Source: Microbacterium tenebrionis (GTDB lineage Bacteria; Actinomycetota; Actinomycetes; Actinomycetales; Microbacteriaceae). Taken from it: a stretch of DNA of 64,000 nucleotides. A program made the position numbers and the translations under genes. The stretch is taken from assembly GCF_903645325.1 (NCBI RefSeq), contig NZ_CAHJXQ010000003.1:62001-126000 (forward strand), in the 5' to 3' direction. Under the pieces are notes generated by a model. That model saw nothing but the letters and a program-made list of their open reading frames with translations. It did not search any database and was not told where the DNA came from. Below are positions 1 to 64,000 of this stretch, in pieces (position 1 is the stretch's first letter; each line of letters opens with the position of its first letter).

Positions 1-1074
1 GCGGTGCGGTTCCATCTGGGCGCCCCCGGCCTGCACCTCGACAGCCATCCGAAGCTCCTGAGAGCCCTGCACCGCGTCGGTGTCAACGTCGAGTCGACGA
101 GCCAGTGGGAGCTCGGCGAGATCTCGCATCCGGTGATCGCCCCGCTGCTGGCCTACAAGAAGCTCTCGCGGCTCATGAGCGCGAACGGCTGGGCGTGGCT
201 GGCCGAATGGGTTCGCGACGGACGCTTCCGCCCCGTCTACATCCCCGGCGGTGTCGTCACCGGACGCTGGGCGTCATCGGGCGGGGGAGCGCTGCAGGTC
301 CCGCGCATCCTGCGTCCGGCCGTCCGCGCCGACACGGGCTGGATGCTCGTCGTCGCCGACGTCGCGCAGCTCGAACCCCGGATGCTCGCGGCGATGTCGT
401 CCGACCGCGCGATGGCGGAGGCCGCGCGGGGGCAGGACCTCTACGCCGGCGTCGTGGCGTCCGGAGCGGTCGCCACCCGTGAAGAGGCCAAGTACGCCGT
501 GCTCGGCGCGATGTACGGCGCGACCACGGGGGACAGCGGCAGGCTCGTGCCGCGCCTGCGCAAGGTCTACCCGCGAGCCATGAACCGCGTCGATGAGGCC
601 GCGCGCATCGGCGAGGACGGCGGCGTCGTCTCGACCTGGCTCGGTCGGTCGTCGCCGCGGCCGGATGCCGGCTGGCAGGCTCAGCAGGCCGCGGCCACAG
701 GTGCCGACACGGAGCCCGCCGACGTGAAGCGCGCCCGGGCCAGAGCTCGTGATCGGGGCCGTTTCACCCGCAACTTCGTCGTCCAGGGAACGGCTGCGGA
801 GTGGGCGCTGATCTGGCTCGCCGAGATCCGGCACCGGCTGCGACAGTTCCCCGATGCGGCCGCGCCGGCGCCGGGATCCGGGCCGTTCGCACGGCAGGCG
901 CACCTGGCGTTCTTCCTGCACGACGAGGTGATCCTGCATGTGCCGCAGGAGCAGGCGGATGCCGCGGCATCCGCTGTGCGCGAGGCCGCGGCCATCGCGA
1001 CCCGCCGCCTGTTCGGCGACTTCCCGATCGATGTACCCCTCGACCTGAAGATCGTGCGGACCGCCGAGAAGTAG
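1..1074 (+). CDS. Family-A DNA polymerase (bifunctional 3'-5' exonuclease/polymerase type), 5' end cut by window
   Basis: The reading frame is open from base 1 and ends at TAG 1072-1074, so the N-terminal part lies outside the window. The visible 357 codons are the polymerase half of a PolI-like enzyme. A motif-A-like stretch VADVAQLEPRML sits near residue 120, motif B surroundings (EAKYAVLGAMYGATTG) near residue 165, and motif C HDEV near residue 305. In PolI, motif A aspartate and the motif C DE/HDE residues bind the two catalytic metals. The exonuclease half would be upstream. Actinobacteria often carry this as a second, shorter PolI-like protein without the 5' nuclease. The RNase P RNA starts 7 bases after the stop, and its -10 box overlaps the stop codon. 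Confidence 0.85.
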   Translation, partial: AVRFHLGAPGLHLDSHPKLLRALHRVGVNVESTSQWELGEISHPVIAPLLAYKKLSRLMSANGWAWLAEWVRDGRFRPVYIPGGVVTGRWASSGGGALQVPRILRPAVRADTGWMLVVADVAQLEPRMLAAMSSDRAMAEAARGQDLYAGVVASGAVATREEAKYAVLGAMYGATTGDSGRLVPRLRKVYPRAMNRVDEAARIGEDGGVVSTWLGRSSPRPDAGWQAQQAAATGADTEPADVKRARARARDRGRFTRNFVVQGTAAEWALIWLAEIRHRLRQFPDAAAPAPGSGPFARQAHLAFFLHDEVILHVPQEQADAAASAVREAAAIATRRLFGDFPIDVPLDLKIVRTAEK

Positions 1075-1077
1075 ACT
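1072..1077 (+). promoter_or_regulatory. -10 box of the RNase P RNA promoter
   Basis: TAGACT overlaps the TAG stop of the polymerase gene and lies 7 bases before the predicted mature 5' end of the RNA at about 1082-1084. The -35 region is not convincing. Confidence 0.5.
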
Positions 1078-1081
1078 GGCA

Positions 1082-1466
1082 GTGCGAATGGGGCGGCTGG
1101 ACGGTCGCGTTGCGGGCAACCGCACCGAGGAACGTCCGGGCTCCGCAGGGCAGGACGGTGGGTAACGCCCACCCGGAGTGATCCGCGAGAAAGTGCCACA
1201 GAGAGCAGACCGCCTCCGCGCTTCGGCGCGCGAGGTAAGGGTGAAAGGGTGGAGTAAGAGACCACCGGGGGCCGTGGTGACACGGCCTGCCAGGTAAACC
1301 TCGTCCGGAGCAAGGTCAGACAGAGGATGATGACGCGGCTCGCCGAGTCCTCGGGTAGACCGCTGGAGCGGCACGGCAACGTGTCGCCGAGAGAGATGGC
1401 CGTCGAAGGGACACCCCGAGAGGGGCCCCGGAACAGAACCCGGCGTACAGGCCGCCCCATTCGCAC
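1082..1466 (+). ncRNA. rnpB: RNase P RNA, bacterial class A
   Basis: This is the catalytic RNA that trims tRNA 5' leaders. The ends pair: GTGCGAATGGGGCGGC at 1082-1097 is the exact reverse complement of 1451-1466 (helix P1). Conserved class A signatures follow in order: GAGGAACGTCCGGGCTC (about 1128-1144), GCAGGGCAGGACGG (about 1146), GTGCCACAGAGAGCAGACCG (about 1194), AGGGTGAAAGGGTGG (about 1238) and AACAGAACCCGGCGTACAGG near the 3' end. Length of about 385 nt fits actinobacterial rnpB. The two short forward reading frames inside it have no coding meaning. Confidence 0.96.
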
Positions 1467-1473
1467 CCACACC

Positions 1474-1526
1474 GCAAGGCCGCGCCGAGACAGCGTCGAG
1501 TCGGCGCAGTCTCGGCGCGGCCTTGC
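1474..1526. terminator. Bidirectional terminator between rnpB and ppgK
   Basis: GCAAGGCCGCGCCGAGAC at 1474-1491 is perfectly complementary to 1509-1526, leaving a 17-base loop. It sits between the 3' ends of rnpB (+) and ppgK (-) and can serve both. Confidence 0.8.
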
Positions 1527-1537
1527 AGGTTCGAGTG

Positions 1538-2281
1538 TCAGTCGCCTGCCAGGGACGCGGCGCCGATGATGCCCGAGTTGTTGCGGTGGATGGCCGGCAC
1601 GATCGGAGTCTTCAGATCCAGCAGCGGCAGGAAGTCATCGGCGTTCTTCGAGACGCCGCCGCCGACGACGAACAGGTCGGGGCTGAACAGGAACTCGATG
1701 TGCGAATAGAACGCCTGGAGCCGCTCCGCCCACTCGGCCCAACTGAGGCCTTCGCGCTCGCGCGCCGATGTCGCCGCCCACTGCTCGACGGACTCGAACC
1801 CGCGGAAGTTGAGGTGCCCGAGCTCGGTGTTGGGAACGAGTATGCCGTCGTAGATGAACGCCGAGCCGATGCCCGTGCCGAGCGTCGTCATCAGCGTCAG
1901 GCCGCGGACATCCCGCGCAGCGCCGTGCCGCGCCTCCGCGACGCCGGCCGCGTCGGCGTCGTTGACGAAGACGATGTTGCGCTCAAGGCCGTCGCGGAAG
2001 AAGCGCTCGGCGTCGAAGTCCAGCCACTGCTTCGAGACGTTCGCGGCGGACAGCGTCTTACCGCGCTTGACGATCGCCGGGAAGGCGACACCGAGCGGCA
2101 TCGCGGTCTTGACGTCGAGCTTCTCGAGGACGGTCTTCACGGCCGTGAGCACGTCCTCCGGGGACGCGCCCTCAGGAGTGGGGACGCGCACGCGGTCCGA
2201 CGCCATCGTGCCGTGCTCGAGGTCGACGATTCCTGCCTTGATGCCTGTGCCGCCGATGTCGACGCCGATCGCTTTTGCCAT
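1538..2281 (-). CDS. ppgK: Polyphosphate glucokinase
   Basis: The product is 247 residues. It phosphorylates glucose using inorganic polyphosphate (and usually ATP), feeding glycolysis in the cytoplasm. It is a ROK-family sugar kinase: the N-terminal phosphate-binding loop is VDIGGTGIKAG (about residues 7-17), the central sugar/phosphate motif is TLGTGIGSAF (about 133), and the polyphosphate-binding-type RVRVPTP segment is near residue 32. Length matches actinobacterial PpgK. The ATG at 2281 is chosen because a -10 box TAGGCT lies 7 bases upstream, giving a leaderless start; the reading frame would otherwise run back into the divergent genes. It is convergent with rnpB and divergent from the SPOR-like gene. 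Confidence 0.92.
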   Translation of the reverse strand: MAKAIGVDIGGTGIKAGIVDLEHGTMASDRVRVPTPEGASPEDVLTAVKTVLEKLDVKTAMPLGVAFPAIVKRGKTLSAANVSKQWLDFDAERFFRDGLERNIVFVNDADAAGVAEARHGAARDVRGLTLMTTLGTGIGSAFIYDGILVPNTELGHLNFRGFESVEQWAATSAREREGLSWAEWAERLQAFYSHIEFLFSPDLFVVGGGVSKNADDFLPLLDLKTPIVPAIHRNNSGIIGAASLAGD

Positions 2282-2288
2282 GGTGAAT

Positions 2289-2294
2289 AGCCTA
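2289..2294 (-). promoter_or_regulatory. -10 box for leaderless ppgK
   Basis: TAGGCT on the minus strand ends 7 bases before the ppgK ATG. This places the transcription start on the start codon itself. Confidence 0.55.
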
Positions 2295-2350
2295 GCCAGA
2301 GCCGGCCGCGCCACTAGGATCGTGACGAAGCCTTTACGAAAGGATTTGCC

Positions 2351-2590
2351 ATGACTCGGGGAGAAGATTCGTACATGTCGAGCGGTGAGCGCAAGTACTG
2401 GTACAACACGACCTCGGGCGAGGTCGAATACGGGTACATCTCGCCGTCCGTCGACCGTGTCGGTCCGTTCGACACCGCCGAGGCTGCGGCGAACGCGATG
2501 CAGACGCTGCGCGAGCGCTCGGAGGCGTGGGCCGTCGAGGAGCGCCTCGACGACGACTGGCGCAAGGCCACCGATGTGGACGGGAAGTAG
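2351..2590 (+). CDS. Small SPOR-like conserved protein
   Basis: A 79-residue protein, rich in aromatic residues in its first half (ERKYWYNTTSGEVEYGY) and acidic at the end. It resembles the small proteins annotated as SPOR-domain-like in Microbacteriaceae immediately upstream of glnA2; I cannot assign a function. The start at 2351 has an AAAGGA ribosome site 7 bases upstream, and a candidate -10 (TAGGAT, 2315-2320) precedes it. glnA2 begins 9 bases after its stop, so the two are probably co-transcribed. Confidence 0.75.
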   Translation: MTRGEDSYMSSGERKYWYNTTSGEVEYGYISPSVDRVGPFDTAEAAANAMQTLRERSEAWAVEERLDDDWRKATDVDGK

Positions 2591-2599
2591 CGGCGCTTC

Positions 2600-3943
2600 A
2601 TGAGCATGGACAAGCAGCGGGACTTCGTTCTCCGCACCATCGAGGAGCGCGGCGTCAAGTTCGTCCGACTCTGGTTCACCGACGTGATCGGCACGCTCAA
2701 GTCGGTGGCGATCGCCCCGGCCGAGGTCGAGGGCGCTTTCGCGGAGGGCATCGGCTTCGACGGCTCGGCGATCGAGGGTCTGACGCGCACGTACGAGTCC
2801 GATCTTCTCGCCCAGCCCGACCCGACCACGTTCCAGATCCTGCCGTGGCGGGGCGAGATCGACCCGACCGCGCGCATGTTCTGCGACCTGACCACCCCCG
2901 ACGGTCAGCCGGCGGTGGCCGACCCCCGCAACGTGCTCAAGCGCACGCTCGCGAAGGCCGCGGATGCCGGGTTCACGTTCTACACGCACCCTGAGATCGA
3001 GTTCTACCTGCTGAAGTCGTCCGTCATCGGCCCCGAGGGCCCCGTCCCCGTGGACTCCGCCGGCTACTTCGACAACGTGCCGGGCGGCACGGCGCACGAC
3101 TTCCGCCGCCGCTCGGTGCGGATGCTCGAGGACCTCGGCATCTCCGTCGAGTACAGCCATCACGAGGGCGGACCCGGCCAGAACGAGATCGACCTCCGCT
3201 ACGCCGACGCCCTGACGACGGCGGACAACGTCATGACCTTCCGCACCGTGGTCAAGGAGGTCGCCATCGAGCAGGGCGTCTACGCGACGTTCATGCCCAA
3301 GCCGATGAGCGACCAGCCGGGCAGCGGCATGCACACGCACATGTCGCTGTTCGAAGGCGACCAGAACGCCTTCTGGGAGGAGGGCGCCCAGTACCAGCTC
3401 TCCAAGGTCGGCAGGCACTTCATCGCCGGTCTCCTCCGGCACGCGCACGAGATCTCGGCGGTCACCAACCAGTTCGTGAACTCGTACAAGCGGCTGTGGG
3501 GCGGCGACGAGGCGCCGAGCTTCGTCACGTGGGGGCATGCGAACCGCTCCGCGCTCGTCCGAGTGCCGATGTACAAGCCCAACAAGAGCCAGTCGTCGCG
3601 CGTCGAATACCGGGCGCTGGATTCAGCGGCGAACCCGTACCTCGCCTACGCTCTGCTGCTCGCGGCAGGACTGAAGGGCATCGAGAACGAGTACGAGCTG
3701 CCCGCAGAGGCCGAGAACAACGTGTGGTCGCTCAGCGACGCCGAGCGCCGCGCACTGGGCTACACATCGTTGCCTGCCAGCCTCGACCACGCACTGGAGT
3801 TCATGGAGGGCTCCGAGCTCGTCGCCGAGACCCTCGGCGCGCAGGTCTTCAACTACGTGCTGCTGAACAAGCGCAAGGAGTGGGAGGCCTACCGCGGGCA
3901 GGTCACGCCTTTCGAACTCAAGAGCAACCTCGAGCTGCTCTGA
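2600..3943 (+). CDS. glnA2: Glutamine synthetase, GlnA2-type
   Basis: 447 residues, the size of mycobacterial GlnA2. The family condenses glutamate and ammonia with ATP to glutamine; actinobacterial paralogues such as GlnA2 may serve minor or specialised roles. It has the N-terminal beta-Grasp domain with LWFTDVIG (about residue 25), the latch/active-site segment EGIGFDGSAIEG (about 48-59), the metal-binding THPEIEFYLL (about 130), HHEGGPGQNEIDL (about 190), the ATP-binding segment PGSGMHTHMSLF (about 236), and EYRALDSAANPYLA near residue 337. The C-terminus lacks the NLYxLPPEE adenylylation segment present in the other glnA in this window, so GlnE would not be expected to modify it. glnE follows 4 bases later. 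It is in an apparent operon with the SPOR-like gene. Confidence 0.93.
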   Translation: MSMDKQRDFVLRTIEERGVKFVRLWFTDVIGTLKSVAIAPAEVEGAFAEGIGFDGSAIEGLTRTYESDLLAQPDPTTFQILPWRGEIDPTARMFCDLTTPDGQPAVADPRNVLKRTLAKAADAGFTFYTHPEIEFYLLKSSVIGPEGPVPVDSAGYFDNVPGGTAHDFRRRSVRMLEDLGISVEYSHHEGGPGQNEIDLRYADALTTADNVMTFRTVVKEVAIEQGVYATFMPKPMSDQPGSGMHTHMSLFEGDQNAFWEEGAQYQLSKVGRHFIAGLLRHAHEISAVTNQFVNSYKRLWGGDEAPSFVTWGHANRSALVRVPMYKPNKSQSSRVEYRALDSAANPYLAYALLLAAGLKGIENEYELPAEAENNVWSLSDAERRALGYTSLPASLDHALEFMEGSELVAETLGAQVFNYVLLNKRKEWEAYRGQVTPFELKSNLELL

Positions 3944-3947
3944 GAGG

Positions 3948-6919
3948 ATGGCTCGCTCGGAATCGGCACTGTCGCGATCTGCGCTGGCGAGGCTCGGCTT
4001 CACCGTGTTGAGCACCGGCGCCGAGGCGATCGGCGAGCTGTCGACGACTCTGGGCGTCGAGCCCGCCGATCTCGTCGACGGTGCAGTCGCCGCTGACCCC
4101 GATGCGGCGGTCACCCGGATGCTGCGGGTTGCGCGTCGCGCGACGAGTCCGCTCGCGGGGCTGCTCGCGGACGGGCGCACGCGTCCGATCGCGTGGCGCG
4201 TCTTCGGGGCCTCGAACGGTCTGGCCGACTTCTTTCTCCGGCATCCGCATGAGCTCTCGGTGCTCGCGGAGGTCGGTTCGCTCGTGCCCAGTGCGTCCGC
4301 GCTCAGCGAACGGATGCTGGCTGCCGTGGGCGCAGCGGACGGGGTCGCATCCTCCGGTGACGAGTCCGCCTGGGTCGCCCTGCGGATCGCCTATCGCCGC
4401 GCGATCGCCGAGATCGCGGCCATCGACCTGTGCACCCCGGAGCCGGCGTCCCGGATCGCCGCCATCTCGGCCGCCCTCGCCGATGCCGCGGGCGCAGCGC
4501 TCGAGGCGTCGCTGGCCGTGGCCCGCGTCCGGGTGGCCTCGGCCTACCCGGCCGAAGATGTCGCGCTCACGCAGCTGGCGATCATCGGGATGGGCAAAGC
4601 CGGCGCGCGCGAGCTCAACTACGTCAGCGACGTGGACGTCATCTTCGTCGGGGGCACCGCCGACGACGACGCCCTCGAGGAGGGCCGCGCGATCGACATC
4701 GCGACGCGTCTCGCCCGCGAGACGATCAAGGGCATCTCCGGCATCGAAGTGGAGCCGCCTCTGTGGGAGGTCGACGCGAACCTGCGCCCGGAGGGCAAGC
4801 AGGGCGCACTCGTCCGCTCGCTCGGCTCGCACCTGGCCTATTACGACCGATGGGCGAAGAGCTGGGAGTTCCAGGCGCTGCTGAAGGCCCGACCGATCGC
4901 GGGCGACGAGGCGCTGGGAGCGGCATATCTCGAGGCGGTGCAGCCCAAGATCTGGTCGAGCGCGGCGCGGGAGGACTTCGTCGACAGCGTGCAGCGGATG
5001 CGCGAGCGCGTGACCGAGCACGTCGACCCCGAGGATGCCCCGTTCCAGTTGAAACTCGGCATCGGGGGGCTGCGGGACATCGAGTTCACCGTGCAGCTGC
5101 TGCAGCTCGTCCACGGTCTGACCGACGAGACGATCCGCACCCGCGGCACGCTCGAGAGCCTGGACGCGCTCGTCGCCGGCGGGTACATCGGCCGGGCGGA
5201 CGCCGCGACGTTCGCGGCCGACTACCGCACGCTGCGTCTCATGGAGCACCGGGCTCAATTGAAGGACCTCACGCGCACGCACCTGATGCCGCGCACGCCG
5301 GAGGGGCAGCGGGAGCTCGCGCGTGCCACGGGCCTGGCCGACACGGCAGAGGGCATCTGGAGCGTGTGGGAGCAGGTGCGCCGTGAAGTCCGCGACATCC
5401 ACACCCGGCTGTTCTACCGACCGCTGCTCAGCGCCGTGGCCGCCCTGCCGGAGGGGGAGAGGACCCTGTCGACCGAGCAGGCGCACGACCGCCTCGCCGC
5501 GATCGGCTTCCGTGATCCCGCCGGCGCACTGCGGCACATCGGGGCGCTCACGTCAGGGATCAGCCGCAAGGTCACGATCCAGCGGCATCTCATGCCGGTC
5601 ATGGTCCGCTGGTTCGCCGACGGCAGCGACCCCGACTACGGGCTGCTCGCGTTCCGGCGCATCAGCGAGCGTCTGGGCGACACGTCGTGGTTCCTGCGGA
5701 TGCTGCGCGACTCTGCCGGAGCAGCCGAGAGCCTCACCATGCTGCTGTCCTCTTCGCGGTACATCGGAGAGCTCCTCGAGGGCATCCCCGAGTCGGTCGC
5801 CTGGCTGGACAGCACCGATCGGCTGCGGCCCAGGAGCCCGGAGAAGCTCGATGAGGAGGCACGGGCGATCCAGACCAGGCACGCCTCGGTGACCTCGGCC
5901 CTGAAGGCGGTGCGGGCACTGCGCCGGCGCGAGCTGCTGCGGACCGCGATGGGTGGCGTCCTCGACGTGATCACGATCGAAGAAGTCGCCGCGGCGCTCA
6001 CATCCATCACCGAGGTGACGATCCAGGCGGCGCTTCGAGCCGTGCGCCGCGAGGTCGTCCCGCCCGAGGACGACGCGTTCGAGTTCGCGATCATCGGCAT
6101 GGGCCGGTTCGGCGGCGCCGAGCTCGGATTCGGGTCGGATGCCGACATCCTGTTCGTGTACGACGCCGCGGGGGTCGCGCCCGAGCGGGCGCAGCAGTTC
6201 GCGACGCAGATCGTCGCAGGGCTCCGCGAGCACCTCACCGACAACCGTGTGCCGCTCGACCTGGACGCGGATCTGCGGCCGGAGGGCCGGAGCGGACCCG
6301 TCGTGCGCTCTCTGGGCGCGTACACGGAGTACTACCGCCGGTGGTGTCGTGGGAGGCCCAGGCGCTCCTGCGTGCGCGAGGGGTCGCCGGCAGCGAAGGA
6401 CTCATCGCGCGGTTCATGGCCATGGCGGACAGCATCCGATATCCCGCCGAGGTCGACGAACAGGGCGTGCGCGAGATCAAGCGCATCAAGGCACGCGTCG
6501 AGGGCGAGCGCCTGCCGCAGGGGGCCGATCCGCATCGGCACCTCAAGCTCGGTCCCGGTGGCCTGAGCGATGTGGAGTGGCTCGTGCAGCTCATCCAGCT
6601 GCAGCACGCGCACAGTGTTCCCCCGCTGCGCACGACATCCACCTTCGGCGCTCTGGCGGCCTCCGTCGCTGCGGGGCTCATCGACGAGACGGACGCGGAA
6701 CTGCTGCGCGAGGCCTGGCGGCTCGCGTCCCGACTGCGCTCGGCCATCACGCTGCAGACGGGACGGACGAGCGACGTACTGCCCTGGGACCGGCGGGAGC
6801 TCGATGCGCTCGGACGGCTGCTCGGCTACCCGGAGCGCTCGGCGAGTGCCGTGGAGGAGGACTATCTCGGGACGACGCGCCGTGCGCGCCGTGTCTTCGA
6901 GCAGTTGTTCTACGGTTGA
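3948..6919 (+). pseudogene. glnE: Glutamine synthetase adenylyltransferase/adenylyl-removing enzyme, frameshifted
   Basis: GlnE attaches AMP to, and removes it from, a tyrosine of type-I glutamine synthetase. The frame starting at ATG 3948 encodes the N-terminal adenylyl-removing domain (MGKAGARELNYVSDVDVIF, near residue 215) and the catalytic start of the C-terminal adenylyltransferase domain (GFGSDADILFVY, near residue 727). At about 6340-6350 the frame changes: ...EYYRRW is followed in the old frame by arginine-rich nonsense ending at 6566, while homology resumes two frames over as WEAQALLRARG and runs to 6919. The N-terminal repeat of the same motif reads RWAKSWEFQALL, so about four bases seem to be missing between the two tryptophan codons (9 expected, 5 found). 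No slippery sequence is visible. This is either a real inactivation of the adenylylation half or a sequencing/assembly error. Confidence 0.85.
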
Positions 6920-6923
6920 GCAC

Positions 6924-7841
6924 ATGACTGCGCACTCCTACGGCATCGTGTGGAACCCTTCGAAGATCGACGAGGACACTCTCAGGGCGGCGGTCGCCGA
7001 TCATCTCGGTGATGACGTGCGCTGGTGGGCGACCAGCGAGGAGGACCCGGGGGGCGGAATGGCCGAGGACGCTGTCGCCGACGGATGCGCCACGGTGATC
7101 GCCGTCGGCGGCGACGGCACGGTGCGAGCGGTCGCCGAGGCTCTCGCCGGGACGGACGCGGCGCTGGGCATCGTCCCGCAGGGGACGGGCAACCTGCTCG
7201 CGCGCAACCTCGAGGTGCCGCTGGATGACATCCCGGCGGCCCTGCGGCGGATCGCGCAGGGCGACGAGCGCCGCATCGACCTCGGGTGGGTGCGTCACGG
7301 CGACGAGGACGAGCGCGCGTTCGCCGTCATGGTCGGCTTCGGCGTCGACGCGCAGATGCTCGTCGAGACCGACGACGACCTCAAGAGCAGGGCCGGCTGG
7401 CTCGCGTACGTCGAGGCCATGGGGCGGGCCATGGCCGGTACGGAGATGACCGAGGTGTCGGTCACGATCGACGACGACGAGCCGCAGGAGGTGCGCGGAC
7501 ACACGATGCTGATCGGGAACTGCGGCATGGTCCAGGGCGGTCTGCGCCTGTTGCCGGACGCGAAGCTCGACGACGGTCGCCTGGATCTGCTGCTGGTGAG
7601 CTCGGAGGGCGCGCTCCAGTGGATCGACACGGTCCGCTCCGTCGTGTGGGAGAACGGCATCCGCCGCCTTCTCACCGGAGGCGAGTCCGCCGTGAGTACG
7701 GACTCGACGCACTTCCACACGGCCGAGCGCGTGCGGGTCGAGCTGGCGCGGCCTCAGCAGTTCGAGATCGACGGCGAGGAGGTCGGAGAGGTCTCGGTGT
7801 TCGAGGTCCGGGTGCAGGCAGGCGCGCTGCGCGTGCTCTGA
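6924..7841 (+). CDS. Diacylglycerol kinase-family lipid kinase
   Basis: 305 residues with the DAGK catalytic fold. The nucleotide-binding loop AVGGDGTVRAVAEAL lies near residue 54, followed by PQGTGNLLARNL (near 84), which contacts ATP phosphates. The C-terminal half holds the beta-sandwich with LRLLPDAKLDDGRLDLLLV (near 205). Family members (DgkB, YegS, sphingosine kinase-like) phosphorylate membrane lipids; the substrate here cannot be told from sequence. The ATG at 6924 lies 5 bases after the glnE stop. The longer frame upstream of it is a shadow of glnE. A strong terminator follows. Confidence 0.85.
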   Translation: MTAHSYGIVWNPSKIDEDTLRAAVADHLGDDVRWWATSEEDPGGGMAEDAVADGCATVIAVGGDGTVRAVAEALAGTDAALGIVPQGTGNLLARNLEVPLDDIPAALRRIAQGDERRIDLGWVRHGDEDERAFAVMVGFGVDAQMLVETDDDLKSRAGWLAYVEAMGRAMAGTEMTEVSVTIDDDEPQEVRGHTMLIGNCGMVQGGLRLLPDAKLDDGRLDLLLVSSEGALQWIDTVRSVVWENGIRRLLTGGESAVSTDSTHFHTAERVRVELARPQQFEIDGEEVGEVSVFEVRVQAGALRVL

Positions 7842-7844
7842 GAC

Positions 7845-7885
7845 GCGCAGAGGCCGCCCCGATCGAACCGGGGCGGCCTCTGCGC
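7845..7885. terminator. Bidirectional terminator after the lipid kinase gene
   Basis: GCGCAGAGGCCGCCCC (7845-7860) pairs perfectly with 7870-7885 around a 9-base loop. Before the island arrived it probably separated the lipid kinase gene from a convergent glnA, whose last codons remain at 7896-7918. Confidence 0.8.
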
Positions 7886-7895
7886 TGATCGGGCG

Positions 7896-7918
7896 TCAGA
7901 GGCCGAAGTACAGCTCGT
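7896..7918. repeat. Left direct repeat: copy of the glnA 3' end (attachment-like)
   Basis: TCAGAGGCCGAAGTACAGCTCGT read on the minus strand encodes ELYFGL-stop, the normal end of GlnA. It matches 22 of 23 bases of 14372-14394, the true end of glnA. Neither copy extends further: left and right flanks differ on both sides. The pair brackets the accessory island. Confidence 0.85.
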
Positions 7919-7923
7919 GCGGG

Positions 7924-8538
7924 AGTCGGGAAAGTGTAGCCGCGGATTCACGCAGATTCCCGCGCCCGCGAACTGGATGGAGTTGCCACTCGCGGGTCAC
8001 CAGCAGCATGAAATCAGCACACGCCCCGCTCAAATGCGGAGAGCCATTTATCTCTGCAGTGAACCCCCGGCCCGTCTTCGGCGCCTCGTGCCACACATGC
8101 CTTCCCGCTCGGGTTGCGGCGGGCCATAATTCGCCTTTCACGTGCCCGGCTTGCCGTCTTCGGAGCTGGGCCTTGACACCCTTGCACCGGGTACCCCCGC
8201 ATCAGTACCGCACCTGCCGCTGGCAGTCGATGCATCACCTGTCCGAACGGAATCGACCGGCCCCACGCTGATCACTGCTCCCACACCGCCGAAGCACTTC
8301 AACCGATCCGTCACTGCAGCATCATCGAGAAGCCGTCCTCGATACCGGCAGGTCCCGGGCCCGCTGGCTGTGATGTCTTCGCGCTGGCGGCGTCGGCGGG
8401 GAGAGGGTTTCGCAGTGAGCAGCACCGCTCTTTCCGGGATCGAGGCGACCACCGAATCCGGCCCGCGGTGCTGCACGAAACCTTGGGGGCTCCATCGAGC
8501 CAGTAGCAATCCGGCCGTGGTTGCCTCATCATGGAGCG
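7924..8538. other. Gene-poor left part of the island
   Basis: About 615 bases with several short overlapping reading frames on both strands, none with a convincing ribosome site, conserved motif or coherent composition. Base composition looks less GC-biased than the flanking core genes. I see no RNA gene or repeat here. Confidence 0.5.
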
Positions 8539-9630
8539 GTGACTGCTGAGCGTTGCGGATCCACCGCCGATCCTGCCGAACCCCTTTCCGATGCCGAGCT
8601 GCTCATCGGCCTGGTGGTCTCACCATCCCTGAGTGCGGTGCTCGGCCCCGAGGTCACCACCTCGGTGCGCCAGATTTTGGTGCAGCGGTATCCGGGAGTG
8701 CGCTGGCAACTGAAGATGGCCGAAGACCGGCTGGTCGATCCACCCACCGAGACCTTGGACCTGCTGGAGGCGGCCCGAAACCGAGTGCTGGAGGAGAACT
8801 GGGATTTGGCCGTGGTGCTCACCGAGATCCCCCTGAAGACCGGCCGACGTCCGGTGCTCACCCAGCTCAGCCCCGTGCACGGGGTAGGACTGGTCTCCGT
8901 CCCAACCCTGGGACCCGTGCACGTGCGGCAGAAGGTGCAAGAGACCACCGCGCACGTGGTCGGGCAGCTCCTGGGCTACGACGCCGAAGACCGCAACGCC
9001 CAGCGGGATCTTGCTCGAAGAGCCCACCAGCTGTCCACCGATCTCGACGAACGCCCGGACGACAACGTCGTGCAGTTCACGGCCCGAGTGCTGAGCGGCA
9101 ACGTGCGGCTGCTGCTGGGCATGATCCGCGCCAACCAGCCTTGGGCCTTCGTGGCCCGGCTCTCCCGGGCGATGGTCGTGGCAGCGGCCACCGGCATGCT
9201 GACATTGGTGGCCTCGGACCTATGGGTATTGGCCATGGCCTACGGGCCGGTGCGCCTGGTCCTGCTGGCGGTGATGGCGATCGGGGCGGTGAGTGTCACC
9301 CTGATCCTGGGAGCCGACCTGTGGGAGCGCCCACGGCGGCGAGCCCAACGTGAGCAGGTGATCCTGTTCAATTTGGCCACCACCGCGACCGTGGCCATCG
9401 GGGTTGTGGTGTTCTACCTCGGCTTATTCATCCTGTCCTGGGTCGGCGCGCTGCTGCTCATCGACGAGCAGGTACTGGCCGGTATCGCCGCTCACCCAGT
9501 GAACGCTTTGGACTACGCGAAGATCAGCTGGCTCACCGCCAGCCTGGCCACCGTGGGCGGAGCACTAGGAGCTGGACTGGAGGACGACGATGTGGTGCGC
9601 GCCGCTGCCTACACCCGGTCCAGCACCTGA
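8539..9630 (+). CDS. Unknown four-helix membrane protein of the island
   Basis: About 363 residues from GTG 8539 (GGAG lies only 2 bases upstream; a TTG at 8521 in the same frame is an alternative). The first 190 residues look soluble, with a patterned segment around NWDLAVVLTEIPLKTGRRP and a later GLVSVPTLGPVHVRQKV, then an amphipathic helix. The last 170 residues hold about four hydrophobic stretches (near residues 205-230, 240-260, 285-315 and 333-352). It resembles hypothetical actinobacterial membrane proteins of this layout, but I know no function. It is the only intact non-transposon gene in the island. Confidence 0.7.
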   Translation: MTAERCGSTADPAEPLSDAELLIGLVVSPSLSAVLGPEVTTSVRQILVQRYPGVRWQLKMAEDRLVDPPTETLDLLEAARNRVLEENWDLAVVLTEIPLKTGRRPVLTQLSPVHGVGLVSVPTLGPVHVRQKVQETTAHVVGQLLGYDAEDRNAQRDLARRAHQLSTDLDERPDDNVVQFTARVLSGNVRLLLGMIRANQPWAFVARLSRAMVVAAATGMLTLVASDLWVLAMAYGPVRLVLLAVMAIGAVSVTLILGADLWERPRRRAQREQVILFNLATTATVAIGVVVFYLGLFILSWVGALLLIDEQVLAGIAAHPVNALDYAKISWLTASLATVGGALGAGLEDDDVVRAAAYTRSST

Positions 9631-9679
9631 CACAGCCCCAGACAGAAGAAACTGAAACATCTACGCGTTGATGCCACGT

Positions 9680-9796
9680 CTATGCAGGTGTCATTGCCGG
9701 TCGTGATGACTTGGTGGGCTCAGCGCAGTGCGCTGCCTCGTACTCGGCGGGTGGGGCGTTGCCGAGGCGGGTGTGCGGGCGGGCGCTGTTGTACCT
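9680..9796 (-). pseudogene. IS3-family transposase (OrfB) C-terminal remnant
   Basis: On the minus strand 9793 to 9680 reads YNSARPHTRLGNAPPAEYEA and on to a TAG stop, a typical end of an IS3-family integrase-like OrfB. Upstream the frame is lost at the junction with an ISL3 fragment, so only about 38 codons remain. Confidence 0.75.
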
Positions 9797-9802
9797 GTCG
9801 AT

Positions 9803-9990
9803 CCGGGATCCGCACCGCCCTGCCGGACGCGCGGATCGCAGTCGACAAGTGGCATCTCGTCGCCCTCGCCAACCTCATGGTCACCCAGGTCCGTCAACGG
9901 ATCACCCGGCAACTGCACGGCCGCCGCGGCACCGCCACCGACAAAGTCTGGGCCAGCCGGCAACTGCTGCTCACCGGCTACGAGCAGGAT
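9803..9990 (+). pseudogene. ISL3-family transposase internal fragment
   Basis: The plus-strand frame reads ALPDARIAVDKWHLVALANL and continues through a HGRRGTATDKVW segment to RQLLLTGYE. This is the DDE-domain region of ISL3-type transposases. No start, no upstream catalytic part and no C-terminus are present. The fragment ends near 9990, and unrelated sequence leads into the left end of the IS3 element at 10044. Confidence 0.7.
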
Positions 9991-10104
9991 CAGCAAGCAA
10001 GAACGACCTCGTGTACATCCGCAACGCACTGAAACCGGGGGCTTGACCCCTGATCTTGGACACGCTGATTCCAGCACGATGCTGGGGAAGCGAGAATCTG
10101 AGGG

Positions 10105-10434
10105 ATGGCAAGGAAGAACTACACGGACGAGTTCCGGCAGCGTGCGGTGGATTTGTACGAGTCCACGCCGGGCGCGACGCTGAAAGCGATCGCGGCCGAT
10201 TTGGGGATCTCCCGGGGTGCGTTGAAGGAATGGGTCGACAAGCTCGGATCCGGGACCGCTGCGGCCGGTTCGGTGTCGCCGCCGGTGTCGGTGCGGTCGG
10301 AGTCGCAGGCGGCGAGGATCATCCGGTTGGAAGCCGAGTTAGCGGTCTCGAGAGCGGAGCAGGTCAAGCTCGAGACGGAGCGGGACATCCTCCGTCAGGC
10401 GGCGAAGTATTTCGCTGCGGAGACGAACTGGTGA
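10105..10434 (+). CDS. IS3-family OrfA (helix-turn-helix transposase subunit)
   Basis: 109 residues. The N-terminal helix-turn-helix (YTDEFRQRAVDLYESTPGAT then IAADLGISRGALKEWV) recognises the IS ends. A C-terminal leucine-zipper-like coiled coil follows (ARIIRLEAELAVSRAEQVKL then RDILRQAAKYFA). ATG 10105 lies 61 bases inside the left inverted repeat. Its stop overlaps the GTG start of orfB in GTGA, so OrfB is made by re-initiation or coupled translation. Confidence 0.9.
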   Translation: MARKNYTDEFRQRAVDLYESTPGATLKAIAADLGISRGALKEWVDKLGSGTAAAGSVSPPVSVRSESQAARIIRLEAELAVSRAEQVKLETERDILRQAAKYFAAETNW

Positions 10435-11277
10435 ACCGCTTCCAGTTCGTCGAGGACCACAAGGACGCCTACGGCGTGAAGCGGTTGTGTGAGGTCATCG
10501 AGATCGCCCGGTCCTCGTTCTACGCGTGGCTGGCCGCAGCCCCGGGACGGGCCGCGCGAGCCGCGGACGACGCCCGGTTGGCGGCACGGATCCGGGTGCT
10601 GCAGGACCCCGCGCAGGGTGGTGACCGCGCCTACGGGGCACCGAGGATCACTGCCGACCTCAACGACGGCGTCCCCGCCGCCGGGCGGGTGAATCATAAG
10701 CGGGTCGCTCGGGTGATGCGGGAACACGCGCTCGCGGGGATCCGACTGCGCCGCCGGGTGAAGACCACGATCCCGGACCAGTCCGGACGGAAGTTCCCCG
10801 ACCTGATCGGGCGGGACTTCAGCACCGGGGAGCCGAACCGCAGGTATGTCGGCGATATCACCTACTCCCCATCGCGGACGGCAGCAACCTGTATCTGGCG
10901 ACCTGCATCGACCTCGGGTCGCGCAAGCTCGCCGGCTGGCAGGTCGCCGACCACATGCGCACCGAACTCGTCGAAGGCGCTCTCCGCGGCGCGCACCGCG
11001 ACCGCGGATCGCTGGCCGGCGCAGTGTTCCACAGCGACCACGGCTCGGTCTACGCGTCGAAAGCCTACGCAGCACTCTGCGAGCAGCTCAAGGTGACCCA
11101 GTCCATGGGCGCGGTGGGCACGAGCGCCGACAACTCGCTGGCCGAGAGCTTCAACGCCGCGCTCAAACGCGAGCTCCTCCAAGGCGCGTCGGCGTTCCCC
11201 GATCAAGCCACCGCCTACCGGGCCGTGTTCCGGTGGACGAACCGATACAACACGCGCCGACGCCACTCCGCGATCGG

Positions 11278-11281
11278 CCAG
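11278..11281. repeat. Target-site duplication of IS21, left copy
   Basis: CCAG at 11278-11281 is repeated at 13618-13621. Removing the IS and one copy restores the OrfB frame (GGC CAG ATC ACC). Confidence 0.85.
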
Positions 11282-11344
11282 TGATGGCGCTCATCGAAAT
11301 TCCCCAGAGTTGCTCATCGGAATTCCTCAGGTCGCGTGGTCAGG

Positions 11345-12157
11345 TTAGCGCAGGTTCGTGCCGGTCGTGACGCGGCGGAGTTCGTCTGCGGCGGTGGCGT
11401 GGTGGCGGAGCCGGTAAGAGGCTCCATCGAGGGTGATCACGACGGATCGGTGCAAGAGCCGGTCGAGCATGGCTGCGGCGACGGTGGTGTCGCCGAGGAT
11501 CTCGCCCCAGGCTCCGACCGGCCGGTTCGTGGTGATCACGATGGAGGTCTTCAGGTAGCGCTGGTTGATGACCTGGAACAAGGCTGAGGCGGCCTCGCCG
11601 GGTAGTGGCAGGTAGCCAAGCTCGTCGATGATGAGCAGGGTCGGACCGGCGAAGAAACGCATCATCGTCGACCACTTGCCTTCGATCGCGGCGCGGTGGC
11701 AGCGGGCGGCGAGGTCGGCGGCGGAGGTGAAGTAGACGCGGTAGCCGGCGGTGACGGCGGCGTGGCCGAGGCCGGTGGCGATGTGGGTCTTCCCGACGCC
11801 GGGCGGGCCGATCAGGAGCACGTTGGTGGCGGTGTCGATGAACCGGCAGGTGCCGAGCTCGGCCAGCAGCGACCGGTCGATGCCGGATGCGGCGTCGTGA
11901 TCGAAGTCGTCCAGGGTCTGCCCGGTGGGGAGGTTCGCGAAACGGAACCGGCCAGCCAAGCGGCGGGCGTCGGTGGCGGTGACCTCGACTCGCAGTAGGT
12001 GCTCGAGGGCTTGCGTCAGGGTCCATCCTTCGGCTTGCGCCTGGTCGAGGACGGCGGGGAGGGCGTCCGCGGCGTCGGCGAGTTTCAGGTCGGTGAGGTG
12101 GCCGCGCAGCTGTTGATAGACGCTCGCTGCCGTCGTGGTGGCTGTGGTTGTGGTCAT
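11345..12157 (-). CDS. istB: IS21 helper ATPase IstB
   Basis: 270 residues, a AAA+ ATPase that assists the IstA transposase in target choice and transposition. Walker A is LLIGPPGVGKTHIATGLGHA (about residue 113) and Walker B is LLIIDELGYLPLP (about 173), followed by the sensor segment VITTNRPVGAWGEI (about 203). The start overlaps the istA stop by 4 bases. Length is slightly above the usual 245-265. Confidence 0.93.
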   Translation of the reverse strand: MTTTTATTTAASVYQQLRGHLTDLKLADAADALPAVLDQAQAEGWTLTQALEHLLRVEVTATDARRLAGRFRFANLPTGQTLDDFDHDAASGIDRSLLAELGTCRFIDTATNVLLIGPPGVGKTHIATGLGHAAVTAGYRVYFTSAADLAARCHRAAIEGKWSTMMRFFAGPTLLIIDELGYLPLPGEAASALFQVINQRYLKTSIVITTNRPVGAWGEILGDTTVAAAMLDRLLHRSVVITLDGASYRLRHHATAADELRRVTTGTNLR

Positions 12158-13482
12158 CGGAGGGTGTTCCTGTTCTTCGCGGCCTGCTCGTAAGCGGCCA
12201 GGCTGATCACGGTCGAAGGCTGCGCTGCAGCGCTGGTGAGGGCTGCGGCAGCGCGCAGCGCGGCGCTGCCGGGTGGGATGCGTTCTTTGCGGCGGTGCGG
12301 GCGTCCTGGTGTCGCTGACGCCATCGCGATGGCCTCCAGTGCGGTGACATGGCCGCTGTCGCGGATCGTGACGCCGAGGCCGGGTTCGGCGACCTGGTGG
12401 CGGGCGACGACCGTCCCCGATGCGGTGGCGATGTCGATGATGTCCGCGCCGAGCCGCTGCCGGACCTCGACTTTCGCGGCGGCGAGTTCGGGCGGGACGG
12501 AGTAGCGATTCCCACGCCAGTCGATCAGCGCTTGCCGGGTCGCGGTGCGCTCCTCTGTGATGATCACAGGGAACACAACCGCAGGTAGCGGTCTGAGCCG
12601 CTCGTTCACGAACAGGGCGGACGCTGTCGTCGTCCCGAGCTCGCCCTCACGCCGCCGGTCGTCCTGCCCTGCGGCGAACGTGTTCAGGCTGGCCTGCGCT
12701 TGCTCGAGGGTGAGGTCGTCGGGCAAGGTCCGCCACCAGCGTTGCGCGGCGGTGTGATTGTTCTTCTCGACCACGCCCTTCCTGTTCCCCGACCTCGGCC
12801 GGCAGACCACCGCGGTGACGCCGTGGTGCTTCGCGAACGCGGCGAACTGCGGGACCAGGTCGCCGGTGCGGTGGTCCAGGACCGTCCGCATCCGGTCGAA
12901 CCGCCAGGTCTTCGTGAGCCCGCCCAGCAGGGCGAGCAGGGTCGTCATCGCGGCGAGCAGGTGCGGGGTGTCCATCGACGGGGAGATCACGCCCCGCCAG
13001 ACACCCGAGTGCGCGAGCGACCCGACCAGGACATACGCGGTCTTGCGGCCGAACCCCCAATGCGCGGGCGGGTCGGGCATCTCGACCCAGTCGAACTGGG
13101 TCTCCTCCCCGGGCGGGTGCTCGATGACCGCGTTTGCGCGTTTGGTGACGTGCGCGCACGCGGTGCACGCCGGACGCAGCCCGCGGGCACGAATCTGCCG
13201 CGTCAGCGTCGGATACGACCCCTCGTAACCGAGCGGTCGCAGCTCGTCGAGCAGCGTCACCGCCCACAGGTGCGGGTCCTCGGTCAGTCTCGCGGTGGCG
13301 TAGTCGACGAACGCGTCGAACGAGTCCGGGATGGTGCGCTCACGCATCCCGGGCTGACGTTCACCGTTCAGATACGCGCGGATGGTCTTGCGGTCATGGT
13401 TAGTGCGGCGGGCGATCTCGCTGATCGTCATCCCCTGCCGTTTCAGAGCGTGGATGTCCACGCTGCTCCTCTCTGAGAGCAT
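12154..13482 (-). CDS. istA: IS21 transposase IstA
   Basis: 442 residues. An N-terminal helix-turn-helix (SEIARRTNHDRKTIRAYL) is followed by the DDE/D integrase core: FDWVEMP with the first catalytic aspartate (about 131), RFDRMRTVLDHRTG with the second (about 195), and GVVEKNNHTA carrying the glutamate (about 240). A C-terminal Mu-like domain contains NRYSVPPELAAAKVEVRQ. All core residues are present. The start is about 135 bases inside the right terminal repeat. Confidence 0.92.
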   Translation of the reverse strand: MLSERSSVDIHALKRQGMTISEIARRTNHDRKTIRAYLNGERQPGMRERTIPDSFDAFVDYATARLTEDPHLWAVTLLDELRPLGYEGSYPTLTRQIRARGLRPACTACAHVTKRANAVIEHPPGEETQFDWVEMPDPPAHWGFGRKTAYVLVGSLAHSGVWRGVISPSMDTPHLLAAMTTLLALLGGLTKTWRFDRMRTVLDHRTGDLVPQFAAFAKHHGVTAVVCRPRSGNRKGVVEKNNHTAAQRWWRTLPDDLTLEQAQASLNTFAAGQDDRRREGELGTTTASALFVNERLRPLPAVVFPVIITEERTATRQALIDWRGNRYSVPPELAAAKVEVRQRLGADIIDIATASGTVVARHQVAEPGLGVTIRDSGHVTALEAIAMASATPGRPHRRKERIPPGSAALRAAAALTSAAAQPSTVISLAAYEQAAKNRNTLR

Positions 13483-13617
13483 GAGAACAGGGCCTTCCTC
13501 CGGCTGGTGTGTGGTCAGAGACCACCAGCATCGAGGAAGGCCCGCCTCATGCGGCGGAGCGACCCAGAGTGGGGAATTTCGATGAGCAGAACCGAGGAAT
13601 TTCAGTGAGCGCCGTCA

Positions 13618-13621
13618 CCAG
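13618..13621. repeat. Target-site duplication of IS21, right copy
   Basis: Second copy of CCAG, directly after the right end of the IS21 element. Confidence 0.85.
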
Positions 13622-13761
13622 ATCACCCCGAACAGCTACGAGAACACCTACGCGGCCGCGAGATCAGCTACCCTCACGGAAGCGGCATAACCGAAATGAC
13701 ACCGTGTCCACGATCCGGGGTCAAGGCCCCCGCGCTTGTGGGAACTCCCGCCGCACGACAT

Positions 13762-14172
13762 ATGGCGCAGAACCTGATCCGGCAAGCGGAGTTTGGCGGA
13801 GCTATCCCCGACACCCATGCTGCAAAGCAGGCTGTTGTCGCCAGTGAGCCGTTGCTCATCGCCGACCTCATCGCGCCCCACTCAGGAGAGTTGGGCGTCT
13901 CGGCTGAAGTGCACGGTGTGCTCGACGGGATCCTTGAAGAGCTTCGCGCTAACGCGCTCACGGATGCCTCGGCGCGAAACGTTCAATCGCGCAGTGCGCT
14001 CGCGTCGATTTCGCTGCCGCTCACCTTGCAGGGGCTTCTCAATGCTGAAGTCGGGCTCGCGCTGGAGCTGATGTTCGGCGCGTTGCCACCGGAACGATGG
14101 GCTGCGGTGCCAGCGGTCAGCTACGCCGTCGCGCCTGATCTCACACGGGCTCCCGTCGGTGGGCTGCTGTAG
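13762..14172 (+). CDS. Hypothetical protein, probably 5'-truncated by the IS3 end
   Basis: The frame is open through the right IS3 inverted repeat. The first methionine after the repeat (13762) gives 136 residues with a coherent helical composition (for example VHGVLDGILEELRANALTDA and LQGLLNAEVGLALELMFGAL) and a proper stop. There is no ribosome site before 13762, which suggests the original start was removed by the IS insertion. I recognise no family. Minus-strand frames over the same bases look less protein-like. Confidence 0.4.
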   Translation: MAQNLIRQAEFGGAIPDTHAAKQAVVASEPLLIADLIAPHSGELGVSAEVHGVLDGILEELRANALTDASARNVQSRSALASISLPLTLQGLLNAEVGLALELMFGALPPERWAAVPAVSYAVAPDLTRAPVGGLL

Positions 14173-14284
14173 CAGCGAACCGTCGAGCCAGCGCGTTGTT
14201 CGCCTGGGCAGAAGCGGGCATCCACGCTGTCCGAAGACCTGTCCGTTTACTCCCCGTAGCCGTCCGTAAACGTCCACAGATAGT

Positions 14285-14320
14285 CTGAGCCCCAGACGGC
14301 GATTGCCGCCTGGGGCTCAG
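14285..14320. terminator. Terminator downstream of glnA
   Basis: CTGAGCCCCAGACGGC (14285-14300) and GCCGCCTGGGGCTCAG (14305-14320) form a 16-bp stem with one mismatch and a GATT loop. It lies 52 bases beyond the glnA stop, inside the island, and replaces the terminator glnA lost when the island came in. Confidence 0.7.
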
Positions 14321-14371
14321 TAAACTGCTGGGCTCAGAGACCGGAAGTGTGGCTCTGAGGGCCTGCGGGAA

Positions 14372-14394
14372 TCAGACGCCGAAGTACAGCTCGT
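14372..14394. repeat. Right direct repeat: glnA 3' end
   Basis: TCAGACGCCGAAGTACAGCTCGT is the last eight codons of glnA, repeated with one mismatch at 7896-7918. It overlaps the AGTAC-AGCTC-GTACT dyad at 14383-14397. Confidence 0.85.
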
Positions 14395-15796
14395 ACTCGA
14401 ACGGGTGCGGACGCTGGGCGATCGGGAGGATCTCGTTCTCGATCTTGTACGAGATCCAGGTCTCGATGAGCTCCTCGGTGAACACGCCGCCCTCGGTGAG
14501 GAAGGCGTGGTCCTCGCGCAGGGCCTCCAGCGAGTCCAGCAGCGAGTTCGGCACCTGCGGGATGTTCTTGGCCTCCTCGGGCGGCAGCTCGTAGAGGTCC
14601 TTGTCGACCGGCTCATGCGGCTCGATGCGGTTCTTGATCCCGTCCAGGCCCGCCATGAGCTGCGCGGCGAACGCGAGGTACGGGTTTCCGGAGGCATCAG
14701 GCGCGCGGAACTCGATGCGCTTGGCCTTCGGGTTCGAGCCGGTGATCGGGATGCGGATCGCGGCGGATCGGTTTCCGGCCGAATAGACGAGGTTGACCGG
14801 GGCCTCGAAGCCCTTCACCAGGCGGTGGTAGCTGTTGAGGGTCGGGTTGGTGAAGGCGAGCAGCGCCGGGGCGTGCTTGAGGATGCCGCCGATGTACCAG
14901 CGGGCGATGTCGCTGAGCTGGCCGTAGCCGGCCTCGTCGTAGAAGAGCGGCTTGCCGTCGTTCCACAGCGACTGGTGGGTGTGCATGCCGGAGCCGTTGT
15001 CGCCGTACAGCGGCTTGGGCATGAAGGTGGCGACCTTGCCCCACTGCTCGCACGTGTTCTTGACGATGTACTTGAACTTCAGGATGTCGTCCGCCGAGTG
15101 CACCATCGTGTCGAAGCGGTAGTTGATCTCCTGCTGACCGGCCGTTCCCACCTCGTGGTGCGAGCGCTCCAGCACGAAACCGGCGTCGATGAGCTTCAGC
15201 GTGATGTCATCGCGAAGATCGGCCGTCTTGTCGACGGGGGAGACGGGGAAGTAACCGCCCTTGTACGGGGTCTTGTTGGCGAGGTTGCCGCCCTCCTCCT
15301 CGCGGCCGGTGTTCCACGCGGCCTCCTCGGAGTCGACCTTGTAGAAGCTCTCGCCGGCGGTCACCGAATAGCGCACGTCGTCGAAGATGTAGAACTCCGC
15401 CTCGGGGGCGAAGAACGCGGTGTCGGCGATTCCGGTGGATGCCAGGTACTTCTCGGCCTTCTTGGCGACCTGACGCGGGTCCTTCGAGTAGATCTCGCCC
15501 GTGCGGGGGTTGTAGATGTCGAAGATCATGACCAGCGTCTTCGCCTCGCGGAACGGGTCGAGGTAGGCGGTCGAGACGTCGGGAATCAGCTGCATGTCCG
15601 ACTCGTGGATGCTGGCGAACCCGCGGATCGAAGAACCGTCGAACAGCTGCCCATCGGTGAAGAACGCCTCGTCGACGGCCGATGCGGGGATGTTGAAGTG
15701 CTGCTGCACCCCCGGAAGATCGGTGAAACGGATGTCAAGGAACTTGACGTCGTTCTCCTTGATGTAGCTCAGCACCTCGGACGAATCGGTGAACAT
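14372..15796 (-). CDS. glnA: Glutamine synthetase type I, adenylylatable
   Basis: 474 residues, the main ammonia-assimilating enzyme; it forms dodecamers in the cytoplasm. Motifs: [12 protein letters not shown] (about residue 23), DGSSIRGF (about 53), [13 protein letters not shown] with metal-binding glutamates (about 127), the [15 protein letters not shown] segment (about 213), the [14 protein letters not shown]-site segment (about 269), and [14 protein letters not shown] (about 362). Near residue 400 DLYELPPEE is the adenylylation site (tyrosine) used by GlnE. GGAG lies 7 bases before the ATG. A four-half-site GlnR-type operator lies 63-100 bases upstream. The last 23 bases are duplicated across an island. 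Confidence 0.96.
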
Positions 15797-15858
15797 GTAT
15801 CACTCCTGGATGACGCGGATCGGGGCCTTCAGGCCTGCCTGAACAGTAGGGCGAGGGG

Positions 15859-15896
15859 ATTTCCCTCCCGTGTCCGCTTTGTTTCGGCCATGTTAC
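15859..15896 (-). promoter_or_regulatory. GlnR-type operator of glnA
   Basis: On the minus strand the bases read GTAAC-6-GAAAC-6-GACAC-6-GAAAT with exact 6-base spacers. The OmpR-type nitrogen regulator GlnR of actinobacteria binds GTnAC-n6-GAAAC repeated arrays. All four half-sites are recognisable and the first two are perfect. The divergent RDD gene starts on the other side. Confidence 0.8.
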
Positions 15897-15906
15897 AGAG
15901 CATCGA

Positions 15907-15912
15907 TAGGAT
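15907..15912 (+). promoter_or_regulatory. -10 box for the leaderless RDD gene
   Basis: TAGGAT lies 6 bases before the GTG at 15919. Confidence 0.55.
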
Positions 15913-15918
15913 CGATCT

Positions 15919-16314
15919 GTGGCTGACCCGGTGAACACGTACCCAGGAGAGCGTCTCGGCTACCCCGCGGAGGGCCCGGGAAGCATCGCTCGGATCGGTC
16001 GCCGAATCGGCGCCCTGGCCATCGACTGGGCCGCTGCGGTGGTCATCTCGATCGCTTTCTTCCAGTACGACTCGCTGGCGACGCTCCTCATATTCGTCGT
16101 GGTGCAGATCCTCTTCATCCCGACACTCGGCGGCAGCCCGGGGCACCGCATCCTCGGCATGCGACTGGTGCTTGTCAACGGCGCCTGGGTAGGGCTGTGG
16201 CGGCCCATCGTGCGCACGGTCCTGCTGGCACTTGTCATCCCGGCCGTGATCTGGGACGCCGATCAGCGGGGCCTGCACGACAAGGCCGTCGGAACGGCCC
16301 TGATCAGGGCGTGA
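15919..16314 (+). CDS. RDD-family membrane protein
   Basis: 131 residues. The hallmark start RIGRRIGALAIDWAAAVVIS carries the arginine and aspartate of the RDD fold, then three hydrophobic segments (about residues 33-50, 55-72 and 98-112) and the C-terminal DQRGLHDKAVGTALI signature. Function of the family is unsettled (transport or ion exchange has been proposed). GTG 15919 is selected from the -10 box 6 bases upstream. The gene is divergent from glnA and shares its regulatory region, a common arrangement in related actinobacteria. Confidence 0.87.
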   Translation: MADPVNTYPGERLGYPAEGPGSIARIGRRIGALAIDWAAAVVISIAFFQYDSLATLLIFVVVQILFIPTLGGSPGHRILGMRLVLVNGAWVGLWRPIVRTVLLALVIPAVIWDADQRGLHDKAVGTALIRA

Positions 16315-16335
16315 TCCCTGAGCCTGTCGAAGGGC

Positions 16336-16824
16336 TCAGATGCGCCCGCGGTTGCGGCGGCGCATCTCCTTCGGAGCGCGTCCGCCCAGGAACGAACGGG
16401 CAGGGTCCACGATGAACCCCCGGCGGAGCGCCTCGCGGCCGATCAGCATCCGGAATCCCATCTCGTCGCGCTTGCTGAGCGTCACCTCCGAGACGACCAG
16501 CTGATCGACGATGCGGATCGCCAGGAGCACGACCAGGCGCTCCTGAATGTGCCCCGAGGAGCTGCGCACCTCACGGCGGTCGTGGATCGGGCACTCGACG
16601 ATCGTGGCGTCCGCGTTCGTGTCCTGCCAGGGGTTCACGCGGAACCGCACCCAGGCCTCGCCCTCGCGCTCGAACTCGACCACGTCGAACGCGTGGAGCG
16701 ATGAGGTGCGCGCACCGGTGTCGATCTTCGCTTTGATCCAATCGACGCCGGCATCGGGCAGGCTCACCCATTCACGCCACCCCGTAAGAGTGTTTGAATG
16801 AGATGTCTTAACCACGCGATACAT
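16336..16824 (-). CDS. RimB-like retropepsin-type protease (PF05618, 'ATP-dependent zinc protease')
   Basis: 162 residues. KIDTGARTSSLHA (about residues 33-45) contains the D-T-G-A aspartyl-protease-like loop, and MLIGREALRRGFIVDPARSF near residue 130 is the family's second conserved segment. In Pseudomonas, RimB of this family acts with RimK on poly-glutamylated ribosomal protein S6. Here the gene is divergent from rimK and only 17 bases separate the two chosen starts, so a shared regulatory region would have to lie inside one of the coding sequences. ATG 16824 has no good ribosome site; a GTG at codon 4 (16815) is possible. The GWREWV segment (residue 15) is conserved in the family, so the start cannot be much further in. 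Confidence 0.75.
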   Translation of the reverse strand: MYRVVKTSHSNTLTGWREWVSLPDAGVDWIKAKIDTGARTSSLHAFDVVEFEREGEAWVRFRVNPWQDTNADATIVECPIHDRREVRSSSGHIQERLVVLLAIRIVDQLVVSEVTLSKRDEMGFRMLIGREALRRGFIVDPARSFLGGRAPKEMRRRNRGRI

Positions 16825-16841
16825 CTTGGCAGGAAAACCAC

Positions 16842-18026
16842 GTGAAGCTCGCCGTACTCTCCCGTGCCCCCCAGGCATACTCCACGCAGCGGCTGCGCGC
16901 AGCCGCACTGCAACGCGGACACCACGTGAAGGTGCTCAACACGCTCAAGTTCGCGATCGACCTCACCGCGGATGAGCCCGACCTGCATTTCCGTGGCAAG
17001 CCGCTCAGCGACTACGACGCGATCCTGCCCCGCATCGGCAGCTCGATCACGTACTTCGGCACGGCGGTGGTGCGGCAGTTCGAGCAGATGGACGTCTACA
17101 CGCCGAACACGGCCAACGGCATCTCCAGCGCGCGCGACAAGCTGCGGGCGAGTCAGATCCTCTCCCGGCACAACATCGCGATGCCGGCGACGGCGTTCGT
17201 CCGCAACCGCGCCGATGTGCGTCCGGCGATCGAACGCGTGGGCGGCGCTCCCGTCGTCATCAAGCTGCTCGAGGGCACCCAGGGCATCGGCGTGATCCTC
17301 GCCCCGCAGGTCAAGGTCGCCGAGGCGATCATCGAGACGCTGCACTCGACCAAGCAGAACGTGCTGATCCAGAAGTTCATCTCCGAGAGCCGCGGCCGCG
17401 ACATCCGCGCGCTCGTCGTCGGTGACCGCGTCGTGGCAGCCATGCGCCGGGTGGCGGCCGGAGACGAGTTCCGCTCTAACGTCCACCGGGGCGGCAGCGT
17501 CGAGGCCGTGCAGCTCGACCCCGTCTACGAGCAGGCCGCCGTCCGCTCTGCGCAGATCATGGGTCTGCGCGTCGCCGGCGTCGACATGCTCGAAGGGGAC
17601 GACGGGCCTCTCGTGATGGAAGTCAACTCCTCACCCGGCCTGCAGGGGATCGAGCAGGCGACCAAGCTCGACGTCGCCGGCGCCATCATCGACTACATCG
17701 CGAACCAGGTCGCCTTCCCCGAGATCGACGTCCGGCAGCGGCTGACGGTGTCGACCGGGTACGGCGTCGCAGAGCTGCTCGTGCACAACGCCGCCGAACT
17801 CGTCGGCAAGACGCTGGGGGAGTCAGGGCTGTGGGAACGGGACATCACGGTGCTGACGCTGCACCGCGGCGTGAGCGTGATCCCGAACCCTCGCAAGCAC
17901 GTGGTGCTGGAGGCGGATGACCGCCTGCTGTGCTTCGGCAAGCTCGACGAGATGCGCTCGATGATCCCCGAGCGCCGGCGTCGCCGGGCGAAGGTGCGCA
18001 GGCTTCCCAAGGAAGCGCTGAGCTGA
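16842..18026 (+). CDS. rimK: RimK-like ATP-grasp glutamate ligase with C-terminal RCK_C-like domain
   Basis: 394 residues against about 300 for E. coli RimK, which adds glutamates to the C-terminus of ribosomal protein S6. Residues 1-300 contain the N-terminal RimK fold (MKLAVLSRAPQAYSTQRLRA), the ATP-grasp nucleotide-binding part (VVIKLLEGTQGIGVIL, about 140), SESRGRDIRALVVG (about 183), and the metal/phosphate site MEVNSSPGLQGIE (about 260). The extra C-terminal 90 residues (from about 303, GVAELLVHNAAELVGKTLGE, ending VLEADDRLLCFGK) look like the TrkA-C/RCK_C ligand-binding fold. GTG 16842 is preceded by AGGA at 8 bases. The neighbour on the other strand is the RimB-like protease. Confidence 0.88.
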   Translation: MKLAVLSRAPQAYSTQRLRAAALQRGHHVKVLNTLKFAIDLTADEPDLHFRGKPLSDYDAILPRIGSSITYFGTAVVRQFEQMDVYTPNTANGISSARDKLRASQILSRHNIAMPATAFVRNRADVRPAIERVGGAPVVIKLLEGTQGIGVILAPQVKVAEAIIETLHSTKQNVLIQKFISESRGRDIRALVVGDRVVAAMRRVAAGDEFRSNVHRGGSVEAVQLDPVYEQAAVRSAQIMGLRVAGVDMLEGDDGPLVMEVNSSPGLQGIEQATKLDVAGAIIDYIANQVAFPEIDVRQRLTVSTGYGVAELLVHNAAELVGKTLGESGLWERDITVLTLHRGVSVIPNPRKHVVLEADDRLLCFGKLDEMRSMIPERRRRRAKVRRLPKEALS

Positions 18027-18053
18027 GCTCCGCCGCGCTGGGCCCGCCGTGGC

Positions 18054-18764
18054 TCAGCGCGGACGCTGAGCGCGGACCTTGGTCGGGTCGATGCCCTTCG
18101 GGATGGGGAGGGAGCTCACCGACTGCGACACCGAGTCGATCCGGCGGATGACGGCCGCCATGGTCGTCTTGTCGATGGCGTTCGGCAGCTTCTTGATCGT
18201 CTTCGACAGGTCGGAGATCGACACGTCGTCGTCTCCGTGACCCACGTAGTAGACGTTCACGGGCACGCCGTTCGCCACGCGCTGCGCCTTGGAGCGCTCC
18301 TCGTTGATGAGGCGGGTCAGGCGGCCGCGGGCGCCCTCGCCGACGACGACGATGCCGCCGCGACCGATCGCGCGGTACACGGCCTCCTGCGTCTTCGGGT
18401 TGATGCCGACCGGAGTGTCGGAGGCCTGCCACTTGCGTCCGAGGCTCGTGCTGAGGATGTGACCGGTCGCGCCGGGCATGCCGTCGATCTTCTGGTACAT
18501 CGCCGTCGTCGACAGGCGTGTCATGAGGAAGAGCGCACCGAGCACGCCGACCATCAGACCCGTGATCGCCCAGAGGATGAGAGACCAGATCTGGAACGGC
18601 GGGATCAGGTAGCCGACGACGAGGCCGAGGAGGATGCCGGCGACGAGGATCGCGATCTGCACCCACGGCAGCCACGGGTAGACCTCACGTGTGAACCGGA
18701 AGAGGGACTTGATCTGGGAGAAGAACCCAGGACGCTTTTCGGGTTCGGGAGCACGCTTAGCCAT
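18054..18764 (-). CDS. DUF4191 membrane protein
   Basis: 236 residues. It has a basic N-terminus, two transmembrane helices (about residues 35-55 and 60-80), and a long cytoplasmic domain containing SLGRKWQASDTPVGINPKTQ and IGRGGIVVVGEGARGRLTRL. The family is widespread in actinobacteria, commonly near lipoate and 2-oxoacid dehydrogenase genes; function is unknown. Here it is two genes away from the E2-lpd operon. ATG 18764 is supported by a -10 box (TATCCT, 18772-18777) 7 bases upstream, so the longer frame is not needed. Confidence 0.85.
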   Translation of the reverse strand: MAKRAPEPEKRPGFFSQIKSLFRFTREVYPWLPWVQIAILVAGILLGLVVGYLIPPFQIWSLILWAITGLMVGVLGALFLMTRLSTTAMYQKIDGMPGATGHILSTSLGRKWQASDTPVGINPKTQEAVYRAIGRGGIVVVGEGARGRLTRLINEERSKAQRVANGVPVNVYYVGHGDDDVSISDLSKTIKKLPNAIDKTTMAAVIRRIDSVSQSVSSLPIPKGIDPTKVRAQRPR

Positions 18765-18771
18765 ACCGACC

Positions 18772-18777
18772 AGGATA
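18772..18777 (-). promoter_or_regulatory. -10 box for the leaderless DUF4191 gene
   Basis: TATCCT on the minus strand ends 7 bases before the ATG. Confidence 0.5.
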
Positions 18778-18912
18778 CCGACTCCGTGGCCGCCCCACGC
18801 GCGCGTTCGCGGGCGGCGCACTCGTCCTGCACCGGGCGCCGCGCCGTGCACGCTGTCCACATTCGTGGGAGTGGGCATCGTCGCCGCCGTCGCGTTGCGC
18901 TTCGATGATGGG

Positions 18913-20340
18913 ATGACCGAGATGGATGCCGACGCCGACCGGACCGGCCTCGTACCGGGGGCGCATCGACTGATCCGCGCGCTCCGCGGAAGCGAAGGGC
19001 CGTTCGAGGGCGCACTCGTGGGGCATGAGGACGGCGTCGCGGTCAGCGTCGACGCCGAAGCACTGGCGGGCTGGGGCGGCTGGGCGCACTCCGGAGCCGA
19101 TCACATATGCGGAGTGCTGGATGTGCGCCGCACTCGTGACGGGCACGAAGCGCTTCTGCCATGGTGCACGCAGCGGGTGGAGGCGTTCCTCGGCAAGCGA
19201 CAGGCGGCAGGCGAGAACCTGTCGCCCGGCGAGATCGCCACCCTGGCGGCGAGTCTGATGCGAGGAATCCGTGAGCTCGGCAGCGATGCGGAGGGCAGCG
19301 GTGGCGAGTGGTGGTTGACCGGCGACGGCCGTCCGCTCTTCGTGCAGGGCGAGGGCGGCGCGGCTCGGGCGCAGACGGCTGGGCTTCTCGACCGCATCGT
19401 CGAGCACACCGCAGATCGGCCGACGGTCAGGGTGATCGAGGAGATGGCCGGGGCGCTGCGGGAACGTCGTCATCACGCTGACGACGAACTCCGCTGGGAG
19501 CAGGAGCTGTTCGCGCAGGCAGCGCCCCGCGCGCTGCGTCTGGATGTGTTCGCTCCGGAACGCGCCCGCGACGTGGGCACGCGCAGGCAAGCCGGCCCGG
19601 CGACGGGTGGGAGGAGTGCCGTGCGGGTCCGGCGCCGGGTGACGCGCGCCCACGACTCGCCAGAACGCCGGCTCATCGACACGGTGCGAGGCGCGGCACG
19701 GGGCGTCGTCGAACGCCTGTCTGCGCTGTTCGCCCGCGTCCACCGCTGCGTCCGGCGGCCGCGCGGTACGGCGCCAGCCCCTGCGCGCCGATCTCATCGG
19801 CGCCCGCTGATGCTCGCCGCACCTCTCGCGGCCGTCGTGCTGATCGCCGGCCTGATGTGGCCGCAGGGAGAGGACACGGGGGCGGCCGAAGCCGCTCAGC
19901 GCTCGGTCGACACGGGTGAGGCGGCGGCCGAGTTGAGCGAGGATCCCGCCCCGGACGCCACGGAGCCCGCAGGTGAACCCGAGACGGACGAATCCGAGTC
20001 GGACGACTCCGAAGCACCGAAACCGGTCGACGACCCCGAGGACGCGCTGTCGGCCGTCCCCACGATCCTCGACACCCTCGAGACCTGCGCTGGGGCTGAG
20101 GCTGAGACATGCCCGTCGGTGCTGGTCGACGGAGTCACCGGGCCGACAGACGGGCTGGCGGCACAGGGGTCGCACGCCAGCACGGCGACACTGGTCGACG
20201 ACTACGGGGATGTGGCCGTGGTGCGGCTCACCGCGACCGCGGAGGGGTCCTCAGCGGCGGAGCAGATGCTCGTGCTCGAGCGCCGGGACGAGAAATGGCT
20301 GGTGCGCGACGTCTATGACGTCGCGCACCAGCCGGAATAG
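18913..20340 (+). CDS. Hypothetical single-pass membrane protein
   Basis: 475 residues, not assignable to a family. The N-terminal 290 residues are soluble, with a patterned first 190 residues and an arginine-rich stretch before the membrane. One transmembrane helix (LMLAAPLAAVVLIAGLMW, about residues 298-316) is followed by an acidic, Glu/Ser/Pro-rich linker and a small outer domain with two cysteines (ETCAGAEAETCPS) that could form a disulfide. The layout suggests a cytoplasmic sensor-like or regulatory part joined to an outer domain. ATG 18913 is the first good methionine after the DUF4191 promoter region; ATG 18925 is an alternative. Confidence 0.65.
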   Translation: MTEMDADADRTGLVPGAHRLIRALRGSEGPFEGALVGHEDGVAVSVDAEALAGWGGWAHSGADHICGVLDVRRTRDGHEALLPWCTQRVEAFLGKRQAAGENLSPGEIATLAASLMRGIRELGSDAEGSGGEWWLTGDGRPLFVQGEGGAARAQTAGLLDRIVEHTADRPTVRVIEEMAGALRERRHHADDELRWEQELFAQAAPRALRLDVFAPERARDVGTRRQAGPATGGRSAVRVRRRVTRAHDSPERRLIDTVRGAARGVVERLSALFARVHRCVRRPRGTAPAPARRSHRRPLMLAAPLAAVVLIAGLMWPQGEDTGAAEAAQRSVDTGEAAAELSEDPAPDATEPAGEPETDESESDDSEAPKPVDDPEDALSAVPTILDTLETCAGAEAETCPSVLVDGVTGPTDGLAAQGSHASTATLVDDYGDVAVVRLTATAEGSSAAEQMLVLERRDEKWLVRDVYDVAHQPE

Positions 20341-20354
20341 ATGCTGAGCTGTGA

Positions 20355-21716
20355 TCAGGCCCCGAGGTTGCCCGCGAAGTCCGCGGACTCGAGACGCTGC
20401 TTGATCGCACCGAGGAAGCGAGCGGCGTCCGCACCGTCGATGATCCGGTGGTCGTACGAGATCGCGAGGTATACGTACGAGCGGATCGCGATCGCGTCGA
20501 CACCGTCGACCGTCACGACACCGGGACGCTTGAAGACCGTTCCGGTTCCGAGGATCGCGGACTGCGGCAGGAACACCAGCGGCGTGTCGAACAGCGCGCC
20601 GCGCGAACCTGTGTTCGTCACGGTGAAGGTGCCGCCGGCGAGCTCGTCGGGCTTGAGCTTGTTGTCGCGGGTGCGGGCGGCGAGATCGGCGATCTCGTGC
20701 GCGAGCTGGGCCAGGTTCTTCGTCGCCGCGTCGCGGACGACGGGAGTGAGCAGGCCGCGCTCGGTGTCGACGGCGATCGAGATGTTCTCGGTCGCCGGGT
20801 AGACGATGTTCTCGCCGTCGACGGTCGCGTTGATGATCGGGAACGCCTGCAGCGCCTCGGCGGCCGCGAGCGTGAAGAACGGCAGGAAGGACAGCTTGTC
20901 GCCGGTCTTCTTTTGGAACTCGTCCTTGACGCTGGTGCGGTAGTTCGCGAGGGCCGTGACATCGACCTCGACGAAGGTCGTCAGCTGCGCCGTCTGCTGC
21001 ATAGAGGCGACGGCGCGCTCGGCGACGACCTTGCGCAGACGCGACATCTTCTGCGTCGTGCCGCGCAGCGGCGAGACCTCGAGCGGGGCCGGAGCGGGCG
21101 CTGCGGCTGCAGCAGCGGGGGCTGCGCCCTTCGCCTCGGCGGCCTTGAGGACGTCCTCCTTGCGGATGCGTCCGCCGACGCCCGAACCGGTGACGGTTGC
21201 GAGATCGACGCCCTGCTGGGAGGCGAGGCGGCGCACCAGCGGCGTCACGTAGAGCGAGCCCTTGTCGTCGCCCGACGAAGCAGATTCCGCGGCGGGAGCC
21301 GCCGGGGCCGGCGCCGCGGGCGCGGCGGGTGCAGGAGCGGGCGCGGCCGGTGCGGATGCAGGAGCCGGCTCGGCTGCGGGAGCAGGAGCAGCTTCGGCGG
21401 CCGGGGCGGCCTCAGCAGCGGGAGCCGGAGCCTCAGCAGCGGGAGCCGGAGCCTCAGCGGCGGGAGCCTCGGGTGCCGCGCCGGAGCCGACGCGAGCCAG
21501 AACGCCGCCGACCTCGACGGTCTCGTCCTCGCCTGCGACGATCTCCTGCAGGACGCCTGCGACCGGCGAGGGGATCTCGGTGTCGACTTTGTCGGTCGAG
21601 ATCTCCAGCAGGCCCTCATCCGCCTGGACGGTGTCTCCGACCTGCTTCAACCAGCGGGTGACCGTACCCTCTGTGACGCTCTCTCCGAGAGCGGGGAGGA
21701 CCACGGATGTGCTCAT
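20355..21716 (-). CDS. sucB: 2-oxoacid dehydrogenase E2 (dihydrolipoyl acyltransferase)
   Basis: 453 residues. The N-terminal lipoyl domain has the lipoylated lysine in EISTDKVDTEIPSP (about residue 43). An Ala/Pro-rich hinge (residues 80-150) is followed by the E3-binding domain (TPLVRRLASQQGVDLATVTG, about 160-195) and the catalytic domain with the active-site motif SYDHRIIDGADAARFL near residue 425. In actinobacteria such an E2 serves the pyruvate and/or 2-oxoglutarate complex, so sucB is the usual label although the acyl group cannot be read from the sequence. It follows lpd and pepA on the same strand, in that transcription order. Confidence 0.92.
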   Translation of the reverse strand: MSTSVVLPALGESVTEGTVTRWLKQVGDTVQADEGLLEISTDKVDTEIPSPVAGVLQEIVAGEDETVEVGGVLARVGSGAAPEAPAAEAPAPAAEAPAPAAEAAPAAEAAPAPAAEPAPASAPAAPAPAPAAPAAPAPAAPAAESASSGDDKGSLYVTPLVRRLASQQGVDLATVTGSGVGGRIRKEDVLKAAEAKGAAPAAAAAAPAPAPLEVSPLRGTTQKMSRLRKVVAERAVASMQQTAQLTTFVEVDVTALANYRTSVKDEFQKKTGDKLSFLPFFTLAAAEALQAFPIINATVDGENIVYPATENISIAVDTERGLLTPVVRDAATKNLAQLAHEIADLAARTRDNKLKPDELAGGTFTVTNTGSRGALFDTPLVFLPQSAILGTGTVFKRPGVVTVDGVDAIAIRSYVYLAISYDHRIIDGADAARFLGAIKQRLESADFAGNLGA

Positions 21717-21781
21717 GACGGAGTCTCCTTCAAGAATGTGAATGACGTGTTCAAGCTTAGTGACCCTGGCACCGGTTGGTG

Positions 21782-23155
21782 TCAGAGGGCGTGGAGTGGT
21801 TTTCCGGCGAGGGCCAGGAACGCCTCGCCGAGCGCCTCGCTCTGGGTCGGATGCGCGTGGATGAGCGGAGCGATGTCCTCGGGGTGGGCTTCCCACGCGA
21901 CGGCCAGCTGCCCCTCGGTGATCAGCTCGCCGACACGATCGCCGAGCAGGTGGACGCCGAGGACGGGGCCATCCTTGAGGCGAACGACCTTGGCGAGGCC
22001 CGCCGTTCCGATGATCTCGCTCTTGCCGTTGCCGGCGAGGTTGTACTCGTACGAGACGACGGCATCCGCGCCGTGCTCGTCGACGGCGGCCTGCTCCGTG
22101 ACGCCCACCGAGGCGACCTCCGGGTTGCAGTACGTGATCTTCGGGATCTGCGACTCGGGGATCGGGGCAGGGGAGAGGCCGGCGATGCGTTCGGCGACCG
22201 CGATTCCCTGCAGGAATCCGCGGTGCGCGAGCTGCAGGCCCGGCACGATGTCGCCGACGGCCCACAGGTTCGGGACGCCGGTGCGCAACTCCTCATCGAC
22301 GATCACGAAGCCGCGGTCGAGCGTGACGCCCGCCTCCTCGAAGCCCAGGTCCGCGGTCGCGGGAGCACGCCCGACAGCGACGAGCAGGTAGTCGCCGGTG
22401 AACGTCTTGCCGTCCTCCAGCGTGACCGTGACGCTCTGGTCGTCCTGTGTCGCGGTCTGGAAGCGGGTGCCGAGCGAGTACTGGATGCCGCGGCGGCGGA
22501 ACGCCCGCTCGAGCCCCTTGCTCAGCGCGATGTCCTCGTTGGGGACGAGGTGCGGCAGGGCCTCGATGATCGTCACCTCGGCGCCGAACGAGCGCCAGAC
22601 GCTGGCGAACTCGACGCCGATGACGCCTCCGCCGAGCACGAGGACGCGCTCGGGGACGACGTCGAGGGCGAGGGCCTGCTCGCTGGTGAGGATGCGCCCG
22701 CCGATGTCGAGCCCGGGCAGCGAGCGGCTGTACGACCCCGTCGCCAGCACGACATCGGTGCCGGAGTACACGTCGTCGCCGACCGACACCGTTCGGTCGG
22801 CGTTCAACCGACCGGTGCCGGACACGGTCGTGATCCCGCGCGCCTTGATGAGGCCCTCGAGTCCCTTGTACTTCTTGGCGACGATGTTCTCGCGGTAGGT
22901 GCGGACGCCGGCGGCATCCACCCCGTCGAACGTCGCGCCGACGCCGACTGAAGCGGCATCGCGCACATGATCGGCAACCTCTGCCGCGTGGAGCAGTGCT
23001 TTGGTCGGGATGCAGCCGCGGTGCAGGCACGTGCCGCCGACCTTGTCCTTCTCGATCAGCGCGACGCTCTTGCCGAGCTCGGCGGCGCGGAGGGCGGCGG
23101 CGTACCCGCCGCTGCCCCCTCCGAGGATGACGAGATCGAAGGTGTGCGTGGTCAT
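21782..23155 (-). CDS. lpdA: Dihydrolipoyl dehydrogenase (E3)
   Basis: 457 residues. It reoxidises dihydrolipoamide of E2 and passes electrons to NAD+. The FAD-binding loop is VILGGGSGGYAAALRAAELG (about residues 9-28), the redox disulfide is GGTCLHRGCIPTK (about 40-52), the NAD loop is VLGGGVIGVEFASVW (about 180), the second FAD segment is NLWAVGDIV (about 300), and the catalytic base is in HAHPTQSE (about 437). ATG 23155 overlaps the pepA stop (ATGA), so the two are translationally coupled; E2 follows 65 bases downstream. Confidence 0.95.
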   Translation of the reverse strand: MTTHTFDLVILGGGSGGYAAALRAAELGKSVALIEKDKVGGTCLHRGCIPTKALLHAAEVADHVRDAASVGVGATFDGVDAAGVRTYRENIVAKKYKGLEGLIKARGITTVSGTGRLNADRTVSVGDDVYSGTDVVLATGSYSRSLPGLDIGGRILTSEQALALDVVPERVLVLGGGVIGVEFASVWRSFGAEVTIIEALPHLVPNEDIALSKGLERAFRRRGIQYSLGTRFQTATQDDQSVTVTLEDGKTFTGDYLLVAVGRAPATADLGFEEAGVTLDRGFVIVDEELRTGVPNLWAVGDIVPGLQLAHRGFLQGIAVAERIAGLSPAPIPESQIPKITYCNPEVASVGVTEQAAVDEHGADAVVSYEYNLAGNGKSEIIGTAGLAKVVRLKDGPVLGVHLLGDRVGELITEGQLAVAWEAHPEDIAPLIHAHPTQSEALGEAFLALAGKPLHAL

Positions 23156-24567
23156 CAGGCCTCCTTGGCGCGTGCTTCGGCGAACGCGACGAGCGAGCGG
23201 ACGGTCGCGCCGGTCGCGCCCTTGTCCGTGAATCCGTAGGGGGAGCCGGCGTGCTCCGACGAGCCGGCGATGTCCAGATGCACCCACGGGATGCGCGGGG
23301 CGTCCTCGGCTTCGCCGGTGCGGCCGACGAAACGCCGCAGGAAGAGGCCCGCGAACATCGACCCGCCGGAGCGGTCGCCCATGTTGGCGTTGATCATGTC
23401 GGCGATGGGGCTCTCGAGCGAGTCCTCCATGTACTCCGGCAGCGGCAGCGCCCACGCGAGCTCGTCGGCCGACTCGGCGGCTGCCAGATACTCGGCGACC
23501 GCATCGTCGTCGCCCATGACACCGGTGTGGCGGTGTCCGAGGGCCACGAGGATCGCGCCGGTGAGGGTTGCGACGTCGAAGATCACGTCGGGATTCTCGC
23601 GGCTGGCCGACACGAGTCCGTCGGCGAGGACCAGCCGGCCCTCGGCATCCGTGTTGAGCACCTCGACGGTCTGGCCGTCCAGCATGCGGAGCACGTCGCC
23701 GGGCCTGGTCGCACTGCCCGAGGGCATGTTGTCCGTGATGCACATCCACGCCGTCACGCGGACGGGGAGCTTCAGCTCGGCGATCGCGCGCAGCGCGGCC
23801 AGGACGGTCGCCGATCCCGCCATGTCGAACTTCATGCCGACCATGGAGGCTGCGGGCTTGAGGGAGAGTCCGCCGGTGTCGAACGTGATGCCCTTGCCGA
23901 CGAGGGCGATGTGGGTCGTGGCGCCGGCGGGGGAGTAGTCGAGGTGGACGACGCGCGGCGGGCGATCGGAGCCCTGCGCGACGCCGAGCACACCGCCGAA
24001 TCCCTGCTCAGCGAGCATCTGCTCGTCGAGGACGTCGACGGAGACGTCGAGGTCGGCGACGGCATCCACCGCGCTCTGGGCGAGATCGGCCGGGCTCTGC
24101 CATTCGGCGGGGACCGAGACGAGGTCCTTCACGAGCGCGAGCGCGTCCCCGAGCACGCGGGCGCGCTCGATGTCGGCCGCCGTGATCGAGGCGCTGTGCA
24201 CGGTGACGGACTCGGCGCGGCTCTTGCCGGGCTTCGCGCGGTAGCCGTCGAAGCGGTAGCCGCCGTAGACGGCCCCCTCGGCTGCTGCAGGAGCGAACTC
24301 GTCGATCGGCGCGGCGACCGCCAGAGCGACATCGGCGAATCCGGTGAGCGAGCGCAGCGCCGTGCCGGCGGCATCCCGCACCGATGCCGCGTCCGCATTC
24401 TTGCCCGCGCCGACGACGGCGAACGGGAGCGAGGTCACCTCGGGGGCGTGGACGCGGGCGAACGAGGACGCGGCGCCCGTGAAGCCGATGGCCTGCAGCA
24501 CGTCTTTCAGGCCCGGCAACGCGTCCAGTGCGTCGGGGAACGCCTCGAGATCCGGGACGACGAGCAC
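23155..24567 (-). CDS. pepA: Leucyl aminopeptidase, M17 family; probable frameshift near the start
   Basis: At least 470 residues. It removes N-terminal amino acids from peptides using two metal ions. The C-terminal catalytic domain has the metal-binding lysine in GKGITFDTGGLSLKP (about residue 230), the signature NTDAEGRLVLADGL (about 305), and the final GSPYGFTDKGATG. The GTG at 24567 is the first start in the long frame but has no ribosome site. A better start is ATG 24631: it has a leaderless -10 box 6 bases upstream and encodes MTLPALSHTDSPFP, after which one extra G in the CCGGGAG run (24588-24592) shifts the frame. Restoring one base gives ...PERAADAAVLVVPDLE. Either an error or a mutation removes the first 21 residues. 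Confidence 0.85.
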   Translation of the reverse strand: MLVVPDLEAFPDALDALPGLKDVLQAIGFTGAASSFARVHAPEVTSLPFAVVGAGKNADAASVRDAAGTALRSLTGFADVALAVAAPIDEFAPAAAEGAVYGGYRFDGYRAKPGKSRAESVTVHSASITAADIERARVLGDALALVKDLVSVPAEWQSPADLAQSAVDAVADLDVSVDVLDEQMLAEQGFGGVLGVAQGSDRPPRVVHLDYSPAGATTHIALVGKGITFDTGGLSLKPAASMVGMKFDMAGSATVLAALRAIAELKLPVRVTAWMCITDNMPSGSATRPGDVLRMLDGQTVEVLNTDAEGRLVLADGLVSASRENPDVIFDVATLTGAILVALGHRHTGVMGDDDAVAEYLAAAESADELAWALPLPEYMEDSLESPIADMINANMGDRSGGSMFAGLFLRRFVGRTGEAEDAPRIPWVHLDIAGSSEHAGSPYGFTDKGATGATVRSLVAFAEARAKEA

Positions 24568-24637
24568 TGCGGCGTCGGCAGCGCGCTCCCGGAAATGGAC
24601 TGTCGGTGTGCGAGAGCGCAGGAAGCGTCATGCCTCC

Positions 24638-24643
24638 ATCCTA
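24638..24643 (-). promoter_or_regulatory. -10 box for leaderless pepA
   Basis: TAGGAT on the minus strand, then GGAGGC, then ATG 24631. It supports 24631 as the true pepA start. Confidence 0.55.
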
Positions 24644-24720
24644 GGCACCGCCGCGGGGCCGCCCCCAGGCCTGTTCGCTGTGAGCAAGACCGCGGCGCGC
24701 CCCGCGTCCGCTCCTGCTCG

Positions 24721-24726
24721 TAGCAT
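24721..24726 (+). promoter_or_regulatory. -10 box for the leaderless PAC2 gene
   Basis: TAGCAT, then GGAGGC, then ATG 24733. It is nearly identical to the divergent pepA start region. Confidence 0.55.
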
Positions 24727-24732
24727 GGAGGC

Positions 24733-25677
24733 ATGCCCGTCTCCGGAGAGCTGTACGAACGCGTCGCGAACGCGCCCGCCGTCCCGCAGGGACTGCCCCT
24801 GGTCATCCTGCTCACCGGATTCACGGATGCCGGCAGCGCCGTATCCGGTCTGATCGACCACCTGCGCGACGTGGCGGACCCGCAGCCGGTCGCCGTGTAC
24901 GACAACGACCTGCTCCTGGATTACCGGGCGCGCCGCCCCATCTTCGTGTTCGAGCAGGACCACCTCACCGAGCTCCGCCCCGCCCGGCTCGAACTCTCCA
25001 TCGCGCACGACACACTCGGGCAGAGATTCCTGCTCCTGTCCGGATACGAGCCGGACTTCGCGTGGAACGCCTTCGCGCAGAGCGTGCTCGACTTCGCCGA
25101 CGAATTCCAGGTGTCAGGCGTCAGCTGGGTGCACTCGATCGCGATGCCGGTGCCGCACACCCGCCCGATCAGCACGACCGTCAGCGGCAATCGCAAGGAG
25201 ATCACGGCGAGCCTGTCGGTATGGCGCCCGCGGACGCAGGTCCCGGGGACGGCGGGCCACCTTCTCGAGTACCGGTTCGCCGAGCGGGGCGACCGCGTGG
25301 TCGGATTCGTCCTCCTCGTGCCGCACTATCTCGCAGACACCGAGAACCCGGAAGCGGTCATCGCGGCCGCCGATCGCGTCATGGGAGCGACGGGCCTGGT
25401 CCTCTCGCTCGACGACCTGCGCGAGAGCCGGGAGGAGTTCCTCGCCAAGGTCGACGAGCAGGTCGCCGGCAACGACGAGCTGCGTCAGATGGTGCACACC
25501 CTCGAGAACCGCTACGACGCCTACATGGCGGGGCGCGACCCGGAGGACGCCGACCGCTTCGACGAGGGCGGTTTCGACGAGCGCGACCTTCCCAGCGCAG
25601 ACGAACTGGCGGCCGAGTTGGAACGTTATCTCGCGACCCGCCCGCCCGGCGACGACGACAAGCGCCCTCGCTCCTGA
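24733..25677 (+). CDS. PAC2-family protein (proteasome assembly chaperone-like)
   Basis: 314 residues. The PAC2 fold is indicated by VILLTGFTDAGSAVSGLIDH (about 24-43), an acidic DxxxDYRARRP segment (about 58-68), and SVSWVHSIAMPVPHTRP-like residues near 135-150. In archaea and eukaryotes related proteins help assemble proteasomes; actinobacterial members are conserved but uncharacterised. The C-terminal 70 residues are acidic and probably flexible. The ATG follows a leaderless-type -10 box. It is divergent from pepA with about 100 bases between the genes. Confidence 0.85.
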   Translation: MPVSGELYERVANAPAVPQGLPLVILLTGFTDAGSAVSGLIDHLRDVADPQPVAVYDNDLLLDYRARRPIFVFEQDHLTELRPARLELSIAHDTLGQRFLLLSGYEPDFAWNAFAQSVLDFADEFQVSGVSWVHSIAMPVPHTRPISTTVSGNRKEITASLSVWRPRTQVPGTAGHLLEYRFAERGDRVVGFVLLVPHYLADTENPEAVIAAADRVMGATGLVLSLDDLRESREEFLAKVDEQVAGNDELRQMVHTLENRYDAYMAGRDPEDADRFDEGGFDERDLPSADELAAELERYLATRPPGDDDKRPRS

Positions 25678-25836
25678 GCCGAGTTCCGGTCGGATGCGTC
25701 CTGCGCCCGATTCGTGTGCGATACTGGTTATCCGACCCATTGTCAATGGCCCGCGCTTGCGCTGCGGACTTGACAAGGGTCTTACTAGTGTCCGAAATGT
25801 CCCGGGGCTGCGCGCCCGCCCCGTGAAAGGCGAAAC

Positions 25837-27105
25837 GTGACTCCTGCCGCGACCAAGAACACCCGGACGAAGAAGACGACGGCCGAGCCTGACGTCGACG
25901 CCGCAGCCGCGGAAGAGACGGCCCCCGCCGAAGAGACGGCCGCCGCCGACAAGACAGCCACGAAGAAGCCTGCCGCGGCGAAGAAGCCGGCGGCCAATAA
26001 GGCTCCCGCACGCCGCAAGAAGGCGGACGACATCGTCGATCAGGCTCAGGCCGAGGCCGACGTCGTTCCCGAGGACTCCGAGGAGGAGGACAAGAAGCCG
26101 GTCTTCACCGAGCCGCTGCCCACCGGCGCGATCGTCCTGACCTCGAAGGACGAGGACGACGTCCCCGTCTACTCGACCCAGATCACCGGCGCGACAGCCG
26201 ACCCGGTCAAGGACTACCTGAAGCAGATCGGAAAGGTCGCGCTGCTGAACGCGGCCGAAGAGGTCGAGCTCGCGATGCGCATCGAGGCGGGTCTGTTCGC
26301 CGAGGAGAAGCTGTCGGCGATGTCGGCGGCCGAGAAGACCAGCCAGCTCGGGCTCGACCTGCAGTGGGTCGCCCGCGACGGTCAGCGCGCCAAGAGCCAC
26401 CTGCTCGGCGCGAACCTCCGCCTCGTCGTCTCGCTCGCCAAGCGCTACACGGGCCGCGGCATGCAGTTCCTGGATCTGATCCAGGAGGGCAACCTCGGTC
26501 TCATCCGCGCCGTCGAGAAGTTCGACTACACCAAGGGCTTCAAGTTCTCGACCTATGCGACCTGGTGGATCCGTCAGGCGATCACGCGCGCCATGGCCGA
26601 CCAGGCCCGTACGATCCGCATCCCGGTGCACATGGTCGAGGTCATCAACAAGCTCGCCCGCGTTCAGCGGCAGATGCTGCAGGACCTGGGCCGCGAGCCC
26701 ACCCCCGAGGAGCTCAGCCGCGAGCTCGACATGACGCCCGAGAAGGTCGTCGAGGTGCAGAAGTACGGCCGTGAGCCCATCTCGCTGCACACTCCGCTCG
26801 GCGAGGACGGTGACAGCGAGTTCGGTGACCTCATCGAGGACACCGAGGCCGTGGTCCCGGCGGATGCCGTCGGATTCACGATGCTGCAGCGTCAGCTCGA
26901 GCAGCTGCTCGACTCGCTCTCCGAGCGCGAGGCCGGCGTGATCCGCATGCGCTTCGGCCTCGGCGACGGCCAGCCCAAGACCCTCGACCAGATCGGCGAC
27001 ACGTTCGGCGTCACGCGCGAGCGGATCCGCCAGATCGAGTCGAAGACGATGGCGAAGCTGCGCCACCCGAGCCGCTCGCAGTCGCTGCGGGACTACCTCG
27101 AGTGA
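25837..27105 (+). CDS. sigA: Principal RNA polymerase sigma factor (sigma-70, RpoD/HrdB/SigA type)
   Basis: 422 residues. The long N-terminus is rich in Ala, Lys and Glu (residues 1-95), as in actinobacterial principal sigma factors. Region 1.2 is [20 protein letters not shown] (about 122). Region 2 runs from [17 protein letters not shown] through [20 protein letters not shown] to the -10-reading [14 protein letters not shown]. Region 3 follows ([14 protein letters not shown]), and region 4 ends in the -35-reading helix [15 protein letters not shown] 25837 has AAAGG 7 bases upstream. Its stop overlaps the start of the next gene. It is the likely reader of the TANNNT boxes seen throughout the window. 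Confidence 0.94.
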
Positions 27106-27797
27106 TGCAGCCGAACGACGGCAAGGCGCTCGAAGCGAGCGTCGACGGCACGAGCTACGCGCGCATCCCGCTGAAGACTAGGGTCGTCATGCCCGATGAC
27201 GACCTGGATGCCGTGATCACCGAGTACGCCGCGGACGCGGTCGAGCCGGGGGACATCCTCTTCGTCACCGAGAAGATCGTCGCGATCACGCAGGGGCGCT
27301 CCTACCGCCTCGACGAGATCCAGCCCCGGAGGCTCGCGCTGTTCCTCTCGAAGTACGTCACGCGCACTCCGCACGGGATCGGCCTCGGCATGCCGGAGAC
27401 GATGGAGATGGCGTTGCGGGAGTGCGGCACGCCGCGCATCCTGTTCGCCGCAGCCGTGGCCGCCTTCACGAAGGCGTTCGGCCGCAAGGGGGACTTCTAC
27501 CGCATCGCCGGCGACAAGGCCCGTGCGATCGACGGCCCGACCTCGGGGACGATCCCGCCCTACAACCAGGCCGTCGTCCTGGGTCCGACCGACCCGAAGG
27601 GCGTCGCCGCTCACGTCAAGACGCTGATCGGCGGGAAGGCGGACGTCGCCGTCGTCGACATCAACGACCTCGGCGGCAACATCCTGGGTTCGACGCTCGA
27701 TCGTGCCGGCGAGGATCGTCTGGTGCGCATCCTGAAGGACAATCCGCTCGGACAGGGGCACCAGTCGACCCCGATGGGCATCATCCGCGCCGCCTGA
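27105..27797 (+). CDS. Coenzyme F420-0:L-glutamate ligase-like protein (CofE/FbiB-N fold)
   Basis: 230 residues. The CofE-type fold is shown by IPLKTRVVMPDDDLDAVITE, GDILFVTEKIVAITQGR (about 50), GIGLGMPETMEMAL, GDFYRIAGDKARAIDGPTSG (about 128), and the metal-site segment VVDINDLGGNILG near 180. True CofE adds glutamates to F420-0; actinobacterial stand-alone relatives may act on other substrates, and no other F420 gene is in the window. The ATG overlaps the sigA stop (TGATG); a GTG at 27102 is also possible. The stop overlaps the murJ ATG. sigA, this gene and murJ therefore form a tightly coupled operon. Confidence 0.75.
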   Translation: MQPNDGKALEASVDGTSYARIPLKTRVVMPDDDLDAVITEYAADAVEPGDILFVTEKIVAITQGRSYRLDEIQPRRLALFLSKYVTRTPHGIGLGMPETMEMALRECGTPRILFAAAVAAFTKAFGRKGDFYRIAGDKARAIDGPTSGTIPPYNQAVVLGPTDPKGVAAHVKTLIGGKADVAVVDINDLGGNILGSTLDRAGEDRLVRILKDNPLGQGHQSTPMGIIRAA

Positions 27798-29380
27798 TGG
27801 GGATCGGACGCGCCAGCGCTGTGATTGCAGCCGGGACCCTGGTGTCCCGGCTCACCGGTCTGCTGCGCGCCGTCGTGCTCGTGGCGGCGATCGGCTCCGT
27901 CGGCAAGGCGTCGGACGCATTCGCGGTCGCGAATCAGCTGCCGAATAGCATCTACCAGGTCATTTCCGCCGGAGTCCTCACCGGAGTGATCGTGCCTCAG
28001 GTGGTCAGGGCCAGTGCGCAGAAGGACGGCGGCCATGCCTTCCTCGCGAAACTGCTGACCCTCGGCACGATCATCGTCGGCTCGATCACGCTCGTGGCGA
28101 CGATCGGAGCGCCGCTGCTGATCGACCTGTACGCCCCGGGCTTCGGCCCTGAGCAGTCGGCCCTGGCGGTCCGCTTCGCGTACTGGTGCGTGCCCCAGCT
28201 GTTCTTCTACGGGATGTTCGCGCTGCTGGGGGAGATCCTCAACGCCCGCCGCGTGTTCGGCCCGTACGCGTGGGCGCCGATCATCAACAACATCGTCTCG
28301 ATCGCCGGATTCGCACTGTTCATGGTCCTGTTCGGCCAGAGCCGTGCAGGTCTCAACGGCTGGAGCACGGAGATGATCACGCTGCTGGCGGGGGCGGCGA
28401 CCCTCGGCGTGGTCGCGCAGACCGTGGTGCTGCTCCTGTTCTGGCGCCGGATCGGCATCCCGCTGCGACTCGACTTCCAATGGCGCGGCATGGGCCTCGG
28501 CCACATGGGCAAGCTCGCGTTCTGGACGTTCCTGACCACGCTCGCCGGTCAGGTGGTCGGGCTCGTGCAGTCCAGGGTGATCACTCCCGCGTCGGGGGAG
28601 AACGCCTCTGTCGCGGCATCCCAATACACCTGGCTCGTCTTCATGGTCGCCTATTCCACGATCGTCCTCGCAATCGGCACTCCGTACTTCACCCGGATCA
28701 GCGAGCACGCGGCTGCCGAGAAGCACGAGGAGCTGCGCGAGACGGCCCGACAGGCGATCCGGATCCTCGGGCTGCTGGTGATCGTCGCGACGGCCGCGAT
28801 CGCGGTCGCCTCGGTCCCGGCGGCGCGGATCTTCAGCAGCTCGGCCGACGAGGCGGTGCTCATAGCGCCCGTCCTCCTCGCCTACCTGGTCAGCCTGCTG
28901 CCCCTCGCCGTCCTCTTCATCGTCCAGCGCACGTTCTACGCCTACGGCGACGCGCGCACTCCGTTCGTCTACACACTCATCCAGGCGGCGCTGCTCGTCG
29001 TGCTGACTCTCGTGGTCGCCGTGACGACGCCGCTCGAACAGCGTGCGGCGATGGTCGCGCTCGCTCAATCGGTGGCGAGCACGGTTCAGACCGTCATCGC
29101 GGCGGTCATGCTCAGGCGGAAGTTCGGCTCGTTCGGTCTCGGCGGCACGATGCTGGCCCTCGGACGCTTCGTCCTGCTCGCGATTCCGGCCGCAGGCGCG
29201 GGGTGGGGGCTCTTCCTGCTGATGGGGAGTGTCGACGGCTGGATGCTCGACGGCATGCTGCAGGGGGCGCTGGGAGCGGCGCTCATCGCCGGTGTCACGG
29301 GCATCGTGTTCGTCGCGCTGCTGGCGCTGTTCCGCGTGCCGGAGCTGACGACCGCGATCCGGATGCTGCGCCGCCGCTGA
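27797..29380 (+). CDS. murJ: Lipid II flippase MurJ-like
   Basis: 527 residues with about 14 hydrophobic helices, the MATE-like MOP fold of MurJ/MviN, which moves the peptidoglycan precursor lipid II across the membrane. Visible motifs: ASAVIAAGTLVSRLTGLLRA at the N-terminus, ANQLPNSIYQVISAGVLTGV (about 45-65) and FYAYGDARTPFVYTLIQA (about 380). There is no long C-terminal pseudokinase extension of the mycobacterial type. ATG 27797 overlaps the upstream stop. The full-length MVIN signature and size make MurJ more likely than another MOP flippase. Confidence 0.87.
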   Translation: MGIGRASAVIAAGTLVSRLTGLLRAVVLVAAIGSVGKASDAFAVANQLPNSIYQVISAGVLTGVIVPQVVRASAQKDGGHAFLAKLLTLGTIIVGSITLVATIGAPLLIDLYAPGFGPEQSALAVRFAYWCVPQLFFYGMFALLGEILNARRVFGPYAWAPIINNIVSIAGFALFMVLFGQSRAGLNGWSTEMITLLAGAATLGVVAQTVVLLLFWRRIGIPLRLDFQWRGMGLGHMGKLAFWTFLTTLAGQVVGLVQSRVITPASGENASVAASQYTWLVFMVAYSTIVLAIGTPYFTRISEHAAAEKHEELRETARQAIRILGLLVIVATAAIAVASVPAARIFSSSADEAVLIAPVLLAYLVSLLPLAVLFIVQRTFYAYGDARTPFVYTLIQAALLVVLTLVVAVTTPLEQRAAMVALAQSVASTVQTVIAAVMLRRKFGSFGLGGTMLALGRFVLLAIPAAGAGWGLFLLMGSVDGWMLDGMLQGALGAALIAGVTGIVFVALLALFRVPELTTAIRMLRRR

Positions 29381-29402
29381 CGCGAGCAGCCGTCCGGAGC
29401 GG

Positions 29403-30428
29403 TCAGAACCCGATCGCTGCGCGGTAGCGGGGTTTGTTGCCGGTGCGGATTCCCGAAACCGACGGCTTGTTCTCGTACACGCCCGCACCCCAGTTGCCCT
29501 CGACGAGCACAGGGCCGTCCGGGCCCACGACGATGTCCCAGCCCACGTACTGGATCTGGGGAACGACGCGCGCGACGGTGTCGACGAACGCGACCACCTC
29601 GTCGAACAGCGGCAACTGGAAATCGGCGATGCGGAATCCGGAGTCTGGGTGGTCGACGTGCACGTGGCCGTGCGAGTCGTAGCCGGCCGAGCGGGCGTGA
29701 CCGGTCTCGGGGTCGAGCATCGTGTAGAAGCCGCCGAAGGACATCTGATCGCTGACCTCGCCGCGGCCGAACTTCTGCGCGACGGCGAGGATGTGGGTCT
29801 TCTGCCCGTCGAAGAACGCGGTCACCCGAGTGGTGTTCACGGTCTCCGGGCAGACGGCCGCGAGGTCGTCGTGCTGCGAGATGACCTGCTCGATGACGAC
29901 CTCGCCGCGCTCGAACAGTCCGCTGTGGAACCCGGCCCAGTCGGAGACGTCGGCCGCGTGATAGCGCTTGACGCCGCTGCCGGCCTGCCCCATGCGGGTC
30001 TTGGCGATGATCGTGCCGTGCTTGCGGGTGAACTCCTCGAGCTCCGCGGCGTTGCCGGCGGTCACTTCGAGCCATTCGCGGCGCAGGTACTTGTCGAAGC
30101 GGCGGTTGAACTCGAGCTTGTCGTGGAAGATGTGACGGTACGGTTCGGCGTCGTAGCGCTGCGAGAGTTGGTTCGACACCGGGTGTGTCATGTACGTCGC
30201 GCGCTCGGCGGCGGTCAGCATCGCGAAGTCGTAGTCGACGTAGTCCTGGAACCCGACGTTCTTGGACGCAGCGCTCCAGAGCATGTCGACGACCACGAGC
30301 GGAACAGCCTTGCCGTGCTGATCGCGCACCTCGCGGGCGCGCTCGAACACCGATCCGACATCGATGCGGCGAGCGCGGTCAATGAGGTATCGCAGGCGGG
30401 GCATGACGCCGAGGCCCTGGGCAGGCAT
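29403..30428 (-). CDS. ATP-grasp protein of the sugar-transfer-associated type
   Basis: 341 residues. The C-terminal two-thirds has an ATP-grasp pattern: GTIIAKTRMGQAGSGVKRY (about 138-157), GEVVIEQVISQH (about 173), NTTRVTAFFDGQ (about 196) and the final QYVGWDIVVGPDGPVLVEGN (about 290-310). The residues that coordinate magnesium (VLVEGNWGAG) are kept. Proteins of PF14397 (ATPgrasp_ST) are found with polysaccharide and cell-wall genes; the substrate is unknown. It lies convergently to murJ and divergently from the racemase-like pair, which also suggests a cell-envelope role. Confidence 0.75.
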   Translation of the reverse strand: MPAQGLGVMPRLRYLIDRARRIDVGSVFERAREVRDQHGKAVPLVVVDMLWSAASKNVGFQDYVDYDFAMLTAAERATYMTHPVSNQLSQRYDAEPYRHIFHDKLEFNRRFDKYLRREWLEVTAGNAAELEEFTRKHGTIIAKTRMGQAGSGVKRYHAADVSDWAGFHSGLFERGEVVIEQVISQHDDLAAVCPETVNTTRVTAFFDGQKTHILAVAQKFGRGEVSDQMSFGGFYTMLDPETGHARSAGYDSHGHVHVDHPDSGFRIADFQLPLFDEVVAFVDTVARVVPQIQYVGWDIVVGPDGPVLVEGNWGAGVYENKPSVSGIRTGNKPRYRAAIGF

Positions 30429-30514
30429 TGATTCTCCAGATTCGTCGCGGACTCTCCATTCTAGGCGGACCGCTCCTGCGGAACCTCTTCACAGGCCGCG
30501 CAGCCGAGGGCCCG

Positions 30515-30520
30515 TAGACT
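30515..30520 (+). promoter_or_regulatory. -10 box for the leaderless racemase-like gene
   Basis: TAGACT is 6 bases before GTG 30527. Confidence 0.55.
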
Positions 30521-30526
30521 CGACGG

Positions 30527-31231
30527 GTGGTCATTCCTCGCAGCACGGCGACGCGCGCCGTGATCTCCCGCTCGGTCCTGGCCGCACACGCGAAGAGCCT
30601 CGTGGAAGACGGCGGCCGCGTCGCCGATCTGCGCAGGGACGCGTACGGGCACGGCCTGCTCACCGTGGCGCGAGAGGTGCTGCTCGCGGGTGCGGACAGC
30701 GTGCGCGTCGATGACGAGGACGCGGTGCGGATGCTGAGCGCCGAGGGCCTCAGCGCGAGCGTGACCGCCGAGCCGGACATGGACCCGGCCGTGCTGTACG
30801 GCTTCCCGGCCGAGACCGGCACGCACCAGCGCCCGGCGATGCGCCTGACCGGGCGGGTGATGTCCACCAAGCCGCTGCGCCTGGGCGAGGCCGTCTCCTA
30901 CGGCTACACGCACCGCGCGGAGCGGGACACGACGGTCGCGCTCGTGACGGGCGGATACGCGCAGGCCGTCGTGCGGGCGCTCGGCAACCGCGCTCACGTC
31001 GAACTGAACGGGCGTGCGCACCCGATCGTCGGGCGCGTGGCCATGGACGTGTGCGTGATCGACCTGGAGTCGCCGGATGCCTCAGCTGACGAAGGCGACG
31101 AGGTGACCTATTTCGGGGGCGCGGGCCCTGCGCGAGGCTTCCTCGCGGAGTGGATGTCGGCGACCGGGCTCACTGCAGCGGAACTCGCCTGCGCTGCAGG
31201 GCTCCACGCCACGAGGACCGAGGAGGACTGA
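30527..31231 (+). CDS. Alanine racemase-like protein lacking the PLP lysine (C-terminal domain retained)
   Basis: 234 residues, against 360-390 for a normal alanine racemase. The start of the TIM barrel is recognisable, but the PLP-binding lysine of the family motif (KADAYGHG) is arginine here: RRDAYGHG, residues 36-43. About 150 residues of the barrel are absent. From residue 105 the C-terminal beta-domain is well kept: LRLGEAVSYGYTHRAERDTT with the catalytic tyrosine at about residue 125, and IVGRVAMDVCVIDL (about 167-180). It cannot bind PLP in the normal way by itself. The next gene starts immediately after its stop and has the complementary residues, so a hetero-oligomeric racemase is plausible (inference). 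Confidence 0.8.
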   Translation: MVIPRSTATRAVISRSVLAAHAKSLVEDGGRVADLRRDAYGHGLLTVAREVLLAGADSVRVDDEDAVRMLSAEGLSASVTAEPDMDPAVLYGFPAETGTHQRPAMRLTGRVMSTKPLRLGEAVSYGYTHRAERDTTVALVTGGYAQAVVRALGNRAHVELNGRAHPIVGRVAMDVCVIDLESPDASADEGDEVTYFGGAGPARGFLAEWMSATGLTAAELACAAGLHATRTEED

Positions 31232-32251
31232 ATGCCCGCGCGCCTCGAGATCAGCACGAGCATCTTCCGCGACAACGTCAGGGCCGTCATGGCGCGCGTC
31301 GCGCCGGGCGAGATGATGCTCGTCACCAAGGACGACGCCTACGGGCACGGCCTGGAGTGGGCGGTGCGGGAGGCGCACACCGTCGGCGCGCGCTGGATCG
31401 GGTCCTACGACGTGCCGTCGGCGCTACGGGTCCGGGCCCTTCTGCCCGACGTCCGCATCTTCGCGTGGGAGACGTCGTCGGCCGATGAGGTCGCCGAGGC
31501 GATCCGAGCCGGCGTCGATCTCGGTGTCGGCACAGCCGGGTATCTGCGACGCGTCATCGACGAGGCGGAGCGGAGCGGGCGCCGTGCCCTGGTCCACCTG
31601 AAGATCGACACGGGGCTGCATCGCAATGGCATCCGGCCCGAGAACTGGGCAGATGTCGTCATCGAGGCGCGGCGCGCCGAGGATGCCGGTCTGCTCCACG
31701 TCGCGGGGGTGTGGAGTCATCTCGCGGAGGCGAGTGATGACGAGGACGACGCCGCGCGGGGCGAGTTCGCCCACGCCGTCGCCGTCCTCCGGGACGCCGG
31801 CGGGACGCCGGAGCACCTGCACCTGACCGCATCCGCCGCATCCTGGGCGCGTCCCGAGCTGCGCGGCACGCTGAGCCGGATCGGCGCCTTCTGCTACGGC
31901 GTCCGCTCCGCGGACGGCCCCGAACTCGATGGCATCAGGCCCGCCGCATCGCTTCGTGCCGACATCGTGGACGTGCAGGACGATCGCGTGAGGATCGACG
32001 TGGGAGCGCTGGACGGGCTGCCCTCGAATCTGGCCGGTGCGGTCCTGGGCGGACCGGACGCGCCGCGGATCCTGCGCGTGGACGGGACCTGGACAGAACT
32101 CAGCGGCTGGGCAGGGGCTTCAGCAGGCGACGGCGTCACCGTCTTCGGCGGGGACGCCGCGAGCGCGACCGACCTGGCCGAGCGCATCGACACGGTCGGT
32201 GAGGAGATCCTCACCCGCGTGTCGCCGCTGGTTCCCCGCAGATACAGCTGA
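31232..32251 (+). CDS. Alanine racemase-like protein with PLP lysine but degenerate C-terminal domain
   Basis: 339 residues. The N-terminal TIM barrel is complete: the PLP lysine is K33 in LVTKDDAYGHG, and ALVHLKIDTGLHRNGI (about 118-133) and WSHLAEASDDED (about 165) are the usual barrel motifs. The C-terminal part starts normally (SLRADIVDVQ, about 240) but lacks the SYG segment that carries the second catalytic base, and replaces the GRVCMD-type region with unrelated sequence. In alanine racemase dimers each active site uses the lysine of one chain and the tyrosine of the other; the upstream partner supplies that tyrosine. ATG 31232 directly follows the upstream stop. The substrate could be alanine or another amino acid; this cannot be told. 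Confidence 0.82.
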   Translation: MPARLEISTSIFRDNVRAVMARVAPGEMMLVTKDDAYGHGLEWAVREAHTVGARWIGSYDVPSALRVRALLPDVRIFAWETSSADEVAEAIRAGVDLGVGTAGYLRRVIDEAERSGRRALVHLKIDTGLHRNGIRPENWADVVIEARRAEDAGLLHVAGVWSHLAEASDDEDDAARGEFAHAVAVLRDAGGTPEHLHLTASAASWARPELRGTLSRIGAFCYGVRSADGPELDGIRPAASLRADIVDVQDDRVRIDVGALDGLPSNLAGAVLGGPDAPRILRVDGTWTELSGWAGASAGDGVTVFGGDAASATDLAERIDTVGEEILTRVSPLVPRRYS

Positions 32252-32277
32252 CGCCCGGAGCCTGCGGCCCGGGCGTC
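32250..32277. terminator. Terminator between the racemase pair and the zinc-ribbon gene
   Basis: GACGCCCGG (32250-32258) pairs with CCGGGCGTC (32269-32277). It lies between convergent genes. Confidence 0.65.
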
Positions 32278-32300
32278 GGATCTGCGATCGACGGCGTCTG

Positions 32301-32519
32301 TCAGACGGCATCCACCAGGCGAGCCGTCTCGTCGTGCCACGACGTGGCGATGCTGCGGAGCTTCTCCTCGTACTTGCGCCCGTGGTGGGCGCAGAACAGG
32401 AGCTCCGAGCCGTTGACCTCTGCGGCGATGTACGCCTGCGCACCGCACGAGTCGCAACGGTCCATGGCCGTCAGTCGGTACTCGACGGTGGAGGTCTCAC
32501 GTTCGGTTGTCGCGTTCAT
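32301..32519 (-). CDS. DUF7455-type small zinc-ribbon protein
   Basis: 72 residues. CDSCGAQAY and LLFCAHHGRK supply two Cys and a Cys/His pair, consistent with one bound zinc. The family is conserved in actinobacteria next to sigma-factor and topoisomerase genes; function is unknown. ATG 32519 is preceded by GAGG on the minus strand at about 7 bases. It is divergent from parE, with 182 bases between. Confidence 0.82.
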   Translation of the reverse strand: MNATTERETSTVEYRLTAMDRCDSCGAQAYIAAEVNGSELLFCAHHGRKYEEKLRSIATSWHDETARLVDAV

Positions 32520-32687
32520 CTGGGTGCCTCCTCGGGTATCGGCTTGTCGTTCGGGAATGTGCTCAATACAACCACGCCGGGCTGGGAGTCATGCCCGGAA
32601 GACGGCGTGTTTCGCTCACCGCGTACGCGGCGGCCCGGGTCCAGGCGCACAGGGGAGTGTCTGCGGGCCGGCAGGTGCATGCGCGAA

Positions 32688-32693
32688 TAGAAT
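32688..32693 (+). promoter_or_regulatory. -10 box for parE
   Basis: TAGAAT, 8 bases before the GTG at 32702, suggests a leaderless or near-leaderless transcript. Confidence 0.5.
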
Positions 32694-32701
32694 CGATCCT
32701 T

Positions 32702-34792
<2,091 letters not shown>

Positions 34793-34815
34793 GCTGCGGG
34801 CGCAGGCCGTGAGGC

Positions 34816-37260
34816 TCAGGCGCCGAGCTGCGTCCCCACGGAACCGATGACGGCGTCCAGCGGCTGACCGGATCCGTCGCGCTTCGCACCGGACTCCGGA
34901 AGGGTGCGGGAGGCCCCGTCCGTTCCGACGGCGAGGGCATCGGCGGGGCCGGCCCACGCGAGGCGCAGCCGATCCTCGCCCTTGAGGAACGCGTGCGCAC
35001 GGACACCGCCGGTCGCGCGTCCCTTGGCGGGGAACTCCGTGAAGGACGAGACCTTCGCGCGTCCGGCATCCGTCCCGGCGATCGTGCCGTCCGCGCCCGA
35101 GATCGTCACGACGATCGCGTCCTCGGCGTTCGCGACGACGGAGAAGGCGATGACGTCCGCGCCCGAGCCCAGCTTGACGCCGGCCATGCCACCGGCCGGC
35201 CCGCCCTGCGGGCGAACGGCGGATGCCGAGTAGTGCAGCAGCTGAGCATCCGAGGTGACGAAGACGATCTCGGCCGCGTCCGGGGCGGATGCCGCGCCGA
35301 CGAGGGCGTCTCCGGCCTTGAGCCCGATGACCTCGGCCTCCGGGCGCACAGGAAGGGCGCTCGGCACGATCCGCTTCACGACACCGGTGCGCGTGCCCAT
35401 CGCGTACGGCGTGTCGTCGTCGAAGCGCAGCAGGCCGATCACGCGCTCGCTCTTGTCGAGCAAGCCGATGTAGTCGCGCAGGGCGACGCCGGCCGACAGG
35501 TGCACCGACGACGACGGCACGGACGGGAGGTCGACGGGGGAGAAGCGCAGCACGCGGCCTGCGCTGGTCACCGCACCGATCTCGCCGCGAGTCGTCGTCG
35601 CGATCGATGCCAGGACGGCGTCGTGCTTGCTGCGGCGGGCCGCCGGTGCCAGCACCTGACCGTCGGCGAGATCGACGCGCACGGCCTTCCCCGTGGTGGA
35701 CAGGACCACGACGGTCGGGCTGTCGGCGATCTGCAGGTCGACCGGCCCCTTGGTGCTGCGCGCCTTCGGGGGAGCGGCGTTGAGGAGCAGCGTGCGCCGG
35801 GGCGTGCCATGCGCCTCGGCGGCGGCATCCAGCTCCCTGGCGACCTGGGCGCGCAGCAGCTGCTCGCTCGCCAGCAGCTCGCGCAGCTCGGCGATCTCGG
35901 CCTGCAGCTTGTCACGCTCGGCCTCGAGCTCGATGCGGGAGAACTTCGTCAGTCGGCGCAGCCGCAGCTCGAGGATGTACTCGGCCTGCAGCTCCGACAG
36001 GTCGAACACCTGGCGCAGTCGACTGCGCGCCTGATCCGAGTCGTCGGAGGAGCGGATGACCTGGATGACCTCGTCGATGTCGAGGATCGCGATCAGGAGC
36101 CCCTCGACGAGATGCAGACGCTCTTCACGGCGCGCCAGGCGGAAGCGGCTGCGACGCGTGATCACCTCGAGGCGGTGGCCGACGTAGACGCTCAGCATCT
36201 CCTTGAGCCCGAGCGTGCGGGGCTGCCCGTCGACGAGGGCGACGTTGTTGATGCTGAAGGAGTCCTCCAGCGGAGTCAGCCGGTACAGCTGCTCGAGGAC
36301 GGCGTTCGGGTCGAACCCCGTCTTGATGCCGATCTGCACGCGCAGACCGTGCTGCCGGTCGGTCAGATCGTTGACGTCGCTGATGCCCTGCAGCTTCTTC
36401 GCCTGGACGGCATCCCGGATCTTCTCGATCAGCCGCTCCGGCCCGACCATGTAGGGCAGCTCGGTCACGATGATGCCGGTGCGCCGCGGGCCGATCTGCT
36501 CGACGGACACCTTGCCGCGCACGCGCAGCGCGCCTCGGCCGTTCGCGTAGGCGTCCTTGACACCGTCGAGGCCCATGAGGATGCCGCCGGACGGGAAGTC
36601 CGGGCCCGGCACGTATTCCATGAGCTCTTCCGTTGTGGCATCCGGGTTCTCGAGCAGGTGGATGGCCGCGGCGACGACCTCGATGAGGTTGTGCGGGGCC
36701 ATGTTCGTGGCCATGCCGACGGCGATGCCGCTCGCGCCGTTGACGAGCAGGTTCGGGAATGCGGCCGGCAGAACCGATGGCTGCTGGAACTGGCCGTCGT
36801 AGTTGGGCACGAAGTCGACGACATCCTCGTCGAGGCTCTCGGTGAGAGAGAGCGCCGACGCCGCGAGACGCGCTTCGGTGTAGCGGGACGCCGCCGGTCC
36901 GTCATCCAGCGAGCCGAAGTTGCCGTGACCGTCGACGAGCGGGACGCGCAGCGCGAAGTCCTGCGACAGGCGCACGAGCGCGTCGTAGATCGCCGAGTCG
37001 CCGTGCGGGTGCAGCTTTCCCATCACCTCGCCGACGACGCGGGCGCTCTTGACGTGCCCGCGGTCTGGACGCAGACCCATCTCAGCCATCTGGTACAGGA
37101 TGCGGCGCTGCACGGGCTTGAGGCCGTCGCGTGCATCGGGGAGTGCTCGGGAGTAGATCACCGAGTAGGCGTACTCGAGGAACGAGCCCTGCATCTCGCC
37201 TTCCAGGTCGATGTCCTGGATGCGCTCCTCGACGGGCTCGGCTGATTCGGTGCGGGGCAT
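34816..37260 (-). CDS. parC: Type IIA topoisomerase subunit A (topoisomerase IV ParC/GyrA family)
   Basis: 814 residues. It cuts and rejoins [23 protein letters not shown] (about 38-57) precedes the quinolone-resistance region [20 protein letters not shown] (about 80-99). The active tyrosine is in [10 protein letters not shown] (about 121). A long coiled coil with [20 protein letters not shown] is at about 430-470. The six-bladed C-terminal DNA-wrapping domain is present but the GyrA-box (QRRGGKG) is not obvious, favouring topoisomerase IV. The gene is convergent with parE, 23 bases apart at their 3' ends. ATG 37260 has AGGAA 7 bases upstream. Confidence 0.88.
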
Positions 37261-37303
37261 GGACTTCCTGGAACGTCGCGCAGCCTGTGAAAGACTGACT
37301 CGG

Positions 37304-38431
37304 GTGTCATCGATTCTACCGATCACCTCTGCCACGGCCCGGCATATCAGCGGGGTGGCGGCCGACCTCGTCGGTGCTCTGCGCGGCGGGACGGGATCCC
37401 TCGCACCGGCGCGTTCTGCCGTGATCGTCGTCGTGGACGGGCTGGGCGCCATCCAGCTGCGCGCGCATGCGGGGCATGCCCGTCGGCTGACGGCGGGAGT
37501 GGGCCGGAAGGACGTCGCGCACTCCGTCTTCCCGAGCACGACGGCCTCGGCCCTCACCTCGCTGTTGACGGGTGCCGACCCCGGCAGCCATGGTCTCGTC
37601 GGCTACCGCGTGCTCGACAGAACCCGCGACCGCCTGGTGAACCTGCTCTCCGGATGGGAGAGCGATCACATCGACCCGCTCGCCTGGCAGCCCCGCCCAA
37701 CGATCTTCGAGACGGCTGCGGCAGGCGGGAACCCCGCGTACGCGATCGGACTGGCCGCCTATGCTCGCAGCGGATTCTCCCAGGCGACCCTCCGCGGCGC
37801 CGAGTTCGTGGGGGTCGCCTCGGCCGCCGAGCGCCTGAGCGTCGCCTACCAGTTGGCGGCGGACGTCCCGGGATCGCTCATCTACTGCTACGTGCCGGAG
37901 ATCGACAAGGCCGGGCACCGGTACGGCGTCGATTCGCCGGAGTGGATCGCGGCGCTCGAGGATGTCGACCAGGCGCTCGCGCCGCGTCCTCCTGCGGGTG
38001 CGGGCGTCCTCATCACCGCTGATCACGGCATGGTCGACGTGCCCGCGCACCGCCAGGTGGTTCTCGACGAGGGCGACGGCCGCCTCGACGGCGTCCGTCA
38101 CATCGGCGGCGAGCCGCGGATGCTCCACGTCTATCTTGAGCCCGACGCCGATCCCGCCGCCGCACTGGAGCGCTGGCGCGTCCTCAGCGAGGGCGACGCC
38201 GATGTCCTCTCGCGCGCAGAGGCGATCGCGGCCGGACTTTTCGGCGCCGAGGTGACTGATGCCGCGCAGGCGCGGATCGGCGACCTGCTCGTCGCCGCAC
38301 GCGGCAACAAGGCCTTCTACGACGGGACGGCTGAGGACCAGCGTTCACGCGGCATGATCGGTCAGCACGGATCGGTCACGCCGGAGGAGCGGCAGGTGCC
38401 GTTCATCCGCAGGGGTGCTTTCGCAACCTGA
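37304..38431 (+). CDS. Alkaline phosphatase/nucleotide pyrophosphatase-family phosphodiesterase
   Basis: 375 residues. The PF01663-type fold: [19 protein letters not shown] (about 37) with a metal aspartate, [18 protein letters not shown] (about 73-90) with the nucleophilic threonine in [15 protein letters not shown] (about 94), [13 protein letters not shown] (about 197-209), and [10 protein letters not shown] (about 239) completing the metal ligands. These enzymes cleave phosphodiester or pyrophosphate bonds of nucleotides or lipids. There is no signal peptide from GTG 37304, so it is cytoplasmic. The longer frame upstream would overlap parC on the other strand, so the shorter start is used. 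Confidence 0.85.
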
Positions 38432-38464
38432 AGGGCGGAGTCCTCCGCGGCTCAGGCTGCAGGG

Positions 38465-39517
38465 TTAGTCGTCGGTCCGCGCGCCGAAGACGATCTCGTC
38501 CCAGGACGGCATGGCGTTGCGGCGCCGGCGGCGTCCGCCGGAGTCCTGTGCGGGCTCATTCGCCGCCGGGCGCTCCTCGGGGACCTCAGGCTCGTCGTCG
38601 GGTTCGTCGAGAGCGTCGAACAGCGCGATCGGGCTGGACGTGCGCGCGGGCGCGGCATCCTCGTCGAAATCGTCGACGAGCGGCGCGCTCTCGCGCTGAC
38701 CACGCCGACGCCGCAGGGCCTCGAGCAGGTCGGCCGTCTCGGCGCTCGTGGTGGTCTGATCGGGCGCACGGTTGATCGCGGCGGCCTGGGCGGCAGGGCC
38801 CGAGCGCTCGGGAAGCGACGGCTCCTCGACCTCGGCCTCGGGTGCCGGCAGCAGCCGCGGCCCGAAGGCGCCGGAGTCGAACCGGCTGTCGTCCTTGTAC
38901 GGGGACTCCGCCTTCGCCGTATCCACCGCGCGCAGCCGCGGGATGAGCCCGTCGGGGAGCGAACCCTGACGGGAGAGCTGCGTCGCATCGGCGTTCAGCG
39001 GCGAGAGCACGCTGCGTCGCGGGTCGAAGCTCCAGCGGGCGTCATGGGCGACCTCGCTCGCGGTGAACTCCAGCTTGATGATCCAGCCGGATTCCTCCTT
39101 CCAGCTCGCCCAGCGCTCGGCTTCGGCCGCGACGTCCGAGAGCTTCGCACGGATCGCGGCACCGAATGTCGGCTGCGCATCGGGCTCGACCTCGCTGCCG
39201 ATGAGGACCGGGACGGCGAGCGCCTGACCGACGACGTGCTCGCGTTCGGCGAGCACGGGGCCCTCGAAGCGCTCGACCAGTTCGACTCCGACCCCGAGCA
39301 GCTCGGCCGTCTCGGCGGCCGAGAGACCGGAACGGATGTGCGCCTGGATCTCGCGCGGGCTGACGGTGACGCGCGGCTTCTCATCGTCGTCGCGACGGCG
39401 GGCCCGGCGGATCTCGCGGTGCAGCACATCGTCGATGGCGAGCGCGAACCGCTCGCCGGAACCGGTGGCGAGGATCAGCAGGTCGTCTTCCGTGCCGACG
39501 ATCGTGACGTTTTCCAT
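38465..39517 (-). CDS. sepH: Septation protein SepH
   Basis: 350 residues. SepH stimulates FtsZ assembly in Streptomyces and mycobacteria. The conserved N-terminal DUF3071 region includes LHREIRRARRR (about 32), SPREIQAHIRSGLSAAETAE (about 53-72, a helix-turn-helix-like element), ERFEGPVLAERE (about 82-93) and LEFTASEVAHDARWSFDPR (about 149-167). The C-terminal half is acidic and disordered, ending in the short conserved RRRRRNAMPSWDEIVFG. ATG 39517 is the only start in the conserved frame. Confidence 0.92.
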   Translation of the reverse strand: MENVTIVGTEDDLLILATGSGERFALAIDDVLHREIRRARRRDDDEKPRVTVSPREIQAHIRSGLSAAETAELLGVGVELVERFEGPVLAEREHVVGQALAVPVLIGSEVEPDAQPTFGAAIRAKLSDVAAEAERWASWKEESGWIIKLEFTASEVAHDARWSFDPRRSVLSPLNADATQLSRQGSLPDGLIPRLRAVDTAKAESPYKDDSRFDSGAFGPRLLPAPEAEVEEPSLPERSGPAAQAAAINRAPDQTTTSAETADLLEALRRRRGQRESAPLVDDFDEDAAPARTSSPIALFDALDEPDDEPEVPEERPAANEPAQDSGGRRRRRNAMPSWDEIVFGARTDD

Positions 39518-39715
39518 GCGAATGCCCCTCTGATGGCTGTCCGTTCATGGTGCCACGCAAGGTCGGGCGGGAACGGGAATAGACCGGGCGCGCCGTCAGT
39601 TTGATCAGTGACGCGAAGCGGCATTTGCCAAACGTGCCGTCATCGTGCAAACTATGGCCGCCGCTTACCCGACGGCGCACCGCCCACTAGCACCATGAAA
39701 GTGGAGATCTACCGC

Positions 39716-40009
39716 ATGGCAACCGATTACGACGCCCCCCGAAAGAGCGAAGACGACTCCGAGTCGATCGAAGCCCTGAAGGAGCGTGTGCCGGACAAGC
39801 TGTCCGGCGCGACCGGGGATGAGGACTCGGACAACCCGTCCAGCTTCGACCTCCCTGGTGCAGACCTCTCGGACCTCGAGCTCGACGTCGTCGTGCTGCC
39901 CGCACAGCAGGACGAGTTCACCTGCATGAGCTGCTTCCTCGTGAAGCACCGCTCGCAGCTGGACCACGAAGGTGCAGACGGTCCCATCTGCAAGGAGTGC
40001 GCTGCCTGA
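39716..40009 (+). CDS. DUF4193 zinc-ribbon protein
   Basis: 97 residues, acidic overall, with a C-terminal zinc ribbon: FTCMSCFLVKHRSQL then ICKECAA, giving two CxxC pairs. The family is found across actinobacteria; no function is known. ATG 39716 has GGAG 9 bases upstream; the in-frame extension to 39608 has no ribosome site. It is divergent from sepH. Confidence 0.88.
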   Translation: MATDYDAPRKSEDDSESIEALKERVPDKLSGATGDEDSDNPSSFDLPGADLSDLELDVVVLPAQQDEFTCMSCFLVKHRSQLDHEGADGPICKECAA

Positions 40010-40029
40010 CCGCAGACGCGCTGACGTTC

Positions 40030-40060
40030 ATGCGCCCCGGCCCCTCGGGCCAGGGCGCAT
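40030..40060. terminator. Terminator between the DUF4193 and DUF3093 genes
   Basis: ATGCGCCC (40030-40037) pairs with GGGCGCAT (40053-40060), with further pairing possible in the GC-rich interior. It lies between convergent genes. Confidence 0.7.
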
Positions 40061-40067
40061 CGTCGTC

Positions 40068-40547
40068 TCAGCGGGCGTCGGCCTCGGCCTCGGCCTCGCG
40101 GATCGCAGCTGCCAGCCGGTCGGGCGTCCGCGTGGAGATCGTCCAACTGGGCACAGGATCGTCAGGGTCGGTGTTCTCCACAACCACCACGCCGTCGATG
40201 CCGCCGCGGAGCAGGTGCCAGCCGCGGGCCGGAAGACCGGTGCCGCGCGCCGTGCGTGCTTCCTCACCGGTGTGCTCCGTCACATCGCCGAGCCAACGCG
40301 CATCGATCTTCGCGCGGCCCGCGTGCAGGGTGGTCCCCTCGATGCGGATGGCCGGAGAGCCCGCGATGAGTGCCACGATCAGCGCGAGCGCCGCAGCGAC
40401 GCCGATGAGCAGCGCGAGCAGAGAGCCGAGCGGCGTGAACGTCAGCATCACCATGGGCGCTGCGACGGCGGCCGTGACGAGCATCCACAGGCTCGGCGAT
40501 AGCCGCTCTCGATAGCGGCTACGGGATTCGGCGGTGGGGTTCTGCAT
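40068..40547 (-). CDS. DUF3093 membrane protein
   Basis: 159 residues. Two adjacent hydrophobic helices near the N-terminus (about 20-38 and 42-65) are followed by a soluble domain with ARWLGDVTEHTGEEARTARG and PSWTISTRTPDRLAAAI. Conserved opposite dut in actinobacteria; function is unknown. ATG 40547 lies only 12 bases from the dut start, so the two promoters must overlap. Confidence 0.83.
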   Translation of the reverse strand: MQNPTAESRSRYRERLSPSLWMLVTAAVAAPMVMLTFTPLGSLLALLIGVAAALALIVALIAGSPAIRIEGTTLHAGRAKIDARWLGDVTEHTGEEARTARGTGLPARGWHLLRGGIDGVVVVENTDPDDPVPSWTISTRTPDRLAAAIREAEAEADAR

Positions 40548-40553
40548 TAGCCT
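40548..40553 (+). promoter_or_regulatory. -10 box for leaderless dut
   Basis: TAGCCT, 6 bases before GTG 40560. Confidence 0.55.
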
Positions 40554-40559
40554 CGTGGG

Positions 40560-41027
40560 GTGAGCGATTCCATTGATCTCCCCATTATCGCGTCTGTCCT
40601 GCCCGCATACGCGCACCCCGGCGACGCCGGTGCGGATCTTGTCGCGGCCGAGGCCGTGCGCCTCGAGCCGGGGGAGCGGGCGCTCGTGCCCACCGGCGTG
40701 CGTATCGCGCTCCCGGACGGCTATGCCGCGTTCGTCGTCCCGCGCAGCGGCCTCGCAGCCAAGCACGGCATCACGATCGTGAACGCGCCAGGCACGGTGG
40801 ATGCCGGCTATCGCGGCGAGATCAAGGTGAGTCTGCTCAACACCGACAGCTCGAGCGCGTACGATGTGGCGGTCGGGGACCGGATCGCGCAGCTGATCAT
40901 CATGCCGGTGACCCGGGCGAGATTCATCCCGGTCGACGAACTCGACGAGAGCGCGCGCGGCGCTTCGGGCTTCGGCTCGACGGGGTACCAGGCGCAGAGC
41001 GCCGACCAGGTAGGAACCACGAGATGA
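40560..41027 (+). CDS. dut: dUTP diphosphatase
   Basis: 155 residues. It hydrolyses dUTP to dUMP and pyrophosphate, keeping uracil out of DNA and feeding dTMP synthesis. The five trimer motifs are present: AHPGDAGADLVAAE (motif 1), VPRSGLAAKHG (motif 2), GTVDAGYRGEIKVSLLN (motif 3), VGDRIAQLII (motif 4), and the C-terminal GRGSTG-like GASGFGSTGYQ (motif 5). Its stop overlaps the start of the DUF3710 gene (ATGA). Confidence 0.95.
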   Translation: MSDSIDLPIIASVLPAYAHPGDAGADLVAAEAVRLEPGERALVPTGVRIALPDGYAAFVVPRSGLAAKHGITIVNAPGTVDAGYRGEIKVSLLNTDSSSAYDVAVGDRIAQLIIMPVTRARFIPVDELDESARGASGFGSTGYQAQSADQVGTTR

Positions 41028-41617
41028 CTGAAGAAGAGACCACCCAGCCGAGCTCCAAGTCCGCTCCGGCGAACCGTGCGAGCGAAGGCCCGTTCGACGA
41101 GTCCGAGGCCAACCCGGTCCGGCCGTACATCGACCTCGGCGGGATCAAGATCCTGCCCCGCGAGGGGCTGAACCTGCGCCTCGAGGTCGAGGAGCAGTCC
41201 AAGCGCATCGTCGCGGTCGGTCTCGACTACGCTGATTCGTCGCTGCAGGTGCAGCCGTTCGCGGCACCCCGCACGCTCGGCCTCTGGCACGAGACCCGGA
41301 TGCAGCTCGTCGACCAGGTCCGTCAGCAGGGCGGGCGCGTCGAGGAGCGCGAGGGTCCGCTCGGCAAGGAACTCCTCGCCGAGGTCCCCGGCCCCGCCTC
41401 CGAGGGATCGAACCTGCACCTGGCGCGCTTCGTCGGTGTGGACGGCCCCCGCTGGTTCCTGCGCGGCGTCATCGGCGGCGCTGCCGCGTCGGCCCCCGAG
41501 GCGGCGGCCAAGGTCGAGGACCTCTTCCGCTCGATCGTCGTGGTCCGTGGCGGCTCTCCGATGCCGCCGCGTGATCTGATCCCGCTGAAGATGCCCGCGA
41601 CTCCGGGCTCGGCGTGA
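41024..41617 (+). CDS. DUF3710 protein
   Basis: 197 residues, soluble. YIDLGGIKILPREGLNLRLE (about 36-55), FAAPRTLGLW (about 80), RVEEREGPLGKELLAEVPG (about 105), and RWFLRGVIGGAA (about 143) are the conserved parts. Usually found between dut and DUF3159 in actinobacteria; no function is known. It overlaps both neighbours by 4 bases, so the three genes are translationally coupled. Confidence 0.87.
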   Translation: MTEEETTQPSSKSAPANRASEGPFDESEANPVRPYIDLGGIKILPREGLNLRLEVEEQSKRIVAVGLDYADSSLQVQPFAAPRTLGLWHETRMQLVDQVRQQGGRVEEREGPLGKELLAEVPGPASEGSNLHLARFVGVDGPRWFLRGVIGGAAASAPEAAAKVEDLFRSIVVVRGGSPMPPRDLIPLKMPATPGSA

Positions 41618-42345
41618 CCTCCGACGATCGGACGCCCCCGCCGGCATCCGCATCCGACATCATCGGAGCGGCCCTGGGCGGTGCGGCGCGCAAGGCGGGG
41701 CTCGACCCTGCCGAGGACGCCAGCACTCAGAAGGTCGTCTGGTCCGCCATGGGCGGGTGGCGCGGCATCCTGGAATCCGTTCTGCCGAGCCTCGCCTTCG
41801 TCACGCTCTTCACGATCAGTCCCGAACCGCTCATCCTCTCCCTCGGCGTCTCGGTCGGACTCGCCGCGGTGTTCACGATCGTGCGTCTGATCCAGAAGTC
41901 TCCGTCGTCGGCGGCTCTCGGCGGGCTCATCGCCGCTGCTGCGGCGGCCGCACTCGCAGTGTTCACGGGCCGCGGCGCGGACAACTTCGTCCCCGGCCTC
42001 ATCACCAACGCCGTGTACGGCACGGCGTTCCTCGTCTCCGCGCTGATCGGCTGGTCGCTGATCGGGATCGCCGCCGGGTTCCTCATGGGGGATACCACGG
42101 GCTGGCGCTCCGACCGCCGCAAGCGCCGCGCGTTCCGCTGGCTCGCGATCGCCTGGGCGGCGCTCTTCTTCGCGCGCCTCGCCGTGCAGCTGCCGCTGTA
42201 CCTGACCGATCAGGTCACGGCGCTCGGAACGCTCAAACTCGTGATGGGGCTGCCGCTGTTCGCACCCCTCATCGCCGTCACGTGGCTGGTGGTCCGGGCG
42301 CTGTACGCGCGCGCGTCGACGGAGGAATCGGCATCCCTGCCGTGA
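41614..42345 (+). CDS. DUF3159 membrane protein
   Basis: 243 residues with about five to six hydrophobic helices (about 48-65, 68-85, 95-112, 126-150, 170-190 and 205-225). GGWRGILESVLPSLAFVTLF near residue 47 and the GLITNAVYGTAFLVSALIGW segment (about 127-146) are characteristic. Last gene of the dut operon. GTG 41614 lies in the overlap with DUF3710. Function is unknown. Confidence 0.86.
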   Translation: MTSDDRTPPPASASDIIGAALGGAARKAGLDPAEDASTQKVVWSAMGGWRGILESVLPSLAFVTLFTISPEPLILSLGVSVGLAAVFTIVRLIQKSPSSAALGGLIAAAAAAALAVFTGRGADNFVPGLITNAVYGTAFLVSALIGWSLIGIAAGFLMGDTTGWRSDRRKRRAFRWLAIAWAALFFARLAVQLPLYLTDQVTALGTLKLVMGLPLFAPLIAVTWLVVRALYARASTEESASLP

Positions 42346-42348
42346 TAG

Positions 42349-42372
42349 ATTTATCTTGACATCAAGATAAAT
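42349..42372. promoter_or_regulatory. Perfect 24-bp palindrome before acnA, MarR-type operator candidate
   Basis: ATTTATCTTGA-CA-TCAAGATAAAT is a perfect dyad with 11-base arms and a 2-base centre, AT-rich in a GC-rich genome. The TATCTTGA...TCAAGATA form resembles operators of MarR-family repressors. It includes a TTGACA that could be a -35 box and a GATAAA that could be a -10 box. It lies about 124 bases before the acnA start. No regulator gene is adjacent. Confidence 0.65.
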
Positions 42373-42495
42373 TTCGGTCTTCCGCCGCGGCCTGCTCAGG
42401 CGCACACTGTTAGGTGCACCTTGCTAGCCGCAGGCGGCCCGGGCGAGCAAGATGGAAGCGCCTGTCGCTCCCACAGATGAGAAGGAGACGGATTC

Positions 42496-45327
<2,832 letters not shown>

Positions 45328-45337
45328 CACCGCAGGA

Positions 45338-45367
45338 GGGGTTCGGATGCTCGGGCATCCGGGCCCC
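45338..45367 (+). terminator. Terminator after acnA
   Basis: GGGGTTCGGATGC (45338-45350) pairs with GCATCCGGGCCCC (45355-45367), including two G-U pairs in RNA. Confidence 0.6.
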
Positions 45368-45469
45368 TTCCGCGTTTCCCGATCGGGGTATTCCCGGCTG
45401 CCGGCGGTAGCATCGAGAGGTCGTCCTCCATCCGTGAAGGCGATCGGTGAAGACGTTCAGGAGGTGCTG

Positions 45470-47410
45470 ATGCCCATTCTTCCCGGCATCACCGGACCGC
45501 GCGATCTCGACCGGCTGAGCACGTCTCAGCTCACGACGCTCGCCGGCGAGATACGGACGTTCCTCGTCGAGAACGTCTCGCGCACGGGTGGGCATCTGGG
45601 CCCCAACCTCGGCGTCGTCGAACTGACGATCGCGTTGCATCGGGTCTTCGAATCGCCCGACGACCCGATCATCTTCGACACCGGGCATCAGTCGTATGTG
45701 CACAAGCTCCTGACCGGCCGCCAGGACTTCTCCGCCCTGCGCGTGCGCGGTGGACTCGCCGGCTACCCCCAGCGCAGCGAGAGCCCGCACGACGTCGTCG
45801 AGTCCTCGCACGCGTCCAGTTCGCTCAGCTGGGCCGACGGCGTCTCCCGTGCGCTCTCGGCCACCGGCCGCGACGACCGCCACGTGGTCGCCGTCGTCGG
45901 CGACGGCGCGCTGACGGGCGGTATGACGTGGGAGGCGCTCAACAACATCACCGACGACAACGACCGCAACCTCGTCATCGTCGTCAACGACAACGGCCGC
46001 TCCTACGCGCCGACGATCGGCGGCATGTCCCGGTACCTGAACCGCGTGCGCACGGCCGCGGCCTACAAGGACCTGCACCACCGCTCGGACCGGCTGTTCC
46101 GCGCGTTCGGCCCGGTGGGACGTGCCGTCTTCCGCGGCGTCCGCGGCGGAACGCACGGGTTCCTCTCGCGCTTCACGAACAACGAGGCGCTCTACTCCAA
46201 CCTCGACATCAAGTACCTCGGCCCCGTCGACGGGCACGACATCCAGGCGCTCATCGAGACGCTCGAACTGGCGAAGTCCTACGGGGCACCCGTGATCGTG
46301 CACGCCATCACCGAGAAGGGCCGCGGCTACCAACCGGCGCTCGACGACGAGGCCGATCAGTTCCATGCCGTCAACCGGATCGATCCGGCCACGGGCGAGT
46401 CCCTCGGCTCGAGCAGCACGGGATGGACCGACGTGTTCTCCGACGCGCTCGTCCGCGTCGGAGAGCGAGACCCCCGCGTGATCGCCATGACCGCCGCCAT
46501 GCTGCGTCCGACCGGACTCGCACCATTCGCCGAGCGGTTCCCCGATCGCGTGTACGACGTCGGCATCGCCGAGCAGCACGCGGTCGCCTCGGCCGCCGGT
46601 CTCGCGTTCGGCGGCCTGCATCCCGTCGTCGCGCTGTACGCCACGTTCATGGGGCGCGCGTTCGACCAGGTGCTCATGGACGTCGCCCTGCACAAGGCAG
46701 GGGTCACCTTCGTCCTCGACCGCGCCGGGGTCACAGGTCCAGACGGTCCGAGCCATCACGGCATGTGGGACCTCGCGATGCTGCAGATCGTTCCGAGCAT
46801 CCGGATCGCCGCGCCGCGCGACGGGGTGCGCCTCGCCGAGGCTCTGGACGAGGCCGTCGCCGTGGATGACGCACCCACCGTGATCCGATTCCCCAAGGGT
46901 ACGGTCGCCGACGACATCGATGCGATCGAGCGGCTGGACGACGGCGTGGACGTGCTCTCGCGCGGTGAGAGCGAGGACGTCCTCATCGTGGGCATCGGTC
47001 CGTTCGCGGCCCTCGCGATGGACGTCGCGGCGCGGTTGCGTGCACAGGGCATCGGTGCGACGGTGGTGGACCCGCGCTGGGCGATCCCCGTGCAGCCCTC
47101 GATCGTCGAGCTCGCAGCGCGGCACCGCCTCGTGATCACCCTCGAGGACGGCATCCGCGTCGGAGGCATCGGCACCCGCGTACGCCAGGTGCTGCGCGAG
47201 GCGGGCATCGACACCGCCGTCGACGAGCTGGGTCTTCCCGACGAGTTCATCGATCACGCCTCGCGCGATCAGATCCTGGCGGATGCCGGGCTCACCGCGC
47301 CGAAGATCGCGCAGGACGTCGTCGCCCAGGTGCTCGGCACCCGCATCCCGGTCGCTCGCAACGCGGGGGAGACCGGGGCGATCGATCTGCCTCTGCACGA
47401 GCGCCGCTGA
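45470..47410 (+). CDS. dxs: 1-deoxy-D-xylulose-5-phosphate synthase
   Basis: 646 residues. The first enzyme of the MEP isoprenoid pathway; it joins pyruvate and glyceraldehyde 3-phosphate using thiamine diphosphate. HLGPNLGVVELTIALHRVF and FDTGHQSYVHKLLTGR (with the conserved His) lead into the thiamine site AVVGDGALTGGMTWEALNN (about 143). The transketolase middle domain has YDVGIAEQHAVASAAGLAFG (about 362) with the catalytic glutamate, and DRAGVTGPDGPSHHG (about 420). A perfect AGGAGGT lies 4 bases before ATG 45470, so the longer frame back into the acnA terminator is rejected. Confidence 0.95.
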   Translation: MPILPGITGPRDLDRLSTSQLTTLAGEIRTFLVENVSRTGGHLGPNLGVVELTIALHRVFESPDDPIIFDTGHQSYVHKLLTGRQDFSALRVRGGLAGYPQRSESPHDVVESSHASSSLSWADGVSRALSATGRDDRHVVAVVGDGALTGGMTWEALNNITDDNDRNLVIVVNDNGRSYAPTIGGMSRYLNRVRTAAAYKDLHHRSDRLFRAFGPVGRAVFRGVRGGTHGFLSRFTNNEALYSNLDIKYLGPVDGHDIQALIETLELAKSYGAPVIVHAITEKGRGYQPALDDEADQFHAVNRIDPATGESLGSSSTGWTDVFSDALVRVGERDPRVIAMTAAMLRPTGLAPFAERFPDRVYDVGIAEQHAVASAAGLAFGGLHPVVALYATFMGRAFDQVLMDVALHKAGVTFVLDRAGVTGPDGPSHHGMWDLAMLQIVPSIRIAAPRDGVRLAEALDEAVAVDDAPTVIRFPKGTVADDIDAIERLDDGVDVLSRGESEDVLIVGIGPFAALAMDVAARLRAQGIGATVVDPRWAIPVQPSIVELAARHRLVITLEDGIRVGGIGTRVRQVLREAGIDTAVDELGLPDEFIDHASRDQILADAGLTAPKIAQDVVAQVLGTRIPVARNAGETGAIDLPLHERR

Positions 47411-47426
47411 GCCTGGACGGCGCCCC

Positions 47427-48122
47427 TCAGTTCAGAGCGTGCAGGGCTGCCACGGCCTCGTGGTGACGGTCGCCGGCGCGCATCGCCTGCGAGAGCAGAT
47501 GCCCGTCGGTCAGCGCGTCTCCGGTGATCATGACGGAGAGCACCTCGACGCCGCACGCGTGCAGGGTTTTCTCGGCGCACTCCTGGAGCACGCGGATGCC
47601 CAGCTCGGAGTTGTGCGGCAGCTCGTCGCCCTCGAGCGTGCGGATGACGTCGCGCAGCGCCGCACCGACGATGTTCGCCGCGCGCTCCTTGACGTTGACG
47701 ACGTCGAGCTCGAACACGCGAAGGTCGCGACCCGTGGCGATCGGCCGCCACTCGAAGGAGGCGTGCACGAGGTGCTGGTGGCCGGTCGCGCCGGTGAGCT
47801 GCCTGGCCGGCAGGTCGGTCGATCGCACCCGCACGTCGATCAGCTTGTACCAGTAGAACATCGGGAACGCGCCGTGCGTGCCCGGCTGCAGGGCCACGAC
47901 CTCACCGGCCGTGCCGCGCCCGGTGCGCACCGCACGGGAGTTCGCCCGCCGGATGATCGGCTTGCCGTTGCGCGTTCGGATCGCAGCCCACCCCTCGTCA
48001 ACCGTGACGAGGAAGAGCTTGAGCAGCATCGGGACCACCAGCAATGTGGTGAGAACCGCGGTTCCGCTCTTCACGAGCGTGGACATCCCGGCGTTGCTGA
48101 AGATCGACAAGAACGCGTCCAT
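47427..48122 (-). CDS. SPFH/Band-7-like membrane-anchored protein
   Basis: 231 residues. An N-terminal hydrophobic helix (about 16-38) is followed by VDEGWAAIRTRNGKPIIRR and LQPGTHGAFPMFYWYKLIDV, which fit the start of an SPFH (stomatin/prohibitin) domain, then an ERAANIVGAALRDVIRTLEG segment (about 148-167). SPFH proteins form membrane-bound rings or scaffolds. ATG 48122 has GGTGG about 5 bases upstream; ATG 48140 in the same frame is an alternative adding 6 residues. The function here is unknown. It is convergent with dxs. Confidence 0.65.
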   Translation of the reverse strand: MDAFLSIFSNAGMSTLVKSGTAVLTTLLVVPMLLKLFLVTVDEGWAAIRTRNGKPIIRRANSRAVRTGRGTAGEVVALQPGTHGAFPMFYWYKLIDVRVRSTDLPARQLTGATGHQHLVHASFEWRPIATGRDLRVFELDVVNVKERAANIVGAALRDVIRTLEGDELPHNSELGIRVLQECAEKTLHACGVEVLSVMITGDALTDGHLLSQAMRAGDRHHEAVAALHALN

Positions 48123-48211
48123 GGCTCCACCTTCGCCCATTCCGCGGTGCGCTGATGTCGACGAGCGCCTTCACGACGAGGTGTTCACCATGATTTTCCT
48201 CGGTGTTACGC

Positions 48212-48250
48212 AAAAAGGGCGGCGCCGGGCGAAACGCCCGACCCCGCCCT
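48212..48250 (-). terminator. Intrinsic terminator of the fadA-fadB operon
   Basis: A GC-rich hairpin (GGGCGGCGCCGGGC pairing with GCCCGACCCCGCCC around GAAAC) is followed on the minus strand by TTTTTG. It sits just after the fadB-like stop. Confidence 0.85.
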
Positions 48251-48263
48251 CTCGGTGTGAGCG

Positions 48264-50411
48264 TCAGCCTCCGATGCCGCGGATCTGCGGGGTGTGGAAG
48301 CTCGCGCCGAACACCCGCTCCGATGCGCCCTCGCGGTCGAGGTACGGCGAAGCGCCGCCGTCGATGAACGGCCAGCCGGCGCCGAGGATCAGGCACAGGT
48401 CGATGTCCTCGACCTCGGGGACGACCTTCTCGTCGAGCATGAGCTTGATCTCCTGTGCGAGACCGTCCTGCACACGCTGCAGGATCGTCTGCGCCGATGC
48501 CGGCGACGAGCCGACGTGCCCCTTGAGAGCCTTCTCCGCGGCCTTCGTCCAGCCGGTCACGCGGCCGCCCTTGTCCTTCTCCACGACCTGGTCGAGCTCG
48601 GCGAGAGCGTGGAAGTTCTCGTTCGCGTAGAACCGGTCGGGGAAGTGGCGGACCATGGTGTCCTGCACGTGGGCTGCGACCTTCCAGCCGACCAGGTCGA
48701 TGAGCTGGAACGGGCCCATCGGCAGGCCGAGCGGCCCGAACGCCTTCTCGACGTCGGCGACCGGCGTTCCCTCGTACACGGCGCGCGCAGCCTCGCCCAT
48801 CACCTTCGCGAGCAGGCGGTTCACGACGAAACCGGGAGCGTCGGCGGTGAGGACGGCGTTCTTGCCGAGTCCCTTCGCGACGACGAACGCGGTCGACAGC
48901 GTCTGCTCATCGGTGGTCGGAGTCTTCACGATCTCGATCAGCGGCATGACCGCGACCGGGTTGAAGAAATGGAAGCCGACGAGGCGCTCGGGGTGCGCGA
49001 GCTTCGCGCCGATCTCCTCGACGGACAGCGACGACGTGTTCGTGGCGAGGATCGCGTCCTCGGCGACGATCTTCTCGATCTCGCCGAAGACCTGCTGCTT
49101 GACGCCGACCTCCTCGAACACGGCCTCGATCACGAAGTCGCAATCCGCGTACTGCGTCTTGTCCGTCGTGCCGGTCACGAGAGCCCGCAGCTTGTTGGCC
49201 GAATCGGAGTCGAGGCGGCCCTTCTGCTCGAGCTTGCCGATCTCGTCGTGGATGTAGGCGACACCCTTGTCGACGCGCGCCTGGTCGAGGTCGGTGATGA
49301 GCACCGGCACCTGCAGCTTGCGCACGAACAGGAGCGCGAACTGGCTGGCCATGAGACCTGCACCGATGATGCCGACCTTCGTGACCTTCTTCGCCAGCGC
49401 CTTGTCGGGGGCCCCGACCGGACGCTTCGCCCGCTTCTGCACGAGATCGAACGCGTACATGGATGCCGCGAACTGATCGCCCGTGACGAGTTCGGCGAGG
49501 GCTTCGTCCTCGCGGGCGAAGCCCTCGGCCTTCGTGCCGCTCTTGGCCTTGTCGAGCAGGTCGAGAGCCGCGTACGGAGCCTTGGGCATGGTGCCGATCT
49601 TCGACTCGAGCATGCCGCGCGCGACCTTGATCGCGATCGGCCACTTCGTCAGGCGCTCGATCTTGCCCGGCTCGTTCTTGCGCTCGACCTTGGTCTTGCC
49701 GCTGAGCACGCTGTCGGCCCATGCGAGCGAGTTCTCGAGGTAGTTCGCGGCGGGGAAGATCGCGTCCATGATGCCCAGGTCGAACGCCTGCTGAGGCTTC
49801 AGCATGCGGTTCTGCTTGAGCGGGTTCGAGATCACGACCTCGAGCGCGTTCTCGATGCCGATGAGGTTCGGCAGCAGGTAGGCGCCGCCCCAGCCGGGGA
49901 TGATGCCGAGGAACACCTCGGGCAGCGCGATGGCCGCGGCCGAGGCATCCACCGTGCGATAGGTCGAGTTCAGTGCGATCTCGAGGCCACCGCCTAGCGC
50001 CAGCCCGTTGACGAAGGCGAAGGAGGGCACGCCGAGGTCGCCCAGCGATCCGATGACCTTGTGGCCCAGCTGCGCGATGAGCTGCGCCTGCTCCTTGGAC
50101 TTCAGCATCGAGATGTCGGACAGGTCGGCTCCGGCGGCGAGGATGTACTGCTTGCCGGTGATGCCGACGGCCTGGATCTCGCCGGCCGCCGCGCGCGTCT
50201 TCACGGTCTCGAGCGTCTTGCCGAGTTCCGTGAGCGTCGCAGGACCCAGCGTGTTCGGCCGGGTGTGGTCGCGCCCGTTATCGAGCGTGATCAGAGCGAG
50301 GACCTTGCCCGAAGGCAGGCGGACGTCGCGCACGGTGGAGTGCGTGACGACCTCGACGCCCTCGGCCGGGTCGACGATGGACGAGAAGTCGATCTTGTCG
50401 TAGTCGGTCAT
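48264..50411 (-). CDS. fadB: Fatty-acid oxidation multifunctional protein: enoyl-CoA hydratase/3-hydroxyacyl-CoA dehydrogenase
   Basis: 715 residues. It performs the hydration and second oxidation of beta-oxidation. The N-terminal crotonase domain has the oxyanion segment LALGGGLEIALN (about 137) and the catalytic LPEVFLGIIPGWGGAYLLP (about 163-181). The dehydrogenase half starts at KVGIIGAGLMASQFALLFV (about 345), followed by TNTSSLSVEEIGAKLAHPER then VGFHFFNPVAVMPLIEIV (about 455-485) with the catalytic histidine. C-terminal domains include GPFQLIDLVG (about 565). ATG 50411 lies 12 bases after the thiolase stop, so the two are an operon whose products probably form a trifunctional complex. 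Confidence 0.93.
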   Translation of the reverse strand: MTDYDKIDFSSIVDPAEGVEVVTHSTVRDVRLPSGKVLALITLDNGRDHTRPNTLGPATLTELGKTLETVKTRAAAGEIQAVGITGKQYILAAGADLSDISMLKSKEQAQLIAQLGHKVIGSLGDLGVPSFAFVNGLALGGGLEIALNSTYRTVDASAAAIALPEVFLGIIPGWGGAYLLPNLIGIENALEVVISNPLKQNRMLKPQQAFDLGIMDAIFPAANYLENSLAWADSVLSGKTKVERKNEPGKIERLTKWPIAIKVARGMLESKIGTMPKAPYAALDLLDKAKSGTKAEGFAREDEALAELVTGDQFAASMYAFDLVQKRAKRPVGAPDKALAKKVTKVGIIGAGLMASQFALLFVRKLQVPVLITDLDQARVDKGVAYIHDEIGKLEQKGRLDSDSANKLRALVTGTTDKTQYADCDFVIEAVFEEVGVKQQVFGEIEKIVAEDAILATNTSSLSVEEIGAKLAHPERLVGFHFFNPVAVMPLIEIVKTPTTDEQTLSTAFVVAKGLGKNAVLTADAPGFVVNRLLAKVMGEAARAVYEGTPVADVEKAFGPLGLPMGPFQLIDLVGWKVAAHVQDTMVRHFPDRFYANENFHALAELDQVVEKDKGGRVTGWTKAAEKALKGHVGSSPASAQTILQRVQDGLAQEIKLMLDEKVVPEVEDIDLCLILGAGWPFIDGGASPYLDREGASERVFGASFHTPQIRGIGG

Positions 50412-50422
50412 TCCTGCATCCC

Positions 50423-51628
50423 TCACTTGCGCTTCTTGCCGTCGTAGAACGGGTTCTCCCAGATGACCGAACCGCCCTGCCCGAGACCGACGCACATCGC
50501 GGTCAGTCCGTAGCGGACGTCGGGACGCTCGGCGAACTGAGCCGCCAGCTGGATCATCAGGCGGACGCCGGATGCCGCGAGCGGGTGGCCCAGCGCGATC
50601 GCACCGCCCCACTGGTTGACCCGAGGGTCGTCGTCAGCGATGCCGAAGTGGTCGAGCAGCGAGATCACCTGGATGGCGAACGCCTCGTTGAGCTCGAACA
50701 GTCCGATGTCGTCGATGGTGAGCCCGGCCTTCTTCAGGGCCTTCTCCGTCGACGGGATCGGACCGATGCCCATGATCTCCGGCTGCACGCCCGCGAAGGC
50801 GAACGAGACGAGCTTCATCTTCGGCTGCAGGCCGAATTCCTTCACGGCGCCTCCGCCGGCGAGCAGCGACATGGTCGCGCCGTCGGTGAGCGGCGAGGAG
50901 GTTCCGGCCGTGACACGCCCGTGCGGACGGAACGGCGTCTTGAGAGCCGCGAGGTCCTCCATGGTGGTCTGCGGGCGACGACCCTCATCCTCGGTGGCGA
51001 GGCCCCAGGCGCCGTCAGCGTCCTTCACGGCGACGGGGACGAGGTCGGGCTGGATCTTGCCGGCGTCGTATGCGGCCTGCACCTTGTGCTGGCTGAGCAT
51101 GCCGAAGCGGTCCGAGCGCTCCTTGGTCAGGTGCGGGAAGCGGTCGAAGATGCGCTCGGCGGTTACGCCCATGTTGAGCGCTCCGGGGTCGACCATCTTC
51201 TCCGCGACGAAGCGGGGGTTCGGGTCCGCGTTGCCGCCGATCGGGTGGTGGCCCATGTGCTCGACGCCGCCGGCGAGGGCGAAGTCGTACATGCCGACGC
51301 CGATCGACGCGGCCATGGTCGTCACGCTCGTCATGGCGCCGGCGCACATGCGCTCGACGGCGAGGCCGGGCACGGTGTTCGGGAGACCGGCGAGGATCGC
51401 GACGGAGCGTCCGAGCGTGAGGCCCTGGTCGCCGGTCTGCGAGGTCGCGGCGATCGCGACGTCATCGATGCGGTCGGCGGGGACCGCGGTGTTCCGCTCC
51501 ATCAGGCCGATCGTCGCCTTTACGGCGAGGTCGTCCGCGCGGGTGTTCCAGTACATGCCTTTTTCGCCGGCGCGGCCGAAGGGCGTGCGCATTCCATCGA
51601 CGAAGTAGACGTCCGAGATCTCGGCCAC
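50423..51628 (-). CDS. fadA: Acetyl-CoA C-acyltransferase (thiolase)
   Basis: 401 residues. It cleaves 3-ketoacyl-CoA in the last step of beta-oxidation. The acyl-accepting cysteine is in VERMCAGAMTSVT (about residue 93). The catalytic His is in ELNEAFA...GHPLAASG (about 355) and the second Cys in AMCVGLGQGG (about 385). N-terminal DVYFVDGMRTPFGRAG is typical. First gene of the fadAB operon; fadB follows 12 bases later. Confidence 0.94.
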   Translation of the reverse strand: MAEISDVYFVDGMRTPFGRAGEKGMYWNTRADDLAVKATIGLMERNTAVPADRIDDVAIAATSQTGDQGLTLGRSVAILAGLPNTVPGLAVERMCAGAMTSVTTMAASIGVGMYDFALAGGVEHMGHHPIGGNADPNPRFVAEKMVDPGALNMGVTAERIFDRFPHLTKERSDRFGMLSQHKVQAAYDAGKIQPDLVPVAVKDADGAWGLATEDEGRRPQTTMEDLAALKTPFRPHGRVTAGTSSPLTDGATMSLLAGGGAVKEFGLQPKMKLVSFAFAGVQPEIMGIGPIPSTEKALKKAGLTIDDIGLFELNEAFAIQVISLLDHFGIADDDPRVNQWGGAIALGHPLAASGVRLMIQLAAQFAERPDVRYGLTAMCVGLGQGGSVIWENPFYDGKKRK

Positions 51629-51701
51629 TCTGCCTCCAAGGGTTGGGATTGATCTCAGCCTAGGAGCGGGTGCGGGGCGGCAGGAATCGGTTGGATCGAA
51701 C

Positions 51702-52895
51702 CTACGAGCCGGGAGCGATGGCCGGGTCGGGCGATTGCGCGGCTTCTACAAAGGCATCCACGATCTTCTGTGCAGTCTGCTCAATCTGCCAGGGGCGAGC
51801 GCCCAGCGCCGCGAGCTCCGCGCCGACCGCATCCGTCGTCAGCGCCGGGGGAGCCCAGGCGAGTCTGCGCAGCGATTCCGGCTTCAGAAGGTTCTCCGTC
51901 GGCATGTGCAGGCCCTCTGCGACCTCCTCGATCGCCGGACGAGCAAGCTTGAGGCGCGCGTCTGCCTCCGGGTTGCGGTCCGCCCAGGCGCGCGGCGGGG
52001 GGAGTGCGTCGCTCGGCACTCGGGTCTTGGGGAGATCCTCGGTCTCGCGCCCGCGGACGATCGCCTTCCACCAGCGGTCGAGCTCGGTGCGGCTGGCGCG
52101 TCCGGTGAACGCGGATACGCCCGCCAGCGCCTGCTTGGACTGGGGTCCGGCGAGAACGGCGGCGACGAGCGCGCGGTCAGGTACCAGCCGACCGGGCGAG
52201 GTGTCCTGCTGCTGCGCGTATGCCTCGCGCGCTTCCCACAGCGACCGTGCCACGGCCAGATTGCGCGCACCCTTCACCTGGTGCAGGCCGCTCAGCCGGC
52301 GCCATGGATCCTCACGAGGCGGACGCGGGGGCTGGGCGAGGGTGGCGGAGAACTCCTGGGCGGCGAATTCGACCTTCTGCTGCTCCTCGAGCTCCTCGGC
52401 GATCCGGTCGCGCACGTCGACGAGGTGCAGGACGTCGAGGGCCGCGTACTCCAGCCAGGAGGCGGGGAGCGGGCGGGTCGACCAGTCCGCCGCGGAGTGC
52501 TCCTTCTTCAGCGTGATGCCGATGGTGTCCTCGACGACCGCCGCGAGGCCGACCCGCTCGTGGCCGAGCAGACGCGCCGCGAGCTCCGTGTCGAAGATGA
52601 CGGACGGCTCGAGTCCGAGCTCGCGCAGCGAGGGAAGGTCCTGGCTGGCGGCGTGGAACACCCATTCGGCATCGCCGATCGCCGCCTGCAGCGGGGAGAA
52701 GTCGCCCAGGGCCGGGGCATCGAAAAGGAACACCCCGGCGTCGCGGCGGTACACCTGAACCAGGTACGCACGCTGCGAGTAGCGGAAGCCGGACGCGCGT
52801 TCGACGTCCACGGCGACCGGGCCCGTGCCCGCGGCCAGGATCCGGCATGCCTCTTCGAAACGGGAGAATTCGTCGATGACGGAGTACTCAGTCAC
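51702..52895 (-). CDS. rnd: Ribonuclease D-like 3'-5' exoribonuclease with HRDC domain
   Basis: 397 residues. The DEDD exonuclease domain shows VAVDVERASGFRYSQRAYLV (Exo I, about 27-46), FHAASQDLPSLRELGL (Exo II, about 80) and LEYAALDVLHLVDVRDRI (Exo III, about 148). The first motif reads DVERA where many DEDD enzymes have DxE, so the two metal ligands are kept. An HRDC helical domain follows (about 220-290). RNase D trims tRNA and other RNA 3' ends. GTG 52895 overlaps the DUF3000 stop by 8 bases. Confidence 0.88.
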   Translation of the reverse strand: MTEYSVIDEFSRFEEACRILAAGTGPVAVDVERASGFRYSQRAYLVQVYRRDAGVFLFDAPALGDFSPLQAAIGDAEWVFHAASQDLPSLRELGLEPSVIFDTELAARLLGHERVGLAAVVEDTIGITLKKEHSAADWSTRPLPASWLEYAALDVLHLVDVRDRIAEELEEQQKVEFAAQEFSATLAQPPRPPREDPWRRLSGLHQVKGARNLAVARSLWEAREAYAQQQDTSPGRLVPDRALVAAVLAGPQSKQALAGVSAFTGRASRTELDRWWKAIVRGRETEDLPKTRVPSDALPPPRAWADRNPEADARLKLARPAIEEVAEGLHMPTENLLKPESLRRLAWAPPALTTDAVGAELAALGARPWQIEQTAQKIVDAFVEAAQSPDPAIAPGS

Positions 52896-53469
52896 GACCT
52901 GCCTTTCGCGCGCCGAACACGGCGATGTTCTCTGAGCCGGGCGGGAGACCGGCGAGCATGCCGACCAGTTCGGCCCATGCTTCGACGTGCGGCCGGAACG
53001 GCTCTTCCGGCGTCCAAGAAGAGCGTAGTTCGATCTGGGCGCCGTCGCCTTCCGACGCGAGAGATCCGAATCCCTTCGAGAGGGTCTTCGTCGAGGTTCC
53101 GGATGCCGAGTGATACCCGGCATCCCGCGAGTCGAGGGCATCGACGAGCCACGACCAGGTGACGTCGGCGAGGAGCGGGTCCGTGCCGATCTCGGGCTCG
53201 AGCGGGGCCTGGGCGAAAACGACGATGCGCCACGGGCCGCCCCATGCTCCTGGCTGGTCCGGATCGTGCAGCAGCACGAAGCGTCCGCTGCCGTAGATCG
53301 AGGTGCCGTGCTCGTCGGGCCTGACCTCGGCGGCGAGGGCGATCGAGAACGGCGCCAGGCCCTGGGGTGCGGCGATCTCGTGCACGACGATGTCGCTGCG
53401 GAAGGTCGTCGCGCGCAGATCGTCGGCGACGCGGTCGAACCACGCTCCGGCGTCAGGGTGTGCGCTCAC
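52888..53469 (-). CDS. DUF3000 protein
   Basis: 193 residues, soluble. Conserved pieces are RVADDLRATTFRSDIVVHEI (about 13-32), GTSIYGSGRFVLLHDPDQP (about 55) and SWLVDALDSRDAGYHSASGT (about 106-125). Commonly found next to the RNase D gene in actinobacteria, as here; function is unknown. GTG 53469 is preceded by a -10 box (TAGCCT) at 6 bases, so the gene is probably leaderless. It overlaps the RNase D start by 8 bases. Confidence 0.87.
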   Translation of the reverse strand: MSAHPDAGAWFDRVADDLRATTFRSDIVVHEIAAPQGLAPFSIALAAEVRPDEHGTSIYGSGRFVLLHDPDQPGAWGGPWRIVVFAQAPLEPEIGTDPLLADVTWSWLVDALDSRDAGYHSASGTSTKTLSKGFGSLASEGDGAQIELRSSWTPEEPFRPHVEAWAELVGMLAGLPPGSENIAVFGARKAGRD

Positions 53470-53475
53470 GGTGTC

Positions 53476-53485
53476 AGGCTAGAGT
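53476..53485. promoter_or_regulatory. Overlapping divergent -10 boxes for DUF3000 and the hydrolase
   Basis: The minus-strand TAGCCT (53476-53481) and the plus-strand TAGAGT (53480-53485) share two bases. The first lies 6 bases before GTG 53469, the second 9 bases before ATG 53495. Confidence 0.5.
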
Positions 53486-53494
53486 CAGGAGGCG

Positions 53495-54649
53495 ATGAAG
53501 AGTCTCAGGCACGCCGTTGCATTCCTGGTGCCCGCGCTGCTCGCGTTCGCGACCGGCGCGGCGTTGCTCGTGTTCTCGATCGGCCGCCGGGTCGTCACCC
53601 CGCGCTCGCGTGTCGCCGACACCGAGATCCTGTCGGTCGACACCGGCGCGCAGACGATCGAGCTGACCCGGAATCCCGACACCGAGCTTCCCGGCCGCTA
53701 CGGTCTGTTCACGACGGGGACGTACGGATACGTCAAGCTCGGCGCGGTGCTCAGCGCGGACGCCAAGAGCGTCCGGCGCAAGCTGCTCACGCAGATCGAG
53801 CCGGGCGCGAAGATCGATCGCGCCGCCGGATTCAGCGGGTGGTACTACGCCTCGCCGACGGAGCTGCATCTGCCCTGGGAGCCGGTGCTGATCGGATCGC
53901 CGGCAGGACCGTGCCCCGCCTGGTTCTTCCCGGCGGAATCGTCGACCTGGGTGATCCAGGTGCACGGCCGCGGCGTCACCAGGGCCGAGTGCCTCCGGGC
54001 GGTCCCGGTCTTCCACGCCCTGGGTCTGCCGAACCTCGTGGTCTCGTACCGCAACGACGGCGAGGCTCCGCGCAGCCGCGGAGGATCCTACGCTCTGGGC
54101 GCCTCGGAATGGCGGGATGTGGACGCCGCGATCGCGTACGCGTTGCGGCATGGGGCCGTGCGCGTGCTGCTGATGGGCTGGTCGATGGGCGGCGCGATCG
54201 CGTTGCAGACCGCCCTGTCCTCCGGCAACCGTCAAGCGATCGCCGGTCTCATCCTCGATTCGCCCGTCGTCGACTGGCGCACCGTGCTGAAGTTCCAGGC
54301 GCACGAGTCCGGCATCGTCGATCCGCTGCCTGCCCTGGCCATGAACGCGCTGTCCGCGCCGCTCACGGCACGGCTGAGCGGCGCGGAGGATGCGATCCCC
54401 TTCGACCGGCTGGACATGGTGGCCCGGGCGGGCGAGCTGACGGTTCCGACCCTGATCCTGCACAGCGACGACGACGGCTTCGTCCCGGCCGACGCATCGC
54501 ACGCTCTCGCCGCGGCGCGCCCCGACCTCGTCACGATGCCGGCTTTCTCGGTCGCCCGTCACACCAAGCTCTGGAACTACGACCAGGTCGGCTGGACGGC
54601 CGCCATCACCGAGTGGATGAACGCGAACGGGTTCGCCGACGCCGGCTGA
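53495..54649 (+). CDS. Membrane-anchored alpha/beta hydrolase
   Basis: 384 residues. The N-terminal signal-anchor helix (AVAFLVPALLAFATGAALLV, about 7-26) is followed by a 110-residue region of unknown fold and then an alpha/beta hydrolase domain. WVIQVHGRGVTRAECLR (about 151) forms the oxyanion region, VLLMGWSMGGAIALQTAL (about 225-242) holds the nucleophile serine in GWSMGG, LILHSDDDGFVP (about 325) gives the acid, and the histidine is likely in VARHTKLWN (about 354). Substrate is unknown. ATG 53495 has AGGAGG 2-3 bases upstream or may be leaderless. Confidence 0.83.
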   Translation: MKSLRHAVAFLVPALLAFATGAALLVFSIGRRVVTPRSRVADTEILSVDTGAQTIELTRNPDTELPGRYGLFTTGTYGYVKLGAVLSADAKSVRRKLLTQIEPGAKIDRAAGFSGWYYASPTELHLPWEPVLIGSPAGPCPAWFFPAESSTWVIQVHGRGVTRAECLRAVPVFHALGLPNLVVSYRNDGEAPRSRGGSYALGASEWRDVDAAIAYALRHGAVRVLLMGWSMGGAIALQTALSSGNRQAIAGLILDSPVVDWRTVLKFQAHESGIVDPLPALAMNALSAPLTARLSGAEDAIPFDRLDMVARAGELTVPTLILHSDDDGFVPADASHALAAARPDLVTMPAFSVARHTKLWNYDQVGWTAAITEWMNANGFADAG

Positions 54650-55081
54650 TCAGCGCTTCTGCGCGACCTGCCGCTTGACCCGCAGGAGCATGCCCGTCAT
54701 CCCGGCGATGCGCAGGGGAGAGACAGCACGCGTCAGGCCGATCGACTGCGGATAGTCGTCCGGGATCGCGATGACCTCGTCCGCGCTGAGGCCGGTGATG
54801 CCCTGAACGAGGATGCTGGCGAACCCGCGGGTCGTCGGCGCCTCGGGAGGTGCGGTCGCGTGCATCGTGACGACGTCGTCCTGGACATCGACGTGGATGT
54901 ACACCGGCGACTGGCACTCGGCGACGCGCTCGTACATCTCGGGGTGGCTCGCCACCTCGTCGGAGACCGCGGGCAGCTCATTCGAGAACTCCAGCAGCAG
55001 CTGGAGCCGCTCGGCCTCCGGCAGCTCAAGGAAGTCGTCGCGGATCTCTGCGAGAGTCTCGGGAACGTGCGTGGTGCTCAT
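54650..55081 (-). CDS. sufE: SufE-family sulfur acceptor protein
   Basis: 143 residues. SufE takes persulfide sulfur from a cysteine desulfurase for Fe-S cluster assembly. The fold is indicated by LPEAERLQLLLEFSNELPAV (about 20-39), the acceptor cysteine in ERVAECQSPVYIH (about residue 56), and the TTRGFASILVQGITGLSADE segment (about 83-102). Neighbour of a sulfurtransferase gene on the same strand (34 bases apart), so sulfur transfer is the shared theme; no SUF operon is in the window. ATG 55081 is chosen as the first start in frame. Confidence 0.88.
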   Translation of the reverse strand: MSTTHVPETLAEIRDDFLELPEAERLQLLLEFSNELPAVSDEVASHPEMYERVAECQSPVYIHVDVQDDVVTMHATAPPEAPTTRGFASILVQGITGLSADEVIAIPDDYPQSIGLTRAVSPLRIAGMTGMLLRVKRQVAQKR

Positions 55082-55115
55082 CCCCTCAATCCTCCCACGG
55101 CCGATCGATCGCGGC

Positions 55116-56012
55116 TCACAGCGTGCCGGGCTCCGCTCCCGTGACGATCGGGACGCGGACGGCGCTGCCCCACTCCGTCCACGAGCCGTCGTAGTTGCGC
55201 ACGTTCTCGATACCGAGCAGGTGCTTGAGCACGAACCAGGTGTGGCTGGAGCGCTCGCCGATCCGGCAGTAGGCGATCACATCGTCGCCGTCCGCGATGC
55301 CGACGCCCTCGCGATAGATCGCCTCGAGCTCGGCACGGCTCTTGAACCCGCCGTCCTCGGCGACCGCCTTCGCCCACGGAACACTCTGCGCGGTGGGGAT
55401 GTGCCCGGCGCGCAGCGCGCCCTCCTCCGGGTAAGCCGGCGCTGTCGTCCGCTCGCCGCTGTACTCCTCGGGGGAGCGGACGTCGATGAGGGGGCCGGTG
55501 CCGATGAAGGCGACCACGTCGTCCTTGTACGCGCGCAGGACGGAATCGTCGCGGTCGACGACCGGGTACTCGGTCACGGGGCGGTCTGCGGGCGCGGTCG
55601 TGAGCTCACGGCCCTCTGCGATCCAGCGATCGCGTCCGCCGTCGAGCAGGCGCACGTCCTCGTGCCCGAACAGCGAGAACACCCACAGGGCATACGCTGC
55701 CCACCAGTTGTTCTTGTCGCCGTAGATGACGACGGTGTCGGAGCGTTCGATTCCCTTGCGTCCGAGCAGGTCGGCGAAGCCCTCGCCGTCGACGTAGTCG
55801 CGGACGACGGGGTCGTTGAGCTCGGTGTGCCAGTCGACTTTGACGGCTCCGGGGATGTGGCCCGTCTCGTAGAGCAGAACGTCCTCATCGGATTCGACGA
55901 CGACGAGGCCGGGATCTCCGAGGTGCGCGGCCAGCCATTCCGTGCTCACCAGGCGACCCGGTTCGGCGTACTCGGCGAACTTCGCGACACTCGTGTCGGA
56001 CTCGATGGTCAT
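55116..56012 (-). CDS. sseA: Tandem-rhodanese sulfurtransferase
   Basis: 298 residues, two rhodanese domains. The first (about 20-130) has no catalytic cysteine. The second (about 165-290) carries the active-site loop [16 protein letters not shown] with the persulfide cysteine at about residue 248, matching thiosulfate-type sulfurtransferases (the CRxGxR loop). It moves sulfane sulfur from thiosulfate to thiol acceptors. GAGGAGC lies 3-9 bases before ATG 56012. sufE follows 34 bases downstream. Confidence 0.9.
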
Positions 56013-56132
56013 GGGTGCTCCTCGGGTGGGTGGCGGGGGTGCAGGACGGCGTAGTGTTGACCCGTCCCCTCGACCCTAAAGCCGTTCGGTGCGCTCGGCG
56101 CCGGATCCGTAAGACTTCGACACAGGAATCGC

Positions 56133-57164
56133 ATGACCGCACCGATCCACCTCACCTCGCGCGAACCCGTCGTCACGGGACCCGAGATGCTGGCGAGCCT
56201 CGTGCCGCCGCCGCAGTTCGACGGCGCCACCTTCGACAGCTATCGATCCGATGACGCCTATCCGTCGCAGGCCGAGGCGAAGGAGCTGCTGCAGCGGTTC
56301 GCCGGCCGGGGCGCCCCCGCGAAGAAGACCGGATTCTTCAGCCGCGCGAAGAAGGAGCCGGACATGAAGCCCGGCGTCTACCTCGACGGCGGATTCGGCG
56401 TGGGCAAGACGCACCTGCTCGCGTCGATCTATCACGCGATGCCTGCACGGCGGAAGTACTTCGGCTCGTTCATCGAGTACACGGCGCTCGTCGGCGCGCT
56501 GGGCTACAAGAACACGGTCGATCTGCTGCGCGGCTCGGATCTGCTCTGCATCGACGAGTTCGAGCTCGACGATCCGGGCGACACCATGGTCATGACCCGG
56601 TTGCTCGGCGAGCTCGTCACGTCGGGCACGCGCCTGGCGGCGACCTCGAACACGCCGCCGAACGCGCTCGGCGAGGGGCGGTTCGCCGCGCAGGACTTCC
56701 TCCGCGAGATCCACGCGATGTCGGACAGCTTCCAGACGATCCGCATCGACGGCGTCGACTTCCGCCAGCGCGCGCTCGACGGCAAGGCCGTGGTCCTCGA
56801 CGACGCCGCGTATCAGCGCGAGCTCGCGGCGATCGAGGGCACGGCGTCGGACGACGCGTTCGCCGACGTCATCCGACACCTCGCCAAGGTGCACCCTTCG
56901 CGGTACATCCGCCTCATCGACGGCGTCTCGATGGTGGGACTGCGCGACGTCCAGGTTCTGACCGACCAGTCCGAGGCGCTGCGGTTCGTGGCGTTCGTCG
57001 ACCGCGTGTACGACGCACAGGTGCCGATCATCGCCACCGGCACATCCCTTGACCAGGTCTTCGCGGAGGAGATGCTCGGCGGCGGATACCGCAAGAAGTA
57101 TCTTCGCGCCATATCGCGGCTGAACGCGCTGACTCATTCTGCGCAGCTGCAAAGCGCGCCGTAA
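56133..57164 (+). CDS. zapE: ZapE/AFG1-like ATPase
   Basis: 343 residues. In E. coli ZapE associates with the division ring; the AFG1 family also includes mitochondrial ATPases. Walker A is VYLDGGFGVGKTHLLASIYH (about 87-106), Walker B is LLCIDEFELDDPGDTMVMTR (about 134), and the sensor segment is LAATSNTPPNALGEGRFAAQ (about 169-188). C-terminal GGGYRKKYLRAISRL is kept. ATG 56133 has AGGA 8 bases upstream. It is divergent from the sulfurtransferase gene. Confidence 0.9.
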   Translation: MTAPIHLTSREPVVTGPEMLASLVPPPQFDGATFDSYRSDDAYPSQAEAKELLQRFAGRGAPAKKTGFFSRAKKEPDMKPGVYLDGGFGVGKTHLLASIYHAMPARRKYFGSFIEYTALVGALGYKNTVDLLRGSDLLCIDEFELDDPGDTMVMTRLLGELVTSGTRLAATSNTPPNALGEGRFAAQDFLREIHAMSDSFQTIRIDGVDFRQRALDGKAVVLDDAAYQRELAAIEGTASDDAFADVIRHLAKVHPSRYIRLIDGVSMVGLRDVQVLTDQSEALRFVAFVDRVYDAQVPIIATGTSLDQVFAEEMLGGGYRKKYLRAISRLNALTHSAQLQSAP

Positions 57165-57191
57165 CGCGATGTTCACACGAGCGCCTGCGCT

Positions 57192-57229
57192 GTAACACCC
57201 TCGAAACAGGGAGCGCGCATTCCGGAAAC
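57192..57229 (+). promoter_or_regulatory. GlnR-type operator of amt
   Basis: GTAAC-6-GAAAC-6-CGCGC-6-GAAAC with exact 6-base spacers: three of four half-sites match the GTnAC/GAAAC consensus perfectly. It lies 52 bases before the amt start and matches the arrangement before glnA at 15859-15896. Confidence 0.8.
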
Positions 57230-57280
57230 GGAGCCTCGTCACACTGAAGCTCTCAACTACTTCGGATGTGAGGTTTTCCT

Positions 57281-58519
57281 ATGGATGCTCCCGGCAACAT
57301 CTCCTGGGGTATTACCGCCACGGCGCTCGTGCTGCTCATGACGCCCGGCGTCGCGTTCTTCTACGGCGGTCTCGTCAAGGCGAAGAGCGTCGTCAGCATG
57401 ATGATGATGAGCTTCGGGTCGATCGGCCTCGTCGCCGTGCTGTGGATCCTGTACGGCTTCTCGATGAGTGCCGTCGACAGCCCGACCGCGTTCGCCGGCA
57501 ACCCATTCGCCGACTTCGGCCTGAGCGGACTCGCCTCGGGTGAAGGCTCGAACGTCGCACTCATCGGCGTCGCGTACGGCGCCACGTTCGCGATCATCAC
57601 CGTGGCCCTGATCTCCGGTGCTATCGCGGATCGTGCGAAGTTCGGCAGCTGGCTGATCTTCGCGGGCGTCTTCGCAACGGTCGGCTACTTCCCGATCGCG
57701 GCATGGGTCTGGGGCGGCGGCTGGATCATGGAGCTCGGCACGACGATGTTCGGCGCCGACAGCGGCATCGGCGTCATCGACTACGCCGGTGGTACCGCGG
57801 TGCACATCAACGCCGGTGCAGCGGCTCTCGCACTCGCCCTCGTCCTGGGCAAGCGCATCGGCTTCCAGAAGGGCATCCTCAAGCCGCACAACGTGCCGCT
57901 GACGCTCCTGGGTGCAGCCCTGCTGTGGTTCGGCTGGTTCGGCTTCAACGCCGGTGCGGAGTGGCTCGCGGAGGACATGGGCGGTGTCGGCCTGATCGGT
58001 CTGAACACCCTGGGTGCCACCGCGGCGGCCATCCTCGGCTGGATCCTCATCGAGAAGATCAAGGACGGCAACCCCCCCTCGGTCGGCGCCGCATCCGGTG
58101 CCGTCGCCGGTCTCGTCGCGATCCCCCCCGCCTGCGCCAACCTGACCCCCGGCTGGGCGCTGCTGCTCGGAGCGATCTCCGGCATCGTGTGCGCCCTGGC
58201 CGTCGAGCTGAAGTTCCGCCTCGGCTTCGATGACTCGCTCGACGTGGTCGGCATCCACCTGGTCGGCGGCCTCATCGGAACCGTGTACCTGGGCTTCTTC
58301 GCCACCGGCACCGGCCTGTTCGTGGGCGGCGACGCCCGCCAGCTGGTCGTCCAGGTGATCGCGGCCCTCGGTGTGCTGATCTACTCCTTCGTCGTCGCCT
58401 TCATCATCGGCTTCGTGATCCAGAAGACGATCGGATTCCGCATCGCCAACGAGGACGAGATCGCCGGTGTCGATTCGGTCGTCCACGGCGAGGAGGGCTA
58501 CGCGCTGGTCGACGCCTGA
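57281..58519 (+). CDS. amt: Ammonium transporter (Amt)
   Basis: 412 residues with about 11 transmembrane helices. It carries ammonium/ammonia through the membrane as a trimer. The twin pore histidines are in GGTAVHINAGAAALALALVL (about 169) and VVGIHLVGGLIGTVYLGFF (about 322). MTPGVAFFYGGLVKAKSVVS (about 21-40) and PHNVPLTLLGAALLWFGWFG (about 204-223) are Amt signatures. GTGAGG lies 8 bases before ATG 57281. The upstream GlnR-type operator suggests induction under nitrogen limitation. No glnK is adjacent, which is less usual. A large hairpin about 93 bases downstream could be its terminator. Confidence 0.95.
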   Translation: MDAPGNISWGITATALVLLMTPGVAFFYGGLVKAKSVVSMMMMSFGSIGLVAVLWILYGFSMSAVDSPTAFAGNPFADFGLSGLASGEGSNVALIGVAYGATFAIITVALISGAIADRAKFGSWLIFAGVFATVGYFPIAAWVWGGGWIMELGTTMFGADSGIGVIDYAGGTAVHINAGAAALALALVLGKRIGFQKGILKPHNVPLTLLGAALLWFGWFGFNAGAEWLAEDMGGVGLIGLNTLGATAAAILGWILIEKIKDGNPPSVGAASGAVAGLVAIPPACANLTPGWALLLGAISGIVCALAVELKFRLGFDDSLDVVGIHLVGGLIGTVYLGFFATGTGLFVGGDARQLVVQVIAALGVLIYSFVVAFIIGFVIQKTIGFRIANEDEIAGVDSVVHGEEGYALVDA

Positions 58520-58540
58520 GCGCGACCGGATGCTGATCGA

Positions 58541-58546
58541 TACAGT
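58541..58546 (+). promoter_or_regulatory. -10 box for the leaderless MazF-like gene
   Basis: TACAGT is 6 bases before GTG 58553. Confidence 0.5.
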
Positions 58547-58552
58547 GACGGG

Positions 58553-59125
58553 GTGAGTTCCTCCCAGAGCATCCTCGGTCGGCTCCTCGACCTCCTTCTG
58601 AAGTCGTTCAGCACCAGGACGCCCCGGACTCCGCAGTCGGAGCCGGGGCGTCCTGGTGCGTCCGGACCCCGTGCCCGCCTGCGCGACGAGGAATCCGGCG
58701 CTGGAGCACAGCGGGGGAGCGAGACGGTGCGTATCGACCCCGGTGGCATACGCGATCTGCGCGTGGAGTACGCGCCGTCCAGGGACGGTGCACCGGACGC
58801 CGGTGAAGTGATCTGGACATGGGTGCCGTACGAGGAGAACGACGGGCGCGGCAAGGACCGCCCCGTCCTGGTGATCGGGCGGCAGTCGGCGCAGCGCGTG
58901 TACGCGGTGCGGATGACCAGCAAGCCTCACGAGCGCGATCGTGATTACCTCGGGGTCGGCGCCGGCGACTGGGACTCGCAGGGCCGCGAATCGTGGGTCG
59001 ACATCGAGCAGCTGTACAGCGTGCACGACTCCGGGATGCGCCGCGAGGCCGCGATCCTCGACCGATACCGTTACGAGCGGGTCGCCGAGGCTCTCGTGCA
59101 TCGCTACGGCTGGGCGCGCCGCTGA
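58553..59125 (+). CDS. PemK/MazF-like protein with N-terminal extension, no antitoxin next to it
   Basis: 190 residues, against about 110 for MazF. The C-terminal 110 residues (from about 82) have the MazF fold: GEVIWTWVPYEENDGRGKDR then PVLVIGRQSA, the RMTSKPHERD loop near 121, and DSQGRESWVDIEQLYSVHDS (about 141). MazF proteins cut RNA at short sequences; whether this one does is not known. Residues 1-80 start with an amphipathic helix (SILGRLLDLLLKSF), then a proline/glycine/arginine-rich linker partly encoded by a 47-base hairpin. No antitoxin-sized gene lies on either side. If the hairpin is the amt terminator, translation might instead start at GTG 58727 or so. Confidence 0.75.
   Translation: MSSSQSILGRLLDLLLKSFSTRTPRTPQSEPGRPGASGPRARLRDEESGAGAQRGSETVRIDPGGIRDLRVEYAPSRDGAPDAGEVIWTWVPYEENDGRGKDRPVLVIGRQSAQRVYAVRMTSKPHERDRDYLGVGAGDWDSQGRESWVDIEQLYSVHDSGMRREAAILDRYRYERVAEALVHRYGWARR
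58612..58658 (+). terminator. Large hairpin inside the MazF-like gene; amt terminator or attenuator
   Basis: CACCAGGACGCCCCGG (58612-58627) is fully complementary to 58643-58658, and the stem continues for 5 bp past a one-base bulge to a short loop. It resembles a terminator hairpin, but no T-run follows, and it lies within codons about 20-35 of the MazF-like frame. Confidence 0.55.
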
Positions 59126-59168
59126 ACGCGTTCCGATCCGATTCCCGGAGTGCTCCGAATCTTCTGCG

Positions 59169-59552
59169 TCAGCGGGTCCTGGTGCTCCAGAGGGCCCAGA
59201 GGATGAGCACCGGCTGCAGGAAGAGTCGGACGAGGCGCTTCGTGTCCGTGTCGAGTCCGGGGGCGGACCAGCCGGCGCGCCACTGCTGAACGTTGCCGGG
59301 GAACACGGCGACGAAGAATGCCGCGGTCGCCCATCCGATGCGTCGGCGCTCCTTCGGCAGCGCGACGAGCCCTGCGGCGAGCGCGAGCTCAGCGGCACCG
59401 GATGCGACGACGACGCCGTCCTTGTCGAGCCCGGTGACGCGGGTGGCCCAGTCCGGGATGAGTCCCCGGAACCCGCGCGTCTGCACGAAGTGCATCACGC
59501 CCATGAAGGCGAGACCGAGTGCGAGAGCCCACCGTATGATGTGTCGGATCAT
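59169..59552 (-). CDS. DoxX-like small membrane protein
   Basis: 127 residues with four hydrophobic helices: 3-20, 46-64, 73-86 and 108-122. HIIRWALALGLAFMGVMHFV with the conserved histidine near residue 21, GAAELALAAGLVALPKERRR (about 52), and the NVQQWRAGWSAP loop (about 87) fit the DoxX/YphA-type family. The function is unclear. Its start overlaps the GIY-YIG gene stop by 4 bases, so the two are coupled. Confidence 0.78.
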   Translation of the reverse strand: MIRHIIRWALALGLAFMGVMHFVQTRGFRGLIPDWATRVTGLDKDGVVVASGAAELALAAGLVALPKERRRIGWATAAFFVAVFPGNVQQWRAGWSAPGLDTDTKRLVRLFLQPVLILWALWSTRTR

Positions 59553-59989
59553 CCGTTAACGCTATCTGCTTGCAGTGCGCCGCTGAGCCAGCGGGCGTAG
59601 AGGATCCAGGGTTCACCGCCTCGTCGCAGCCCGTTGATATGAGCCTCGAGATCTGGCGTGAAGGTGAACCACTCGCCGCCCTCGCGGATGGATGCGAATT
59701 CGCGGTGTCGCTGCTGTTCGATCATGCGGTCGCCGCGTTCGAAGGCGAGGAGTTCGTCGTGCCGGATGCTGGCGAGACGCTGTCGCGGGCGCCTGCTCGT
59801 GCCGATCTTCACGCGCTGGTCGTAGCGCAGGTAGTAGACGACGTCGATGCGGGGGAGTGGCAGGTCGGCATCCGGAGCGTCGCCGTACCGCCACGCGCAG
59901 TCGACGCAGAACCATCCCCCGCGCCGACGGTCACCGCGGACGCCCCCGCAGAGCCGGCACGGACCGGGAAGCGCTGTGTCAGTCGGCAT
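59549..59989 (-). CDS. GIY-YIG nuclease-like protein with N-terminal zinc ribbon
   Basis: 146 residues. CRLCGG (about 11) and FCVDCAW (about 27) give two CxxC pairs for a zinc ribbon. A GIY-YIG/MUG113-type domain then runs from DVVYYLRYDQRVKIGTSRRP (about 49-68), with the YY and KIGTS elements and arginine, to a C-terminal GGEWFTFTPDLEA region carrying a glutamate. It may bind or nick DNA, but no target is evident. It is not next to a phage or recombination cluster. Overlaps the DoxX-like gene by 4 bases; 58 bases from a valine tRNA gene. Confidence 0.75.
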   Translation of the reverse strand: MPTDTALPGPCRLCGGVRGDRRRGGWFCVDCAWRYGDAPDADLPLPRIDVVYYLRYDQRVKIGTSRRPRQRLASIRHDELLAFERGDRMIEQQRHREFASIREGGEWFTFTPDLEAHINGLRRGGEPWILYARWLSGALQADSVNG

Positions 59990-60047
59990 CGGCCGAGAGT
60001 ACGCCGAGGTGCGGACATCGGATTCATCGATGGAGGAGAGGATATGG

Positions 60048-60120
60048 TGGGCGATGCCGGACTCGAACCGACGACCTCTTCCGTGTGAAGGAAGCGCGCT
60101 ACCAACTGCGCCAATCGCCC
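60048..60120 (-). tRNA. tRNA-Val (anticodon CAC)
   Basis: 73 bases on the minus strand. The acceptor GGGCGAT pairs with ATCGCCC, discriminator A. The D arm, anticodon loop TTCACAC and T loop TTCGAGT are all canonical. No CCA is encoded. Minus-strand orientation, opposite to the other three tRNA genes. Confidence 0.95.
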
Positions 60121-60270
60121 GATGACCTGGGGTCGAGAATCGATACTACCGGAACGTTCGAGCCGCTCCGGACCATTCCGCCGGACACGCGCGAGATCCG
60201 TGTCCGGTTTTGCAGGTCGGGAATCATCGGCTAATGTTTTACAAGTGCCCGGGACGCCGGAACACGAAAT

Positions 60271-60342
60271 GCGGATGTAGCGCAGTGGTAGCGCATCACC
60301 TTGCCAAGGTGAGGGTCGCGAGTTCGAATCTCGTCATCCGCT
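60271..60342 (+). tRNA. tRNA-Gly (anticodon GCC)
   Basis: 72 bases. The acceptor GCGGATG pairs with CATCCGC, anticodon loop TTGCCAA, T loop TTCGAAT. A terminator-like hairpin follows. Confidence 0.95.
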
Positions 60343-60353
60343 CGAGTGCAGGA

Positions 60354-60371
60354 GCCCCCGCAAGGGGGTTT
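60354..60371 (+). terminator. Terminator after tRNA-Gly
   Basis: GCCCCC-GCAA-GGGGG followed by TTT, a compact intrinsic terminator. Confidence 0.7.
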
Positions 60372-60377
60372 CGGCAT

Positions 60378-60393
60378 GTGGGTTCGAATCCAC
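60378..60393 (+). other. Isolated tRNA T-arm-like sequence
   Basis: GTGGGTTCGAATCCAC forms a perfect T-arm with a canonical TTCGAAT loop, but no acceptor, D arm or anticodon arm belongs to it. It lies between the tRNA-Gly terminator and tRNA-Cys and may be a remnant of a deleted tRNA gene. Confidence 0.5.
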
Positions 60394-60398
60394 CTCGC

Positions 60399-60469
60399 GG
60401 TGGCGTGGCCGAGAGGCTAGGCACCGGCCTGCAAAGCCGTTTACACGGGTTCGAATCCCGTCGCCACCT
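60399..60469 (+). tRNA. tRNA-Cys (anticodon GCA)
   Basis: 71 bases. The acceptor GGTGGCG pairs with CGCCACC, anticodon loop CTGCAAA, T loop TTCGAAT. Confidence 0.95.
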
Positions 60470-60496
60470 CTCATACAATTGAACAAGCCCCAACGG

Positions 60497-60568
60497 GCGC
60501 GATTGGCGCAGCGGTAGCGCGCTTCCCTGACACGGAAGAGGTCACTGGTTCGATCCCAGTATCGCGCA
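60497..60568 (+). tRNA. tRNA-Val (anticodon GAC)
   Basis: 72 bases. The acceptor GCGCGAT pairs with ATCGCGC, anticodon loop CTGACAC, T loop TTCGATC. It shares most of its body with the inverted tRNA-Val(CAC) at 60048-60120. Confidence 0.95.
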
Positions 60569-60574
60569 CACTCT

Positions 60575-60602
60575 GAAACCCTCGGTTCGCCGAGGGTTTC
60601 TT
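60575..60602 (+). terminator. Terminator after tRNA-Val(GAC)
   Basis: GAAACCCTCGG-TTCG-CCGAGGGTTTC (60575-60600) is a perfect 11-bp stem followed by TT. It ends the tRNA-Cys/tRNA-Val transcript and faces the convergent photolyase gene. Confidence 0.85.
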
Positions 60603-60649
60603 CGTCTGACGGGGCGGTGAATCCGCCCGCGCGTTCATCAGGCTCGTCC

Positions 60650-62005
60650 TCAGTCGGGAGCGTCAGCCCTGCCGACCCGTTTGACGATGTCATACGCAGC
60701 GAGCGCGGCTTTGCGGGTCTCACCGAGATCGACGATCGGCGTCCGGGGAGAGTCCGCCGCCCACTGCGTCGTGTACAGCCCCTGCGGGTCGAACTTCTTG
60801 GCCTGCAGCTCCGGATTGAAGATGCGGAAGTACGGGGCGGCGTCGACACCTGAACCGGCGACCCATTGCCAATTGAACGGGTTGTTCGCCCCGTCGGCGT
60901 CAACCAGAGTGTCCCAGAACCACTGCTCGCCGTGCCGCCAGTCGATGAGCAGGTTCTTCGTGAGGAACGAGGCGGCGACCATGCGCACGCGATTGTGCAT
61001 GAACCCGGTTCGCCAGAGCTCGCGCATACCGGCGTCGACGAAGGGGATGCCGGTCTCGCCGCGCTGCCACGCGGACAAGTGCGTCGGTTTCATCCTCGGC
61101 CACGGGAACGCGTCGAACTCCCGGCGCAGGTTGCGGGTTGCGAGGTCCGGACGGTGGTACGCCGTGTGCCAGGCGAACTCGCGCCATCCGAGTTCGGACA
61201 GGAACCCGCCGGCGCCCTCAGCTGCGATCGCCTCCTGCCACACGGTGTGCGGGCTGATCTCGCCCCAGCGCAGGCGGGGTGACAGCATCGAGGTGGAGCC
61301 GGCAGACGGTACGTCTCGAGCGTCGTCGTATGCGGCCAGATCCTCGGTGAGGAAAGACCGTAGCCGTGCGCGTGCCGCGGGTTCGCCGGGCTCCCACGTC
61401 TCGCGGAGACCCTCGGCCCAGTCGGGGCGGGTCGGGAGCAGTTTCCAGTCGTCCAGATCGTCGGATGCCGGTGAGCGACGAACCCCGTCGATGGCCCGTG
61501 GCTCCGGCAATGGCGCGCGTGGCGCGGGCAGCGCAAGACAGGCCCGCCAGAACGGAGTGAACACCGAGAAGTGCGTGCCGTTGCCGGTCCTCACCGTCCA
61601 CGGCTCGTGCAGCAACGAGGCCGCGAACGATGTGACTTCCCGCCCTTCCGCCCGCAGAGCATCCTTGAGCGCGGCATCCACGGCGCGCTCTGCACCGCCA
61701 TACCGCCGATTCCAGAACACCGCACCGGCGTCGGTGTCCGTCACCGTCTCATGCAGCACACGGGCGGCGGGTCCTCGACGCAGCACCACAGACGCGCCGA
61801 CACTCTTCAGCCGCTCGGTCAGGGAGGCGAGCGAATGGTGGAGCCACCACCGGGCGGCGCCCCCCAGGGGGCGAAAACCGGGAGACTCCTCGTCGAGGAT
61901 GAACAACACGACGACCGGCTCGTTCCTGTCGATCGCTGCCCTGAGCGCGGGGTTGTCGGCCAGACGAAGATCGTCGCGGAGCCAGACAAGCGATGCGGAA
62001 GACAT
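60650..62005 (-). CDS. phrB: Deoxyribodipyrimidine photolyase
   Basis: 451 residues. It reverses UV-induced pyrimidine dimers using blue light and FAD. The N-terminal antenna domain begins SLVWLRDDLRLADNPALRAA (about 5-24). The C-terminal helical FAD domain has LRWGEISPHTVWQE (about 254), GWREFAWHTAYHRPDL (about 279), and the signature GIPFVDAGMRELWRTGFMHN then RVRMVAASFLTKNLLIDWR (about 323-360), with NPFNWQWVAGSGVDAAPYFR near 380-400. Class I CPD-type by layout. ATG 62005 is the first start in frame. It is divergent from thrS. Confidence 0.93.
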   Translation of the reverse strand: MSSASLVWLRDDLRLADNPALRAAIDRNEPVVVLFILDEESPGFRPLGGAARWWLHHSLASLTERLKSVGASVVLRRGPAARVLHETVTDTDAGAVFWNRRYGGAERAVDAALKDALRAEGREVTSFAASLLHEPWTVRTGNGTHFSVFTPFWRACLALPAPRAPLPEPRAIDGVRRSPASDDLDDWKLLPTRPDWAEGLRETWEPGEPAARARLRSFLTEDLAAYDDARDVPSAGSTSMLSPRLRWGEISPHTVWQEAIAAEGAGGFLSELGWREFAWHTAYHRPDLATRNLRREFDAFPWPRMKPTHLSAWQRGETGIPFVDAGMRELWRTGFMHNRVRMVAASFLTKNLLIDWRHGEQWFWDTLVDADGANNPFNWQWVAGSGVDAAPYFRIFNPELQAKKFDPQGLYTTQWAADSPRTPIVDLGETRKAALAAYDIVKRVGRADAPD

Positions 62006-62148
62006 CTCCCCATTGTTGCGAACGCCGCGGCTGAGTCCGGGAACCCACGCGAAATCCCGACTCTTCGCGGTGATCCGCCAGGGGCGCGGGCGCGCGGTCC
62101 GCCCTCGCAGGGCGAGTAGCCTAGAGGGCGACCCAGATGGAGTGACCT

Positions 62149-64000
62149 GTGCCTGAAATCGACGTACCCGCCGGCGCCGCCCGCGACGGCTTCGCCCTGT
62201 TCTCTGACCGATCCGTCGTCGCGATGCGCGTGAACGGCGAACTCAAGGATCTCGCGACGACCCTGACCGAAACCGACGACGTCGAGCCGGTCACGATCGA
62301 CAGCGAGGACGGGCTCGCGATCCTGCGGCACTCGACCGCTCACGTCCTCGCTCAGGCGGTGCAGCGCATCAACCCGCAGGCGAACCTCGGCATCGGACCG
62401 CCGGTCACCGACGGCTTCTACTACGACTTCGGCGTCGACACCCCGTTCACGCCCGAGGACATCAAGGCGATCTCGAAGGAGATGCAGCGCATCATCCGTG
62501 AGGGCCAGCGGTTCGTCCGCCGCGTGGTCACCGAGGACGAGGCACGAGCGTCCATGGCCGATGAGCCGTTCAAGCTCGAGCTCATAGACCTCGCCGGCGG
62601 CCCCGGCTCGGGCGCGAACGCGGCCGAGGGCGCCTCGGCGGAGATCGGCGCCGGCGACCTGACGATCTACGAGAACACCACCCGTGACGGCGAGGTCGCC
62701 TGGAAGGACCTCTGCCGCGGCCCGCACCTGCCGAACACCCGCATGATCGGCAACGGGTGGGACCTCACCCGCATCGCCGCCGCCTACTGGCGGGGTAGCG
62801 AGAAGAACCCGCAGCTGCAGCGCATCTACGGCACCGCGTGGCCGTCGAAGGACGAGCTGCGTGCGTACCAGCACCGCCTCGAGGAGGCCGCCAAGCGCGA
62901 CCACCGCCGGCTCGGCAAGGAGCTCGACCTGTTCTCGTTCCCCGAGGAGATCGGCTCGGGCCTGAGCGTCTGGCACCCCCGCGGCGGCGTCGTGCGCGGT
63001 GAGATGGAGCAGCACGCCCGCAAGCGCCACATCGAGGGCGGCTACACCTACGTGTACACGCCGCACATCTCGAAGCAGGACCTCTTCCTCACCTCGAACC
63101 ACCTCGTCACCTACAAGGACGGGATGTTCCCGCCGATCGTGATGGACGAGGAGCGCGACGACGAGGGCAACATCACCAAGCAGGGCCAGGACTACTACCT
63201 GAAGCCCATGAACTGCCCGATGCACATCCTCATCTACAAGGAGCGCGCGCGCAGCTACCGCGATCTGCCGCTGCGTCTGGCCGAGAACGGCACGGTGTAC
63301 CGCAACGAGCTCTCCGGCGCTCTGCACGGCCTCACCCGCGTCCGCGGTTTCACCCAGGACGACTCGCACCTGTTCGTCACCCCGGACCAGCTCGAGGAGG
63401 AGGTCGGCAAGGTTCTGGAGTTCATCCTGTCGATGCTCCGCGACTTCGGCCTGACCGACTTCGAGCTCGAGCTCTCGATGAAGGACGACGAGAAGTCCAA
63501 GTGGATCGGCACGGACGAGTTCTGGGAGAGCTCGACCGATGCGCTGCGCCGGGTGGCCGTGGCATCCGGCCTGAAGCTCACCGAGGTCCCCGGCGAAGCG
63601 GCCTTCTACGGCCCCAAGATCGACCTGAAGACGCGTGACGCGATCGGCCGCACCTGGCAGCTCTCGACCGTCCAGGTCGACCCGAACCTGCCCGACCGGT
63701 TCGACCTCGAGTTCATGGACAAGGATGGCCAGAAGAAGCGTCCGATCATGATCCACCGGGCGCTGTTCGGCTCGATCGAGCGCTTCTTCGCCATCCTGCT
63801 CGAGCACTATGCCGGAGACTTCCCCGTCTGGCTCTCGCCGGTGCAGGTCGTCGGCATCCCCGTCGCCGAGGACTTCGCCGACTACCTCGGCGACGTGATC
63901 CGCACGCTGCGCGAGAGCGGCGTGCGCGCCGAGCTCGACACGTCCGACGACCGGATGCAGAAGAAGATCCGCAACCACACCACCGGCAAGGTGCCGCTCA
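62149..64000 (+). CDS. thrS: Threonyl-tRNA synthetase, 3' end cut by window
   Basis: At least 617 codons are present and the frame is open to the window end. It charges tRNA-Thr. The N-terminal TGS domain (residues 1-50, [20 protein letters not shown]) is followed by the editing domain with [20 protein letters not shown] (about 62-81) and [15 protein letters not shown] (about 187), whose Cys/His residues deacylate Ser-tRNA. The class II core has motif 1 ([17 protein letters not shown]), the zinc cysteine in [10 protein letters not shown] (about 349), motif 2 ([20 protein letters not shown] then RGFTQDDSH, about 379), and zinc/active residues to [14 protein letters not shown] (about 534). The anticodon-binding domain starts near 562. 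GTG 62149 has a TGGAG 6 bases upstream; a -10 (TAGCCT) is at 62117-62122. Confidence 0.95.

Follow-up and report, generated by a model that had tools for sequence, protein, structure and literature searches.

Known alanine racemases (Alr) are homodimers with two active sites, in which the catalytic tyrosine of a site is contributed by the partner subunit and in which the second lysine is carbamylated. The racemases Bar and BsrV act on basic amino acids. The gene pair analysed here, g1 and g2, resembles Alr (PF01168 and PF00842; PDB 1xfc, 5fac, 1sft) in the folds of both subunits, in the PLP-lysine motif of g2 and in the SYG tyrosine of g1, but the pair would make one site from two unlike subunits. 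Bar (4dyj), BsrV (7agz) and the lysine racemase 4dza, which by its title also acts on a basic amino acid, have the same fold as g2, but they are single complete polypeptides, and the similarity of g2 to these structures (Z 32.5-33.6) is below that to actinobacterial Alrs (Z 41.2).

A dependence of activity on a degenerate paralogue is the principle that the pair would share with the prozyme-type enzymes of trypanosomatids, whose fold and chemistry differ from those of Alr. The trypanosomatid deoxyhypusine synthase is described as a duplicated enzyme whose activity depends on a paralogue that is itself catalytically dead (PMC3663545), and two further articles concern such enzymes with dead paralogues in these organisms, AdoMetDC among them (PMC6221367, PMC5201418). 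The difference is that in g1-g2 both copies have lost complementary parts, and that tandem complete relatives survive. Judged by title and start of the abstract, we found no report of such a heterodimeric split Alr in the literature searched.

Gene pair and complementary active-site residues

The window, i.e. the whole stretch of 64,000 nucleotides that was analysed, contains the pair and its neighbours in the following arrangement:

27102 to 27797, forward strand: F420-0:gamma-glutamyl ligase-like gene (CofE-like, PF01996), upstream of MurJ and part of the same conserved locus
27800 to 29380, forward strand: MurJ lipid II flippase, start approximate
29403 to 30428, reverse strand: ATP-grasp protein (PF14397), divergent neighbour of the pair and candidate cross-bridge ligase
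30515 to 30520, forward strand: TAGACT, a -10-like element that ends 6 nt 5' of the g1 GTG and may belong to a leaderless promoter
30527 to 31231, forward strand: g1, truncated Alr-like subunit, 234 aa, GTG start, with R36 at the PLP-lysine site and with Y125 (SYG), Y144, M173 and D174 kept
31232 to 32251, forward strand: g2, PLP-site subunit, 339 aa, with K33, Y37, K124, R131, H163, S201 and R216 kept and the SYG segment deleted
32640 to 34792, forward strand: topoisomerase subunit B-like gene, start approximate, which we take to be ParE; locus marker across the family

An earlier note on this DNA had placed the two reading frames at these positions with no gap between them, and this is indeed the case: the genes lie in frame and head to tail, and the TGA of g1 directly abuts the ATG of g2. 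In 64 of the 70 loci of the genus set (three repeats included) and in 38 of the 44 pairs from other genera, a g2 start with a 4-base overlap onto g1 is available, the choice of start in this count itself having favoured the 4-base spacing. The claim that the genes share a leaderless promoter is plausible, the element itself being present 6 nt 5' of the g1 GTG, and in 49 of 67 loci a TANNNT motif is found 4-9 nt upstream of a candidate start of g1. Among these, the 40 loci listed have a spacing of 6 or 7 nt, and the background within g1 and g2, a soft control, is 0.0007 per random position.

The residues of both proteins were compared by alignment with 14 complete Microbacterium Alrs. The division of the active site that the earlier note had described for the window is found again in this comparison: in g1, the PLP lysine is replaced by an arginine (R36), and the catalytic tyrosine (Y125) as well as M173 are kept; in g2, K33 is kept and the SYG tyrosine is missing. 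Throughout the genus set, which comprises Microbacterium, Microcella and two MAGs and was freed of repeats, the position of the PLP lysine in g1 is taken by Arg or another residue, and the partner-side Tyr, Tyr, Met and Asp are present in 64 of 64 proteins. All 67 g2 proteins of the set have the Lys, Tyr, Arg, His, Ser and Arg of the PLP side, 66 of them also have the second lysine, and none has the SYG tyrosine. The 44 pairs from other genera show the same pattern. Their g1 proteins all have the Tyr and the Met and never the PLP lysine, with the second Tyr replaced by Phe in seven and the Asp by Asn in seven, and their g2 proteins have all seven PLP-side residues in 44 of 44 cases and the SYG tyrosine in none. 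These counts exclude L088, L092 and L093, which are second copies of L087, L061 and L067, as well as the fused L177, and those of g1 also exclude L060, L062 and L090, in which the full g1 start is absent. Both the PLP lysine and the catalytic tyrosine are found across the pair, and neither protein has both; against a mean column identity of 46% for g1 and 61% for g2, the sets of catalytic Tyr and Lys residues do not vary. Residue numbers of Alr (e.g. K39, Y265) and the assignment of residues to subunits we take to be those of the Geobacillus enzyme.

In domain searches, g1 matches Ala_racemase_C alone (98.5 bits), and g2 matches Ala_racemase_N (148 bits) and weakly Ala_racemase_C (27.7 bits). 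The NCBIfam model TIGR00492 gives 97.9 bits for g1 and 113 bits for g2, both below its cut-off of 168, and with these scores and with catalytic residues divided over two proteins, neither gene product is a canonical one-chain Alr. The subunits were folded separately. The predicted structure of g2 (pLDDT 94.2, pTM 0.91) aligns with solved Alrs over all 339 residues (Z 41.2, rmsd 1.9 A), i.e. it has the TIM barrel and the C-terminal beta domain of the Alr fold in full length. The assertion of the earlier note that g2 lacks the C-terminal domain was therefore wrong, and according to the model the losses of g2 are limited to the SYG segment and partner-side residues, the C domain being present. 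For g1, it had correctly been noted that most of the barrel is gone and the C domain is kept, as the predicted structure (pLDDT 91.7; Z 21.4 across 228 residues in comparison with Alr) consists of a barrel remnant and the C domain.

The two genes also appear to be coupled in their evolution. Over 62 loci, the distances of g1 and g2 have a partial correlation of r 0.36 when parE is given (0 of 999 permutations), in a test that corrects for relatedness through parE only; the plain distance correlations are 0.79 for g1-g2 and 0.83 and 0.81 for each of them with parE, so that the value for g1-g2 is no higher. Here, as in the TANNNT counts, L088, L092 and L093 were removed. Between the window and its close relative L074, dN/dS is about 0.18 for g1 and for g2, i.e. 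both are under purifying selection. Simple counting in distant pairs gives medians of 0.52 and 0.47 and values up to 0.98, but dN/dS of distant pairs is unreliable at such G+C, and only close pairs are thus relied on.

Spread, intermediate forms and descent

The pair is conserved: 48 of the 59 genomes of the genus possess it, as do at least 27 further genera of the family. A separate complete alr exists in the host genome, where a frame of 372 aa carries both Alr domains. All 47 genus loci that were fetched contain g1 and g2, and the two lie side by side in 70 of 72 scanned sequences (the window and 71 loci), which excludes chance. The remaining 11 genus genomes are without both genes; ten of them are at least 99% complete, and one, G046, is 81% complete. 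Best scores with the g2 profile are at most 200 bits in these pair-lacking genomes versus at least 477 bits for the pairs of the genus. With G046 left out, no relics of g1 or g2 were found in 11 stretches from the ten other pair-lacking genomes (best tblastn E 0.026). On a single-gene parE tree, these ten genomes fall into three separate groups among pair-bearing genomes, and g1 and g2 thus seem to have been lost jointly at least three times.

When g2 was searched order-wide in 297 genomes, the best match outside the family, among the matches listed and judged by score only, had 247 bits, and of the 13 genus genomes among the matches listed, nine reached at least 493 bits. One match within the same genus (G610:C4:1393540-1394562) has 261 bits with the g2 profile, a score between those of pairs and complete Alrs. 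Among the matches listed, a single one, near E 1e-56, belongs to G524, and none at E 1e-55 belongs to G558 or G628. In M. stercoris NEAU-LLB, identical 12.6-kb copies of the locus lie on two scaffolds (L087, L088), which is either an assembly duplicate or a recent duplication.

Outside the genus, 60 loci of the family comprise 44 split pairs from 27 genera, ten tandem complete Alrs and six single complete Alrs; since these loci were picked by score, 27 genera are a lower bound. Across the family, scores by themselves fail to separate pairs from complete Alrs, for which the g2 profile gives up to 268 bits, and only fetched loci were therefore classified. Depending on the genus, g1 has between about 135 and 374 aa: it is full-length (345-374 aa) and devoid of the PLP lysine in L130 and L153, has about 310 aa in L154-L156, and in the other split loci is either of window-like length or reduced to the C domain (about 135-157 aa). 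In a single case the two genes are fused:

L177, 5685-7673, reverse strand: g1-g2 fusion in one open frame, start uncertain, the two parts joined by some 60 linker residues

In phylogenetic trees, g2 clusters with the second genes of tandem Alrs (support 0.996), and one type of tandem complete Alrs has a first gene that is sister to the barrels of full-length g1 (0.905) as well as to all C-domains of g1 (0.968). The natural reading of these sequence relationships is that the pair descended from a tandem duplication of alr, followed by complementary loss. Complete second tandem genes are nested among g2 in the barrel tree, with weak support, and the C-domain tree places five g2 C-domains apart from the remaining g2, which suggests that the tyrosine of g2 was perhaps lost repeatedly, or that the trees are noisy. 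Curtobacterium ammoniigenes has tandem complete Alrs only, and the split pair is thus not the sole route in the family.

Two groups of unusual Alr forms were also seen in the family. In the tandem complete Alrs of L157, L158, L167, L168, L182 and L183, the second lysine is lost in both copies and the second copy reads SYDY; these tandem Alrs are possibly two-site heterodimers. In five genomes of one family genus (G107, G176, G230, G278, G320), the best Alr-type barrel lies within frames of 745-789 aa, which are perhaps fusions, and no C domain was found there with the g1 profile at E 1e-25.

Neighbouring genes and cell-wall chemistry

The locus is marked by parE. Of the 69 loci of the genus set, three repeats included, 68 have it inside the stretch that was fetched, and so have 43 of the 44 split loci elsewhere, the exception L164 being a short stretch of 7.4 kb. 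Next to the pair, there are two unrelated ligase-type modules. In a count of 112 loci that includes three repeat loci and for which a MurT or a GatD match sufficed, an ATP-grasp gene, as a rule accompanied by a CofE-like one, adjoins the pair on either side in 65 loci, and MurT and/or GatD in 39; eight have neither module, and the two never occur together. The window and L095, both with an ATP-grasp gene, stand outside this count; L155 belongs to the MurT/GatD class by a weak 72-bit MurT match, and L155 and L162 have no GatD match. When 22 genus genomes were searched whole, MurT was found only in the four without an ATP-grasp gene.

MurT acts on the alpha-carboxyl of D-Glu. As stated in PDB titles, it is a component of the lipid II isoglutaminyl synthase, and a homologue of MurT or GatD from this system (PDB 6gs2, 6fqb, 7q8e, 9sq9) lies beside the pair in the 39 loci mentioned. 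Known GatD has a catalytic cysteine, but this cysteine is absent in 37 of 37 GatD-like proteins above 55 bits at these loci, which have Gly, Ala or Ser instead. The Cys-less GatD is accompanied by MurT beside the pair in L036 (3728-5742) and 36 other loci, either upstream, or downstream and convergent. As unrelated ligase-type modules are swapped at one place, one common job is suggested, which would be at the D-Glu cross-bridge. A part of the CofE-like protein (27102-27797) in wall synthesis is possible.

Of the ten pair-lacking genomes examined at this locus, all have the CofE-like gene next to parE, and nine have an ATP-grasp gene there too, which in four cases is present as two tandem copies. 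The tenth, G012, has two ATP-grasp genes elsewhere. In L217, L218, L221 and L223, the tandem ATP-grasp pair lies directly 5' of parE, at the site of the racemase pair of relatives.

The walls of Microbacterium contain D-Orn, L-Lys or Dab, with D-Orn and L-Lys species within single clades, and the diamino acid of the wall is used in taxonomy (PMC10757982). For other genera of the family, B-type walls with D-Lys, D-Orn or Dab and some L-forms are described (PMC7033078), and the wall peptides D-Ala-D-Dab and Gly-D-Glu for Rhodoluna (PMC4156110). M. suaedae carries the g1-g2 pair, and M. indicum has a g2 match of 477 bits in a search for g2 only; both species are among the D-Orn members of their clade (PMC10757982). 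M. kunmingense is tabulated with Lys (PMC10978784) and carries the pair (L093), which breaks a strict link to D-Orn in this species, unless the Lys has the D form or was wrongly assayed. For the Microbacterium strain described in that same article itself, L-ornithine is given (PMC10978784). The guess of the earlier note that the pair is a dedicated diamino-acid racemase fits the locus, as the neighbours come from cell-wall families, and such a substrate would be in line with them. Among the literature matches listed, none named genes for the group B peptidoglycan cross-bridge, and in the literature searched we found no paper that joins MurT, GatD and Microbacterium.

A proposed single-site heterodimer and its alternatives

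That the two proteins complement each other in one active site, the central idea of the earlier note, is strongly supported by the comparison, i.e. by invariant residues, intermediates, joint presence and absence, coupling, one fusion and some covariation. With high probability, as far as can be told from sequence, g1 and g2 therefore share a composite active site. We further consider it rather likely that the pair is an obligate heterodimeric racemase with a single site, which arose from the decay of tandem alr genes and serves to make the D-diamino acid of the group B bridge. The observed part of this explanation is the complementary sequence, the conservation, the joint absence, the kinship with tandem Alrs and the content of the locus, and from this we infer the complex, its catalysis, its substrate and the roles of the ligases.

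Mechanistically, g1 and g2 would form an obligate heterodimer, an amino-acid racemase of fold-type III that depends on PLP and has only one, composite site. PLP would be bound on K33 of g2, which would also supply the Arg and the His of the PLP side, and the catalytic tyrosine Y125 would be provided in trans by g1, together with M173. The mirror-image site would be dead, because g1 is without the PLP lysine and has little barrel, and g2 is without the tyrosine. Tandem complete alr genes would have turned into such a pair by complementary degeneration. The likely product would be a D-diamino acid of the cross-bridge, namely D-ornithine, and in some lineages perhaps D-Dab or D-Lys, and the bridge amino acids may be joined to the D-Glu alpha-carboxyl by the ATP-grasp protein, or elsewhere by MurT and the Cys-less GatD.

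Which other explanations could account for the pair? The same composite-site heterodimer could act on another substrate or in another pathway (e.g. on Ala, Ser or Glu, or for a secreted D-amino acid), with cell-wall genes as incidental neighbours. The sequence gives no substrate and M. kunmingense, a species with Lys, has the pair, but we regard this alternative as unlikely, since mutually exclusive, unrelated ligase-type modules occur at the same locus, since Ala is already served by the complete alr, and since D-Orn, D-Lys or Dab are known, beside L-forms, from B-type walls in the family (PMC7033078, PMC4156110). As each subunit is degenerate by itself, g1 and g2 might also form a regulator or a PLP-binding scaffold without catalysis; however, it would be very surprising for a non-catalytic complex to keep the Tyr and Lys sets invariant at the mean column identities given above, and to show the purifying selection seen on both genes between the window and L074.

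Since a canonical alr is present in the same genome, g1 and g2 could each dimerise with canonical Alr instead of with each other, but such mixed dimers are hardly to be expected in view of the g1-g2 adjacency, the joint absence and the one g1-g2 fusion. The loss of most of the barrel from g1, and its variable length between genera, might finally be seen as signs of a decaying pseudogene fragment next to a g2 that is an independent racemase. This is scarcely credible with the Tyr and Met of g1 invariant in 108 of 108 proteins, with low dN/dS in close relatives and a confident fold, and with a g2 from which the catalytic Tyr is absent.

If the single-site heterodimer is real, it would add a new design to an enzyme family known from every textbook: a former homodimer that has become an obligate single-site heterodimer, and of which tandem and intermediate relatives would still be alive in sister genera. 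The complementary degeneration of a shared active site would thereby become directly testable, and candidate genes for the group B peptidoglycan cross-bridge would be at hand. A more far-reaching reading, which we put forward tentatively and with some doubt, is that the locus represents the missing group B peptidoglycan cassette, composed of the heterodimeric racemase and two interchangeable, unrelated ligase modules. The ligase module would then attach either the D-diamino acid or the bridge residue that precedes it to the D-Glu alpha-carboxyl. One module would be MurT with a glutaminase-dead GatD, in which the ammonia supply was lost, and the other would be the ATP-grasp protein with a CofE-like partner.

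As a separate observation, the genome G280 has two split pairs with different g1 types within 8 kb (L156, 4678-12532), and two ATP-grasp frames lie between them.
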